A stretch of DNA of 64,000 nucleotides from Nannobrachium achirus. Lineage: Eukaryota > Chordata > Actinopteri > Myctophiformes > Myctophidae. Under the pieces are notes generated by a model. The model was not told the origin of the DNA. It saw only the letters and a list, made by a program, of their open reading frames with translations, and ran no database searches. A program made the translations under genes and the position numbers. Within the stretch, counting starts at the first letter, position 1. Each line of letters begins with the position of its first letter. The stretch lies in the NCBI GenBank assembly GCA_963921795.1, contig OY997653.1:63236714-63300713 (forward strand). Direction: 5' to 3'. Of the stretch, positions 1 to 64,000 are shown in pieces.

Positions 1-82
1 CCTCTATGCTGGGTTGAGGGTTTGGGGTGGTGGAAACGCTGCTGAGTTGTGTGACCTCGAGTAGATCTGACACGGTTTAGAC

Positions 83-669
83 CAGGGGTTCCCAAACTTC
101 TTTGTCTCAGGGCACCCCATGAATATTTTTTTTTAATCCAAGGCACCCCTACATTATAATTTTCACTCCCAGCACCTTATATTTATAGCAATTGGTCGTT
201 GTTGGGTGGAAACCTTTTGTCCAAAACCGTTTGTCCAAAACCGTTCTTTTTGTATTTATCATCTATAAAATTAAAAACAGCAGATCTACAAGCACACAAC
301 GCCTCGCATCGCATCGCGAGGCGTTGTGTGCTTGTAGATCGGCTGTTTTCACTAGTTTTGTGCGACAGTCTTGTATGATGAAGCAGGGCTTTGCTTTACC
401 GAAAGACATACACATTTGAAACTTGGAGATAAAAGGTTTCTGCCCGACAGTGACAATATTTTAGTGATTATGTTGCGAGGAAAACATTGAGATAATAGCC
501 ATTTTGGTTATAACTGATTGAAAATAACTTTGTACTTCAAGTAAAATTATACTAAATATCTTATCAAATGTCCAAATAAATTCCAAATATTATCAAATTA
601 TCTCGCGGCACCCCTGGACTGCAGTCACGGCACCCCAGGGTGCCCCGTCACCCACTTTGAAAACCCTTG
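83..669. mobile_element. hAT-type MITE with 8-bp target duplication
   Basis: The ends read CAGGGGTTCCCAAACTT on the left and, as reverse complement, CAAGGGTTTTCAAAG on the right. They are flanked by a perfect 8-bp duplication GTTTAGAC at 75-82 and 670-677. End sequence and duplication length fit the hAT superfamily. The 587-bp body has no transposase and is non-autonomous. It carries a 76-bp palindrome at 274-349. Related end fragments lie at 42229-42265 and 56020-56056. Confidence 0.87.
274..349. repeat. Near-perfect palindrome, core type B
   Basis: The arms are 34 bp (274-307 and 316-349) around an 8-nt loop, with one mismatch near the outer end. The outer arm contains AGATCTACAAGC, shared with about 45 other hairpins in the window. 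The inner arm ACACAACGCCTCGC defines core type B. It lies inside the hAT element at 83-669. Confidence 0.92.
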
Positions 670-677
670 GTTTAGAC

Positions 678-1259
678 TTCTGTTCCGTTTTGTCTCTCCA
701 CAATGAGTTATAATTCAAATCATCAACATTCTCAGAATCCAAAAAATATACTGTAAGTGTCCATTTGATGTACTGTAAAAAAAGAAAAGAAAAAGAGTAA
801 CACAGAGCTTTGTCATTCAAAATATGTTTGTTGTATTCATTTATGTTGGTGTTTATTTCCTTGTTTTAAATCTATTAAATCATTTTTTACATGAACTTTG
901 GACCAATATCTAAAGATCTGTCTGTATTTTTTTGTATTTTATTGAAACATTCTTTTTTAATAATTCAATGAATATTGCAGTTTTATGCAAATTATTCTTC
1001 TGCCTCTAAAACATACATGCAAAGTCACATTTTCATGATGAAATACTGTAGAGGGTTAGTCCAAATTTCACTGAAAACAATCTTACCCCATTTGGCCAAA
1101 GGGGGGCGCTATATCATTTTGAGCAGTTTGTAAAACACTTACACCTGTTTTTATCCTGGTATTTTTTGTGTTCAATTTGCATGAAACATTCTACACGCAA
1201 TCTAAGGACCTTTATCTAACATTCCTATGAAGTGCACACAAAAAATAAAATACAAATAG
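678..1259. other. AT-rich stretch with no recognised feature
   Basis: No reading frame with recognisable similarity, no inverted or tandem repeat and no RNA gene were seen. It is ordinary AT-rich spacer between two transposons. Confidence 0.6.
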
Positions 1260-1619
1260 ATATAGCTGCAAGCAGCGATAAAATGGCCAAAAACACCTCA
1301 AATCATGAACACAGCCTGCGATGTGTGTGACATTTTGCACGCACATTCCCACTAGGTCAAGGAACAGATGCTGCCCTTCTCACATTGGCCTGTTATAGCG
1401 CCACCAGTTGGTCGACTTTTTCATAACACATTTTTGGAACAAAATGCCTCAAATCACGCATGCAGCGTCCGATTGCCGTGAAAGGCCCAAGAACACGTGG
1501 CACCCTTTTCACATTTGCCTATCATAGTGCAAACAGGAGGCCAAAAAACCTACTTGACCTACTTTTCCCTTTCCTACTTTTTCCTGGCTTGGCCACTTTA
1601 TCGCTGCTTGCAGCTATAT
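1260..1619. mobile_element. Terminal-inverted-repeat MITE, about 360 bp
   Basis: The terminal inverted repeats begin ATATAGCTGCAAGCAGCGAT at 1260 and match over 28 of 29 positions at 1591-1619. The only visible duplication is a possible TA, so the superfamily is not settled. The body contains no coding sequence. I recall the end motif from other fish genomes but cannot name the family. Confidence 0.82.
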
Positions 1620-1764
1620 TATACCATTGTTTTTTCTGGCTTAAAGCGAGGCCACAATAGGCTATATGCACCTACGCCATTTTGTTCTACTTCCGGGCAG
1701 AGTCTAAACAGAGTCAGGGTGCTGATATTGTGCATTTTGGCTCACTGGAAACACTCTGCTACAC

Positions 1765-1907
1765 CAGTGGGTCTCAAAGTGTCCTTGAGTGGGTTCCAAA
1801 TGTCCCCATACAGGTGTACAGTGTACAAATGGAAGGAAATGGACCCTTCCATTTGTTGATTCCATTTGTATAGAGTTATGGGGGTCCTTGAAATTAAAGA
1901 ACCACTG
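1765..1907. mobile_element. Small hAT-like MITE with internal hairpin
   Basis: It begins CAGTGGGTCTCAAAGTG and ends TTAAAGAACCACTG, the complementary end. No clear 8-bp duplication is visible. The centre holds a perfect 12-bp-arm hairpin (ACAAATGGAAGG at 1825-1836, complement at 1845-1856) that is unrelated to the common window palindrome. Confidence 0.6.
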
Positions 1908-2203
1908 TACAATAAATCAAACAGAGCCTTAATTAGTATCATCAGTAACACTTGTGAAGGAAGTGGAAAGAGGCCCAGAAGTAGAACAAAATGGCATATG
2001 CAAGAGCCAAAAAAAACTAAAAAACACAAGCTCTCATTTGTGACACGGAATGTCTCTGTTATTGTATTTTATGAATCAGACTAATCAATTAAATTACTAA
2101 ATCATTAAAATAATTATCATTATTCCATTCGTAGTTGAATTAAAACATTTATATCTCTCTCCAAAATGTTCATTTTTGGAAAAATTTGCTCAAGTGGAGT
2201 TTT

Positions 2204-2410
2204 TACTACTTTTCATTGGTTCAATATTATTTTAACACACAGACATAAAGGGTGTTCAATAGAACATATTTATGAAAAAAGAGAGGGCCAATCAGGTGGA
2301 GTTAGCAGGTTTGGCAGAAAGTGTGGAGGTTTTGTCGCAAGCACTTTTTACTACTTTCCATCGGTTCAATATTTTTTTAACCAACACTCAGATGTAAAGG
2401 GTGTTCAATA
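2204..2410 (+). repeat. Diverged direct duplication
   Basis: Two related segments, about 2204-2260 and 2349-2410, share GGTTCAATATT and AAAGGGTGTTCAATA in the same order, about 145 bp apart. They are copies of one unit that has diverged. No coding or mobile signature is seen. Confidence 0.6.
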
Positions 2411-2538
2411 ATAGCCCTGATTTATGCCAAAAAATCAAAAACCTCAAAAATGGACAGTGACAAAATTATAAAAAAAATGTACTTCTCGATTGTTAAATGA
2501 ATCGATAAAATAATTGTTAGAAGATAATCTGTACTTGC

Positions 2539-2684
<146 letters not shown>

Positions 2685-2865
2685 GTTATTTGTGCATGTT
2701 GTAGCCCTTTCCAAGTAGTTGATTGCAGTGTTAGCGGTGGACGTCGCGCGGCGCCTGCTAATGAAGCTCAGTGGATGAAAGAGAAGGAGAAGCTTGTTTA
2801 CACTGAGGAGATAACAACCTCTCCATCTGCTGCTCCGTGACCGGAATGCCTGATCGCTGCCATTA

Positions 2866-3451
2866 TTAAACCCACTTAGACTGGGTACATATTACTGCGT
2901 ATTATTATTATTTTATGCTTTAACTATTGAAAAATAGCAGATCTACAAGCTCACAGCACGGCACCGAGTGCCGCGCTGCGAGCATGTAGATCTGCTATTT
3001 TGAAAAATCGTGAAAATTTGAATTTTGAACCGACTTGGAGGACGCAATTCATACAAGTGTCTTTTGAATCCTTCTAAGGTTTTTTTGAAAAACCTATGTT
3101 TCTATGTCAGCAATCTGGCCAGCCATCGTCAAAGAAAAGGTCCTTTTCACTGAGCTCAATTAGTCTGTTCTTGAGAGTGGTTCTCAAATGTTTTCATGTG
3201 AAGGACCCCCAAAATGATATGTATTTGGCCACGGATCCCCATCTCAAAATATTTCGTTCCAGGGACCACCCAGATCGAAGCAAAATTTGAGTCACAAACG
3301 TTCGCTTTAAAAATATTCAAAGATTTGCACACATTTTCACGACTTTTTTCAAAAATAGCAGATCTACAAGCTCGTGCCGCGCTGTGAGCTTGTAGATCTG
3401 CTCTTTTTCAATAGTTAAAGCATTCAATAATCCCAGGCCTGAATGGGTTAA
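2866..3451 (+). mobile_element. Twin-hairpin TTAA MITE (piggyBac-type), long form
   Basis: It is flanked by TTAA at 2866-2869 and 3448-3451, with outer ends near ACCCACTTAGACTGGG and GGCCTGAATGGGTTAA. It carries two palindromes, 2931-3001 and 3352-3408, the second shortened at its centre. Between them lie the spacer containing CAGCAATCTGGCCAG and a hAT-like segment starting near 3178 (GTGGTTCTCAAATG). TTAA duplication and CCC/GGG ends are typical of piggyBac MITEs; no transposase is present. Confidence 0.83.
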
Positions 3452-3821
3452 AACGGGGGGACAACTAAAAGGGAGATAATTCGTCGATTTGCATAAACAG
3501 GACCTGAGAAGACGATAACTGAGCGCGCTCCGTATCACCTGTGGGCGGGGCCAGCCTCAGTCACCCGCTGCAGAGTGCTTCTCAAAGTGTGTTTACTTTT
3601 ACGACAGTGTTTACTAAACCAGTGCGTCTGGGTGAGGTTTTTGTGGGTCACAGACCCATTGATACGGGTCGTGAATTTATGATAATTTCAAAGAATGGAG
3701 AAAAAGAGGGAAACAAAATACATCTACTTAATCTTAATCTTAACCCCATTATGATTATTATTTTGGCTCTAGTTACATGTAGTTACTTTATCAGCTGGAG
3801 AGCTCTATAATTAAGCATTCT

Positions 3822-3870
3822 GAAAATGCGGTGCGATGCGACACGTTGTGAGCTTGTAAATCGGCTATTT
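3822..3870. repeat. Half of a type B palindrome
   Basis: Only the right arm is well preserved (ACGTTGTGAGCTTGTAAATC then GGCTATTT). The left arm is reduced to GAAAATGCG. It is read as a decayed hairpin of the window-wide family. Confidence 0.55.
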
Positions 3871-4076
3871 CCTCTATCAATGTTATTTTTTAAGTATTAA
3901 GTTGTCAAATATGTCAGTAATTTCTTTGTTTATTTAGGTTATGTGTCATTTCTACCATGTGCAACTTCAAAGCCTAAAAGCCAAACAGAAATGTAATTAT
4001 GACAAAAACACAATTAAATTGTTAATCGCAATTATTTGAGTGACAATTAATCGCCATGTAAAATGTCATGTCGTGG

Positions 4077-4190
<114 letters not shown>

Positions 4191-4264
4191 CACCCAATGT
4201 TATGATGACAGTAGAGAAGGGATCATTTTGGAAGTGGTATTATGTATCACAGCTATGTAAAAGT

Positions 4265-4520
4265 ACATTTATGGGTATTCCCCAGAATCCCTTTTATGCC
4301 CATATATGAAGATCCCTGATGTCATCGATATATATATATATATTACTGGCCAGATGGCCAAGACACTGCCCATATCCGTGTGGCTGGTTCAGACAGGGAT
4401 CTCCATGTAAGGGCATAAAAGGGATGTACTATACAGTACATGGATCTCCATAGATGGGTACCAAGGGGTCTCCATATATGGGTAAGTGGTCCGATATACA
4501 TCACCGGCCAGATGGCCAAG
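4265..4520. repeat. Dispersed repeat with CATATATGGGC motifs
   Basis: It contains inverted and direct copies of CCCATATATG and GGGATCTCCAT with GGGCATAAAAGGGAT, and two copies of GGCCAGATGGCCAAG (4348-4362, 4506-4520). The same motifs recur at 59424-59790 and 61796-62060, so this is a dispersed family. Its class is unknown. Confidence 0.6.
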
Positions 4521-4784
4521 AATTGGTGCGAGCGAGGTCGCATGTTGCCTTGAGGTGTCTTACTTTGTGTGTAAAAGAAAAAAAAGAAGAAAATCGACGT
4601 CTTTGCCACAAACATATTATGTACTGCTGTACTGTACATCTGGACATATTGATGACCCTTGTTTGGAGGAACCTTGACATGAAACGGTTGGAGAAGAAGT
4701 GCTGATTTAGGCAGCATGTTGTATAGAATGGACCTCCGGTCCTAGAATGGGTTTAGTAAGCAGAGAGTAAATGGCAGCTGCCAG

Positions 4785-4832
4785 CTGGTGTGTGTGTAAG
4801 CATTAGCCTGGTGTGTGTGTAAGCATTAGCCG
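4785..4832 (+). repeat. Short tandem duplication, two copies
   Basis: The unit CTGGTGTGTGTGTAAGCATT is present twice in tandem. It is a local slippage product. Confidence 0.7.
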
Positions 4833-4914
4833 CGTGCGTGTCTGCTGAGGCTGAGTGGACTGTCAGGGGGTTACAGTGATGTGATTGGATCTGCTTCTCT
4901 GAGTGACATCCACC

Positions 4915-5499
4915 CAGGGGTGTCGCACCAAATTCTGGGCCCTGGGTACAAGGAATCACTGTGGGCCCCCATGAATGTTCTTCATAGGGGGGGTATTTTT
5001 GTGTTAAAGGTGATACACCATGAAATTTCACTTTTCCTATTTTAAAGCCTTTTTTTGGGGTCACACTAGCACCTTCTATCCTCACAAAGTCCCATTTCAG
5101 ACAGTTGTGTCTTTCTCTGGTTTTGAGAAGGTGCAGGTTAAAAGCATCCCACGGGTTCTCAAAACAGGCTGTCCAGATTTGCTGCCGATGATGACGTTGT
5201 CATCGGCTGTTTTTGAAGATTTTTTTTTTTTCAAAAAAGGAGTGGTAATTTAGCCTCAAACCTTTTGAAAAACGCTTTTGGGACAAACAATATGACATAA
5301 ATACTTTTTAAATGCATTTGTATCACCTTTAACTATATTGAAAAATAGCAGATATACAAGCTTGCAGCGCTGTGGGCTTGTAGATCTGCTATTTTTCAAT
5401 AGCTAAAGTATAAAATAATTAAGGCCCCTCCACCCTGGGCCCTAGTAACTCAGTCCCACTCCCCCCCCCCCCCCCCCCCCCCCCCTTGTGACGCCCCTG
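4915..5499 (+). mobile_element. hAT composite, plus orientation, one hairpin left
   Basis: It begins CAGGGGTGTCGCACC and ends TGTGACGCCCCTG, the composite's terminal inverted repeats. The flanking 8-mers do not match, so its duplication has decayed or one end moved. It has a single palindrome (5341-5396) and lacks the middle hAT-like segment. A TTAA MITE (5004-5332) has inserted in its left arm. A poly-C run fills 5459-5485. Confidence 0.85.
5004..5332. mobile_element. TTAA MITE nested in hAT composite
   Basis: TTAA followed by AGGTGATAC at 5004 is mirrored by GTATCACCT before TTAA at 5329-5332. It interrupts the composite's GTGCTTTAACTATTG segment at its TTAA, so it arrived after the composite. 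It is 329 bp and non-coding. Confidence 0.85.
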
Positions 5500-5520
5500 C
5501 CCGCAGCCTCCACTCACCGG

Positions 5521-5523
<3 letters not shown>

Positions 5524-5571
<48 letters not shown>
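5524..5571. repeat. (CT)n microsatellite
   Basis: Pure dinucleotide run just downstream of the composite's right end. Confidence 0.98.
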
Positions 5572-5576
<5 letters not shown>

Positions 5577-5684
5577 CTGGATATTCATGTCAGTTAGATG
5601 TGCCCCGCGGTGGGTCTGACACACACTCAAACCTGCTTCCCTGGAATCCAAGCTCACTTGTTCTACATAATAATTTGGAGTGAA

Positions 5685-5866
5685 CCTGTCGGGACTGCAG
5701 GGTGCATCTCTCCATTCCAACATGTCTCCTTTCCGACAGACACCAACCCTAACTCTTACCCTAACCTTAACCTTAACCTCTATGGAAGTGTTGCCACTCC
5801 GACAATAAGAAATCACTGTCGGAGTGGAGACATGTCGTAATGGAGAGCACCCCTGTCGGACTGTAG
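5685..5866. repeat. Foldback element with nested hairpins
   Basis: The left part (CTGTCGGGACTGCAGGGTGC with CTCTCCATTCCAACATGTCT) is mirrored by GGAGACATGTCGTAATGGAG and CACCCCTGTCGG on the right. Inside is a perfect 11-bp hairpin, CCACTCCGACA (5794-5804) with TGTCGGAGTGG (5817-5827). A telomere-like CCCTAACCTTAACC tract lies in the loop side. It looks like a foldback MITE of unknown class. Confidence 0.65.
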
Positions 5867-5870
5867 CGAA

Positions 5871-6366
5871 TAGCGATTTAGTCCCGGCGAGGACCAAAAA
5901 CGGTAGCGAGTGCATCAAACAAGGAACCCAGTGACCCGTGAGTACTTTTTCCACCACTGGTCCCCGCCCCTCTCGATATACAGAAGATGCTCTGGGCCAA
6001 TCAGCAGCTATGATGTAGCGCCCCCTTTGGTTCCGCCGTCAGTATAGCGGGAGTGGCGTCTGCTTCCTAAACGCCTCCATATGAATGAAGTTATCAAAAT
6101 AAATGTTCCGTCTCGGGCCTCGCAGGCCATGGAAATGGAGTGTGATTTTATTGCCTCCCTCTTCTTCTTCTCTGCGCTCGACGACGGAGACGGGAAGACA
6201 TTTATTTTAGGTTGCAGCAGGGAAGAAGGGGTGTCAACGTTTTGGAGTCATGCTGTTACTCACACAGAAATGTTTTACGGCTGGGCCGTGTGATAATAAG
6301 AACCACTCAGTGATCTGAGGGATTTTCTTTGTTTAGTTTTTTCCCTCCTCACTCCAACCTAGTAAA
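5871..6366. other. Unassigned, CpG-containing stretch
   Basis: A 70-residue open frame starts near 6081 but resembles no protein I know. A CCAATCAG motif at about 5997 and scattered CpGs occur, but nothing supports a promoter. No repeat structure was seen. Confidence 0.4.
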
Positions 6367-6475
6367 GTGTGTGTTTGTATCTGGGCGCGCGTGCGTGCGC
6401 GTGTGTTTGTGTTTGTGTGTGTGTGTGTGTGCGCACGCGCGCGTGTGTGTGCGCACGCGCGCGTGTGTGCGCGCA
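6367..6475. repeat. Mixed TG/CG alternating tract
   Basis: It is an alternating purine-pyrimidine tract mixing GT and GC steps (GTGTGCGCACGCGCGC repeats). Such tracts can adopt Z-DNA; here it is a degenerate microsatellite. Confidence 0.9.
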
Positions 6476-6797
6476 CTTCCACATGTGCGCTGTGCCTCAT
6501 GAATAATGACTATAGACATGGAATGATGATAACGTCAGGAAAATGTCATTATCAAACAAACATGTAATTTGAACATGGAATGCCTGAATTTCACACGTGT
6601 GCAAATGTGCAGCGATAACAAATCCCCCTGCAAATAGAAAACAACGGAATACTTCCATGTTTTCATAGATGCAGTGGTGTGTGAGGAGGGGAAACATCTG
6701 ACGTGTTTAATTAACATTTTTATAGAGGATTATTATAATGTATGGAGGCATATACAAGGCCTTATCAGAGGGAGATTATTTTAACTGTTAAAAGCCC

Positions 6798-7032
6798 AGA
6801 GGTACAGTTTCATACCAGAGGACGCTAAAAGGACCAGTAAGACTAGAGGTACAGTTTCATACCAGAGGACGCTAAAAGGACCAGTAAGACTAGAGGTACA
6901 GTTTCATACCAGAGGACGCTAAAAGGACCAGTAAGACTAGAGGTACAGTTTCATACCAGAGGACGCTAAAAGGACCAGTAAGACTAGAGGTACAGTTTCA
7001 TACCAGAGGACGCTAAAAGGACCAGTAAGACT
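6798..7032 (+). repeat. 47-bp minisatellite, five identical copies
   Basis: The 47-bp unit (starts AGAGGTACAGTTTCATACCA, ends CAGTAAGACT) is repeated at 6798, 6845, 6892, 6939 and 6986 without a substitution that I can see. The last copy runs directly into the left part of the MITE at 7050. Confidence 0.97.
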
Positions 7033-7049
7033 CCCTAATCGGGAGATAA

Positions 7050-7267
7050 GCCACCGTCAGGTCGCAGCGTGATTTGAGAGCAAAATGTGTAGGAGCCGTG
7101 TCCAAAAAAGTGTTTGAAAAAATCGGCCTGATGGTGGCGCTATATGGAACAGATCGATGTTGAAGACATGAGTGTAGAGTAGACCAAGTGTGTACCATGT
7201 GTGACAGACTGACAGACTGACGGACAGCTGGTGGAGGTTTTGATAGTAACTGTGACCTGACGGTCTC
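7050..7267. mobile_element. MITE with CACCGTCAGGTCGCAG ends
   Basis: The inverted ends are GCCACCGTCAGGTCGCAG (7050) and CTGTGACCTGACGGTCTC (7250-7267). The internal segment GTGTCCAAAAAAGTGT followed by ATCGGCCTGATGGTGGCGCT is shared with the longer relative at 50434-51116. Upstream GACTCCCTAATCGGGAG is also shared. No transposase; superfamily unknown. Confidence 0.78.
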
Positions 7268-7483
7268 AATAAACTCAGAAAGCACTATGGCGTGTTTCCA
7301 TTGGGTACGCGAGTTTACTTTCTGTAGGGTGAAAACAGGATAACCACGCCCCAAACTAATTTTTGAAGCTTGTGATTGGCTGAACCGGAGGTTCATCTTA
7401 CTAAAGATGTACCTTTTGATTATTATTACAACACATACTGTACACTAACCACTTCAGCCCTATTTAAACTTTTGCTATTTGAA

Positions 7484-7512
7484 AATTAGCCCATCTACAA
7501 GCTCACAATGCG
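7484..7512. repeat. Half palindrome remnant
   Basis: GAAAATTAGCCCATCTACAA then GCTCACAATGCG is the left arm of the common hairpin. The right arm is missing. Confidence 0.5.
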
Positions 7513-7569
7513 AGATAATTCTTTTACACATTTTATACATTGGAAAACTTGTGAACTGAGACATTCTGC

Positions 7570-7680
7570 AAAATGAGTACTTTCATGTTTTTGGTTCTTT
7601 TAAGAACATTTCGATACCAATGCTTTTGTACTTTTACTCAAATGTTGAATTCTGGACTTTTCCTTGTAAGGGTACGGTCA
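7570..7680. mobile_element. Fragment of ACTTTTACTCAAGTA-type repeat
   Basis: GTACTTTTACTCAAATG and GAATTCTGGACTTTTCC match the flank of the large hAT at 36994. The continuation resumes at about 8318-8380 (GATACTTTTACTTAAGTA), so the 7705-8306 sequences interrupt it. Other fragments lie near 11700, 27780, 35270, 40850, 41580 and 59100. Confidence 0.6.
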
Positions 7681-7704
7681 CACCACAGTTTATATTCTAC
7701 CTAT

Positions 7705-7748
7705 GAGGAGTAGCCTGGTTAATAAACCAGACTGCACAACACCACCCC
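7705..7748. repeat. Hairpin-bearing dispersed fragment
   Basis: CTGGTTAATAAACCAG is followed by a CCACCCCCTGGCGG stretch. The reverse complement matches the hairpin at 34741-34799 (GCCAGGGGGTGTTGT and TCTGGTTTACCAGGC), marking one dispersed family. Confidence 0.6.
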
Positions 7749-7819
7749 CTGGCGGTAGTGGTGTGAGATAGAGGCTGGCACCCAATATAATAATAGGACA
7801 CATTCTGATGGAGTGGTTT

Positions 7820-8306
7820 GCACCAAACCCATTTAGACTGGGAACGCATTATTACGCATTATTGTGTGCTTTAACTATTGAAAAATAGCAGATATACAAG
7901 CTTGTAGATATGCTATTTTTGATTTTTTTTTTTAATTTAGTTTTTTTTTTTTTAAACCTATGGTTCTATGTCAGTGTTGCTCAAACCTTTTCATGTGAAG
8001 GACCCCCAAAATGATATGTAGGCTATTTGGCCACGGACCCCCATCTCAAAATATTTAGTTCCAGGGACCCCTCCCAGAAGCAACATTTTAGTTACAAATG
8101 TTAAAAAATACATATATTCAAAGATTTGCACACATTTTCACAACTTTTCAAAAATAGCAGATCACAAGCTCGCAGCGTGGCACTCAGTGCCGCGCCGTGA
8201 GCTTGTATATCTGCTATTTTTCAATAAAATATTTAAGGCCCCCTCCACCTTGGGCCCTAGTAACTCAGTCCCCCCCCCCCCCCCCCCCCCCTATTGGACA
8301 CCCCTG
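7820..8306 (+). mobile_element. hAT composite, plus orientation, left end deleted
   Basis: It starts at GCACCAAACCCATTTAGACT, where the usual left arm is fused to the TTAA-MITE end by an internal deletion. It ends with GGACACCCCTG. The first palindrome (7881-7920) is only 40 bp with no loop; the second (8150-8221) is full length. The hAT-like middle (CAGTGTTGCTCAAACC onward) is present. A poly-C tract lies near the right end. Confidence 0.82.
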
Positions 8307-8729
8307 TTTCCTACATTGTGGTAGTGATACTTTTACTTAAGTAAAAAATGTGAGTAGCTTACCTTTTTCCAAGACTGGCTCTGTTTTTTATTTCTTTCTT
8401 TCTCCCCCCCCCCCCCCCGCTCTCATGGCCGCTGTAGCGACAACAAAGCCGCCAGGGTCTTATGAGGGTCTTTGGCTGTGAAGCGCTGAGAGGTGGTGAG
8501 GAATGTCAAATGGTGTAGAGAAGCCTGGGGAAGCTGGTGGTGGTAAATCCAGGGTGTTTGAAGCGGGTCAGGGTAAATCCTGGGTGTTTGATCCAGGGCT
8601 GTGGTCAGCGTGTCTCTGCCTGCTGATGTGAGGCAGGCCTAGCATGAGAGACCAGTGTTGCCAAGTATGCTTAGTATTAGAGCCCGACCAGGGGTGAGAT
8701 GCCGCGGGAGTGCACAGTATCGGCGTTCC

Positions 8730-9945
8730 CTTTCTTTTCTGTTTCAATATTTTTATTATAAGAAAGACCTCACAAGCATACACAAGACATCACTTGACAC
8801 TGCATCAGAACATACATAAGATACCACTTGACACTACGTCACAAACTTAACAATAGACCATGAACAAAGACAAAACAAAAATAATAATAATGATAATAAT
8901 AAAATCATAAAGTAATTATTCACACCAAGTACAATATTAATCACCCCTATAATACTACCACCACCATCTCTCCCATATCTCTGCCATCCATATCCATCCC
9001 CTGCCTCCCATTTGATACCATTTTCTATTAGCTATTATTCTCTGTCACTCCAATACATAGGACTCTGAACCACTCATCCCCCATACTTGGTGCCAATGGC
9101 CGCCATGTTTCCACGAATTCAGCCAGTGTGCCCCGGAGCACACAGGAAAGCCTCTCCAAAGGTACCAGGCCTAGCACTTTCCCCAGCCACAACAAGGTAT
9201 CTGGAGGACTGTCCTCTATCCACTTGCTGAGGACCGACAGCCGGGCAGCATAGAGCAACACTCTTAGTAATTGTTGGTTTCCTTTTAATAATGCAATATT
9301 AATGCCTGCCCCTAGGACATAGTAAAGTGGATTCAAGGGTATTTTAGTTCCAGTCAATTTAAGGATTTCTTCTTGAATAGAGATCCAAAAGTCCAAATCA
9401 TATGGGTATAGGTACCTTGTTCACTTTTACACCTAGGACATAGGGGAGAGCATAAGGGGTCATATTTACTTCTTATTACTGGGGAAACATGTAGTTTGTG
9501 TATTATTTTATATTGGGTTTCATAAGACTTGTTTGAGCACGTTATTTTCTTTGCATTGAGTAGTATGTTACGCCATACCCTCTCGTCTATTTGTGTATGA
9601 GAGTAATTTTCCCATGACACTTTGCTGTTATTGGTTGAGGCTTTTTCCACCTGCGCTATCGTAGAGAAAACTAACTGTTTTTTTGGGCAACGTTGACGCT
9701 TTTATTAGGATATCCTCTAGTTGGTTGGGACGCGTGCTCAAACCGGTCTTGTATTCTGGGACAGAGTTAATGTAGCTCCTAAGCTGGAAGTAACGGAAGA
9801 GTTGTGATTGTTGTAGATTGAATTCCGATTGCAATTGGTCAAAGGATTTTAATATACCATCTTTATACAGGTCTTGGACGGCCAAGATGCGGCCCTTTCT
9901 TTTCAAGGTGCACGCCGCCACGATGTGTTGACGCGGCGGTCAACA
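8730..9945 (-). pseudogene. L1-type LINE, 3' part of ORF2 plus 3'UTR, broken
   Basis: The minus strand encodes, in three pieces (9628-9921, 9354-9650, 9028-9396), the region after reverse transcriptase in L1 ORF2. Hallmarks are FRYFQLRSYI, the cysteine-containing YKIIHKLHVSP with CPRCKSEQGTYTHMIW, and FWISIQEEILKLTG followed by IPLNPLYYVLG. There is a frameshift near 9640 and a small deletion with frameshift near 9385. The stop is followed by about 300 bp of 3'UTR with AATAAA at about 8755. It is 5'-truncated and dead. Confidence 0.85.
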
Positions 9946-10269
9946 CTTCAATCACTCTACCTGGCTGCTTTGCATAAGAATACTCTCGGCAGTCTCGGGC
10001 ATTTCTCACCTTACAGCAGGCCGTTCACCTGGTGTTCTGCTGTGCCTTTAGTTTTACCTGATCGTCCGAGCTCTTTTAGTCAGCCTCATTACACAACAAA
10101 TAGGGCTGATGCACATGGGGAACACATAGCGTTATGGAGTTCTTACACTATGGACCAGAGTTAGGGCAACCAGGAAATAAAAGGACAACAATTAAAATGC
10201 TTTTTATTAAAAACTCATTCATTGCCTTTTCAAAATGGCCGCCAAGTTCCTCACTGCCAAATTGAGTAA
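9946..10269. other. Unassigned segment upstream of the L1 remnant
   Basis: A 96-residue plus-strand frame ends near 10164, but no family is recognised. The minus strand does not continue L1 similarity because a stop occurs immediately upstream. An AATAAA lies near 10175. Confidence 0.4.
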
Positions 10270-10365
10270 TTTTTTGTGCACGGATCAATTTTTTGTGCAC
10301 GGATCAATTTTTTGTGCACAGATCAATTTTTTGTGCACAGATCAATTTTTTGTGCACGGATCATG
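10270..10365 (+). repeat. 19-bp tandem repeat, five copies
   Basis: The unit TTTTTTGTGCACGGATCAA repeats five times (starts 10270, 10289, 10308, 10327, 10346). Copies 3 and 4 have ACAGATC for ACGGATC. Each unit contains the palindrome GTGCAC. Confidence 0.95.
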
Positions 10366-11689
10366 CACGCCCATGCCTAGATCATGCACCATATGTGTGC
10401 ACGCTGTTCACAGCATTCGGGCATAATTCCTTTTTTTTTTTTCAAAAACGGGAAAACTCGGGAAACTCGGGCCATGGCAGTCAATGAATACGGAAGATTG
10501 TGACCCCCCCCCCCCCCCCCCCCCTGACAATACTGTGCACGTATTCTGGCACGGAATTCTGTCATAGGACCGTTTCAGGGCTAGTGTAGTGTGTGGGTGA
10601 GTCAATGTAAAAAGGTATTTTATATAAAACTCATTTTTTTTATTTATAAAAAAGGAAAATAAATGAATTGAACAAAAATAAAAGCAACAAATTAACAATG
10701 TATGTAACTAAAAAATAAATATAATTAGAATACATTAAAATGAACGAACGGCAGGCTGCGCGCACACATGGCATGCGCGTGCATGTGACGTGCACGTGAC
10801 GTCATGAAAATAGCGTACCTCTACATCACACCACTGAGCCCGACCGATGCCGATGTCTGCCGATGGAGAGCGCTAGACCACCGATTGCCCATGTTTAACC
10901 CATGTTTTGTAATAATATAAAATAATAATAAATAGCCTACATTTCAAAAACGTCTTACCTTCAAAACCTTTTTTTCCCTTTTTTTACCAATGGTCCGGGG
11001 ACCACCAGTGGTCCTTGAGAGGTTTGCAGGTGTAAAGTAACTAAGTAGCCTACAGTACATACTGTAGTAGCCTACTTAACACTTTGTAAGCCACGGGGAG
11101 CCCCTTAATGTTAAAACCGTAGTATATCGCACAGCAAGGAGTCTCAGCCACGCCGTACTTTCCCGGACTTTGTCATTAAAACCGGAATAAATGATTTTGA
11201 TCCGAAAATAGGCGATCGTCTAACCTTCCCTAGTCACCGCTCGTCCATCGGTGGCTTGTGGCTGCTCTGACATGAAACAGAAGTGACTCTCATGGCCTCT
11301 CCTTCTTCAGCCTTCCTTCCTCCCACCCACTTGTTGTTTGGACGTTAGCACTAGCAGAGCTGGAGTGCTAGGTGCTAGGCTATCCAAAGTGGACACATCG
11401 ACTGTTCAGTCACTCCTGGACTATATGCATGGATCGTTATGCGCGCGGATCGCGCACGCGAAACGCACGGGGAGATCGATGCTCGGCCAAAACCACCACT
11501 TTATCCCAACGGAGATCGAGAAAATCACAGTGAGCTAATGACCTGGGGGGAAAAAAAAAGAAAAAACAACGGCGCTGTCCAAGGAGGGGCGGCGGGCTCA
11601 TGTTTATAAACATAATATTATGTCTCAGATCACAATACAATAATAGAAATTTCACGGCTAATCTACCAACCACCATTCTATTTCGGACG
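10366..11689. other. Unassigned stretch with poly-C tract
   Basis: It holds a poly-C run at about 10504-10524, an AT-rich segment (10600-10740) and a 66-residue open frame (11338-11538) that I cannot relate to any family. No inverted or tandem repeat of note. Confidence 0.45.
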
Positions 11690-12320
11690 GCAAAGGGTTA
11701 AGTAACATTTTGAGACACTTGAGTATTCCCAATTTTTTATTCTTTTACTTCTACTCCACTACATCTCTCGGAGGCAAATATTGTACTTTTACTCCACTCC
11801 AATTATTTGGCAGCTTGTTAGATATTAATTATGAATACAACACATTATACTGTATGAACCTCTTTAATTAAGCTATTTGAAAATAGCAAATCTATGGATT
11901 CGTTTATACAGGTTATAGGCCTTACATGTTTTGAAAACCTCTGAAATACCAATACTTTTGTATTTTTACTTAAGTACATTTTTAATTCCAGACTTTTACT
12001 TTTAAAAGAGTATGTCTGCATTGCAGAATTGATGCTTTTACTTGAAGGGGTACTGCCATGTTAAGAAACCATCTTAAAATATGAGTTAACATGTTTATGA
12101 TGTAATTGTGGGAATGCGCAATTATAAGCCAATCAAATTAATTGACTGTACTTAAGACTACTTACTGTACTGATCAGCTGTTGTTGGGGGGCGAGGGGCA
12201 GATTACACTGGGACATGAGTTTCAGACTATTTCAGAGAGACCACGTGACCTACTGTATCATACTATTATAATTTCGGGGCGTGTCAGCGGTCCTTTAAGT
12301 AAAAGATTGTAGTACTTTCC
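11690..12320. mobile_element. Decayed ACTTTTACTCCAC-type element, interrupted
   Basis: Motifs TACTTTTACTCCACTCC, ATACTTTTGTATTTTTACTT and, at the right, TACTTTCCCTCCACCACTGG mark the dispersed fish repeat also seen at 27780, 35270 and 41580. A half palindrome (11870-11895) lies within. A TTAA MITE (12042-12298) splits the sequence TTTTACTTAAGTAAAAG. Confidence 0.6.
12042..12298. mobile_element. TTAA MITE nested in repeat
   Basis: The right end is GGTCCTTTAAG with TTAA at 12295-12298. The left copy has drifted to TTGA followed by AGGGGTACTGCCA. Restoring the host gives the ACTTAAGT of the surrounding repeat. Internal sequence (GTTTATGATGTAATTGTG) resembles 37280-37310 inside the large hAT. 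Confidence 0.65.
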
Positions 12321-12802
12321 CTCCACCACTGGTACTAGAAGCAGTAGTAGTAGCAACAGCAGCAGCACCTTCCCCTGAGTACAGATATTGTTCCCGGTGT
12401 TTAAGTCTTCCATTGCTCCTTGTCATGCACACGGCACATAGAGAGGTCTGTTTGAAGGGAACAGCTGCTGTCTTCAGAGTCATTAATCCAGGCCTGGTGT
12501 ACGTTGGTACGTTGGGGTGTTTAATCTTTCTACTATACCGCCACTCTGTCCGCATCAGTGACAATACTAACTCTTCATTTGCCTGCTACTCGCAGCTCCC
12601 CTCCCTCATAAATAAACTAATTGCCCAGGGTCTCGGCGGTGGAGGGTGCAGAGAAGAGAGAGTCTTTGTGGCTTTCTCATTCAAAACTCACGCCACAGTG
12701 AGCGCACCCCTCTCTACGCGCACACAGGCACGCTCGGTAACTTCAGCATCTCTGCTACATTGTCATACCAGCGCACACCGATGCATACAGATCAGGCCCT
12801 GC

Positions 12803-12839
<37 letters not shown>

Positions 12840-12840
12840 G
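12803..12840. repeat. (CTGT)n microsatellite
   Basis: About nine tetranucleotide units. The Ser-Val-Cys-Leu frame is an artefact. Confidence 0.97.
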
Positions 12841-12982
12841 AGTGCAGCTCAGTGAATAAGCAGGGACACTGAATGAAGGCATGTGGAATCTTAATGGATG
12901 CAGAGATGGAACTGAGAGTCTAACCTGCAGCTCACCCTGCCATTAAGGGTAATTTACTGTACACTTGGCTGCTGATTTGCAT

Positions 12983-13052
12983 GCCGATTCGCAAGCTCGC
13001 GACGCATCGCAGCACGACACGTTATGAGCTACTGTAGCAAATCGTCTGTTTT
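12983..13052. repeat. Degenerate type B palindrome, solo
   Basis: GCCGATTCGCAAGCTCGCGA on the left is imperfectly mirrored by ACACGTTATGAGCT and GCAAATCGTCTGTTTTC on the right. It is not inside a recognisable MITE. Confidence 0.6.
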
Positions 13053-13107
13053 CAACCCTAACCCCTGCCATTAATTATAATGGTCATTTATAATTGTGTG
13101 GTGTCCC

Positions 13108-13491
13108 AGCAAGCATGGTCAGGACCTGGACCAATCAGTGACGTCTCCATTGGGTCCAGATCAAGTCAAACCATGACTAGTCAGATCTGGTCTAGAATAT
13201 CACCTGATTTCAACATAAATCCTGCCCACCAAAACAGACATCCTGGATTAATCAGAGAGGGTCCGATCGAGGCCAGATAAATATCATAACTAGTCAGATA
13301 TGTCCCAGAATATAACCTTACATGCTCATATTTCAGCTAACATTACAAACAATAACAATAATCCTATAGTCCATATGACGTCCTGGTAATGACGTCAAGA
13401 TCCTCCCCATATGGGCTGTGATCTGGCCTGGTTCTGAACGTCACCGGAAGACGTTATCGTAACGCCATCATGATGTAATTTTGCTTGCAGG
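13108..13491. mobile_element. MITE with CCCAGCAAGC ends
   Basis: CCCAGCAAGCATGG at 13108 pairs with TTTTGCTTGCAGGG at about 13478-13491. The body contains repeated GGTCCAGATC and TAGTCAGAT motifs and no coding sequence. Duplication and class are not clear. Confidence 0.55.
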
Positions 13492-13510
13492 GGTCACACG
13501 TCAAATAAAT

Positions 13511-13567
13511 GCCGATTTACAAGCTCACACCGCGTCGTGCTGCAGCGACTTGCAAATTGTCTGTTTT
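13511..13567. repeat. Type B palindrome, solo, decayed
   Basis: GCCGATTTACAAGCTCACAC is partly mirrored by GCGACTTGCAAATTGTCTGT. It lies just outside the MITE that ends at 13491. Confidence 0.6.
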
Positions 13568-13845
13568 CAGCGTACGACATTGCGTATAAATCAGCCATTT
13601 GTTGTCATTGGCTGTTACAAGACGCATTAGTCTGAAGTGTGCTTGATGCCGGAGACAAAAGGCATCATTTCAGGGGATTTGATAAAATTCAATTTAAAGT
13701 GATGCATCACTCCTGTGTAAAATGTTCAGCCATCACTGCGGCTACCAGTTTGCCCCGTAACGGTGCTCAAACGATCAATGCTCAGGTAATCAGTAGTAAT
13801 GGGATCTGTTTCTTCCAGAACAAATTGTGGCTCTGTGGTTGAGAC

Positions 13846-14283
13846 CAGGGGTGGCACACCAAATTCTGGGCCCTGGGTACAAGGATTCACTGCGGGCCCC
13901 CCATGAATGTTCATTATTTTGTGCTTTAACTATTGAACATTTTGAAAATGTGTGCAAGTCTTTGAATATTTCAAATCCTTCTAAGGTTTTTTTGAAAAAC
14001 AAACTGTTTCTATGTCAGTGGTGCTCAAACCTTTTCATGTGAAGGACCCCCAGAATGATATGTATTCGGCCGCGGACCCCGATCTCAAAATATGTTGTTC
14101 CAGGGACCCCCCAGAAGCAAATATTTTAGTTACAATTGTTAGCTTTTAAAAAGATAATATTTAAAGACTTGCAAAAAAAAAAAAATCACTATTTTTCAAT
14201 TGCTAAAGTATAAAATAATTAAGGCCCCTCCACCTTGGGCCCTGGTAACTCAATCCCACTTTCCCCCCCTTGTGACGCCCCTG
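13846..14283 (+). mobile_element. hAT composite lacking both hairpins
   Basis: It has CAGGGGTGGCACACC at the left and TGTGACGCCCCTG at the right, plus the hAT-like middle. At both sites where sister copies carry palindromes only the flanks remain (TTTAACTATTGAACATTTTG and ATCACTATTTTTCAATTGC). It is thus a hairpin-free derivative. The flanking 8-mers do not match well. Confidence 0.83.
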
Positions 14284-14404
14284 CCTGAGGTGAACACTCC
14301 ATCAAATAAGTGGCACTTAATGTCTTTGGGGCCACAGTGGACTGGCACGATGTACGATTAAGATGGAAAGTGAACATGAAAAATTACACAGTGTGGTAAA
14401 TGTG

Positions 14405-14408
<4 letters not shown>

Positions 14409-14450
<42 letters not shown>
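14409..14450. repeat. (AT)n microsatellite
   Basis: Pure AT run followed by a T run. Confidence 0.98.
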
Positions 14451-14453
<3 letters not shown>

Positions 14454-14521
14454 TTTTGTATTATCTGTTTGTGTCGCACTCAAGGCAATGTGTCTTTTTT
14501 AACGATCGATACAGCATATTG

Positions 14522-15055
14522 GTAGCCTAGTTCCAGACACTGAATCGCTAGCCACACCCCTTTAATTTTTTTGTTTTGGCGATTCAGGTCTAGCATCGCT
14601 CTCATAAGAAGAGGCCTGCCTCGGTTGAAAATCCGATCGGCGAATCAGCGTCGTGAATCAGCGTCTTGTGATCAGTGTGGGTGGGGGTTTCCCAGAACTC
14701 ATGTGTGTTTCCAAGTACACCAGCGCCGCCGCCGTACCGTACCACGCATCGCGGTAAATTGCGGTAAAATGCGATCGTATCGATCTCGCTATGAAACACC
14801 AGTAGCAGGCATGTTATGTTGTGTTTGATTACTAGTTCGTAGTGCTCCTATTCTGACTGTTTCTTTGGTTAGCAAGTAGCGCTAGCAAGCAACAGGCTAG
14901 CCACTAGCCAGCCAGTCATGTGTTGGTCGGTGAACCAATCGCTGAAGACTGCCTCTTTTTGGCAACGCCCATCCCTGCAATCGCCCTGGGGGGAAGCGAG
15001 TTCAGACTGAATAATGAAGTGAAACGAAATGTCAATTCAGGCTGAGTGTCAGGCT
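14522..15055. mobile_element. Possible MITE, weak inverted ends
   Basis: TAGCCTAGTTCCAGACACTG at the left is partly mirrored by GCTGAGTGTCAGGCTAGCG at the right. The interior is GC-moderate with several GAATCAGCG copies and no gene. Boundaries are uncertain. Confidence 0.4.
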
Positions 15056-15530
15056 AGCGTATTGGTGGACATTTTGACTTTAAAATGCGCCCGTGGTTTG
15101 TTAACTAACTACTGTACATACTGTACATGATGGATGGATCATAATTCAGCCCGGTGCTCCAGGTGGGTTACGTTATGGATCCAGCTTACGGTGCCTTGAG
15201 ACGCATCAACAAAAACAAATCCTCATTAGCAACAAAAAAAAACAGCTTCCCGAAACGACTTGCATTGTTTTGTTTAGTTTTTTCCTCTGAAAAGTTGAAG
15301 TTAAAAGTTAAGGATTGTTTGTTTGAGGTTCACTGGATAATGATAATAATGTATAAATGCAGAACACTGTTAACCCACTTAAAACCTAATATAGTTTGCA
15401 GTGGTGTAAGCCAGTGGTTCTCAACCTTTTCAGGCCGCGACCCACACAATAATCATATTTTAACTGGGGACCCCCCCACCCTGACGAGCACTAAGAGTTG
15501 AGGCATTACATTTTGTAGAAGACGGTTCTA

Positions 15531-15599
15531 TTGCGAAAATAGCAGATCTACATGCTCACAACGCCTCGCAACAATCATGTAGATCGGCTATTTTCGCAA
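15531..15599. repeat. Type B palindrome
   Basis: The outer arms TTGCGAAAATAGC and GCTATTTTCGCAA are perfect. The inner arm carries TCACAACGCCTCGC but the right inner arm is shortened (ACAATCATGTAGATC). Confidence 0.85.
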
Positions 15600-16063
15600 G
15601 TTCTGCCTCTATTATGACAATTTGGCCAATGTTAAAGTTGTCATTTTAGATGTAGTCCTTAAATTGTCTCTTTAGAAATGTGTAGATGCCCTCTATACCA
15701 GGGTTGTCGAACTCATTTGGGAGGGCGGACCGCATTGGATAAAAGGTGACTTGGTGTGGGCCGCATCCAGTTGCGGACGCGCATGCGTGTTCGGGTAATA
15801 ATTAAATTTCAAATAGCCACTAACTACAACTTTGCAATTGGCTGTTTTTATGCAGGCATGTGTCGGCTGTGTGCTACCAACTAGGAACTGCCGCGACGGC
15901 AGCGATGCATCGCCGGCGATAGGAGCGGCGGCCGCCGCACGGACCGGCAGTTCGACCGGCAGTCCCAGCAGAAGGACCGGCAGCCGCCGCACGGACAGGC
16001 AGGTAGGACCGGCATCACCGGTAACTGCCACGGCAGCCACCACCGCACAGACCGGCAGTTTAC

Positions 16064-16150
16064 CGCGACGGGTTAAGGTTAGGTTTAGGTATAGTTTTAC
16101 TGAGGTTAAGGTTAGGGTTAGGCATAGTTTTACTGAGGTTAGGGTTTGGC
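16064..16150. repeat. GGTTAGG-rich dispersed repeat
   Basis: Two copies of ATAGTTTTACTGAGGTTA are embedded in GGTTAGGGTTAGG-like sequence. The complement recurs at 46700-46770. It is an interspersed unit, not a telomere array. Confidence 0.65.
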
Positions 16151-16558
16151 ACCGGTCCGGCACCTGCCACGACAGGGTACCGGTAAAGTTCATTCGCTGT
16201 CCCTGAGTGCAGGGCCTTTGAGAACCACTGGCTTAGCTCACGAGCCATGGCAAACACCTTATCTTTTTCATTAATAAATGGTGACCAGGAGGTGATAGAA
16301 AATTCATCAAATACAATTTGTAGTCACATAATAAGAAGTACAGTCATGTGTCATCATTTACGACTCGACACATAAATAAAAACAGGAGGAAAGCTTGTCT
16401 GTGTCCCGCGTTGTTATGAAATGAACAACGGTTGTGTTTACGACTGCTGAGTCAACACATTACGACAATTTCCAAGGCGTCTGCTGGCGTTCAGATAAAC
16501 TGGACGACGAGCAGCACTTTACCACCGTTTTATTACGGTGACGAATTAATTGGAGAGA

Positions 16559-17161
16559 TTAATCCGTTTAGGCCTAGAATTATTGAATGCTTTAACCAGT
16601 GAAAAATAGCAGATATACAAGCTCCCAGCGCGGCACCGAGTGCCGCGCTGCGAGCTTGTATATCTGCTATTTTTGAAAAAGTCATGAAAATGTGTGCAAA
16701 TTTTTGAATATATGTATTTTCAAAGCAAACGTTTAGAACTAACATTTTGCTTCTGGGTGGTCCCTGCCTGGAACTAAATATTTTGAGATGGGGGTACGTG
16801 GCCAAATAAATATAATTTTGGGGGTCCTTCAGATGAAAAGCTTTGAGAACCACTGACATAGTAGTCTCTCAAGAACAGACTAACTGAGCTCCAGTTAAGT
16901 GAAAAGGACCTTTTCTTTGACAATGGCTGGCCAGATTGCTGACATAGAAACATAGGTTTTTCAAAAAACCTTAGAAGGATTCAAAAGACACTCAAAATCG
17001 GGTAAAAATTCTAACTTTCACGATTTTTCAAAAATAGCAGATCTACAAGCTCGCAGCGCGGCACTCGGTGCCGCGCTGTGAGCTTGTATATCTGCTATTT
17101 TTCACTGGTTAAAGCATAAAATAATGATACACAAAATGTGTACCCGTTCTAAATGGGTTAA
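16559..17161 (-). mobile_element. Twin-hairpin TTAA MITE, minus orientation, full length
   Basis: TTAA flanks are at 16559-16562 and 17158-17161. The reversed ends are TTAATCCGTTTAGGCC and TCTAAATGGGTTAA. Palindromes at 16602-16674 and 17030-17102 are reverse complements of each other almost base for base: core GGCACCGAGTGCC in the first, GGCACTCGGTGCC in the second. The long-form spacer (GGCTGGCCAGATTGCTG) lies between. This is the best example of the family. Confidence 0.9.
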
Positions 17162-17364
17162 TCGAGTAATTGAAAACAATATAAACAATCAATCAATTTT
17201 CAATTATGAAAATAATTGCTGTTGGCATCCCTAATGGCCTCACATTTGCATTCACCGCGTTTGGTAACAAATTATTTCTGAGGACGCGTTGAGAGTCACT
17301 ACTCCACACCACATGTGTGTACAATTAACGCGTTGACAGCGGGAAAGCAACCGTGTCGTTTTTT

Positions 17365-17777
17365 CAGGGGTCTTCAACGTTTTCAGGCCAAGGACCCCCT
17401 AGTTGCCAGAGAGATGAAGCAGGGACCCCCACAAGTTCACAACCTGTTCATAGATTCCATATTTAACCACTTGAACCGTCAATACTTAATAAACTTGACC
17501 TTTCACTCTGTACTTAAGTCTGCTCATTTTCTCCTCTACACCAAAGCTCTTTGCCGAAAATAGCCGATCTACAAGCTCACAACGCCTCGCAGCACGAGGC
17601 GTTGTGAGCTTGTGGATCGACTATTTTTGGCTAAAGTTCACAAAATATGGACTCTAGGGTTCAAGTGGTTGATATAAAATAGGAGAAAAAAAACTTTTTA
17701 TCACTCAAAGATTTGGAGGACCCCCAGTAGTAACTCTGAGGACCCCCTAGGAGTCCTGGACCCCCTGTTGACCCATG
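17365..17777. mobile_element. hAT-type element carrying a TTAA MITE and hairpin
   Basis: It starts CAGGGGTCTTCAACGTTTTC and has a decayed right end after GGACCCCCTGTTGA. The sister copy at 46299-46559 has the same left end and an intact right end GAAGACCCCTG. Between them is the TTAA element 17463-17672. Confidence 0.75.
17463..17672. mobile_element. TTAA MITE with central type B palindrome
   Basis: TTAACCACTTGAACC on the left is mirrored by GGTTCAAGTGGTTGA on the right (second TTAA drifted to TTGA). A palindrome occupies 17553-17632 with outer GCCGAAAATAGCC and inner CTCACAACGCCTCG. The whole 210 bp can fold on itself. Confidence 0.8.
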
Positions 17778-17809
17778 CTATATATATATTGTTTTTGCGT
17801 TGACTATTC

Positions 17810-17880
17810 CAAAATAGCAGATGTACAAGCTTGCAGCGCATCACTTCGTGCCGCGCTGCGAGCTTGTACATCTGCTATTT
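17810..17880. repeat. Palindrome, solo, core type A
   Basis: AAAATAGCAGATGTACAAGC is mirrored by GCTTGTACATCTGCTATTTT. The G in ATGTAC is matched by C on the other arm, so the change is present in both arms. It lies just outside the hAT ending near 17777, with no flanking MITE. Confidence 0.88.
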
Positions 17881-18046
17881 TTTCCAACAAAGTAATGAAA
17901 GTGCAGAGAGCTGATTTAGAAGCAGATGTGACTCATTCATAGTCATTGGAATGATGTGTTCTGAGGGTACCGTTCAATTTCATTGGTCCTCGGGCCTGGC
18001 CAATCAGTTAAGAGTGCGATTTAGAAGGCCTCAGGTCTGAATGGGT

Positions 18047-18153
<107 letters not shown>

Positions 18154-18181
18154 CCTTGTGCATGCATCTCTGTGTACACAT

Positions 18182-18603
18182 TAGGGGTCTAACGATACAT
18201 TTTAACAACCATACGCTACGCATACGCATCACGATACATGGTTGACGATACGATACATGGACGATATTGGTTCATTCATGGCGATACGATACGATTCCAT
18301 TCAATGATTTAAAATCGATACAGTAACTATTTAGCAAAGAGATTAAATCTGTGTGAAACGTGCCAATAGCGCATGTTTTTAAGGGAAACATCTATTATTA
18401 TGGAATAAGTAAACACAAATACTTAGTTTCCATACAATCAATTATTTTCATTGCAAAACGATTCGATACAGATTACCACATTTTAAAACGATACGATACA
18501 AAGCCAAAACGGTACGATATTTTGCTTTTTCATAACGATATAGAAGATCATTGCAAATTAAAACCGATTTTTCGAATCAGTTACTATATCGTTACAGCCC
18601 ATA
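18182..18603. mobile_element. MITE with TAGGGGTCTAACGATAC ends
   Basis: The left end is TAGGGGTCTAACGATAC; the right end reverse-complements to TATGGGCTGTAACGATATA. Flanking 8-mers GTACACAT (18174-18181) and GTACGCAC (18604-18611) agree at six of eight positions, fitting an aged 8-bp duplication. The body is full of CGATACGATAC motifs. Confidence 0.75.
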
Positions 18604-18679
18604 GTACGCACGTATGCATGCATGTGTTTATGCATGTGTTTATATATGCATGTGTTGTGTGGGGGAGAGAGAGCGAGAG

Positions 18680-18702
18680 AGTGTGTGTGTGTGTGTGTGT
18701 GT
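18680..18702. repeat. Short (TG)n tract
   Basis: Dinucleotide run after a GAGAGAGAGCGAGAGA stretch. Confidence 0.95.
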
Positions 18703-18796
18703 TTCTGCATGCGTGCGTGTTTGTTTGTTTGTGCATGCGTATGCACATGCATGCATGTGTCTGTATGTGTGAGACGTGTGCATACAGTACATTTGC

Positions 18797-18938
<142 letters not shown>

Positions 18939-19105
18939 ATGCATGCCAGTGTGACTGTGAGGGTTATAAATGCTTATTGTCCCCTTCGAGATCATTCTGA
19001 AGACGGGGCGGCCGAGGGGAGGGCGGGCGATGAGAAAAGCTTCTCGGCAGCCTTGTGGGCTGAATATTGGATTTGTGAAAAGAAGTCAATAGAAGAGCCT
19101 GATCA

Positions 19106-19627
19106 TTAACCCATTCAGAACGGGTACACTATATTCTGTATTATTATTTTATGCTTTAACTAATGAAAAATATTAGAATTTTGACCCGATTCTATAAGTG
19201 TCTTTTGAATCCTTCTAAGATTTTTTGAAAAACCTTTGTTTCTATGTCAGCAATCTGGCTAAACGTCGTCAAAGAAAAGGTCCTTTTCACTCAACTGGAG
19301 CTCAGTTAGTCTGTTCTTGAGAGACTACTATGTCAGTGGTTCTCAAACCTTTTCATGTGAAGGACCCCCAAAATGATATTTATTTGGCCACGGACCCCCA
19401 TCTCAAAATATCTAGTTCCAGGGACCACCCAGAAGCAAAATTTGAGTTACAAATGTTCGCTTTGAAAATACATATATTCAAAGATTTGCACACATATTCA
19501 CGACCTTTTCAAAAATAGCAGATCTACAAGCTCGCAGCGCGGCACTTGGTGCCGCGCTGCGAGCTTGTATATCTGCTATTTTTCAATAACTAAAGCATTC
19601 AATAATTCTAGGCCCTAAATGGGTTAA
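19106..19627 (+). mobile_element. Twin-hairpin TTAA MITE, first hairpin lost, long form
   Basis: TTAA at 19106-19109 and 19624-19627; ends TTAACCCATTCAGAACGGG and CCTAAATGGGTTAA. Only the right palindrome (19511-19583) remains; at the left site ATGAAAAATATTAG continues straight on. The spacer is flanked by direct repeats CTATGTCAG, absent in short-form copies. Confidence 0.87.
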
Positions 19628-19756
19628 AGTGAATAAATATCCTCTCCTCCCCCCCCCCCCAGCCTTCTTTATTATTGACAGCATTGTGCTGACACACATG
19701 CATGCCGTCTCATATGGCTGCTGCTACAGGCGGCGGGCTGAAACCTCGTATCTCCC

Positions 19757-20024
19757 GTGTCGCACCAAATTCTGGGCCCTGGGCACTTGCATGGATTCAC
19801 TGCGTTATTTTGTGCTTTAACTATTGAAAAATAAAGCAGATATACAAGCTCAATTTTACAAGCTCAATTTTTTTTTCATCGTGAAATTAAGGTTTTTTGA
19901 AAATGCCAGTGGTGCTCAAACGTAGATGATATGTACTATTTGGCCACGGACCCCCATCTCAAAATATTTAGTTCCAGGGACCCCCCCCCCCCCCAGAAGC
20001 AAAGTTCGCTTAAAAAATACTGGA
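19757..20024 (+). mobile_element. hAT composite fragment
   Basis: The left arm (GTCGCACCAAATTCTGGGCC) and the hAT-like middle are present but both ends are truncated. The first palindrome is reduced to duplicated ACAAGCTCAATTTT pieces (19827-19870). Confidence 0.75.
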
Positions 20025-20214
20025 TTTCATGTTCTCGGTCGCCACCGAGACATATTTTATTTAAAAAAATAACATTTTGAAAGTGAAACTAGTGTCTTTG
20101 TGCATGGGTTTTATAAATATTGATTTAAAAGGGAGCTTAGGCAACGCACATCGACCGGTGGGTGCAGGGCCAACAGACTTTAGTACAAACATGTATAAAC
20201 GCCTGCACACCAAG

Positions 20215-20887
20215 TGGGGAAAGAGGCTTTACTCCATGAGGTGAAGGAGTTTAAGTATCTCGGGGTCTTGTTCACAAGTGAGAGAAAGGGGAAGACGGAG
20301 AAGGAGATCAGCCGGAGAATCGGAGCAGCAGGAGCGTTTTTGCAGTCGCTAAATCGCACTGTTGTGAAGAAAAAAAGAGTTGAGCCGTAAGGCAAAACTC
20401 TCTGTCTACCGAGCAATCTTCGTTCCTACTCTCACCTATGGTCATGAAGTGTGGCTCATGACCCAAAGTATAAGTTCGCGGGTGCAAGCGGCCAAAATGA
20501 GTTTTCTCAGATGGGTGGCTGGTATCTCCCTTAGAGAGAAGGTGAGAAGTTCAGTCACCCAAGAGAGACTTGGAGTAGAACCGCTGCTCCTACACTTGGA
20601 AAGGAGTCAGCTTAGGTGGTTGGGGCATCTAGTACGGATGCCCCCCGAGCGCCTTCCTAGGAAGGTCCTTGATTCACGTCCCACTGGGAGGAGACCCCGT
20701 GGCAGACCAAAGACCAGATGGAAGGATTATATCTCCACACTGGCCCGGGAACGCCTCGGTATACTCCCTGAAGGAGTGGAGGAAGTTGCTCAGGATAAGG
20801 AAATCTGGAGGTCTCAGTTGGAACTGTTACCCCCACGACCCGATTACGGATAAGCGGTTGAAGATGGATGGATGGATGGATGGATGG
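20215..20887 (+). pseudogene. Rex3-type (RTE clade) LINE, 3' end
   Basis: It encodes the C-terminal part of a non-LTR retrotransposon reverse transcriptase: VKEFKYLGVLFTS near 20238, then in another frame VYRAIFVPTLTYGHEVW, LRWLGHLVRMPPERLP, RPRGRPKTRWKDYIS, stopping at 20853. A (GATG)n tail at about 20863-20887 follows immediately, the known hallmark of Rex3. An extra A in the A-run at about 20369-20376 breaks the frame. It is 5'-truncated and inactive. Confidence 0.88.
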
Positions 20888-21021
20888 ACCAAGGCAGGTA
20901 GAAAACCTCTTTATTTGGACAATGTTTCAATCTAGTTTAGGTCATGACCTGATGAAGATCAACTACTGTATATCAAAACGTTGTCCAAATAAATACGTTT
21001 TCTGCCTATAACGTACCTTGG
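20888..21021. ncRNA. Relic of a Penelope-type hammerhead ribozyme
   Basis: An inverted repeat pairs ACCAAGG, GTAGAAAAC and TTTATTTGGACAATGTTT (20888-20927) with AAAACGTTGTCCAAATAAA, GTTTTCTGCC and CCTTGG (20975-21021). Between the arms lies CTGATGA (20949-20955), the hammerhead core, then a possible GAT/ATC stem II. The expected GAAA reads AAAA and the cleavage-side TTTC is kept. Hammerheads with this ACGTTGTCC stem are known from Penelope-like retroelements. It is probably inactive; stem I is poor. Confidence 0.55.
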
Positions 21022-21410
21022 TGTGTGGGCTTTAGACATTTTGTATAAATATTGAACCAATAAAAAGTATCAATTCCTAAAAAGAGAGACTTTTGGACAT
21101 ACAAGGTTTCCAGCCAACGGCGATGAGATGAAACTGTAAAAAAAAAAAAGAAAAAAGAAGCTCGCGGAAGGAAAGTTGCCAATAACAAGCAGACAGCTCT
21201 ATTAAAATGGATTACTTTACTCTCGCTTCCGTAGGGCGGCCTAGAAAATAATGTATGTGATTTCTGTCAAGGTTTTTGCAACGGATTTGCTTTTTGTATC
21301 ATATTTGTTGTTCCCCAGGAGAGGAGAGGAAGAGAAGGGAGCTTTATTTGGAAAGGGAGGTTTGGCAGATCTGGGGAAGCGTTCTGCTGAGGAGGAGAAT
21401 AATATGGAAT

Positions 21411-21435
21411 CATCATCATCATCATCATCATCATC
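21411..21435. repeat. (ATC)n microsatellite
   Basis: About eight trinucleotide units. Confidence 0.95.
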
Positions 21436-21797
21436 GTGGGAGAAATGCATCGCCATCAACAACATTCTCACTCCCCTGAATGTATATGGTGACTTCCTGA
21501 ATACATACAAAGGAATGTAAGGAAGGAAGGGATATCACGTTACAGGGGTATGCACCATGTCCGGCCATGACACTCACCATGGGTGCCAAAACTTGCACCG
21601 GAAGTTGTGACAGTGAATGGAGCGGAGAACAAACCTGGAAGAAGCACTATTTGTGAACGACTGAGACCTTTGTCATATAATCTGTTCTTGAATACAAAAG
21701 AAAACATATCAAATGTACTTTTACAATCACTTTTTTCGATGTGCACAGTACATAATGAAATAATAATAACAGTAAATAATAATCGTTTCTGTCTCTG

Positions 21798-21853
21798 AAG
21801 TATCGCAAGATTTGGTTCCCAGACAGGAAACGGTGGATAGTCTTGCGATACTT
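21798..21853. repeat. Perfect 13-bp inverted repeat
   Basis: AAGTATCGCAAGA (21798-21810) and its exact complement TCTTGCGATACTT (21841-21853) enclose 30 nt. There is no T-run or neighbouring gene to make it a regulatory element. It may be a small foldback. Confidence 0.75.
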
Positions 21854-22069
21854 GGCACGTTTAGAAATATACTTTTTGCTCTTTAGATACTGCTATAAAA
21901 TGACACAGTGCACACATCGAAAATCACACAGCAAAAAACTAAAAAACAAAACAAAGGTGTGACATGGCTTCTTTTATTTCCCTGAGTTGAGTACGTTATA
22001 AAGGTCTCAATTGTTCAGAAACAGTGTTTATTCATGAGCTGCTCCAAGGCTGCTCCACAGGCTTCTACT

Positions 22070-22316
22070 GACTCCAATGCATTCTACCGAACTTCCGCTA
22101 CCGGTTGGAATTGCGAGATATCGAAAATGACATTGGTGTCCTATTTACCTTGAATGCATATGGTAACTTCCTGAATGCATACAAGGATAGAGGATAAGAC
22201 ACCAACGTCATTTTTGCAATCACAACCATTTCCGACCGACAGATTGGTCAGTTTGTCAAATTGTCACCATGGGTGCCAAAGTGCAGCCGGAAGTTGGGTG
22301 GAATGCATTGGAGTCC
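22070..22316. mobile_element. MITE with long imperfect inverted ends
   Basis: GACTCCAATGCATTCTACC then GAACTTCCG at the left is mirrored by CGGAAGTTGGGTGGAATGCA and TTGGAGTC at the right (arms over 30 bp). A related internal segment (TGGTGACTTCCTGAATACAT, CACCATGGGTGCCAAA) lies at 21485-21610. Non-coding. Confidence 0.72.
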
Positions 22317-22549
22317 ATATAGACCTTATTCACACCGCGGCCATCTTGGATCACATGGGGAGGCAGCCTGCATTACAAACCATTGTAAACAATGGAGCAT
22401 ACAAGGATTCAATTTAATTTTAGTCCTATGAAATGATTTAGTTTTAGTGTGTTTCAGTTTCAAGATTTTAGTAGAGCTTGTGACATTTTTGTACAAGCTG
22501 CTACTTTATAACACAATCTTTTCTTCAGGGGGATCGAGTTCCCCTGCAC

Positions 22550-22630
22550 AAAACAATTTCAGAAGGGGGTCCACGGCCAAACACATATCATTTTGGGGGT
22601 CCTTGGCACGAAAAGGATTGAGAACCACTG
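22550..22630 (-). mobile_element. Fragment of inner hAT-like segment
   Basis: GGGGTCCACGGCCAAACACA, CATTTTGGGGGTCCTTGGCA and GATTGAGAACCACTG are the reverse complement of the CAGTGGTTCTCAAACC segment found inside the twin-hairpin elements. No hairpin accompanies it. Confidence 0.75.
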
Positions 22631-22647
22631 GTTTAGAAGGCCTGGGG

Positions 22648-23167
22648 TTAATAACATAAAGAGTACAGTTACAGTAGTTAATAACAGTTACAGTAGTTAA
22701 TAACATAAAGAGTACAGTTACAGTAGTTAATAACAGTTACAGTAGTTAATAACATAAAGAGTACAGTTACAGTAGTTAATAACAGTTACAGTAGTTAATA
22801 ACATAAAGAGTACAGTTACAGTAGTTAATAACAGTTACAGTAGTTAATAACATAAAGAGTACAGTTACAGTAGTTAATAACAGTTACAGTAGTTAATAAC
22901 ATAAAGAGTACAGTTACAGTAGTTAATAACAGTTACAGTAGTTAATAACATAAAGAGTACAGTTACAGTAGTTAATAACAGTTACAGTAGTTAATAACAT
23001 AAAGAGTACAGTTACAGTAGTTAATAACAGTTACAGTAGTTAATAACATAAAGAGTACAGTTACAGTAGTTAATAACAGTTACAGTAGTTAATAACATAA
23101 AGAGTACAGTTACAGTAGTTAATAACAGTTACAGTAGTTAATAACATAAAGAGTACAGTTACAGTAG
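22648..23167 (+). repeat. 49-bp minisatellite, about 10.6 identical copies
   Basis: ATAACATAAAGAGTACAG recurs exactly every 49 bp from 22651 to 23141. Each unit contains two copies of CAGTTACAGTAGTTAATAAC, so it is a higher-order dimer. No substitution between units is visible, pointing to recent expansion or homogenisation. Confidence 0.98.
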
Positions 23168-23243
23168 CTTACCTGACGAACGGCTGTCATCGGAGGACAG
23201 ATGACTCACCCTGACGGCGAGTCACTAATGCAGATGTATGCGT

Positions 23244-23355
<112 letters not shown>

Positions 23356-23588
23356 GCGCATGCATAGCGGGGCACACACCACCTCGCTAGTGTCAAATGC
23401 GTCATTGCGCGCCCCGAGCCTTCTCGCTTATTTTCTGTGTCACAGTGGGCTGCTGCATGGCACCCGCTGCCAGGCGGTGGTGGGAGGAGCCGGCGATGAG
23501 AGGCCAAACCTGACTTTTTGTCTGGCAGCCAACTTTCTGCCACCGCATTAATACATGGTAAAACAACCATCACGAGAGAGAGAGAGAG

Positions 23589-23935
23589 CAGTGGCATCAG
23601 TTCAGCAAAAACTAGGGTATGGCAAAGATGGGAGTCCTCGAAAGAAATCAGGGTTTGTCAGTTTTTTCCCCTATGGTTCCTATGGTTTCTTGGGCTGGAA
23701 ATGGCATCCTGGAACGGTTGTTCAAACGTGCCACAATTAACAACAATGCTTTGCACCTGTGCAGCTGACCTGCGGAACCTGAAAATATACATTATATACA
23801 TTATATATACACATATATATTTTTGTCACTTATTAAAGTGACAATTATGTTAAATTTTGCATTTGTAGTTATGTGTAGTTATTTTCCCCCTGGACGGCAG
23901 CTGCATACCCCTGCCATACCCAATTGACACCCCAA
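23589..23935 (-). mobile_element. hAT-type element, short sister of 47921-48975
   Basis: It begins CAGTGGCATCAGTTCAGC and ends near GCTGCATACCCCTGCCATAC then CAATTGACACCCC. In reverse complement it follows 47921-48975 closely but lacks the roughly 600-bp insertion at CACAATTAACAAC (23732-23744). It therefore shows the empty site. Confidence 0.8.
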
Positions 23936-23938
23936 AGA

Positions 23939-23940
<2 letters not shown>

Positions 23941-23994
<54 letters not shown>
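23941..23994. repeat. (AG)n microsatellite
   Basis: Pure run directly abutting the hAT-type element. Confidence 0.98.
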
Positions 23995-23998
<4 letters not shown>

Positions 23999-24211
23999 CG
24001 AGAACGGGGGGATACAATTATAGAGTTGACAGCATAATATGCAAAACATTTGTAAGGACAGCAGACATGTGTTGGTCACACTATAATCTGTCAACATAAT
24101 ATTGTCGTATCGTTCCACTTTCATTTTTGACATTGACACCCGCAAAATATGACTAAATGCTAAACCACTTGTCCCTGCTTGTTATCCATTGCATGGACGC
24201 AGGGGCCCGTG

Positions 24212-24470
24212 GCTTGTTTGTGGCTAACATGGTACCATGTTTTTTTCTGAGTAGCTTGTTTGGGGCTAACGCTGTACCGTGTTTATTCCGAGTAGCTTGT
24301 TTGTGGCTAACACGGTACCATATTTATTCTGAGTTGGTTGTTTGTGGCTAACACGGTACCATATTTATTCTGAGTTGGTTGTTTGTGGCTAACACGGTAC
24401 TGTGTTTATTCTGAGTAGCTTGTTTGTGTTCATTCTGAGCAGCTTGTTTGGGGCTAACACGGTTATTCTG
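24212..24470 (+). repeat. About 41-bp tandem repeat, six to seven diverged copies
   Basis: Units begin GCTTGTTTGTGGCTAACA and end TTATTCTGAGTA or TTG; most contain GGTACC. Copies differ by several substitutions and later units are shortened. Confidence 0.92.
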
Positions 24471-24530
24471 GAGTTTGGGTTTGAGAGAACATTTTGTGCA
24501 GGTTTGACACAAGCTGGGGTTCACCTCACC

Positions 24531-24590
24531 GCTGTGTATAGGAGTGGCATCGTGTGACAGGCTGTGTATAGGAGTGGCATCGTGTGACAG
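24531..24590 (+). repeat. Perfect 30-bp tandem duplication
   Basis: The unit starting GCTGTGTATAGGAGTGGCAT occurs twice, exactly (24531-24560, 24561-24590). Confidence 0.97.
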
Positions 24591-24770
24591 GCAGACATCA
24601 ACAAACAAGTGCCAGCCAGGGACAGCTAGGAGGCCCCAGGGATTCAAGGGAGAGATGGCAAAAAAAGCCAGCAAGAGGCAGAAAGAAGCGTCAGAAAGTA
24701 GCAACCGTGCGACAGCGTCAAGTCAGCATGGAGCAGCAGGGATGTCAGATGAGGTGGGTGTTCTCGTCCC

Positions 24771-25311
24771 CAGGGGCGTCGCACCAAATTCTGGGCCCTG
24801 GGTACAAGGATTCACTTTGGGGCCCCTGTGCTTTAACTATTGAAAAATAGCAGATATACAAGCTCACAGCGCGGCACCGAGTGCCGCGCTGCAAGCTTGT
24901 AGATCTGCTATTTTTGAAAAAAACATGAAAATCTTTGAATATTTCAAATCCTTCTGTTTCTATGTCAGTGGAGCTCAAACCTTTTCATGTGAAGGACCTC
25001 CAAAATGGTATGTATTTGGCCACGGACCCCCATCTCAAAATATTGAGTTCCAGGGACCACCCAGAAGCAAAATTTGAGTTACAAATGTTCGCTTAAAAAA
25101 TACATGTATTCAAAGATTTGCACACATTTTCACGACTTAGCAGATCAGCTTGTAGCAGATCTACAAGCTCACAGCGCGGCACTCGGTGCCGCGCTGTGAG
25201 CTTGTATATCTGCTATTTTTCAATAGCTAAAGTATAAACTAATGAAGGCCCCTCCACCACCTTGGGCCCTGGTAACTCAGTCCCACTTTCCTACCCCTTG
25301 TGACGCCCCTG
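24771..25311 (+). mobile_element. hAT composite with 7/8 target duplication
   Basis: The ends are CAGGGGCGTCGCACC and TGTGACGCCCCTG, flanked by CTCGTCCC (24763-24770) and TTCGTCCC (25312-25319). Palindromes lie at 24843-24915 (core CACCGAGTG) and 25155-25220 (core CACTCGGTG); the left flank of the second has a small duplicated CAGATCAGCTTGTAG piece. Short form. Confidence 0.93.
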
Positions 25312-25427
25312 TTCGTCCCCTCACCCTGATAGCAGCCAGGTTTCCATTCCATGTCACCACCCTGCCCCCCCCCCCACGTCCCCAATTAGGCCTGTCTCCT
25401 CCACGTGTTCCTCTTGGCTCCTACACT

Positions 25428-26324
25428 CAGGGGCGTCACAAGGGGTAGGAAAGTGGGACTGAGTTACCAGGGCCCAAGGTGGTGGAGGGGCCTTAATTAT
25501 TCTATACTTTAGCTATTGAAAAATAGCAGATATACAAGCTTTTTTTTGATTGATTGAAGAATTTATTAGAAGTTTGCAATAGAAAAAAGTACAGTTTCAT
25601 GACAGTACAAATCACTGGTACAAGGTCAACTAAAAGGAGATCCTAGAAAGCCGAGGCTTATTTCCACAGGAACCACACTTTAAGTATCTCATATAACATT
25701 GAAAGACAGACGGATAGAACATAGTACTTTATCTAGGATAATATCAGTTTCAAAAGCATAACATCAAATACAAAAGGCAGAATACAAAGAAAAGGGGGGG
25801 GGGGGGAGCATGGGGGCTTAGTCTATTTACAAGTCACGGGTAGCTGCTGTCTGAAGGTGACTTCAGACAGGTTTTTGAAGCTCACAGCGCAACACCGAGT
25901 GCCGCGCTGCGAGCTTGTAGATCTGCTATTTTTGAAAAGTCGTGAAAATATGTGCAAATCTTTGAATATATGTATTTTTTAAGCGAACATTTGTAACTCA
26001 AATTTAGCTTCTGGGTGGTCCCTGGAACTAAATATTTTGAGATGCGCGTCCGTGGCCAAATACATATCATTTTGGGGGTCCTTCACATGAAAAGGTTTGA
26101 GCTCCACTGACATCGTAACATAGATTTTTCAAAAAACCTTAGAAGGATTTGAAATATTCAAAGATTTTCATGATTTTTCAAAAATATCAGATCTACAAGC
26201 TCACAGCGCGGCACTCGGTGCCGCGCTGTGAGCTTGTATATCTGCTATTTTTCAATAGTTAAAGCACAGGGGCCCCGCAGTGAATCCTTGTACCCGGGGC
26301 CCAGAATTTGGTGCGACACCCCTG
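25428..26324 (-). mobile_element. hAT composite, minus orientation, 7/8 target duplication
   Basis: The ends CAGGGGCGTCACAAGG and GGTGCGACACCCCTG are flanked by CCTACACT (25420-25427) and CCTACACC (26325-26332). Its first palindrome is split by a retroposed sequence (25541-25877), leaving arms at 25519-25540 and 25883-25932. The second is at 26180-26252. It is the inverted neighbour of the copy at 24771-25311. Confidence 0.93.
25541..25877 (-). mobile_element. 5'-truncated retroposed 3' end inside hairpin
   Basis: On the minus strand it ends AATAAATTCTTCAATCAATC followed by a short A-run, a polyadenylated 3' end. It is flanked by AAGCT at 25536-25540 and 25878-25882. The 337-bp body has no coding frame. 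It is either a LINE 3'UTR or a processed mRNA tail. It landed in the palindrome's left arm. Confidence 0.75.
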
Positions 26325-26674
26325 CCTACACCCCACACCCCCGCCAACCCGCTCGGTTTTGGACAGTTTTCTTCCAACGCATTCTCACTCCCCAAGACAG
26401 CAGACGGGTGACTCCCCAGATGTCAAACATTTGACTGGAAGGTGGCTCATGTTGACTAGGGGAGATATGAGTTGCGATTCTGCTCCTATCGTGACAAAAC
26501 TCGGAGATGAAAGGAATGCGATTGGCTGACTGGAGTTGTGAATGGGAGCAACGTTTTGTGAATGAAGTGATGGGAGAATTACGTTGCATCAGGGGGCGGA
26601 CCGCCACAGTGTCAGATGGATTATCTTTCCTTTGTGGCAACAGAAAGAACAGGGAATTATAGGTCTTAAATACC

Positions 26675-26824
26675 TAATTAACGCCGTTATTTTTTGGGAA
26701 ATGTAACTGGTAACGATCCTACTACTGTATATTGCAAAAGTAACTCGTTAAGTTACTCCATTACCACCAAAACTAACGGCGCTACGTAACGCCATTAGTT
26801 ACAACGCCGTTACACCCAACACTG
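26675..26824. mobile_element. Right end of CAGTGTTGGG-type hAT
   Basis: The sequence ends CGCCGTTACACCCAACACTG, the complement of the common fish hAT terminus. Upstream TAACGGCGCTACGTAACGCC and related motifs are typical of that family. No matching left end or duplication was found. Confidence 0.65.
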
Positions 26825-28368
26825 ACCACACCTGCGGGTCTATTTGAGTAATGTTCACTCCATAGACAAAAAAGAAATAGCACAAAACTATGGCACCCCA
26901 TTTATATAAGTAATATATTTTAACGTGGCGACTTTTGTACTTTTACAATTTGTGACCCAGCATAGCAGAGGGGCAGTCATTTCGGAAAGCACAGCTTTAG
27001 ACCAGCCCTGAACTTACTTTTTTTCTAAAATGTGATAAAGCCACAAAAGCATTTCATAAATATCAGGCTACATTTCACTTAAACGCCAGAGCTTAACTCT
27101 GCATGTAAATAAGACTTTTTTAAATTAATGTGAAGAGAAACCTCACATTTTGCAGGTTACATTTAATCTAAAAGGCTGAATTTCTCAGATCTAGTATTTC
27201 TGCATGGCATAACTCTATAAGCTATATCTACAAAACTGTTGGGTCAATCTTCACAACCAATATATCATTTTGTAGCTATGATTCCCAGCTTTCAAATGAA
27301 AAAAATGACTAGCCCTCAGCTGTGTTCGGACACATTTATTTATTCATTTTTTTATATAGGCCTATATATATATATATATATATATTGTTCAGCCTTTCCC
27401 CACAGCGCTCAAACAGCTTCACAGAGCATATTTCCATACAGAACATGGACCAGGGACCAGGGAGCTCCCAGTCATAATCTCCCTCCTATCACTAAATTGA
27501 TCTTCTCAGCGTTACAGTCCATGACTCTCTCTCTCATATTATTCTGTTAGCCGCGTTGAAATCTTCCATCTTAATCAATTTCCCATCACGTTAAGTGTAT
27601 TCATCATAATGACTTATTATCACATTTTTGGATATGGATCAATCATTACATCCAATCATTACGTAGAACTCCCTCCCCCTCTAATGCAATTTAATCTCAA
27701 TCGATATGGTTATGAATTACCGCTCTTTCACTGCAGATTGTATTTATCAGGTTCTGTGACATTTTGTCACTTGTGTTGGAGGGTAGCAAAGTACATTTAC
27801 TTGAGTATTTGTATTTTTGGTTGTAGCTTATACTTATGACTTTCACTCAACTACATTTTACTAGTCAAGTTAAACATTGTACTTTTGAAGCTCTAGAAAC
27901 TCACAAAGCATTGTAGGCTTGTAGATCTGCCATTTTCACTGTTTTTGATATTATTTATTTTTTATGTTTATGGAAAACCTTTGGGGAAATGTGAAAATGT
28001 GAAAAGAAAACATGCTTTGTAAATTGTGCTTTTGAATACTTCTTTATGAAACTATATTTTGTTTATTTGAGAGGGACTACTGTATACATACATTTACGTT
28101 TTGAGATGGGGGTCTGTGGTTAAATAAATACATATCACATGAAAAGGAGCACCCCTGATATTGCAACCTAGGTCTGGTCATGTTTCAGGAACAGCTCTTG
28201 GTTTAATGAGAACAAACATTATCTTAGTTCTATAACTCTACATGTTTAACGGCACCAGTTCTTCTTCTTTTTTTGTAAAAGTGGGGATTTGTCACAACAG
28301 GCAAAATGTGCTGCCTATTTCCTTCTATTTTTAAAAATAACTTTCCTCTTTGCATTGTTCCCCCGCTT
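26825..28368. other. Gene-free stretch with small repeat fragments
   Basis: It holds an AT microsatellite (about 27363-27386), an ACTTTTACTCAAGTA-type fragment (27780-27890), a decayed palindrome (27887-27937) and a minus-strand fragment of the hAT-like middle (about 28095-28165, TTTTGAGATGGGGGTCTGTG). Nothing else is recognised. Confidence 0.55.
27887..27937. repeat. Decayed palindrome
   Basis: GGCTTGTAGATCTGCCATTT preserves the right arm. The left arm (GAAGCTCTAGAAACTCACAA) is degenerate. Confidence 0.55.
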
Positions 28369-28642
28369 TAACATTCCTGCATGGTTTCAGTTTAAAAGTG
28401 AGCACTTCTTCAGTAGCAGCAGTTTAGCAGACAGTTCTAACATTCCTGCATGGTTTTAGTTTAACAGTGAGCACTTCTTCAGTAGCAGCAGTTTAGCAGA
28501 CAGTTCTAACATTCCTGCATGGTTTCAGTTTAACAGTGAGCACTTCTTCTGTAGCAGCAGTTTAGCAGACAGTTCTAACATTCCTGCATGGTTTCAGTTT
28601 AACAGTGAGCACTTCTTCTGTAGCAGCAGTTTAGCAGACAGC
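28369..28642 (+). repeat. 69-bp tandem repeat, four copies
   Basis: Units start TAACATTCCTGCATGGTTTC at about 28369, 28438, 28507 and 28576 and end CAGTTTAGCAGACAGTTC. Copies 1-2 have TTCAGTAGC, copies 3-4 TTCTGTAGC, so the array grew by duplicating neighbouring pairs. Confidence 0.95.
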
Positions 28643-28745
28643 TTCTGTTATTGAGGAAACTGCTGAGCTGGGAATGTTCTTAAGGCAAACACCTTCTCTC
28701 CCACAGCCACAGTAACAGAGAGTTACTGAGCAGTTATATCAAATA

Positions 28746-29202
28746 TTAAGACATTCAGAACGGGTATATGGATTATTGCAAATAGCAGATCTACAAGCTC
28801 ACGCTGCAAGCTTGTAGATCTGCTATTTTTGAAAAATCGTAAACATTTGAATTTTGTCTTCTAAATCCTTCTAAGGTTTTTTTTTAAAAACACATGTTTC
28901 TACGTCAGTGGTTCTCAAACTCTTTCATGTCAAGGACCCCCTAGAATTGTACGTATTTGGCCACCGACCCCCGTCTCAAAATATTTTGTTCCAGGGACCC
29001 CCCAGAAGCAAATATTTGAGTTACAAATGTTCGCTTTTAAAAATATATATATTCAAAGACTTGCAAAAAATAAATCACGATTTTTCAAAAATAGCAGATC
29101 TACAAGCTCGCAGCGCGGCACTCGGTGCCGCGCTGTGAGCTTGTATATCTGCTATTTTTCAATAGTTAAAGCATTCAATAATTCTAGGTCTAAATTGATT
29201 AA
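28746..29202 (+). mobile_element. Twin-hairpin TTAA MITE, short form
   Basis: TTAA at 28746-28749 and 29199-29202, ends GACATTCAGAACGGG and TCTAGGTCTAAATTGATTAA. The first palindrome (28781-28828) has lost its core; the second (29086-29159) is complete. It lacks the CAGCAATCTGG spacer. Confidence 0.85.
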
Positions 29203-29351
29203 TTCAGATGACATTACAGTAGAGTTGGATGTATAAAGCAGTTCGTCACACACGGCTCTGTGTGCTCAAAGAGGCCTCGGCGCGCAGACTCTGAGCCGTA
29301 CAAGCAGTTGTGTCAAAGTACAGCAGAATCTCCTGGTCAAATACTGTATTA

Positions 29352-29657
29352 GGTGTCCTCCACACTAGACCCGGTCACCGCCTCCTAGCAATTCATTTTC
29401 AATGAGAGGCGGGCGGCTTTTTCGGCCGCGCAGCGAAGTTTTGGGCCGGCGAGGAGAGCGGGCGCGGTCCCGTGAAATCCACCGTGAGCGTGCTCGTTTG
29501 TGCATGCGTACGCGGGCGGTGAGAGATGGATTGTGTTCATCTTTGTGAAATACCGCGCGGCGTTCACTCACTGAGCGAGTGTGTTTGTGTCTCACCGCGG
29601 TGCAGCCACCGCTGATCCTAGCGGCAGCCGCAACCGTGCCATAGTGTGGAGGGCACC
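29352..29657. mobile_element. PIF/Harbinger-type MITE, GC-rich
   Basis: GGTGTCCTCCACACTA and TAGTGTGGAGGGCACC form the inverted ends, flanked by TTA on both sides (29349-29351, 29658-29660). A 3-bp TWA duplication and GG ends fit PIF/Harbinger. The 306-bp interior is rich in CpG and GCGCGG-like motifs and non-coding. Confidence 0.78.
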
Positions 29658-29660
29658 TTA

Positions 29661-30198
29661 CTCAACCACATGTGAAAAGTCGCTCCGTCAGAGTACTTGC
29701 TTTTTACGGTATCTGGACCTTCTGGAGGCCCTGTTCAGAGTACTTGCTTTTACTGTATCTGGAGGCCCTGTTCAGACATTCATTTCTCACTGACACTGTT
29801 CCAAAGTATCAACTTGAAGAAAGAAAGCACACGCTGAAAAACCTTGTTAATCACATTGTGACGGCTCCCTTATAAGGTTCTGTGGGTGGGCCATTACTGC
29901 CTAACCAGTTTTCCATTGGCTGTGCTGGTTTGGTGGGTGGCGCCTTAGCCTCGCGTAGCCAGGCTTACTCATCTGCGAAGAGAAAAGCCTGGTCAAGATA
30001 TGAGGCAGAGACCGTTCTGGGAGGTGGGGCTGAATATTCGCGGAAGTTGTCGTCTTTTCACAGTGGGATGTTCCTGCAAATGTATTCCCCGGCGATCCCC
30101 GCTGGAAAAAGAACGTGTCTACGTCTCCTGCTCCGTCGGTTGCACTCACAATAAACAATATATAAACTAAAACATTGATTCAGGTGATGTTACACCTA
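29661..30198. other. Unassigned stretch
   Basis: It contains a short duplication (TTCAGAGTACTTGCTTTTACTG-like pieces near 29690 and 29730) and a GCCTCGCGTAGCCAGGCTTA motif resembling the end of the element at 61224. No gene is recognised. Confidence 0.4.
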
Positions 30199-30726
30199 TT
30201 AACCCTCTAAGGCCCGCATTAAGAAATACTTGAAATACAAAATTGAAAAAAATCAGATGGTGTTGTAGGAGTCCTATTCAGAGGAAAATGTAATGTTTTT
30301 TTCAAAAAAATGTTTTTGTAAGATTTTATAGCCATAAATCAAAAATCATAAATCATGCTCTAATTTACATATGGGGGATATTTTTCACAATAATAAAATA
30401 TGTACATGTTCTAGACATTCTAATGATCACCAAAAAAAATAGTACAGGCATTTTACTTATGTTTTTGTGAGGTATAGCTTCCATGAAAAACTGAGATGTT
30501 GTTCGTCAAAACTCTGGAATTTCAGCGGGTGTGGCGGGTGTGAATGTCAGCCCCTGTGGGGGGTATTTATATGCAAATATTGTGGCCAATGGCATTGTAA
30601 TACTAAACAATAGAATCCAATGGTGGTGTTTAGGTGGTAGGGGGAGCTAAAATAAAATGATTTAAACCTTTTTTTGGATAAAATACAAACGTTGTAATAT
30701 TACAACCGTGGGCCTTAGAGGGTTAA
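30199..30726. mobile_element. TTAA MITE with CCCTCTAAGGCCC ends, uninterrupted copy
   Basis: TTAACCCTCTAAGGCCC at 30199 and GGGCCTTAGAGGGTTAA ending at 30726 are exact inverted ends with TTAA flanks. A second, reversed copy lies at 56821-57799 and a third fragment at about 58222-58400. The body is AT-rich with a short GC segment near 30530-30570, and is non-coding. Confidence 0.92.
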
Positions 30727-31109
30727 GAGCGAGTTAAGAGCTACAATCTATTTTAGTTTTTTCGCTGGGGAATGTAAACAGACCCGCACCGCATGACGTG
30801 ACTTCCGTTAAACACAGACTTCCGCTAGAAATCTTGGAACCAAGCGGAAGTCATATCTTGGCCAGGGTGGTGGCGCCTGGGACAATCAGGAGAAGGGGAG
30901 ACGCCTGGCCAGTGCCTCCCAAAACACGTCCTCTTCAGGCCACACAGCTCTTCCTCATGACTGCTGCACCCGATACATATGTTATCATCCCTTGGGATGG
31001 GTCTGTTATCACTGTTGTCATGCCTTAGCCAAGGCTCAGTAGTCTGACTCCCAGGAGCTGGTAGACCCCATATCAGCCTTGTCTTGTCATTGCAATGCGC
31101 TGCGCCAAC
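30727..31109. other. Unassigned stretch
   Basis: A 76-residue open frame (30798-31028) has no recognised relatives. A 10-bp inverted repeat (GACTTCCGCT 30817-30826, AGCGGAAGTC 30843-30852) lies at its start. Confidence 0.4.
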
Positions 31110-31651
31110 CAGGGGCGGCCTTAAGAATTGGGAGGCCCGTTCAAGATCTAATTTGGAGGCCCCCCCCCCCCCCCCCCCCCCAACCCGAAAAAAAAGTTTT
31201 TTTTTCTTTTCTTTTTTTTCTTTTTTTTAATATACTGTATATTCCAGAGATCGCGCTAGTATTTTAAACTGCTGGTCAATGTGACCTGCCACAATTAAAA
31301 TCTACCAGACATCTAATAAAAAGACCTTTCATAGATATCGGAATCGTATGCATTAATGACAACCAGGTCCGTATAAAAGCAACCTAACACAACCATAAGC
31401 ATTATGTTTTGGACTGAACTGTTTGAACATAATGCATAGGCTATCCACAAATGTAGGGCCAACTTGCACAAATACTGTACATTAATTACTGTACCCACAT
31501 ACTTAATTACCATTTGCGCATTGGCGTGACATGTTAAGGTATTAAATTAGGATACTCACACATTATATTGTGGATACAAGCAGTGGATGCTGTCCCAGCG
31601 TCTGGTTTAATAGGACAGGACAGCCTTTTAGGGAAGTTGACATAATTGCTC

Positions 31652-31720
<69 letters not shown>

Positions 31721-32347
31721 TCCATTCAAGGTAACGTTTTAACGTGTCCAGCTGTCCACATGACATGATTAACACCGTGTTTCATCTGACTGGATGCGAC
31801 AGACCAATGTTGCGTGCGTCCATGTTTGTTGTTGTCATATTAAAATGAGCGTGCATTGTTGTTAATTAGTGGTTGAACAACTTGCCAACTTTACTCACAA
31901 GTGCCCTCTCGTTTGAAAGGATCTGTGATGTATTCTAACTAATAACAACTTGTTTTGACAGTCCATCCATTTACAGTAGGCCTACTGTACAACTAAACCG
32001 CGCGCCTAGCTCGTATTCCAAAGTCAAGCCAAACGGTGTGCAGCGTCACAGCGTGATAGAGGGGGGGCCCATTGAGGGGGGCTTCTGATGGAGGGTCATT
32101 CGCATTGAGCGTCATTTATTTGGACTGAGATTTACCGGCAGTCGGAGTCCCCCCTGGCCACAGGACATAGGCAGCACTAACGCGTTACAGAAAGGGGGCC
32201 CCAATGTGAGAGGGGGTTTCAGATAGACGGTCATTCGCATTGACCGTCATTTATTTTGGACTTAGACTGACTGGCAGTCGGAGGCCCCCCTGGCCGCCGA
32301 GGCCCGTTTCAATTGAAACGGGTGAAACATAGTTAAGGCCGCCAGTG
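31110..32347 (+). mobile_element. hAT-type element, 1.24 kb, perfect target duplication
   Basis: CAGGGGCGGCCTTAAG at the left and TTAAGGCCGCCAGTG at the right are flanked by perfect GCGCCAAC copies (31102-31109, 32348-32355). A poly-C run and an AT microsatellite (31655-31720) lie inside. No transposase frame is seen. Partial relatives lie at 36396-36862 (direct) and 38740-39575 (inverted). Confidence 0.93.
31655..31720. repeat. (AT)n microsatellite inside hAT
   Basis: The inverted relative at 39300 has only GAATATATCTGAGGAGG here, so the run expanded in this copy. Confidence 0.95.
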
Positions 32348-32526
32348 GCGCCAACACACGTTCAGAGGGGAAAAATATTCACGCTGGGATTCCATACTAC
32401 CAGGTTGGGAATTCTAGCCATATTTATGTTGTCTTAGTTTGCCTCAGTTAAAAGCGTCCGGCTTGTTTGTTTGGGGCAAGTAGCCCAATCACAGGCTACT
32501 GGAGTCCCACCCAAACATTTAACAGC

Positions 32527-32584
32527 ATGCAAGCCCACAACGTGCCACTGCCTCGATGCATTGTGGGCTTGTAGATCTTCTATG
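32527..32584. repeat. Type B palindrome, solo, decayed
   Basis: GCATGCAAGCCCACAACGTG is mirrored by GCATTGTGGGCTTGTAGATC. The C in GCCCACAA is matched by G in TTGTGGGC, so the arms still agree at that position. Confidence 0.65.
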
Positions 32585-32689
32585 TTGGGTTGGTGCCGGT
32601 TGTGGTGAGCCAGTCGGGGCCAAGATGCCAGTGACGAATTTATGTCCCAGTCTGGCCCAGTTGGAAACCAATCCTGTTTGCTAAAGTGC

Positions 32690-32945
32690 TTAAAGGAGTA
32701 GTTCACCACTTTTCAACCTGTCTTCATATAATAGCTTCCACTTTAAAATTGCAACTTTTCAGGAATAGAAAGCCTGCAGTTTCTATAAGCTGGATTGGCA
32801 ATCGATGATGTCACTAGACGATGGGTTTCTGACCTGCCCACAGCCCTCCTCTGAGAAAAAAAAAAAAAAAAGAAAGAAAAAGCTATTTTTGAGTGAAGAC
32901 AAATTATATGAACATAGTTTGAAAAGTGGTGGAGTGCCCCTTTAA
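32690..32945. mobile_element. TTAA MITE with AGGAGTAGTTCACCAC end
   Basis: TTAAAGGAGTAGTTCACCAC at 32690 is mirrored by GTGGAGTGCCCCTTTAA ending at 32945; inner ACTTTTCAACC and GTTTGAAAAGTGG also pair. Related copies are at 35357-35678 and, as a right-end fragment, 40233-40310. Confidence 0.85.
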
Positions 32946-33341
32946 GAGATGCTTAACAGACCCGTTACTGAACTAATGGTCTTTAGCAATTACCAGAATA
33001 TAGAGGCCATTTACTGCTTAATTTAACAAAACATATCACTTACACCCTGTTTAGATCCTGAACAGAGTGCACAGATGTAACACAATGGACATTTGTACGA
33101 GCACGAATGTATCGAGCTCGGAGATAACCGAACGCTCTGGATTTTAACTGTGCAGGAAAACCGATGGTGCCAATTAATGTTGCATCGCACTAATAATACG
33201 CACCGCGCATAACGTTGTTTCAGGTGGAGTGCGCATCGGCGCACAATCAAACCGACGAACAATTTCACCAACTAACGTGATCCCTGTTGTTGCTAAATTT
33301 AACCCGACCAGAACCTCCACCTGTCACTGCAGCGTCACATT

Positions 33342-33885
33342 CAGGGGTGTCACACCACATTCTGGGCCCTGGGGGTACAAGGATTCACTGTGGGTACCAT
33401 GTGCTTTAACTATTGAAAAATAGCAGATATACAAGCTCACAGCGCGGCACCGAGTGCCGCGCTGTGAGCTTGTAGATCTGCTATTTTTGAAAAATCTTGA
33501 AAATCTTTCAATATTTAAAATCCTAAGGCTTTTTGAAAAAAAAATATATATATGTCAGTGGTGCTCAAAAGTTTTCATGTGAAGGACCCCCAAAATGATA
33601 TGTATTTGGCCACGGACCCCCATCTCAAAATATTTAGTTCCAGGGACCACCCAGAAGCAAAATTTGAGTTAAAAACGTTTGCTTAAAAAAATAAATGTAT
33701 TCAAAGATTTGCACATATTTTCACGACTTTTTCAAAAATAGCAGATATACAAGCTCACACAGAGTGCCGCGCTGTGAGCTTGTATATCTGCTATTTTTCA
33801 ATAGTTAAATGGCTATAAAATAATTAAGGCCCCCTCCACCTTGGGCCCTCAGTCCCCCCCTCCCAACCCCCCAGTGACGCCCCTG
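33342..33885 (+). mobile_element. hAT composite with 7/8 target duplication
   Basis: CAGGGGTGTCACACC to AGTGACGCCCCTG, flanked by GTCACATT (33334-33341) and GTCACGTT (33886-33893). Palindromes at 33416-33488 and 33734-33798, the latter missing part of its left core. Short form of the spacer. Confidence 0.93.
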
Positions 33886-34155
33886 GTCACGTTCAAACCG
33901 GGGGAAGTCAGGGAACGACGGTGCTTTAACAATCCTACCACCAGTCCCATTATCTGCAGGCAGGCTGTCACCGTGGCACTCTCTTATTTGTCATTTTAAT
34001 TGTGCCTGTGTAAGCGTGACAATGTAAGCTGTCAACAGCAGAGCCGCTGATTCTTTTATTCACCTCCAGCGCGCGGAGCCGACCTGTTCTCTATTTCTGC
34101 CTAATGACGATAAGCGGGGGTAAAAGATCCCATTTCTATACCGGCTGTACCCGTG

Positions 34156-34224
34156 CTGGGGCGTCACAGGGGGGGGGGAGTGGGACTGGGTTACCAGGGC
34201 CCAAGGTGGAGGAGGGGCCTTAAC
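34156..34224 (-). mobile_element. Terminal fragment of hAT composite
   Basis: CTGGGGCGTCACAGG, GTGGGACTGGGTTACCAGG and GGGCCTTAA are the composite's right end in reverse. The rest is missing. Confidence 0.75.
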
Positions 34225-35356
34225 TTGTTTGGTTCCTATTGCTGCACGTTCATCTAAACCAGGGGCATAGTTCCGCAGATTTAAAATGAGCCCAATACGG
34301 AACTAAAACTTCCTATGATTGGCCGCTAGTTGTGCTGTTTTCCCCCCCGGCCGATCGCCAAAAGAATTGTTCTCCATTGGACCCCATTCATTTTCCCCTT
34401 TCGTTTTCTAACCTTAATTAACATTTTCATACATACTTTATGGTTCCTATCGCTAGTTAAAAATTGCCTTTCAATCACGATCATATGCGTTTTGTGAAAA
34501 TAAGGTCCCATTTATATTAAAATTGATGATAAAGTTGCGGGGGGCGTGGCCAACTAAACTGATACCAGCCGGCTGTGTTCTTCTTCGTGTGCTGTATTTC
34601 GGGAGGCCCCGAACACATTCTCCCATGTATCCCTGCGGTTGCATGTGACCGTTGGCAGCCAATAGCATCCTCTGGTGCCTTTACAATCTATGATGGCAAC
34701 ACCCATGCCAAGGACCCATATTGTGTCATTTGCGCTGCATTTGCCTGGCGTTGCCAGACCGCCAGGGGGTGTTGTTTTTCGGTCTGGTTTACCAGGCAAG
34801 CACTGCATAGAAACCAATGGCTTCGCTTTGTCCATATCTTTTATACAGTCTATGATCTAAACACAGCTGATTTTAATTACAGAGCTCTATTTTGAATTCA
34901 GGATGACGTACAGACAGTGTATTCGCTTCACTTTATTACGCCGGCTGGCGCATCGGGGTAGACAGTGTATTAGTCATTGTAAACTAAATGTATCTGAAAA
35001 AACTAGGTTAGAATAATAAGCGACTTGGTAACAAACATTCTGCACAACTGGACCACTGGCCGTCTCCCTCAGGCAGAGGGAGACATTAGGCATCAAGTGA
35101 GGGGTGCATGACACTGGCACGGAATACAGATTGCCATAAATCTGGATAATTTACACCCCGAAGCCTTAAAACCTATCCTCCAATGCCTAAGCCTAACCCT
35201 AAACCTTAAACCTTAGACTGTCAAAACCTGGAAAGCGTCAATGTCATTTTAGTGGAGTAAAAGTTAAATATCTGGATCCAAGGTGAAGTGGAGTAGAAGT
35301 AAAAGTATTGGAAATTGGAATTACTCAAGTAAAGTACAAATAACTCAAAAGTACAC
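34225..35356. other. Gene-free stretch with a hairpin
   Basis: A hairpin lies at 34741-34799: TTGCCTGGCGTTGCCAGACC and its imperfect complement ending ACCAGGCAA; the loop GCCAGGGGGTGTTGT is shared with 7705-7748. ACTTTTACTCAAGTA-type fragments occupy about 35260-35350. Nothing else is recognised. Confidence 0.5.
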
Positions 35357-35678
35357 TTAAAGGAGGGCTTTGCCACTTTTCAACCCATGTTCATATAATA
35401 GGTCCTCACTAATGTTCATAATAAAATAGCACAATTTTTTTCTATTCGGTCCAAGTCTCCTAGGAGAGCTGTGGGAAGTTCAGAAATCCATCGTCTTGTG
35501 ACATCATCATTTCCCCCCCCAAAAAAAAAAATCAATATTTTTGAAAAAAATATTTGGGTGGGTTTCTGACCTGCCCACAGCCCTCCTCTGAGAGAAAAAA
35601 AAAAAAAAAAAACTATTTTTTAGTAAAAACAAGAATTGACACAGTCAATATATAAGCTGGTCAGATGTGACCCTTTAA
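35357..35678. mobile_element. TTAA MITE, relative of 32690-32945
   Basis: TTAAAGGAGGGCTTTGCCAC at 35357 and GTGACCCTTTAA ending at 35678. The segment GGGTTTCTGACCTGCCCACA is shared with 32820-32850, confirming one family. Confidence 0.8.
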
Positions 35679-36395
35679 CATTAGCCCTATGTAATCAATT
35701 GAAAATGGCAGATGTACAAGTTGACACATAAGAACAATGACATGTCATTATTAGCCTGTAAAGAAAGATACGACAGGTAATGTACCAAAAGCAGAAAGTA
35801 CGCATTATGCAGAATGTAACCAAGGTGTTCAAATAAGTGTATTGATTGTACGCTATTTTCCAAAATCTTGTCTTGTGTCACAAAAGATGATAATGTTATG
35901 CCATGAAATGAGCAGGTCGTTTTTATTTATAGAATAATCTCTCAAGAACAGACTGTTTCCTTTTCTTTAATGATTGTTAGCCATATGGTTTAAACCCCAA
36001 AGTTAACTTGTTGCATTTATGTAGGCCTACTGTACATACTACATTTCAATGAAGGTGTATGATTCTCTCTGTATAATGAACATTTGGTTGAATACCAAAT
36101 GTATTCGTTCTATGCACAGATAATGTTGCTTAATGTGTATGGTAATGTACTGTTAATATTTAATGTTAATGTTAGTATGAAGCTAATTATAAAGCTTAAA
36201 TGGATGATGATGTCAACAATGACTTGTGAAAATCAAAGAACGATAGCCGATCTACAAGCAATCATACAAACATTTTGTACTTTGATGCCAATACTTTTGC
36301 ACTTTTACTCAAGTATTAGGCCTCTCTTTTCTTCTGTTTCATTTATCACAAGCAGGCTGGCCAGTACAAGTATCAATACTGCAATAGAGAAATAC
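35679..36395. other. Unassigned AT-rich stretch with half palindromes
   Basis: Half-arm remnants GAAAATGGCAGATGTACAAG (about 35701) and GATAGCCGATCTACAAGC (about 36242) occur, the latter beside an ATACTTTTGCACTTTTACTC fragment. No gene is recognised. Confidence 0.45.
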
Positions 36396-36862
36396 GGTTT
36401 GTTGTTAATTAGTGGTTGAACAACTTAACTTTACTCACAAGTGCCCTCTCGTTTGAAAGGATCTGTGATGTATTCTAACTAATAACAACTTGTTTTGACA
36501 GTCCATCCATTCACAGTACATATATTGTACAACTAAACCGCGCGCCTGGGTCGTATTGCGTATTCCAAAGTCAAGCTGAACGATGCTGTGCAGAGGGGGG
36601 CCCATTGAGGGGGGCTTCCGATGGAGGGTCGTTCGCATTGAGTGTCATTTATTTGGACTGAGATTTACCGGCAGTCGGAGTCCCCCCTGGCCACAGGACA
36701 TTAGGCAGCGCGTTACAGAAAGGGGGCCCCAATGTGAGAGGGGGTTTTCGATGGACTGTCATTGGCATTGACCGTGATTTGGACTTAGACTGACCGGCAG
36801 TCGGAGGCCCCCCTGACGGCCGCGGCCCGTTTCAATTGACGGTTGAAACATAGTAAAGGCCG
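36396..36862 (+). mobile_element. 5'-truncated copy of the 31110 hAT
   Basis: It matches the right half of 31110-32347 in the same orientation, from TTGTTAATTAGTGGTTGAAC to CATAGTAAAGGCCGCTACTG, with small deletions. The left half is missing. Confidence 0.88.
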
Positions 36863-36993
36863 CTACTGTCTACACTACAAGCTCACAACGTGTCGCATCT
36901 GTACTTTTGCTACTTTAAGTACATTTTGATGACAATACTTTCATACTTTTACTCAAGTACATTTTGAATTCTGGACTTTTACTTATAACTGAG

Positions 36994-38478
36994 CAGAGAT
37001 GGGAAAAGTACTCACATTCTGTACTCAAGTAAAAGTACAAGTACTTGTGAAAAAAACTACTTTGGTAAAAGTAAAAGTACTCAACTAAAAACTTTACTCA
37101 AGTAAAACGTAAAAAGTACCGGATTTGAAAAGTACTTTTGAAGTAAAAGTAAAAGTATTTTACTGTATGTTTCTGTGCAAAGCCAATAGAATTTGAAGGA
37201 TATTAAATTGAAGTAGGACTGTCATCTAAGGGGTAGCCTACTGTCATTTTAAAAAGTAATCTTACAATACTAGTTAATATGTTTATGATGTCATTGTGAG
37301 AATGTGCTATAGTGTTGTAGTCGAGTCCACCTAAAGTGTCCAAGTCAAGTCCAAGTCCTAGGGGGTTCGAGTCCGTTTTGTCTTATTAAAAAAAAGGACA
37401 AATAAGACTTGGACTTGGACTATATGTAGTACAATATCCCAAATCACAGACGATAATTATCCAGTCTAATATCATGATATGGATACAAAAATAATATGAA
37501 TTAAAAAAGAATTATAGATTATAAGTCTACTACTGTAATCTATAACATTTTTAAACATTGCTGTTATAGCTGTGTCATTGTAATAAAGCTGCATGATTAT
37601 GGCAAAACTTATATTATCAAACAAAATCTTATTTTAATATTTTTTAATAAAAGCTAAAATAAATAAATAAGGTTTCCCTATTCAAACACATAGCAGTACG
37701 TGCATGTCTGCATTTCATTGTTTAAGGTGAGAAATGTACCTTATGTCATTAGTCTGATGCCTTCAAGTATATGCAAAGCAAAAAAATACCCCATGTTACT
37801 GCTTCAAGTTGTTTTGATTCGTTTTAACCTCTCTACAGAGACTTACAATGTTACACTTCTCTCTATTGATCAGTGCACTTTAAAACGTTCGGACGAGGCT
37901 AACAAGTTGTAATAGGCTACACCTGGAAAGACAAAAAGAGAAAAGACGTCAATTCTTAATCCAGCGGTACGGGTGGATTAATGATCACAAAGGCTGTGTT
38001 TGGAATTGGAAGCTGTGTAGGCCTACTGTTTAAATAAGGACTTATTTATTTGGGAACATGTCGAGGATGTCCTGCAGGCTGCAGGTAAGAGGAAAGCAGA
38101 GAGAGTTGTCTGTTGGCGAAAAAAGAACTTTTGGGAACTTGCTTGCTGCTGCTGCTGCTGCTGCTGAGCGGAGGGGCTCTGCGTGTGTGCCTGTGTGTGT
38201 GTGTGTGCGTGCGTGCGACTGTGTGTGCCTATCAGATGCGCATCAGATAATTCAGATATGCTCCGGCGCAACATTAATAGGCTATATACCATTAAAACCA
38301 AAGTAACGAGCCTGTTTTGAAAATGTAGCAGAGTAAAAGTACAGATACTTGTGTTAAAATGTAACGGATAAAAGTAAAAAGTACTCAGACAAATAACTAC
38401 TCAGTAAAGTACAAAGTACTGAAAAAAGTACTTTGTTACAGTAACAAAGTATTTGTACTTCGTTACTTCCCATCTCTG
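36994..38478. mobile_element. hAT-type element, 1.49 kb, perfect target duplication
   Basis: CAGAGATGGGAAAAGTACTC at the left and TTACTTCCCATCTCTG at the right are flanked by perfect TAACTGAG copies (36986-36993, 38479-38486). It sits inside an ACTTTTACTCAAGTA-type repeat, which resumes after it. The interior includes a (CTG)n run (38142-38165) and GT tracts but no transposase frame. Confidence 0.93.
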
Positions 38479-38486
38479 TAACTGAG

Positions 38487-38739
38487 TACATCTACAGTGC
38501 AGTATTGATACTTTTATGATACTTTTACTTAAGTAAAACATTTGAGTACTTTTTCCAACAGCTAATTTTCCCCATAGCCTGGAGGAGCGGTAACTGCTAT
38601 TGGCCCAGTTCTTTCCCCCCATTGTCTGGAAGGGCACTCCTGGGGTACTGTCCTGCGATTGGCCCTTAGCTCAGTACCATGTACATCACCGTCGGCGTGA
38701 GCGTCTGGGAAACCGGGGATTTCCCCGCTGGGCCGCTAG
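38487..38739. other. Remainder of host repeat and unassigned sequence
   Basis: The host ACTTTTACTTAAGTA-type repeat continues to about 38560. The rest shows nothing recognisable. Confidence 0.45.
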
Positions 38740-39575
38740 GGGGAGTCCGGCGAGCGGGCCGCTGCAGGTCACTGCAGTGTTTCAATTGAAACGGGCCTCG
38801 GCCGTCAATGCGAATGATCGTCGTCCATCAGAAACCCCCATTGGGGCCCCCTTTCTGTAACGTGCTAGTTCTGCCTATGTCCTGTTGCCAGGGGGGACTC
38901 CGACTGCCAGTAAATCTCAGTCCAAATAAATGACGCTCATATGTGAATGACACTCTATCGGAAGCCCCCCTCAATGGGCCCCCTCTATCACGCTGTGCCT
39001 GTGAGCTGTGGCGCTGCACACCGATTGGCTTCACTTTGTAATACGAGCTAGGCGCGCGGTTTAGTTGTTGGATGGACTTGGGAATACATCACAGAGCCTT
39101 TCAAACGAGAGAGCATTTGTGAGTAAATTTGGCAAGTTGTTCAACCACTAATTAACAAGAATGCACGCTCATTTTAAGATGGCAACAACAAACATGGACG
39201 CAACACTGGTCTGTCGCATCCTATGGTCGCATCCAGTCAGATGAAACATGTCATGTGGACAGCTGGACACGTTAAAACGTTACCTTGAATGGAATATATC
39301 TGAGGAGGAGCAATTATGTCAACTTCCCCAAAAGGCTGTCCTGTCTTATTAAACCAGACGCTGGGACAGCATCCACTGCTTGTATTGTATCCACAATATA
39401 ACTTGTGAGTATCCTAATTTATTACCTTAACATGTCACGCCAATGCGCAAATGGTAATGTGGGTAGCCTACAGTAATTAATGTACAGTATTTGTGCAAGT
39501 TGGCCCTACATTTGTGGATAGCCTATGCATTATGTTCAAACAGTTCAATCCAAAACATAATGCTTATAGTCCAGT
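38740..39575 (-). mobile_element. Inverted partial copy of the 31110 hAT
   Basis: In reverse complement it runs from the sequence near 31390 (CATAATGCTTATAG here) to GTTTCAATTGAAACGGG near 32310. Both termini are missing. It lacks the long AT microsatellite. Confidence 0.88.
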
Positions 39576-40232
39576 AATTTTAGGCCAAAATTAGGCTAAA
39601 CCTAAAACAAATTGCAATAGTAGCAAACTCAACTGATTCTGTATCCTCATTATATCCTTAGTGAGAGAAAAAAAGTCCCAAGGAATCCCATCAGGGCAAA
39701 GTTTTGAAAACGACCTACCTACCTTCACTTACTATACACTATAATATAAAGGAAAAAATGACTCCCAAAAAAATCTGCTTTAAGTGGGATGTGAGGGATC
39801 AAACTAGGGGTTTTTAATTATTCGGAATCCATTGCAAGCATTTGTTTTGCACGAAAAACATTCATTGGGCAAGAAATGGCCACTCAAAATGATGGTTTAG
39901 TGATGAGTCATCAATTTTCACAGTCTTTTGGGGTCCGTTTTTAGTTTGGCGTTGGAACCGTTCATTTTGAGGAGGGGGTGCTCAAGTGAAAAATTGACAA
40001 TTAATTAATAAATAATGCTCAATTTTGACAATTAATTAATAAATAATGCTCAAAATGTTTTGGCTCGCGCGCTACGCGCGCTCGCATAGGGCCGGTCTGT
40101 TGCAAATCCCAGGGCTGAAAATTCCTCCCACACCGAGCCTGATGTACATGGATAGCCTATCCAGAAGAGGTACTCAACGGTAGCAACTCTCTCGTCTAGG
40201 AAAGTGACCTGATTACAAAGCTGGTCCTGACT
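39576..40232. other. Unassigned stretch with a 32-bp duplication
   Basis: TTGACAATTAATTAATAAAT and the following AATGCTC are duplicated in tandem at about 39994-40055. A short CG-rich palindrome, CGCGCGCTACGCGCGC, is at about 40066. No gene is recognised. Confidence 0.5.
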
Positions 40233-40310
40233 GACCAGCTAAAAAAGGTATTTTGTAGTGAGGACCAATTATATGAAGATAGGTTGAAAAGTGGTGAAGT
40301 ACTCCTTTAA
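40233..40310. mobile_element. Right-end fragment of TTAA MITE
   Basis: GACCAATTATATGAAGATAG, GTTGAAAAGTGGTG and CTCCTTTAA match the right part of 32690-32945. Confidence 0.75.
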
Positions 40311-40323
40311 GAGTACAGTTTAA

Positions 40324-41178
<855 letters not shown>

Positions 41179-41524
41179 CAGGGGTCACCAACCTTTTCCA
41201 CATGAAGTGCCATGTATTTGTTTTCTTGATAGTCTTGATATCAACTCTACGTTTAATTATAACGGTATTTCCAACACATTTGGATTGTCTATGAATAAAA
41301 CAACCTTTTCCCCTGCTTCTTCATTTGAAATATTCACATCAGGACATGACAGACTCCCAGACCTCCTCACCAGTCAGAGTTCAGGGTTTGAATACAATTA
41401 GAATTTGCATACAGATGTGAGGGATTTATTCAAAAATACTCTCTCTTACACTTCTGCCAGTGTGCCAGTCATTACCCTCCACGGTGCCAAGGTAGGCACC
41501 CGTGCCTAAGGTTGCCTAACCCTG
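41179..41524. mobile_element. hAT-type MITE with 7/8 target duplication
   Basis: CAGGGGTCACCAACCTT at the left and AAGGTTGCCTAACCCTG at the right are flanked by AGCTAAAG (41171-41178) and AGTTAAAG (41525-41532). It is 346 bp and non-coding. Confidence 0.9.
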
Positions 41525-41679
41525 AGTTAAAGTGTTCAAATAATTTTAGTGGACTAAAAAAAGGACAATATTTGCCTCAGGAGATGTACTGTAGTGGAGT
41601 AAAAGTAAAAAGTATTGCAAAAAGTATTGAATAAATGTACACTTAGCCTCGTTCCACCACTGCCGACATAAAAGGGGGA

Positions 41680-41689
41680 GCGAGAGAGA

Positions 41690-41722
<33 letters not shown>
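41680..41722. repeat. (GA)n microsatellite with one interruption
   Basis: The GA run is interrupted by a single GACA near 41699. Confidence 0.97.
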
Positions 41723-41919
41723 GCTATTTGATTCCCTCATCCATGTTCCGGTCACTTCTCAGTCCTCCCCAGGCAGGAAGCTGCAGATGATATTGAGACG
41801 CATTATGAAGTGGATACGGTGTTGGTCCTTGTTAGAGGGGAGAGCATCCGTCTGCTGGGATCAGCCCAGTGCACTGATATGTTCTCCATTCATTTACAGT
41901 TGATTGTCTGTCCTACGAC

Positions 41920-42112
41920 CAGGGGTCTGGGCCCTGGGTACTTTAACTATTGAAAAATATAGCAGATATACAAGCTCACCGTGCGGCACTCAGTGCTGTG
42001 CTGTGAGCTTGTATATCTGCTATTTTTCAATAGCTAAAGTATAAAATAGTTAAGGCCCCTCCACCTTGGGCCCTGGTAACTCAGTCCCACTTTTCCCCCT
42101 GTGACACCCCTG
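41920..42112 (+). mobile_element. Minimal hAT composite, perfect target duplication
   Basis: This 193-bp copy runs CAGGGGTCTGGGCCC to TGTGACACCCCTG with perfect CCTACGAC flanks (41912-41919, 42113-42120). It holds one palindrome (41953-42027) and only the two hAT arms. It is a deletion derivative that still moved, or shrank after moving. Confidence 0.96.
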
Positions 42113-42228
42113 CCTACGACGTCCCTGCACTGCCCTCTTCAGGGCTTCACAATGCCACACACACCAAACACAATGCTTTTTTTCAGAAACGTTTGTGAAA
42201 ATAACAGCCCTATGCAAACTCACATGCT

Positions 42229-42265
42229 CGGGGTGCCCCGAGCCAAAAAAGTTTGGGAACCCCTG
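42229..42265 (-). mobile_element. End fragment of the 83-669 hAT family
   Basis: GGGGTGCCCCGAGCC then AAAGTTTGGGAACCCCTG is the complement of the left end at 83. The remainder is not found. Confidence 0.75.
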
Positions 42266-42609
42266 CATTACACAATAAGACACTGCGTGAAAAAATGGGT
42301 TACAAAAATCTTGGGATAAAAAAAGAGAATAAAAAAAGGGGGAAAAAAACAACACCTTAGTGATTTTGCCAATGAATTGGGGTCCCACTTGCAATACCCT
42401 CACGGCCCACCAGGGGGCCCCCCGGCCGGCCCACAGGTTTGGGGAAGGAGATCCAGTAATGTCCTCAGTGGGACGACCTCCAGACATCAAAGCTTCCTCT
42501 GCTTATTTAGCAGCTCAACCGGCCTCTACGGCTCCACTCCAGCTGATCCTTCCCAGGTTTTCATTAAAGAGCACCAGCTGGTCCCCGGGACGGTTGTTGT
42601 GTTGGGAGC

Positions 42610-43871
<1,262 letters not shown>

Positions 43872-44475
43872 CAGGGGCGTCACACCAAGTCCTGGGTACA
43901 AGGATTCACGGCGGGCCCCCCATGAATGTTCTTCATGGGGGGAGGGGGTTTAACCCATTTAGATTGGGAACGCATTTATTACGCATTATTTTGTGCTTTA
44001 ACTAATGACAAATAGCAGATCTACATGCGAGCTTGTAGATCTGCTATTTTTTGAAAAATTGTGAACATTTTGTGCTTGAATATTTCAAATCCTTGTAAGG
44101 TTTTTTGAAAAACCTGTGTTTCTATGTCAGTGGTGCTCAAACCTTTTCTTGTGAAGGACCCCCAAAATGAAATGTAAATTTTGGCCGCAGACCCCCATCT
44201 CAAAATATTTAGTTCCAGGGACCCCCCCAGAAGCAAAATTTGAGTTACAAATGGCTTAAGAAATACATACTGTATATTAATTTTCTGCACACATTTTCAC
44301 GACTTGTAAAAAAATTGCAGATCTGCAAGCTCACAGTGTGGCACTCGGTGCCGCGCTGTGAGCTTGTATATGTGCTATTTTTCAATAGCTAAAGTATAAA
44401 ATAATGAAGGCCCCTCCACCTTGGGCCCTAGTAACTCAGTCCCACTATGCCCCCCCCCCCCTTGTGACACCCCTG
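43872..44475 (+). mobile_element. hAT composite, full length
   Basis: CAGGGGCGTCACACC to TGTGACACCCCTG. It preserves the captured TTAA-MITE end (TTTAACCCATTTAGATTGGG at about 43949). Palindromes at 44010-44051 (core deleted) and 44309-44382 (complete). Flanking 8-mers GGTGTGTG and GGCCGAGG do not match convincingly. Confidence 0.88.
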
Positions 44476-45043
44476 GGCCGAGGCTCCACAGGAATCCAAA
44501 GGCAATTGCTTGTTCAGTAGGCAGAGCTTTTATTGGCCGTGATGTGCAGTCTAATACGCTGCCCTGAAAACCCAGGGTTGGAAGTTACCTCGCTTACCTA
44601 GCTTTGTGGCACCGTGCCAACTCCCCCAACCCCCCCCCCCCCCCCCCCACCCCTCCACTGTGAGACCAGAAAATGTCAGCGAGTTTAGTTTCCCCTGGGG
44701 TAATTCTGTCCAGTAAAACGTGAGACCATTTCAACTACCGTGACATTTGTTTGCGGTTCTCGGCGCACTTGTCAAAGTGCATCGCGTGAATGCTAACTGA
44801 ACCTAAATGAGAAATGCAAGATTGCATTGCAACTTTTCAACCTTCAAATTGCAACCGAATCTACTGAATTAAAGGTGTGAAAGTGCCCTCAGATGCACAG
44901 TGAGAGTGATGTTCAAAAGCAAAGAAAAACGTGATCTTCTGTACACAGAGTGCAGTGACAGTTGACTTATTTGTATTTGGCAGATGCAACAATAAGCATG
45001 CTACTATCAGCCGGTTGAATTTAAGACCAGCAGCTACAGCATA
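44476..45043. other. Unassigned stretch with poly-C
   Basis: A poly-C run lies at about 44630-44648. Nothing else is recognised. Confidence 0.5.
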
Positions 45044-45130
45044 CCGCCCATTCAACTGTAGATTTAACAGTGTACCCACCGCCCATTCAACTGTAGATTT
45101 AACAGTGTACCAACCGCCCATTCAACAGTA
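45044..45130 (+). repeat. 35-bp tandem repeat, 2.5 copies
   Basis: Units begin CCGCCCATTCAACTGTAGAT at 45044, 45079 and 45114, the last one incomplete. Confidence 0.93.
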
Positions 45131-45245
45131 AATGGTAAATGGTGCATTTATAAAGCGCCTGTATCCAAGGCGCTTTTCAGAGATTGTGCATTACATTCAC
45201 CCATTCACACACACACACACACACGTTCATACACCGATGGCTTCT
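45131..45245. mobile_element. Dispersed fish repeat fragment
   Basis: GGTAAATGGTGCATTTATAA, AGCGCCTGTATCC and TTCACCCATTCACACACAC with TTCATACACCGATGGC follow the order of a repeat widespread in teleosts. A short reverse relative lies at about 52480-52567. Class uncertain. Confidence 0.6.
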
Positions 45246-45423
45246 CTGCAGTGGAAAAGCGGGTCGACTAGGAGACTAGGAGTGGAGTTGTATTCCATGA
45301 GCCCTATATATTCAGCTCCTGGCAATTCCTTCGAGACAGCCGCGTTTACACGTCAAAGCGCTCGGTGACCCGATCCGTTTTATTTTTGCGAGGACCAACT
45401 TGCAATCGGCAAAGTTTGGGTGT

Positions 45424-45871
45424 TTAACCCATTTAGGCCTAGACTTATTGATTGCTTTAACTGCTGAAAAATAGCATATATACAAGCTCACAGGGAGCTT
45501 GTAGATCTGCTATTTTTGAAAAATCGTGAAAATGTGTGCAAATTGTTCAATATATATTGTGTAATTCAAATCTCTGCTTCTGGGGGGTCCCTGGAACAAC
45601 ATATTTTGAGATAAAGGTATGTGGCTGAAAAAATGTGATTTTGGGGGTCCTTGACATGAAAAAGTTTGAGAACAGCATGATTTAGAGGAAGGATTTAGAA
45701 GTCGGGTCAAAGATCGGGTCAAAGATATTCAAAGACTTGCACACATTTTCACGATTTTTCAAAAATAGCAGATCTACAAGCTCGCAGCGCGGCACTCGGT
45801 GCCGCGCTGTGAGCTTGTATATCTGCTATTTTTCTAAGGTTAAAGCATACAATAGTGGTTTAAGTGGTTAA
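45424..45871 (-). mobile_element. Twin-hairpin TTAA MITE, minus orientation
   Basis: TTAA at 45424-45427 and 45868-45871; ends TTAACCCATTTAGGCC and GTGGTTTAAGTGGTTAA. The first palindrome (45467-45517) is core-deleted; the second (45771-45833) is complete with core CACTCGGTG. Confidence 0.85.
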
Positions 45872-46298
45872 AATCTAACGCGACCCGGGCGCGTTCCCGG
45901 TATTTGAGAGTTAAAAGTGTAAACACTGGAGTAGCGAACGGACATCTCTAATTTAGCGTGTTGAGCTTTCAACCTAGGATTCACGACGCCTCGTAAATAA
46001 GAAATAAGGAGCAGCAGGGAAAGGGAAAGCAGCAAACCTCCGGATGTTGACACAGCTTCAGGGGTGACCTCAATATTCTGCTCACATGTGGGAACTTATC
46101 CAGATCCCAACCGATCTATAATGAAGTATGTTCTGTTTTCTTTTTGTTTTTGAAGACTCCACAAATGCGGTTGAAAAAACAAATGTGCTTAAGACATTCA
46201 TGAATACTGCATGGTGACTATGTTATGCTTTCAGCTCTGTGGTATTTATTCACCCCAAACAATATGGGTACACAACAGCACAGATGCATTGCATACAC

Positions 46299-46559
46299 CA
46301 GGGGTCTTCAACGTTTTCAGGCCAAGGACCCCTTAGTTGAGAGAGAGAGATGAAGCAGGGACCCCCACAACCTGTTCATAGATTCCATATAGTTTCATTG
46401 TTTGACAGCACAATCATCAGTGTATTTTGGATTCATGTCAACAATTTGTGTTTTCAGATATTTAACCACTTGAACTGTCAATGCTTAATAAACATGACCT
46501 TTCACTCTGTACTTAGTCTGCTCTTTTTCCCCTCCCGGACCCCCTGTTGAAGACCCCTG
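46299..46559. mobile_element. hAT-type MITE with 7/8 target duplication
   Basis: CAGGGGTCTTCAACGTTTTC to TGTTGAAGACCCCTG, flanked by GCATACAC (46291-46298) and GCATACAG (46560-46567). It keeps the left half of the TTAA element seen in 17365-17777 (TTTAACCACTTGAAC) but lacks its hairpin and right half. Confidence 0.92.
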
Positions 46560-46639
46560 GCATACAGGAATGCAGCTATGAATGTACAGCACATAGCGCT
46601 CTGAATACCAGAAAGCTCGCACTAAAACACAGTCGCCCC

Positions 46640-46860
46640 GGGCGTCTATCCGGCGGAGCGGGAGAACGGTCTCTGCCTGGTATTTGTAAACGTTACCTTG
46701 GTTAACTATGCCTAAGGTTAAACCTAACCTTATTCCTAATCTTAACCTCAGTAAAACTATGCCTAACCCTAAAGTTATTTATAACCTTATATTTAGTCAA
46801 ACAAATACAAGAATACCAGAACGGACCCACCGAGTGGCCGGCGTGAGGTCTGCGAAAAAA
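46640..46860. repeat. CCTAACCTTA-containing dispersed repeat
   Basis: AACTATGCCTAAGGTTAAAC and CTCAGTAAAACTATGCC are the complement of motifs at 16064-16150. Partial inverted pieces (GAACGGTCTCTGCCTGGTAT, AATACCAGAACGG) bracket it. Class unknown. Confidence 0.6.
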
Positions 46861-46947
46861 TAAATAAATAAATAAATAAAAAATGAAAAATAAAAAATAA
46901 AAACAAATATGGCGAGCATTCCCGTTACCAGTGCTCTTTCTCTACAT

Positions 46948-47304
46948 CAGGGGTGGGCAACTTTTATGATGGCGAGGTCCACTATATTTCCACCTTCACT
47001 CCAGAGGGCCACATTGAATATTGCTACTTCCTACTTTGTCATTCTAGTATCTCATACAAAAGAATTTAATTGGAATCCTGAAAAAAAAAAATGTTATTTT
47101 TTAATTCTCTATGAACCTAAATAAAAATACCTACATTGGACATAAAAAAATACATTTGAATACTACTATACTAGTCTTAAGCTACTAATATAGACTGACA
47201 GAATTAGAGCAGGTCATGTTTAGAATTGTAACAGCTGAAATCAATAATATATCAGTATTCCGATATTAACCTGAGGGCCGCATTAAGCCAGTTGCCCATG
47301 TATG
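46948..47304. mobile_element. hAT-type MITE with 7/8 target duplication
   Basis: CAGGGGTGGGCAACTTT at the left and GCCAGTTGCCCATGTATG at the right. Flanks are CTCTACAT (46940-46947) and CTGTACAT (47305-47312). The GAGGGCC and GGGCCGC motifs near the ends are typical of this hAT group. Confidence 0.85.
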
Positions 47305-47439
47305 CTGTACATGGTCCAGCTAGGGACCACCAGGGGTCTGGATGGACCCTTACAGGTCTGTCACTCTGAGAATGTACGAATTGAACCACATTTGTACACT
47401 CTCAGTGTTAAGTAAACGCTGCTGCTTTTTCAATGTAGA

Positions 47440-47890
47440 TTGGGGCCACAAAGATTTTCGTCGACTATATATCTTTTTTCACTGAAGAAAAACTAAGCTA
47501 TGATTACTAAAACTAAGACTAAATATATTGACAATTTTGTCAACAAATAAAAACTAGACTAAAATATTAGGGAGGGACTAGTGGAGAAGAGATCCAGTAG
47601 AAAAGACGAGTCGTTGAATGTTGTGTTGTGCTCTGGTGTTGCGCTCTGAAAATAGCAAATCTACAAGCTCACTGTGATGCGTTATGAGCTTGTGTTTTCA
47701 GCATGCAACTATAAGTGTACAATCAGTCATTACGACGCCATCAAGGCCCACTAAAATACATTTTAGGCGACTAAATAAACTAACTAAATTAACTGTATAT
47801 TTAGTCGACTAAAATAGTTTGATATTTAGTCAAATAAAACTAGACCAACACTAAAACATGTGACTAAAACTATATCAAAATGTGTTGTGA
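47440..47890. repeat. GACTAAA-rich dispersed repeat with hairpin
   Basis: Motifs ACTAAAACTAAGACTAAATA and TTTAGTCGACTAAA recur throughout, on both sides of a type B palindrome (47648-47700). The repeat type is familiar from fish genomes; its ends were not resolved. Confidence 0.6.
47648..47700. repeat. Type B palindrome, shortened
   Basis: GAAAATAGCAAATCTACAAG and GAGCTTGTGTTTTC remain; the right arm has lost its AGATCGGC part. Confidence 0.7.
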
Positions 47891-48197
47891 GAATCAACAC
47901 TGATTTCTAAAGCATTCACCCAGGGGCGTCACTTGGGTATGGCAGGGGTATGCAGCTGCCATACCCTGTGTCCAGGGGGGAAAAGGTTACTTTTAAAAAT
48001 AAATCCATGAATGTCTCTTTGTCTATCTGAGCTGGTTATTATGTTGTTAAATTACAGTACAATAATTACAAATGCAAAGTTTAACAAAAATGGTCACTTT
48101 AACAAGGTATTATAATTATATTCTCCCCATCTTGACAGAATGGTATATTCCCAGGTTCTGCAGGTCAGCTGCACAGGTGCAATGCATTATTGTTAAT

Positions 48198-48800
48198 TAT
48201 TACCCGGCGTGTTAGAATGCTTGATTCTGATTGGTCGAGCGCTGAAATCAGAGGTCTGTTATTTCTGGATAACAGACCACTCCGCTCTATAACAGACCGC
48301 TGCCTAATCAAAGACTCAGAGCACCTGCTGCAGTCAGGCTGCACTGCGTGAACCTTGTGCTGTATCCAACATGTCAGCCATGTAAACAAACACACAGTGA
48401 CATTTACAACTAAACGTTGCTCTGAAGAATGTTTTTAAAAATATTTTAAGCGAGAAATAGACGACGTAGTATCAGAAAATGGACCTTATCTAATCAGCAC
48501 TTCCTTGTTTTCCAAGGCAACCGTGTCGCGCTGGGAGGACGCCCAGTGCAACACTTGTGGAACACTTCCAGCCGGCTGTAAACAAGGAAATACTTTGTTT
48601 TGTTTTTAGTTTTTAGTCAAATTATTAATTTGATTTAGTAGCCGGGTAATAAGCGGGATAAATACTGGCTCCTTGGGGGTTGTCCATATATAACATCCCT
48701 TCGAACTGATAACTCCCCTCGGCTGGCGCCTCGGGGAGTTATCAGTCCGTCGGGATGTTATATATGAACAACCCCCGCGGAGCCAGTATTTATCCCTTAC
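48198..48800. mobile_element. Insertion with TTATTACCCGGC ends and long hairpin
   Basis: Absent from the sister hAT, hence an insertion. TTATTACCCGGC at about 48199 pairs with GCCGGGTAATAA ending about 48652. A 142-bp hairpin unit follows before host sequence resumes at TTGTGGCACG. The exact target duplication is not clear. Confidence 0.72.
48655..48796. repeat. Long hairpin, 64-bp arms
   Basis: Arms 48655-48718 and 48733-48796 match at about 58 of 64 positions around a 14-nt loop. The outer arm reads GGGATAAATACTGGCTCC. It is unrelated in sequence to the common 70-bp palindrome. Confidence 0.93.
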
Positions 48801-49087
48801 TTGTGGCACGTTTACTAACATGCCAAGTTTAGCTGCACTTGAACAACCGTTCCAGGCTGCCATATCCAGAAACCGTAGAAAACCGGGGAAAAAAACTGAC
48901 AAACCCCATTTTTTTTCTCGCCCACAGGACTCCCATCTTTGCCATACCCTCGCTTTTGCTGAACTGACGCCACTGCATTCACCCAAACAACCTGGGAACA
49001 CATTTGGCGGTAATTATAAGCACACACAAGCCTTGCACTTACACACACACAAGATTAGATTGCATCTATGCTATGCATGTATGATGC

Positions 49088-49090
<3 letters not shown>

Positions 49091-49151
<61 letters not shown>
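49091..49151. repeat. (CA)n microsatellite
   Basis: Pure run of about 61 bp. Confidence 0.99.
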
Positions 49152-49154
<3 letters not shown>

Positions 49155-49190
49155 TCATGTATTCAAAAAGCACATCACCACACACCACGC

Positions 49191-49995
49191 GGGGAGAGTG
49201 GGACTGAGTTACTAGGGCCCAAGTTGAGGGGCCCTAGTAACTTTAGCTATAAAAAAAAAAATGGCAGATATACAAGCTCACAGCCCGGCACCGAGTGCCG
49301 TGCTGCAAGCTTGTAGATCTGCTATTTTTTTAAAGTCATGAAAATGTGTGCACATCTTTGAATATATATATTTTTAAGCAAACATTTGTAACTCAAATTT
49401 TGCTTCTGGGGGGGTCCCTGGAACTAAATATTTTGAGATGGGGGCCCGTGGCCAAATACATATCATCTTGGGGGTCCTTGACATGAAAAAGTTTGAGCAC
49501 CACTGACATGGAAACATGGGTTTCTTGCACACATTTTCACAATATTTCAAAGAATAGCAGATCTACAAGCTCGCAGCACGGCACTCGGTGCCGCGCTGTG
49601 AGCTTGTATATCTGCTATTTTTCAATAGTTAACATTCATGGGGGGGCCCGCAGTGAATCCTCGTACCCAGGCATGGACGGATTAACCCCCGCAAGGGCCC
49701 CTGGCCGATAATTTTTTAGGGGCCCCCCACCCTCCCGACGCGCACTACCCAGCTCAGATTTTAAGCCACGGTGTTCATCTTTGGGCCAAGAAAGCACCTG
49801 TAGACAACAGAGGAGGGGCCCACACATTTGATTTTTAATTAACGTATACATTTAATTTTAGTAAATTGTCAATGGCCACGCGGCCCAGTTCCCCCAAGGG
49901 CCCCTGAAAGCCAAGGGCCCCTGGCAACGGCCCCACTGGCCCAATGGTTAATCCAGCCCTGTACCCAGGGCCCAGAATTTGGTGTGACGCTCCTG
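49191..49995 (-). mobile_element. hAT composite, minus orientation, interrupted
   Basis: It starts within the right arm (GTGGGACTGAGTTACTAGGG; terminus missing) and ends GGTGTGACGCTCCTG. Palindromes at 49253-49330 and 49552-49622. A second hAT (49672-49961) is inserted in the arm, duplicating TACCCAGG. Confidence 0.87.
49672..49961. mobile_element. hAT-type MITE nested in composite, perfect duplication
   Basis: CATGGACGGATTAACC at the left and GGTTAATCCAGCCCTG at the right, with perfect TACCCAGG flanks (49664-49671, 49962-49969) that are part of the host element's own GGTACCCAGGGCCC-type arm. The interior is rich in GGGGCCCC-like motifs. Confidence 0.95.
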
Positions 49996-50433
49996 CCCGC
50001 ACAGCCAAATAGAATGTTTTCTTGTTGTTCTCCTCACTCAAAGGTCCACACACACATTCAGTTAAAAAGCAGGGACAATTACCCGGGGAATTAGCAATCA
50101 GCGGAGCCTCCCTGCGATTGATTGTGAAGTCTGTCCGCCCCTCTCTGCATCCCAACCAGGCTAGGAAGCTCACAGAGAGCCTGACAGGGCAACAAAGGTA
50201 GTTTGACAGCTTGTTGTTGTTGGCTTGTGGCTACAGCTGAATTCATTAACTCTTTTACCGCCTTATTTATTATTCATTTATTTGTGCTGCTGCCATCAAA
50301 AAGTAGCTTATTGCGACGGGGCTGTTAAGTCTGACATCATTTTGTAGGCAGAGGAGAACTTTTGGGGCCAAAAGGCCCCAGCGCCCGTGAATCTTTTTAC
50401 TATTTACCAGTAAGACTCCCTAATCGGGAGATA
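49996..50433. other. Unassigned stretch
   Basis: No gene, repeat or RNA is recognised until GACTCCCTAATCGGGAG at about 50414, which precedes the next MITE as it does at 7030. Confidence 0.45.
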
Positions 50434-51116
50434 AGCGACCGTAGGTCACATGTACACACAAAGAGGGCTGTAACTGCCATTGGTTCCTAGTTGTGTGGGC
50501 AATGTGTAGACATACTGTGTACCGATGTGCGTGATTTTAGGGCAAAATCTGTAGGAGCAGTGTCCAAAAATGTGTTTTGCAAGAATCGGCCTCATGGTGG
50601 CGCTAGAAGAGGGCCATGTGAGAAATGAGGGGTGGGGTCTCCGCGTTGCCTTGGCGGACGAATAGGTACCGGCCCCGGCTCTCCCGGACGCTCCTAGCCC
50701 GAGTTACGGCATTTTATGTGAGCTGCAGTGGAGGGGGTCCACCACTGGGGGCGCCACCACTTTGGCATCCGTTCTGGAGCACCAGGAGTCGGTGGTCCCC
50801 GGGAATTCCCCGTGAGCAGCCATGTTGGAGTGGTCATTTGGTCATTTTTGCACATTTGGTCTTTTTTTACATCTGGGGGTCCCCCAGGGACCTGGGGGTC
50901 CCTGGAGCTCCGGGGGTCCTTGGAGGTTGTAGTTTGGCAGCCAAGGAGCGTGTGTGCAAAATTTGGCATGGATCGGGGCAACGGTTGCGGAGATATGAGC
51001 AGGGCAATAGTGTGACGTGTGAGGTGTGACAGACAGACGGACAGACTGACTGACTGACGGACTGACGGACTGACACTTTGTGCAGGGTTTGATAGTAAAT
51101 GCGACTTACGGTCGCA
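50434..51116. mobile_element. Longer relative of the 7050 MITE
   Basis: AGCGACCGTAGGTCACA at the left and GCGACTTACGGTCGC at 51101-51115. It shares GTAGGAGCAGTGTCCAAAA and ATCGGCCTCATGGTGGCGCT with 7050-7267. It carries about 460 bp of extra GC-rich sequence and a run of ACTGACGG-type repeats (51020-51075). Open frames in it are not recognisable proteins. Confidence 0.72.
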
Positions 51117-51781
51117 ACAAATGTTTCTTCTCTTTGTTGTTGAAAGGAAAGTGGTAGAATTATACTTTAGTCATTATTTTTGTCTCGGATCTGTTGAAAT
51201 ATCGAGGGACAGATATTGACAATAAATCTGCTTGGAGGTCTGACTACAAAATGATGTCACGGCTTAAAAGCCCCTGAAAATTATCAATGCATTATTTCCC
51301 AAAGATTCTTTTTTAAATATTCAATTATAGCTGTACTAGAGCCAAACTGACTGCAGGGGGCAGCCACATGCAATGAATGAATGTGCAAATGGCACTTCTC
51401 TCGCCCCGTAGTTCAGCGCGTAGAAATGTATTTTCTAGATCAGGTCCACAGAAAACAGCCAGGAAGTGATTATTGTTTATGTGTGGTGGAGATTTGAGAG
51501 CAGCGTTATGGGAGCTGTTTCTACTGTACACACCCGCTTGACCCCTCATCAGCTTACAGTGCTCAAACAAGGTAAAAGAACGAGCGTTCGTATTGGCAAC
51601 AATAACCTGCCAGAATGGGGCGAGCGTTAACATACATAGAGGTAAAAGATTTAAGAGTAGGATGTGGAATAGGAAAGCACATCACATCCACGTGGCCACA
51701 ATTACTGTGTATCATTTTCTATCGCCGTGGAAATATCGTAGATCCAAAGCTGTTCTGTTGTTTTTTTTGTTTGTTTTTCTT
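51117..51781. other. Unassigned stretch
   Basis: No supported feature was seen. Confidence 0.45.
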
Positions 51782-51797
51782 GAAATGGAAACGTTTT

Positions 51798-52017
51798 CTT
51801 TTTTTTTTCTTTTTTTTTTTTAAGATTTGTTTTTGGGCTTTTTGCCTTTATTGGATAGGACAGTAGACTGACAGGAAATGGGGGAGAGACAGGGAGTGAC
51901 ACGCGGCAAAGGTCGCCCGGATCGGGAATCGAACCGGCGACGCCGACAGGCATTGATGCCGAAATGGCAATGCCTATATGGTATGCACCTGGTCCACTAT
52001 AGGCCACCAGGCGCCCC
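51798..52017 (-). mobile_element. Full-length tRNA-derived SINE, 16-bp target duplication
   Basis: Read on the minus strand it starts CGGGGCGCCTGGTGGCC, has an A-box-like TGGCCTATAGTGG (51994-52006) and a B box GGTTCGATTCCC (51924-51935), then a tRNA-unrelated body and a tail AATAAAGGCAAAAAGCCC followed by A-rich sequence. Perfect 16-bp duplications GAAATGGAAACGTTTT flank it (51782-51797, 52018-52033). Transcription would be by RNA polymerase III. Confidence 0.95.
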
Positions 52018-52033
52018 GAAATGGAAACGTTTT

Positions 52034-52907
52034 TGAAGTTATTTGCATTGCTTAAATATTTATTAAAAACCACGGACAGACTTAAGGCCTGTCCATACTT
52101 TGACCGAAACCGCAGTTTTTGGTCAAAAGGTCATTTTCTACCATAGAATTATATCCCTCGGGACTTCTGAAAAGCATTGGACCGAACGAGAGTTCAGAAA
52201 TTTGCACGTCGGAAAACACAACTCACCGAACATTTCGGTCGAAGTATGGAGAGGCCTTTAATCACTTTCAATCTGGTGTACCTACTGTAAATCGGGATTC
52301 TAATTGTATAGAGAAAAATCTTTTCAAAACGCCTGAATGGGTTAAATACTTTTATAACTTTTATAATTTTATAATAATTCTGTGGTCTGACAACATTTGA
52401 ATACATACTGTTTACTGCTTATTCACCTACTTCCTGTTTGTTGGTCTACTTCCTGTGTACAAGGTCTTCCCTTCGCCAGCGGTGTATGAATGAATGAATG
52501 TGTGTGAATGGAATGCACATTGTAAAGCACCTTGTATAAAAGCTCTGTATAAATGCACCATTTACCATTGATATGTATCCCGTGAATGCATTTTATTTTC
52601 TCTAAGTTTTTCTTTCTTTATCAAGGATCTGGCAACAAATGTAGACTATACTGTACAACGTATGCTTCCATTTACAACACGTGTATAGAAACACTTTGCT
52701 GTGGCTTTCTGCTTTCTGCCATCGGCCTGAATCGCATCGTTGTAGCAAATATTCATGTTCAAGGCTACTATACCATATGCTTTATTTTAATTTTTATCAA
52801 TCAAGTATGTGGTGGCAAAAACATTTTTTCGTAAATTAACTTATTTGACTGATTAATTTCGATTAATTAATTTGCAGAAAATTAACACAATAAAAAAATA
52901 TGATCAT
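52034..52907. other. Gene-free stretch
   Basis: Apart from a short dispersed-repeat fragment (about 52480-52567, GTAAAGCACCTTGTATAAAA) nothing is recognised. Open frames at 52119 and 52586 resemble no known protein. Confidence 0.5.
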
Positions 52908-53292
52908 CCTTTTCAGGCTGTGACCTGCAAAATAATCATATTTTAACTGGAGACCCCCCCCCCCCACACACACACACACCCTGAGCACTAAGAGTTGAAG
53001 CATTACATTTTGTACAACACGGTTCAATAGAATAATAGCGTTGTGAAGCGTTGTTGTGTGCATGTAGATCTGCTATTTTCACCATTTCTGCCTCTAATAT
53101 TTGACAATTTGGCCCATGTTTACTTTGTCCTTTTAAAGATAGCCTATTAAAAAGTCCTTAATTGTCACTTTAGAAACGTGCACATACTCTCATACACTTA
53201 AACTGTATGTTGGTTTGTTTACTGTTGAACCCGGCCCCAAAATAATGTGGGGACCCCCCTGGGGGTCCCGACCCACAGGTTGAGAACCAGTG
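52908..53292. mobile_element. hAT-type element with hairpin, relative of 15412
   Basis: Shared with 15412-15700: ATAATCATATTTTAACTGG, GAGCACTAAGAGTTGA and the palindrome position. The right end GGTTGAGAACCAGTG is intact; the left terminus is lost. The palindrome (53031-53080) is reduced to its right arm. Confidence 0.78.
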
Positions 53293-54163
53293 CCAAAGAC
53301 AACATGACTTATGGGTCTTCAGACAGTCTGCTGCAGCAGCCAGGCTGTACGTTTCTGCTCTGCGACCCGCCGGGTTCCTTCAATTGACTCCTGACTCTGA
53401 GAGAAGCTTTCTGCTCAGAGCGGAGGCCAGGCCGGCGTCACCTCTGGAACACTGATAAATATTGATTCACCTCCGAGACCCCCATAAAATGAAAAATGAC
53501 ATTTCTTTCTTTTTTTATTTATTTTAAGCTATGTACCTCCCGGAGAGGTTGCTGAAGGTGATAACACGATGGGCTGTGAAAGAAAAAAAATACATAAAAT
53601 AATAAATAAATATATACCTTTGAGAAATGGCCGCTCAAGAAGACCGGCTAAAAGTCATTTTTCTCCATTCTATCTGCAGACTCTGGTCTCTGGTAGAGTT
53701 TATTTAATGTGTATTTGGAGGCGTATCATTTTGAATGGCATCTCTTAAGAAAATGGATGTTTTGAGCTGTGCGGCTCTTCGCATTTTGCGTGCTTGCATA
53801 AAAAATAGAAATGAATGCTTTCACTTACCTTTCATTTACATTCCGGGCCCCTGACATCGATGCCACTGTTAATAGGATGAATGTATAAATACTGTAGCCT
53901 AAGCTGAATCCTTTAAATGGGGTGCCATATTTTCCCCCCAAAACATGATGAATCAGGTATTATGATTATACTAGGAGGAAGATTTAGAAAGTGTTAAAGG
54001 ATATAGTTCCAGGATAAAACACATTTCCCCCTTCATTTGTCTTTCATCAATGATGTCCCTCCAGTACCTGGTTAGGTGGATTTCTGTTATTGTTGCCCCT
54101 CTTCATAGTTCTCCCGTGTCGGCCCGAGCCCATTCTCACAGCTAAAATGCGGTTAATAATACA
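53293..54163. other. Gene-free stretch
   Basis: AT-rich with short A/T runs; no gene, inverted repeat or tandem array recognised. Confidence 0.5.
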
Positions 54164-54177
54164 CAGAGATTTCTTTT

Positions 54178-54557
54178 TTTTATTTTTATGTTTTTTATCC
54201 CACGTTTTTGCAACCCATTTTTCTCACCCGGTGACTACCTAACCTGTAGTCCTGGTTTCCGCTCTCCCCCTGCCGCGCCAGGGGACATTGGGGAGCACCC
54301 GGCTGGCTAGGGGGAGGTAGTATAGAAACCAGGACTACTGCATGTTTTTGTGTGAGGGCCTATGCCCAAGGAGACACGGGGAGAACATGCAAACTCACCA
54401 CAGAAAGGCCCTATCGCCAACCCCACCTAGGGTGTGGGTACTGATGACGCGGGTGGAGGAACACGCCCCCCAGCGCCCACAGCTTCCCCCTGCGGGAATC
54501 GAACCCAGGACCTTCTAGCTGTGAGGCGAAGTGCTAACCACTGCACCACCGTGCCCC
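54178..54557 (-). mobile_element. tRNA-derived SINE with 13/14 target duplication
   Basis: On the minus strand it begins GGGGGCACGGTGGTGCAGTG, with A box about 54538-54550 and B box GGTTCGATTCCC (54494-54505). The body includes GAGTTTGCATGTTCTCCCC and a 14-bp hairpin (GTAGTCCTGGTTTC 54246-54259, complement 54325-54338). The A-rich tail is at the low-coordinate end. Flanks CAGAGATTTCTTTT (54164-54177) and CAGAGAATTCTTTT (54558-54571) differ once. Confidence 0.92.
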
Positions 54558-54815
54558 CAGAGAATTCTTTTCTGGTTCCAAAGTTACTTATTTCTTCATA
54601 AATCTTCTATTTATAGTTCCAAGCGACACAGCAGCCCGCTGTAGACCCCAACTCTTTATGGACTGGGCAGTGTTTACCTCAGGTTTACATCCAGAGAAGA
54701 AGAAATGAAGTCTCGCCCCGTCTCGTGTGATTTCCGGTTACATTGGCTTTCGTTTAACTTATTCCCATGAATATATTATTTAGGCATCGTGGTATAAATA
54801 AATAAATAAATCACT

Positions 54816-55065
54816 CCCAATGTGAAGTGAGCGGTGGTCGTGCTTGCATAACGTCTTCAAACTAGGATTTAAGTCTAGTACAGGCTATGCTACACACACA
54901 CGTTTTGCTATGGCAAAACGCTGAGGAAAAAGGCTACAGCCATACGACATATGACATCACTAGACAAACATGATGCTACGTACACACATTTTGCTATGGC
55001 AAAACGCTGAAGAAAAAGGCTACGGACACATGCACAGCCACTTATAGGAGCGGTTTGCACCGCTC
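54816..55065 (+). repeat. 250-bp dispersed repeat, copy 1
   Basis: It starts CCCAATGTGAAGTGAGCGGT and ends GGAGCGGTTTGCACCGCTC. It contains two copies of TTTTGCTATGGCAAAACGCT, each a 7-bp-arm hairpin. A close second copy lies at 60775-61028 with an A-rich tail. Possibly a retroposon; class unknown. Confidence 0.82.
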
Positions 55066-55252
55066 AAAAAGAAAGCAGAAGAATATGATCTAGTTAGTCT
55101 GTTGATCGCTAGAATCTAGTAATATGAATGAGAATAAAAATAAGAACACAGGTTCTTTTCTTCCATCTCCTGAACAGTAATGGTTTTGGACGTACGGACG
55201 GTGCAACGTTTCCGCCCCAACAGCAATAAACTCTTCTGTGCTCTCCTTTCAG

Positions 55253-55823
55253 CAGGGGTGTCACACCACATTCTGGGCCCTGGGTACAAGGATTCACTGC
55301 GGGCCCCCCATGAACGCATTATTAAGCATTAGTTTTGTGCTTTAACTATTGAAAAATAGCAGATATACAAGCTCACAGCGTGGCACTCGGTGCTGCGAGC
55401 TTGTAAATCTGCTATTTTTGAAGTCTTTGAATATTTCAAATCCTTTACAAGGTTTTTTTTTGAAAAACCTATGTTTCTATGTCAGTGGTGCTCAAACCTT
55501 TTCATGTGAAGGACCCCCAAAATTATATGTATTTGGCCACGGACCCCCCATCTCAAAATAATTAGTTCCAGGGACCCCCCAGAAGCAAAATTTTAGTTAC
55601 AAACGTTCGCTTAAAAATACATATAATTCAAAGATTTGCACACATTTTCACGACTTTTTCAAAAATAGCAGATCTACAAGCTCGCAGCGCGGCACTCGGT
55701 GCCGCGCTGTGAGCTTGTATATCTGCTATTTTTCCAATAGCTAAAGTATAGAAGTATTCCAGGCCCCTCCACCTTGGGCCCTAGTAACTCAGTCCCACTT
55801 TTCCCCCCCTTGTGACGCCCCTG
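55253..55823 (+). mobile_element. hAT composite, full length
   Basis: CAGGGGTGTCACACC to TGTGACGCCCCTG. Palindromes at 55362-55419 (core deleted) and 55671-55733 (complete). Flanking CCTTTCAG and TCTCCCAG agree at five of eight positions. Confidence 0.9.
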
Positions 55824-56820
55824 TCTCCCAGGTCTTTTCCACCCTGTTAGAAGAAGCAGCACCCTGGACTCTCCATGAGGCTGCCCTCATCCATCACCAC
55901 GGTAACCACTCCATACTTATCTCTTTTTCTCCTTTTTCCACTTTGTTCTCCGATTGTCTTCTTCCAATTTAATCCCGTTTCTTCAACCCCCCCGACCCTT
56001 AACAGACTGTTCTCTATAGCAAGGGCTTTTCAAACTTTTTTGACTTGGGGCACCAGGCAGGCACGCGCACACATAGACATCAAAGGGGGCTTGAGCCCCT
56101 GCCCCTTTATCATTGTATAAAAAGTGCCCTCTACAGACCGCTAATGGATTTTGTACTATGGTGAAAGAAATGCAAATGCCCCCTCTTTCCATGCCGCATA
56201 CCTGAAGGCAGCATTCAAGAGAATTGCCATGTCCAAACTCTCCTGAACTTGAATGCAGCATCTTATGTTGAAAGACTATGCATTAGTTGAGTGTGGTCAG
56301 CCAATAAATGCGAATAAATTATGACGTTCTGGTCCATTGTCCTCCAAGTTAACACTTTCCCCTGCTGTTTAACGTCCATTGTATAGCGTTAGCCCACAAA
56401 ACCAACCGGTTGTTACACACGGAAATTCCTCCAGTTTTCACAACGTGCCAGGCTGCCAGCTGCAGCTCTTTACAGACTGTTGTGCAAAGACAACCTCCGA
56501 CAGAACCAGTGGTGGGCAAGGAGGGAGGGAGCGCTTCACTGTGTTCAGCCTGACCGCACGGAGGCGCTGAGTCGGCTCATGCGACCGTCGCTAATTCAAA
56601 TGACACCCGCAAATGGAAACAGGCTAAATTTGCTTTGTCTTAATGCGCATTTCTGATAAATCTCTTCCTATTTTCGAACATGTTTATGGAAACATGACTC
56701 TTGATGATCCGCTGGGCTTTGACCACGCACCTCTTTGTGTACCTTTCCTGCAGCGTGGGGAAATCACATCCCGCTCTTCCTTTGTCTCCATGTTGCCGCT
56801 CTAGTCAGTCTCATGGCGAT
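55824..56820. other. Gene-free stretch with hAT end fragment
   Basis: CAAGGGCTTTTCAAACTTTT with CTTGGGGCACC (56020-56056) is a terminal fragment of the 83-669 family. Otherwise nothing is recognised. Confidence 0.5.
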
Positions 56821-57799
56821 TTAACCCTCTAAGGCCCACGGTTGTAATATTACAACGTTTGTATTTTATCCAAAAAAAGGTTTAAATCATTTTATTTTAG
56901 CTCCCCCTACCACCTAAACACCACCATTGGATTCTATTGTTTAGTATTACAATGCCATTGGCCACAATATTTGCATATAAATACCCCCCACAGGGGCTGA
57001 CATTCACACCCGCCACACCCGCTGAAATTCCAGAGTTTTGACGAACAACATCTCACTTTTTCATGGAAGCTATACCTCACAAAAACATAAGTAAAATGCC
57101 TGTACTATTTTTTTTGGTGATCATTAGAATGTCTAGAACATGTACATATGTTATTATTGTGAAAAATATCCCCCATATGTAAATTAGAGCATGATTTATG
57201 GCTATAAAATCTTACAAAAACATTTTTTTGAAAAAAACATTACATTTTCCTCTGATTAAGACTCCTACAACACCATCTGATTTTTTTCAATTTTTTATTT
57301 CAAGTATTTCTTAACTCATCTGCCGCCTTACACGTTTATAAACGTTCTATTTTGCCCAGCTATCTACCGCCTCACACGTTACTGTACGTTCTACCATTTT
57401 TGGCCACTGGGGGTCACTGTTCACTAATATATGAGACAGCAATGGGTTCACTGCTCTTTGGGCAGCCTGTGATGCTGATAAAAAAATATAAAAATGTTAT
57501 TCATGTAATCAGCTTTCTGCACACCTTCTTCAAGATGGCTGCCAAAATGGCCACCATCCACATGCTGTAATTGTTTGTGTGTGTTAATCTAAAAATAGAT
57601 TTTTCTTGGGGTTTATTATATGTTTCTGCCAACTGCAAGGGGGCAATGGACATCTTCTGAGAGCTTATTTTTTTTCAAAAAATGTTTATTTATTTTTTTA
57701 TTTTCAATTTTTTTTTTTGTAAAAAGCCGGGCAGTACTAAGATAGATTTCTTTTTAACCCTTGGCAGGCATTGTGTTAATGCGGGCCTTAGAGGGTTAA
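56821..57799. mobile_element. TTAA MITE (reverse of 30199), interrupted
   Basis: TTAACCCTCTAAGGCCC at 56821 and GGGCCTTAGAGGGTTAA ending at 57799. It is the 30199-30726 element in reverse complement with high identity, split by a second TTAA element (57311-57779). Confidence 0.93.
57311..57779. mobile_element. TTAA MITE nested in TTAA MITE
   Basis: TTAACTCATCTGCCGCC at the left and GGCAGGCATTGTGTTAA at the right with TTAA flanks. The uninterrupted sister at 30199-30726 has the single target GCATTAAGAAAT at about 30217, so the insertion and its TTAA duplication are directly demonstrated. Confidence 0.95.
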
Positions 57800-58221
57800 C
57801 CCATTTTGCATTTAATTTAACCCATTTCCCCCCCCCCCTGTGTGAACTTGATTGATGGCTACCGTCATTGTCACACTGTTTACAGTAAAGGTATCGTGCA
57901 CTTTGGGGTTTGTTTTCTCTCCGTGCGCTCGCAACACACATACATGTCTGAGGGTGAGTGGCTTGAGAGCTCACACTGTAAATAGGCCTACCCTATTATC
58001 CCAGTTTGTATCCTGCACCGTGTTTGTTGTGGTTGATGGAAGTCAAATGAATAATTCAACTTAGGAGAGCAGACATTGATATGGAGATCTAATGAACAAG
58101 CTACAGATGTCTGTCAAAAAGACACATTGAAAGTCAAGGGACCAAGGGTTGCCCGATAGCTGAGTGGAAGGTAACACTGTAAGGCCGAATTAATTTCTAC
58201 TTCAACTTCTACTTAAAAAAA

Positions 58222-58400
58222 TCAACCTTTCAGATGGTGTTGTAGGAGTCCCATTCAGAGGAAACATTTATGTTTTTTTTTAGTTTTTTTTTGTAAGGTT
58301 TTATAGCCATAAATCATGCTCTAATTTACATTTTGGGGATATTTTTCATAATAATAACATATTATGTACGTACAGGAGTTGTGACATTTGGGACAGGAAT
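58222..58400. mobile_element. Fragment of the 30199 TTAA family
   Basis: TCAGATGGTGTTGTAGGAGT, ATAGCCATAAATCATGCTCT and ATTTTTCATAATAATAACAT match the left half of 30199-30726. Ends are missing. Confidence 0.85.
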
Positions 58401-58722
58401 TTCATGGAGGCCGAGTTACAATGGGGTCACTCCTATATTCTCAGGGTCCTAAAGAGCAGTGGTTCTCTCAAAGTGGACCCTCATTTTGGCCATATGCCCT
58501 TCAAAAAGTGACATACCCAACAGTGGCCTTGATGTCCACCTCGTATGCCAGCTGATTTCACCTTTTCTCCTTTGCTTATTTCTCCCCTCGATTTTGTGTC
58601 TGAATTCTGAAATGCTGTTTATTTATTTGCATTTAAATTGAAATCATCCTTAAAACCCTTAAATTCTGTTCATGAACTTGTCGTTTTATTTGATAGTGTT
58701 GCTGCCGTGGCATTTGGCCTTT

Positions 58723-58753
58723 GTGTAGATCTGCTGGTAGATCGGCTATTTTT
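58723..58753. repeat. Palindrome remnant
   Basis: Two right-arm pieces in tandem, TGTAGATCTGCTGG and TAGATCGGCTATTTTT. Confidence 0.5.
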
Positions 58754-58786
58754 GCAAACAACAAACAACAAACAACAAGTTGGACA

Positions 58787-58839
58787 TAAAAGCTTTAAAA
58801 GCTTTCTTTTGTAAAAGCTTTAAAAGCTTTCTTTTGTAT
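58787..58839 (+). repeat. Short tandem duplication
   Basis: AAAAGCTTTAAAAGCTTTCT with TTTGT occurs twice, after a (CAAA)n-like stretch. Confidence 0.85.
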
Positions 58840-58855
58840 CTTGCATAGTTGCAGA

Positions 58856-59007
58856 CAGTGATGTGTCCTCAACAGAGGAGCAGACATCTCAGTCTGAGGG
58901 CCTGCAGCCTGCTTTGCTCTCTCGTAGCTTTCATTCCTAGGTGATGATGAGAGACATTAAACTTGTGTCATTCTTTTGACAGTTATTAGTTTCTGTACCT
59001 GATAGAG
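58856..59007 (+). repeat. Dispersed repeat, copy 1 of 2
   Basis: GTGTCCTCAACAGAG, CTGAGGGCCTGCAGCCTGCT and CATTCCTAGGTGATGATGAG are repeated at 62548-62704 with small differences. Class unknown; CATATATGGGC repeats lie near both copies. Confidence 0.85.
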
Positions 59008-59089
59008 TATGTTTTGTTGCTTCTATCAGCGTCCCCCAGACAACAGGCCTTACTCTGTGCCCTGGGCTGCATGTGGCAATTATGATGAG

Positions 59090-59170
59090 TTTGGTAGAAA
59101 GTAACTACTAGTACATTTACTAAAGTACTGTAAAGTACTAAAGTACAATTTTCAGGTACTTTTTACTTCA
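59090..59170. mobile_element. Fragment of AAGTAC-type fish repeat
   Basis: GTAGAAAGTAACTACTAG and AAAGTACTGTAAAGTAC belong to the ACTTTTACTCAAGTA-type family seen elsewhere in the window. Confidence 0.55.
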
Positions 59171-59423
59171 TCCCATTTGACCAATTCCAGGCCTGGTGAC
59201 AATGATCTGTAAGTTATAAGTTTGCTTTCATTGTCATCATACAGCAGACACACTATAATCTAGTGCTTTCAAGTTTTTTAAAGACACATTCCAAAAACAA
59301 ACTTAAGAACTGTATTAAAGTTTTCCTCTGATAAGCCACTACTGTGCTCTGTAAATATTAATAATAATCAAATCTGTTGTTGTTGTTCTTACTTTGTGAG
59401 GTGTGTGGAGTTTGGATACTAGT

Positions 59424-59790
59424 AAGACGCCTCAGGGCGACATATATGGGCCCATATACTGTATGGGCATTACCAAATATGGACATTCACAGATATGCTG
59501 AAATATTGATGACATCTCGACAGGGATCTCCATATATGGGCATAGAACCGACAAGGACGTAATTCATTTGCAAGTGTGATCTGGGAATGCCCGCATGTCA
59601 AAACATGCCCATATATGGGCATTCACAGATATGCCCTTAATATTGATGACACTGGGACAGGGATCTCCATATATGGGCATAAAACGGACAAGGATGTACG
59701 GTAATTCATTTGCAAGTGTGATCTGGGAATGTTCTGACATCAAGCCAGAACAGCAAACCCATCCTGTTAAGAGCTGTTCCCCTGACATCA
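59424..59790 (+). repeat. CATATATGGGC repeat with internal duplication
   Basis: A unit of about 165 bp, running from GGGCATTCACAGATATGC or its variant to GTGATCTGGGAATG, is present twice. Each holds GGGATCTCCATATATGGGCA. Same family as 4265-4520 and 61796-62060. Confidence 0.78.
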
Positions 59791-60551
59791 CAGAGTGATG
59801 TATGTCACAGTGACAAGGGAACCAATAGACTCTAAAGCCTGATTTCAGACTCTGCGCTGAGCAGAGAGTGGGCGGGTCTATGGGTTAGGCAAGGTACACT
59901 GCAACCTTCGGTCGCAATCACTCCACTTCTACTAATAATGCACTGTGTAAATAATAGCAATGGTACACAGGCCTGGCTGTTTCTTGGCACATGTAAACAT
60001 CAGCCTTCCACAATGGAAGGCCTCTGGTCTTGGGTTAACATTTTAGCTTCTGTGTGTAACACAGCACCTAACATGGCTTCAAAGGCTTCAGAGGGCCAAG
60101 GGGGGACAAACAGTGGGCTCTCCCGCCCCATAAGAGTCGTTGTTTTTTTTTTTTTTTTTTTGCCTTCATAGGAGGTCTGGTCGACTCAGACGCCCCAAAC
60201 AAAGCGCTCTGACTCCAATCTGAACTTAATTTTGCTCCAGCGGCACTTCTGTGGTTTCAGAGTCAACTCAGAAGCAGCGTTATGTGATTTCTGATGATGG
60301 TAGTTTTTCACCGCTTTCATCACTGGGCTGCAAGGAGGATTGCTGTTCTCTCTTATCCTCACAGGGTTTTCTGCAGGGAAACCTTGGTGTTTCCAAAAGA
60401 GATTAATTTTGAGGAAACTGAAAAACTAACCCGTGTTCCAATGGATCCAATGTAGGAATTTAATGAATCACCACAACATGTAAGCTTTTTTTATGAGTAT
60501 AATGTAATTTTGTCCAATCTACATGGTAGAACACAACACACTATAATAGAG
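59791..60551. other. Gene-free stretch
   Basis: A T-run lies near 60141-60160. CAACCTTCGGTCGCAATCAC at about 59900 resembles the 50434 MITE end. No gene recognised. Confidence 0.45.
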
Positions 60552-60559
60552 GTGGAAAG

Positions 60560-61141
60560 TAGGTCTGGGACGATTCACTTACCTCCCGATTCGATTCGAT
60601 TTCGATTCATCGGGTGGCGATTCGATTTATATCACGATTATAGATTTTTCTGCGATTCGCGATTCGAATCGTGATTGTTGCGATTCATTCCCACAATTGA
60701 CATTGCTTTTTTATATAATTTGAATGTAGAATGTTTAGGTGGTGGTCATATGTAGGACCACAGCACTTTCTTCACCCAATGTGAAGTGAGCGGTGGTCGT
60801 GCTTGCATAACGTCATCAGACTAGGATTTGAGTCTAGGATGTACAGGCTATGCTACACACACATGTTTTGCTATGGCAAAACACTGAGGAAAAAGGCTAC
60901 AGACATACGACATATGACATCACTAGACAAACATGATGCTACGCACACACATTTTACTATGGCAAAACGCTGAGGAAAAACGCTACAGACACACGCACAG
61001 CCACTTATAGGAGCGGTTTGCACTGCTAAAAAAAACAAAAAAAAAAACAAAAAACGATTCACTTACCTCTCGATTCGATTAATTGAATCGTGGCATCAAC
61101 ATCACGATTAATTGGTGAATCAATTTTTTGGCACACCCCTA
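60560..61141. mobile_element. TAGG-ended element with perfect 8-bp duplication
   Basis: TAGGTCTGGGACGATTCAC at the left; the right end reverse-complements to TAGGGGTGTGCCAAAAAATT. Perfect flanks GTGGAAAG (60552-60559, 61142-61149). The body is CGATTCGATT-rich. A 250-bp repeat copy (60775-61028) is inserted in it. The 8-bp duplication suggests hAT or a similar class. Confidence 0.9.
60775..61028 (+). repeat. 250-bp dispersed repeat, copy 2, with A-rich tail
   Basis: Very similar to 54816-55065, starting CCCAATGTGAAGTGAGCGGT. Here it is followed by AAAAAACAAAAAAAAAAAC, a possible retroposon tail. It is inserted in the 60560-61141 element. Confidence 0.85.
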
Positions 61142-61223
61142 GTGGAAAGAGTACTGAAAAATCCTACTCAAAGTAAGAGTATTATTACTTTTTTATTTTT
61201 CATTTTAGAGGTTATGTCTCTCC

Positions 61224-61665
61224 TAGTCTCGCGTAGCCAGACAACTATTCCACAATCTCCGAATGCTATATAGAGTCTGGAACAGCAGCTCCCGAACGGC
61301 GAGTATCGGAAGTAGCCACTGCTGCACTGAACTGTAGTCCCATTGGAAACATAACAGAAACACAATAGCTCAGACAAAGTCATTCGAGCTGCCTATTATT
61401 GTTATGAGTGTATAGTTTATGAAACGTTTGAAAACATCATGAAGGTGACACCAATAACACCAGAGAAAGACAAAATAAAGCCCCCAGAAATATTGAAAGG
61501 AGACATAACGCTTCCAGTAGGACATGTTATTGCTACTGCACTAAGGGAGCGGTTGCGTCACATCCGCTTTATCTCGCACTCACCGTTTCTATTTCCGTCT
61601 GCCAGACTGTATGCTGGGAGCATTTCACCAAATCACGGAGGCAACAGTCTGGCCACGCGAGACTA
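61224..61665. mobile_element. TAGTCTCGCG-ended element with long target duplication
   Basis: TAGTCTCGCGTAGCCAGAC and GTCTGGCCACGCGAGACTA are inverted ends. TGTCTCTCC flanks both sides (61215-61223, 61666-61674); if the end is set two bases in, the shared flank is 13 bp. Nine bp would fit a MULE. No transposase. Confidence 0.82.
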
Positions 61666-61795
61666 TGTCTCTCCTAATAGACACAATTTATTTGACCTGA
61701 TGGTCAATACTCAGTTCATCTCCCGAGCAGGCAGGCTTTATTATTAGTAAGAAGCTTCAGGGTGACAAGCGACCTCACCCCAAAGGGCGAGGTCG

Positions 61796-62060
61796 CGCCA
61801 CAGTGATGTGGACAGCAGGGATCTCCATATATGGGCATAAAAGGGATTTGTTACCCTAGCATCACAGGGATCTCCATATCTCCATATATGGGCATAAAAG
61901 GGATTGTTCCCCCTGGCATCACAGGGATCTCTCTAACAGGCGTTATTAATATTGATGACATCAGGGAACTCCATATATGGGCATAAAAGGGATTCTGTTT
62001 GTGTGACATCACAGTGAAGCCAGAGCGTGATGTCAGAGCGGCAACCCATAGACACATCTA
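61796..62060 (+). repeat. CATATATGGGCATAAAA tandem-like repeat
   Basis: Three to four copies of GGGATCTCCATATATGGGCA with AAAGGGATT, spaced about 60 to 100 bp. Same family as 4265 and 59424. Confidence 0.78.
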
Positions 62061-62233
62061 CACGGACAAGCTGTGGCATTTCTCATGGTAAACTGCGACG
62101 TTCTTAGCTCAATGGTACGATTTAAGAAGAAAGTTACAGTGTTTGCTTTTTGGTTTTATATATTTATATTTATAAAACCCACTGACACACTTCACCACTT
62201 TCACTTTCAACATGTTTCAAAGGTAGATGGTTG

Positions 62234-62451
62234 GGGCGCCTGCTGGCCTAGTGGTCCACATGGGCTTTGATGCTGCCGGTTCGGTTCGAGTCCCGCTCCC
62301 AACGGCTGTTTGTATTGTGTCAATCTCCTTCTCTCACACCATGTTTCCTGTCTGTATCTTCACTGTAGTGTACAGTGTACTATCTATACAGGCAGAAAAA
62401 GCCAAAAACATCTTAAAAAAAGAGTAGTTCATAAAAAAATGGCTTATAAAA
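62234..62451 (+). mobile_element. tRNA-derived SINE with 11-bp target duplication
   Basis: It starts GGGGCGCCTGCTGGCC. A box TGGCCTAGTGG (62244-62254), B box GGTTCGAGTCC (62283-62293), tail CAGGCAGAAAAAGCCAAAAA and A-rich sequence. GTAGATGGTTG flanks it (62223-62233, 62452-62462). It is a relative of 51798-52017 in opposite orientation. Confidence 0.9.
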
Positions 62452-62547
62452 GTAGATGGTTGCCTGACATTCTGACGTAGGGCGCATATAAAAGAGAACA
62501 ACAAGGTAAATAGTTGAAGTATGGACTTACAAGGTTTCTTTGTATCA

Positions 62548-62704
62548 TAGTAGCAGAAAGTGTGTCCTCAACAGAGAAGCAGCAGACATTCTGTCTGAGG
62601 GCCTGCAGCCTGCTTTGCTCTCTCGTGGCTTCCATTCCTAGGTGATGATGAGACATTAAACTGGTGTCATTCTGTTGACAGTTATAAGTTTTGGTCCTGA
62701 TAGT
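62548..62704 (+). repeat. Dispersed repeat, copy 2 of 2
   Basis: Matches 58856-59007 (GAGGGCCTGCAGCCTGCTTT, CATTCCTAGGTGATGATGAG) with small indels. Confidence 0.85.
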
Positions 62705-62765
62705 TCAGTTTTGTTCAAGTTGTTATCTTGAAGATCCGTTCTTTTAAACAAGCGACACCATCGTA

Positions 62766-63142
62766 TGCACCGAGTGCCGCGCTGCGAGTTTGTAGATCGC
62801 TATTTTTTTAAAATCTTGAAAATATGTGCACGTTTTTTCTATGTCAGTGGAGCTCAAACCTTTTCATGTGGAAGGACCCCCAGAATGATACGTATTTGGC
62901 CACGGACCCACATCTCAAAATATTTAGTTCCAGGGACCCCCCAGAATCAAAATTTTAGTTACAAATGTTTGCTTAAAAAAATACATATATTCAAAGATTT
63001 GCACACATTTTCACAACTTTTCAAAAATAGCAGATCTACAAGTTCACAGCGTGGCAGCCGCTTTGTGAGCTTGTATGTCTGCTATTTTTTCAATTGCTAA
63101 AGTATAGAATAATTAAGCCCCCCCTAGTAACTCAGTCCCACA
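62766..63142 (+). mobile_element. hAT composite fragment
   Basis: It begins within the first palindrome's core (CACCGAGTGCCGCGCTGCGA) and ends CTAGTAACTCAGTCCCAC without the terminal repeat. The second palindrome is at 63023-63089, with altered core. Confidence 0.85.
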
Positions 63143-63530
63143 AATACCTGCTAAAAAGTATAAAATGTATGACGATAGAAATGGCGGTAGCATTGTACTT
63201 AAGTACTTGAGTAAACTTACAGCGCCACTGACGCACATGGTAAAGTGCTTTGGATGAAACGATGCAACAGAAAACAGACCACTTTAGCTAGGATTGTTAT
63301 ACGTTGAAAGTTCAAAACCCTCCCAAATATAACAAAACAAGACCCAAAAACAGAAACTGAAAGAAGAAGTAGAACTGTGAAGCGCCACATGTTTTTCTGT
63401 GATTCCGTGTGATCGCAGCGATCACTCACAGAAGGCCAGCGAGCGCTGTGCGCGTTGAATTAAACATTAGAGACGCTCAGATCTTATAACACCAAAGAGG
63501 AGCGCATCGTCGCGCTGCGCTCGACGGAGG
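63143..63530. other. Unassigned stretch
   Basis: No gene or repeat is recognised. Confidence 0.45.
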
Positions 63531-64000
63531 CAGGGGTGTCACTCCAAACGCTGGGCCCTGGGTACGAGGATTCACTGTGGGCCCCCCGTGAATGTTCTTC
63601 ATAGGGGGAGGAGGGGGTTTAACCCATTTAGACTGGGAACGCATTATTGTGTGCTTTAACTATTGAAAAATAGCAGATATACAAGCTCACAGCGCGGCAC
63701 CGAGTGCCGCGCTGCGAGCTTGTATATCTGCTATTTTTGAAAAATCTTGAAATTCTTGAAAAAACCTTGAAAAAATTCCTGAAAAAACCTACTGTATGTT
63801 TCTATGTCAGTGGTGCTCAAACCTTATCATGTGAAGGACCACCAAAATGATATGTATTTGACCACGGACCCCCATCTCAAAATATTTAGTTCCAGGGACC
63901 CCCCCAGAAGCAAAATTTAAATGTTCGCTTAAAAAATACATATATTCAAAGATTTGCACACATTTTCACGACATTTATAGCAGATCTACAAGCTCACAGC
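63531..64000 (+). mobile_element. hAT composite, runs off the window end
   Basis: CAGGGGTGTCACTCC start, with the captured TTAA-MITE end intact (TTTAACCCATTTAGACTGGG at about 63619). First palindrome 63666-63737 complete; the second begins at about 63977 and is cut by the window end. Confidence 0.9.

Follow-up and report, generated by a model that had tools for sequence, protein, structure and literature searches.

The window, that is, the whole stretch of 64,000 nucleotides that was analyzed, contains a TTAA-ended element (T), one copy of which (copy A) carries a palindrome of 73 bp in each of two long inverted arms. The features of copy A are as follows:

16559..17161, + strand: copy A of the TTAA element; of the five TTAA copies, no other has both hairpins at full length; TTAA at 16559-16562 (left) and 17158-17161 (right)
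16579..16680, + strand: left long inverted arm, 102 nt, 96%, holding the left palindrome
16602..16674, + strand: left palindrome, 35-nt arms 97% complementary, loop CGA
16760..16855, - strand: reversed hAT-like end inside T, with CAGTGGTTCTCAAA... and GGACCCCC motifs; inner limit approximate
17024..17125, - strand: right long inverted arm, 102 nt, 96%, holding the right palindrome
17030..17102, - strand: right palindrome, the mirror copy, 94% complementary, loop TCG on the + strand

A preliminary description of this DNA had reported a TTAA-ended element with a palindrome in each long inverted repeat, and this was borne out with exact coordinates and 102-nt arms at 96%. Folded as DNA, the left and right hairpins reached -39.7 and -39.1 kcal/mol against shuffle means of -9.2 and -10.6, with z of -16 and -13, respectively, and 0 of 200 shuffles as stable in either case. 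The fold of the whole of copy A reached -161.9 against a shuffle mean of -62.1 (z -22, 20 shuffles). The large foldback that had been proposed for it was obtained as the single-strand minimum-energy fold, far beyond the shuffles, and two separate cruciforms would be the alternative conformation.

Near-perfect 35-bp hairpins of this kind could also belong to the gene of a structured RNA, for instance a microRNA precursor, that had been copied to several places. Some matches below threshold but with small E-values point the same way, among them MIR2600 (48.3 bits, cut-off 98) and, at 16595-16672, a flavivirus CRE family (39.4, cut-off 41). However, no Rfam family matched at or above its gathering score in the 64 kb, and the sub-threshold matches of the set with MIR2600 fall on both strands and to many unrelated families, as they would for any long hairpin. 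An RNA gene is thus regarded as highly improbable.

The interior of T finishes in a reversed CAGTGGTTCTCAAA with GGACCCCC motifs, and T therefore holds hAT material. The tip of this reversed end is located 181 bp from the left hairpin, and the hairpin may have arrived in T together with the captured hAT end. Outside T, a free hAT-like end resembling the captured one lies at 22400-22630, and a short palindrome seen there by eye (AGTAGCAGCTTGT..ACAAGCTCTACT) might be related to the hairpin in a decayed form. Within T, a segment of about 78 bp (16861-16939) is bordered by direct repeats CTGACATAG; copies A and B contain it, C has part of it, and it is missing from the remaining 11 of the 14 aligned copies.

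BLAST of copy A against the window gave many matches, and 14 copies were aligned. Besides copy A, the TTAA copies are:

2866..3451, - strand: copy C, left hairpin shortened; right end GGGTTTAA
19106..19627, - strand: copy B, right hairpin lost
28746..29202, - strand: copy E; its right hairpin is shortened and its right end has eroded to ATGTCTTAA
45424..~45871, + strand: copy P, shortened in the left hairpin and degenerate at the right end

The ends of copies C, E, and P were set by eye. Five TTAA-bounded copies had been counted before; A, B, C, and E have TTAA at both ends, but the right end of P is degenerate. Likewise, the double-hairpin layout ascribed to all five is found with two full-length hairpins in A, whereas B, C, E, and P have each lost or shortened one. 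In the other nine of the 14 aligned copies, hAT-type sequence (H3) occurs on at least one side, which the preliminary description does not mention.

The TTAA-type ends of T read TTAACCCATTTAG, with CCCATT following TTAA in the better ends. The TTAA target agrees with the proposed piggyBac affiliation of T, as piggyBac targets TTAA according to the available text of PMC2874221. Its CCCA tip does not match CC[C/T]T, which the accessible part of PMC2872659 gives as the hallmark of piggyBac terminal repeats and where one piggyBac-like element with CCCATT is also listed. No transposase was found in the 18 of 42 listed open frames of the window that were scanned, and one unrelated match stayed below its cut-off.

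The left and right hairpins had further been described as mutual reverse complements whose variants swap accordingly. Two copies of a palindrome are almost automatically reverse complements of each other because a palindrome is its own reverse complement, and mirroring has to be judged from the loop and from two positions at which the arms are asymmetric. The loop reads CGA from outside to inside in 14 of 16 examined T/H3 hairpins (8 of 8 right, 6 of 8 left). In a survey of 28 listed hairpins, five of which have one arm only, 15 of the 23 with both arms readable had an A on the outside and a C on the inside at the first asymmetric arm base; C/C, A/A, and A/T followed with four, three, and one, respectively. 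The loop and this base therefore mirror in most hairpins, in line with the described arrangement. The counts of A/C versus C/C are weakly suggestive of arm correction inside T/H3, as C/C may be ancestral, and CpG decay can account for the changes seen at the second asymmetric site.

H3 is itself a hAT element. Its outer sequence, identified in nine copies, has CAGGGGYGTCAC... at one side and ...GTGACRCCCCTG or similar variants at the other. When hAT-like ends accompanied by an 8-bp target site duplication (TSD) were scanned for, the window gave 11 pairs and three control trials with displaced TSD gave 0. Hairpins are enclosed by four of the 11 pairs (83-669, 24771-25311, 25428-26324, and 33342-33885), which have two to three mismatches in 14 in their terminal inverted repeats; 41920-42112 lies above that limit. 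The H3 elements are:

24771..25311, - strand: H3 hAT composite with T interior and two hairpins; 8-bp TSD, 1 mismatch
25428..26324, + strand: H3 hAT composite; 8-bp TSD, 1 mismatch
33342..33885, - strand: H3 hAT composite, two hairpins; 8-bp TSD, 1 mismatch
41920..42112, - strand: H3 derivative with one hairpin; perfect 8-bp TSD CCTACGAC, detected by eye and missed by the scan
43872..44475, - strand: copy L, an H3 element retaining the right TTAA end of T inside; no 8-bp TSD seen
63531..64000, - strand: copy N, an H3 element truncated at the window end; it too retains the T right end

In copies L and N, the right end of T (GGGTTAA) is still present and the sequence after it continues into the H3 end common to other copies, which indicates that T sat inside H3. 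The remaining H3 copies may later have lost the ends of T. By eye, no 8-bp TSD was found at several other H3 copies. With their 8-bp TSD and CAGGGG/CAGTGG ends, H3 and the element at 83-669 (H4) resemble MITEs of the hAT superfamily. A Helitron reading was dropped since TTAA or 8-bp duplications and inverted ends exist. The two H3 composites at 24771-26324 stand back to back in opposite orientation, which gives inverted repeats of 197, 151, and 113 nt.

Beyond T and H3, the palindrome occurs in other lineages of the window. A 25-base arm gave 79 matches at 18/25 or more in the window and 1, 0, and 0 in three mononucleotide shuffles. A covariance model (R1), built from 18 hairpins and run on the 64-kb window, found 36 loci at E up to 0.1, with 29 belonging to the T/H3 lineage and seven to others (273, 13505, 15535, 17556, 17810, 32513, and 43349; weakest E 0.09). 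Recognizable elements around such hairpins are:

83..669, + strand: H4 hAT element, perfect TSD GTTTAGAC; hairpin at 274-349, core different yet palindromic
15412..15698, + strand: H1 hAT-like repeat, partly deleted hairpin at 15536-15594; one end recognized
17365..17750, + strand: H2 hAT-like element, hairpin at 17557-17627; exact at the left end, eroded at the right, where the limit is approximate
52904..53292, - strand: second H1 copy, half hairpin at 53029-53079; one end recognized

H1 and H2 have one recognizable end per copy, and a complete end pair with TSD is absent from them. In the hairpins of H4 (274-349) and H2 (17557-17627), the inner stem reads ACGCCTCGC in place of GCGCGGCAC, with pairing kept. 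The palindrome is thus not specific to the TTAA MITE. The double-hairpin layout had been presented as a property of one TTAA MITE family; this is not borne out in that form, as the same interior is found in H3 and the palindrome by itself in further hAT or hAT-like elements. An alternative reading, a single family of ordinary TTAA MITEs with long arms, would take the hAT ends as the result of accidental nesting and the remaining hairpins as its decayed fragments; it would fit the fact that T and H3 are clearly one lineage with 29 of the 36 loci. We nevertheless consider it improbable, since H4, H2, and H1 differ in the inner stem, which is still palindromic in H4 and H2, their flanks are mostly unrelated, and H4 has its own perfect TSD.

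Alignments between lineages were compared by segment in nine pairs, in which T was represented by two copies. The hairpins aligned with z of 7.6-30.1 in the nine pairs, whereas the stretch between the hAT tip region and the hairpin gave z of -0.8 to 1.5 in eight of nine, with 3.5 for H4 versus T copy A, and the far side of the hairpin stayed at z of 1.4 or below in all nine. The hAT tips were related to a varying degree (z 1.5-9.6). This suggests that the hairpin is a module common to several transposon families.

The distance from the hairpin to the hAT-like end is 191 bp in H4, 192 bp in H2, and 213 bp in the H1 copy at 53055, and it ranges between 177 and 181 bp in T copies A, B, and E and in H3 copy D. 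The H1 copy at 15536 lies 124 bp from its recognized end and locus 3847 lies 247 bp from a weak end. The pattern used for hAT ends matched 35 times in the window versus seven in one shuffle; this pattern, which excluded H3-type ends, gave no hAT-like end within 500 bp of nine solo hairpin or arm loci. As an argument, the similarity of distances is limited because four cases carry it.

A conserved hairpin between mostly unrelated flanks would also be expected if the palindrome were its own mobile element, a minimal hairpin MITE that inserted repeatedly into unrelated transposons and was then carried along. Several solo or half hairpins without a recognized host element are compatible with this, as are possible short direct repeats seen by eye, GTTCT at 15536 and AAAGCTC/AAAGTTC at 17557. 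A consistent target duplication is lacking, however, with none seen by eye at 274-349, the hAT-end distance is similar in four cases, and a clean empty site is absent; the H2 relative at 46299-46559 also lacks the hairpin flanks and looks like a deletion. A separately mobile hairpin is therefore rather unlikely. The relative in question is a short hairpin-less hAT MITE of the H2 family with TSD GCATACAC/GCATACAG (1 mismatch) and is apparently an internal-deletion relative of the element at 17365. The pair 17365 and 46299 was considered as a clean hairpin-less H2 site and rejected, as the missing part is larger than the hairpin.

Differences between the arms of different lineages are mirrored in excess of expectation. 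T and H4 differ at seven positions of the left and eight of the right arm, with six mirrored where 0.55 were expected; T and H2 differ at six and nine with five mirrored (0.53 expected), and H4 and H2 at three and five with two mirrored (0.15 expected). Four mirrored inner-stem positions may represent one event. Against the hairpin at 17811, T showed 0 or 1 mirrored out of two to five differences, and the hairpin at 41955, which had been excerpted one base out of register, was excluded from the mirrored-pair statistics. In an alignment of 18 chosen hairpins (15 distinct), the majority of rows coming from one lineage, two-sided changes were found at nine of 35 pairs, compared to 3.5 in shuffles, of which 1 in 500 was as high, and 0-2 in slides. 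Pairing cells in this alignment amounted to 92.3% versus 89.0% in shuffles, and the covariation score was 0.101 versus 0.047; hairpins C_R, J_L, G_L, D_R, and F_L, shortened hairpins, and weak covariance loci were left out of it. Further mirrored changes lie outside this alignment: at 15536 both arms went from CAAG to CATG, and at 32513 both went from GCTC to GCCC. In 16 T/H3 hairpins, 0 of 40 recent substitutions were mirrored; 14 of the 40 are due to an indel in a single copy and to the replacement of the tip in a second one. Mirroring is therefore either slow or takes place in the source copies.

Conserved arms, mirrored differences between lineages, and a similar position could alternatively reflect a functional cis-element of hAT elements, which binds transposase or a host factor or serves as a structure for transposition, and which is kept by selection for pairing. 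By analogy, end-proximal palindromes are bound by the piggyBac and piggyBat transposases, as described in the available text of PMC11707139, but these palindromes measure 14-19 bp and not 70. Broken hairpins in many of the copies here and hairpin-less hAT-like elements with TSD in the window (46299-46559, 47921-48975) also speak against such a function, which is possible but doubtful. The probabilities attached to these explanations overlap with each other and with that of the composite reading set out below, as the readings are not exclusive.

Within the 64-kb window, which forms its sole basis, the arrangement is read with slightly better than even confidence as a nested non-autonomous composite around a palindromic module of about 70 bp that also lives in hAT elements. 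The palindrome would already have been present within hAT-type elements, in several of them about 180-210 bp from one end. The TTAA-target element T would then have come to carry the palindrome along with part of a hAT end, and inverted duplication of this end may have produced the two mirrored hairpins of T. The spread of T presumably relied on a TTAA-specific transposase supplied in trans. One of its copies would have landed in another hAT element, H3, and a hAT transposase would subsequently have multiplied the composite. Changes in one arm would reach the other and so preserve complementarity over long times, by arm-to-arm copying at an extruded or replicating hairpin, by selection for the hairpin, or by both. 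The composite reading is weakened by the lack of mirrored recent substitutions in T/H3, the value of 0 or 1 at 17811, the several H3 copies without TSD, the incomplete ends of H1 and H2, and the nine solo loci that lack a nearby end of the scanned pattern. More tentatively, the palindrome might be a self-contained module that passes between the hAT and TTAA-type superfamilies, with arm copying arm so that the sequence drifts and the hairpin persists, although we would not expect this to be the case.

If true, a non-coding palindrome would be the conserved common part of otherwise unrelated DNA transposons, which are usually pictured with ends that are conserved and interiors that vary. Mirrored differences of this kind would offer a testable case for long-term arm-to-arm correction of palindromes, and the nesting a readable record of the birth of a composite element and its later mobilization by a second transposase.

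The absence of a named family with the double-hairpin layout, as stated before, agrees with the literature searched (papers rather than Repbase or Dfam), in which none was found. A full-text literature search for short strings of T returned unrelated titles only, and exact patterns of the hairpin and the T interior had zero matches in viral contigs and prokaryote genomes, as expected for a eukaryotic repeat. Angel and the internal inverted repeats of Tol2 represent a palindromic teleost element located inside a hAT element. The present palindrome within hAT elements may be comparable in this general respect, and the Angel or Tol2 internal repeats were not found in the literature searched. Possession of a common palindrome of 70 bp in which changes are mirrored is not known as a feature of hAT elements.

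The nearest case in the literature searched, judged by the available text of PMC2872659, are the CMITE families of Acropora corals. They share with T the TTAA target duplication, have a conserved 75-base interior common to families with different terminal repeats, and include a new element that arose through MITE insertion (PMC2872659, same text). In that text, CMITEs are TTAA-flanked and about 100 bp long, whereas here the shared region is a palindrome and occurs in a TTAA element as well as in hAT elements; the words "palindrom" and "hairpin" are absent from the main text of PMC2872659. The piggyBac and piggyBat elements resemble T in their palindromes near the ends (accessible part of PMC11707139) and piggyBac in its TTAA (accessible part of PMC2874221), but their bound palindromes of 14-19 bp (PMC11707139) differ from the 73-bp ones that T has in mirrored arms together with a CCCA tip.

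Other repeats were observed in the window, which looks fish-like in its CA repeats and in the types of repeat present. The hAT-like element at 47921-48975 has a perfect 8-bp TSD (CATTCACC) and no copy of the shared hairpin; inside it, another long palindrome with 69-nt arms at 88% and a loop of 4 lies at 48655-48796. A foldback-like structure at 57146-58362 has arms of 75 nt (95%) separated by 1067 nt. At 36994-38478, a perfect 8-bp repeat (TAACTGAG) flanks a 1485-bp stretch with CAGAGATGGGAA ends, which is probably another hAT element.
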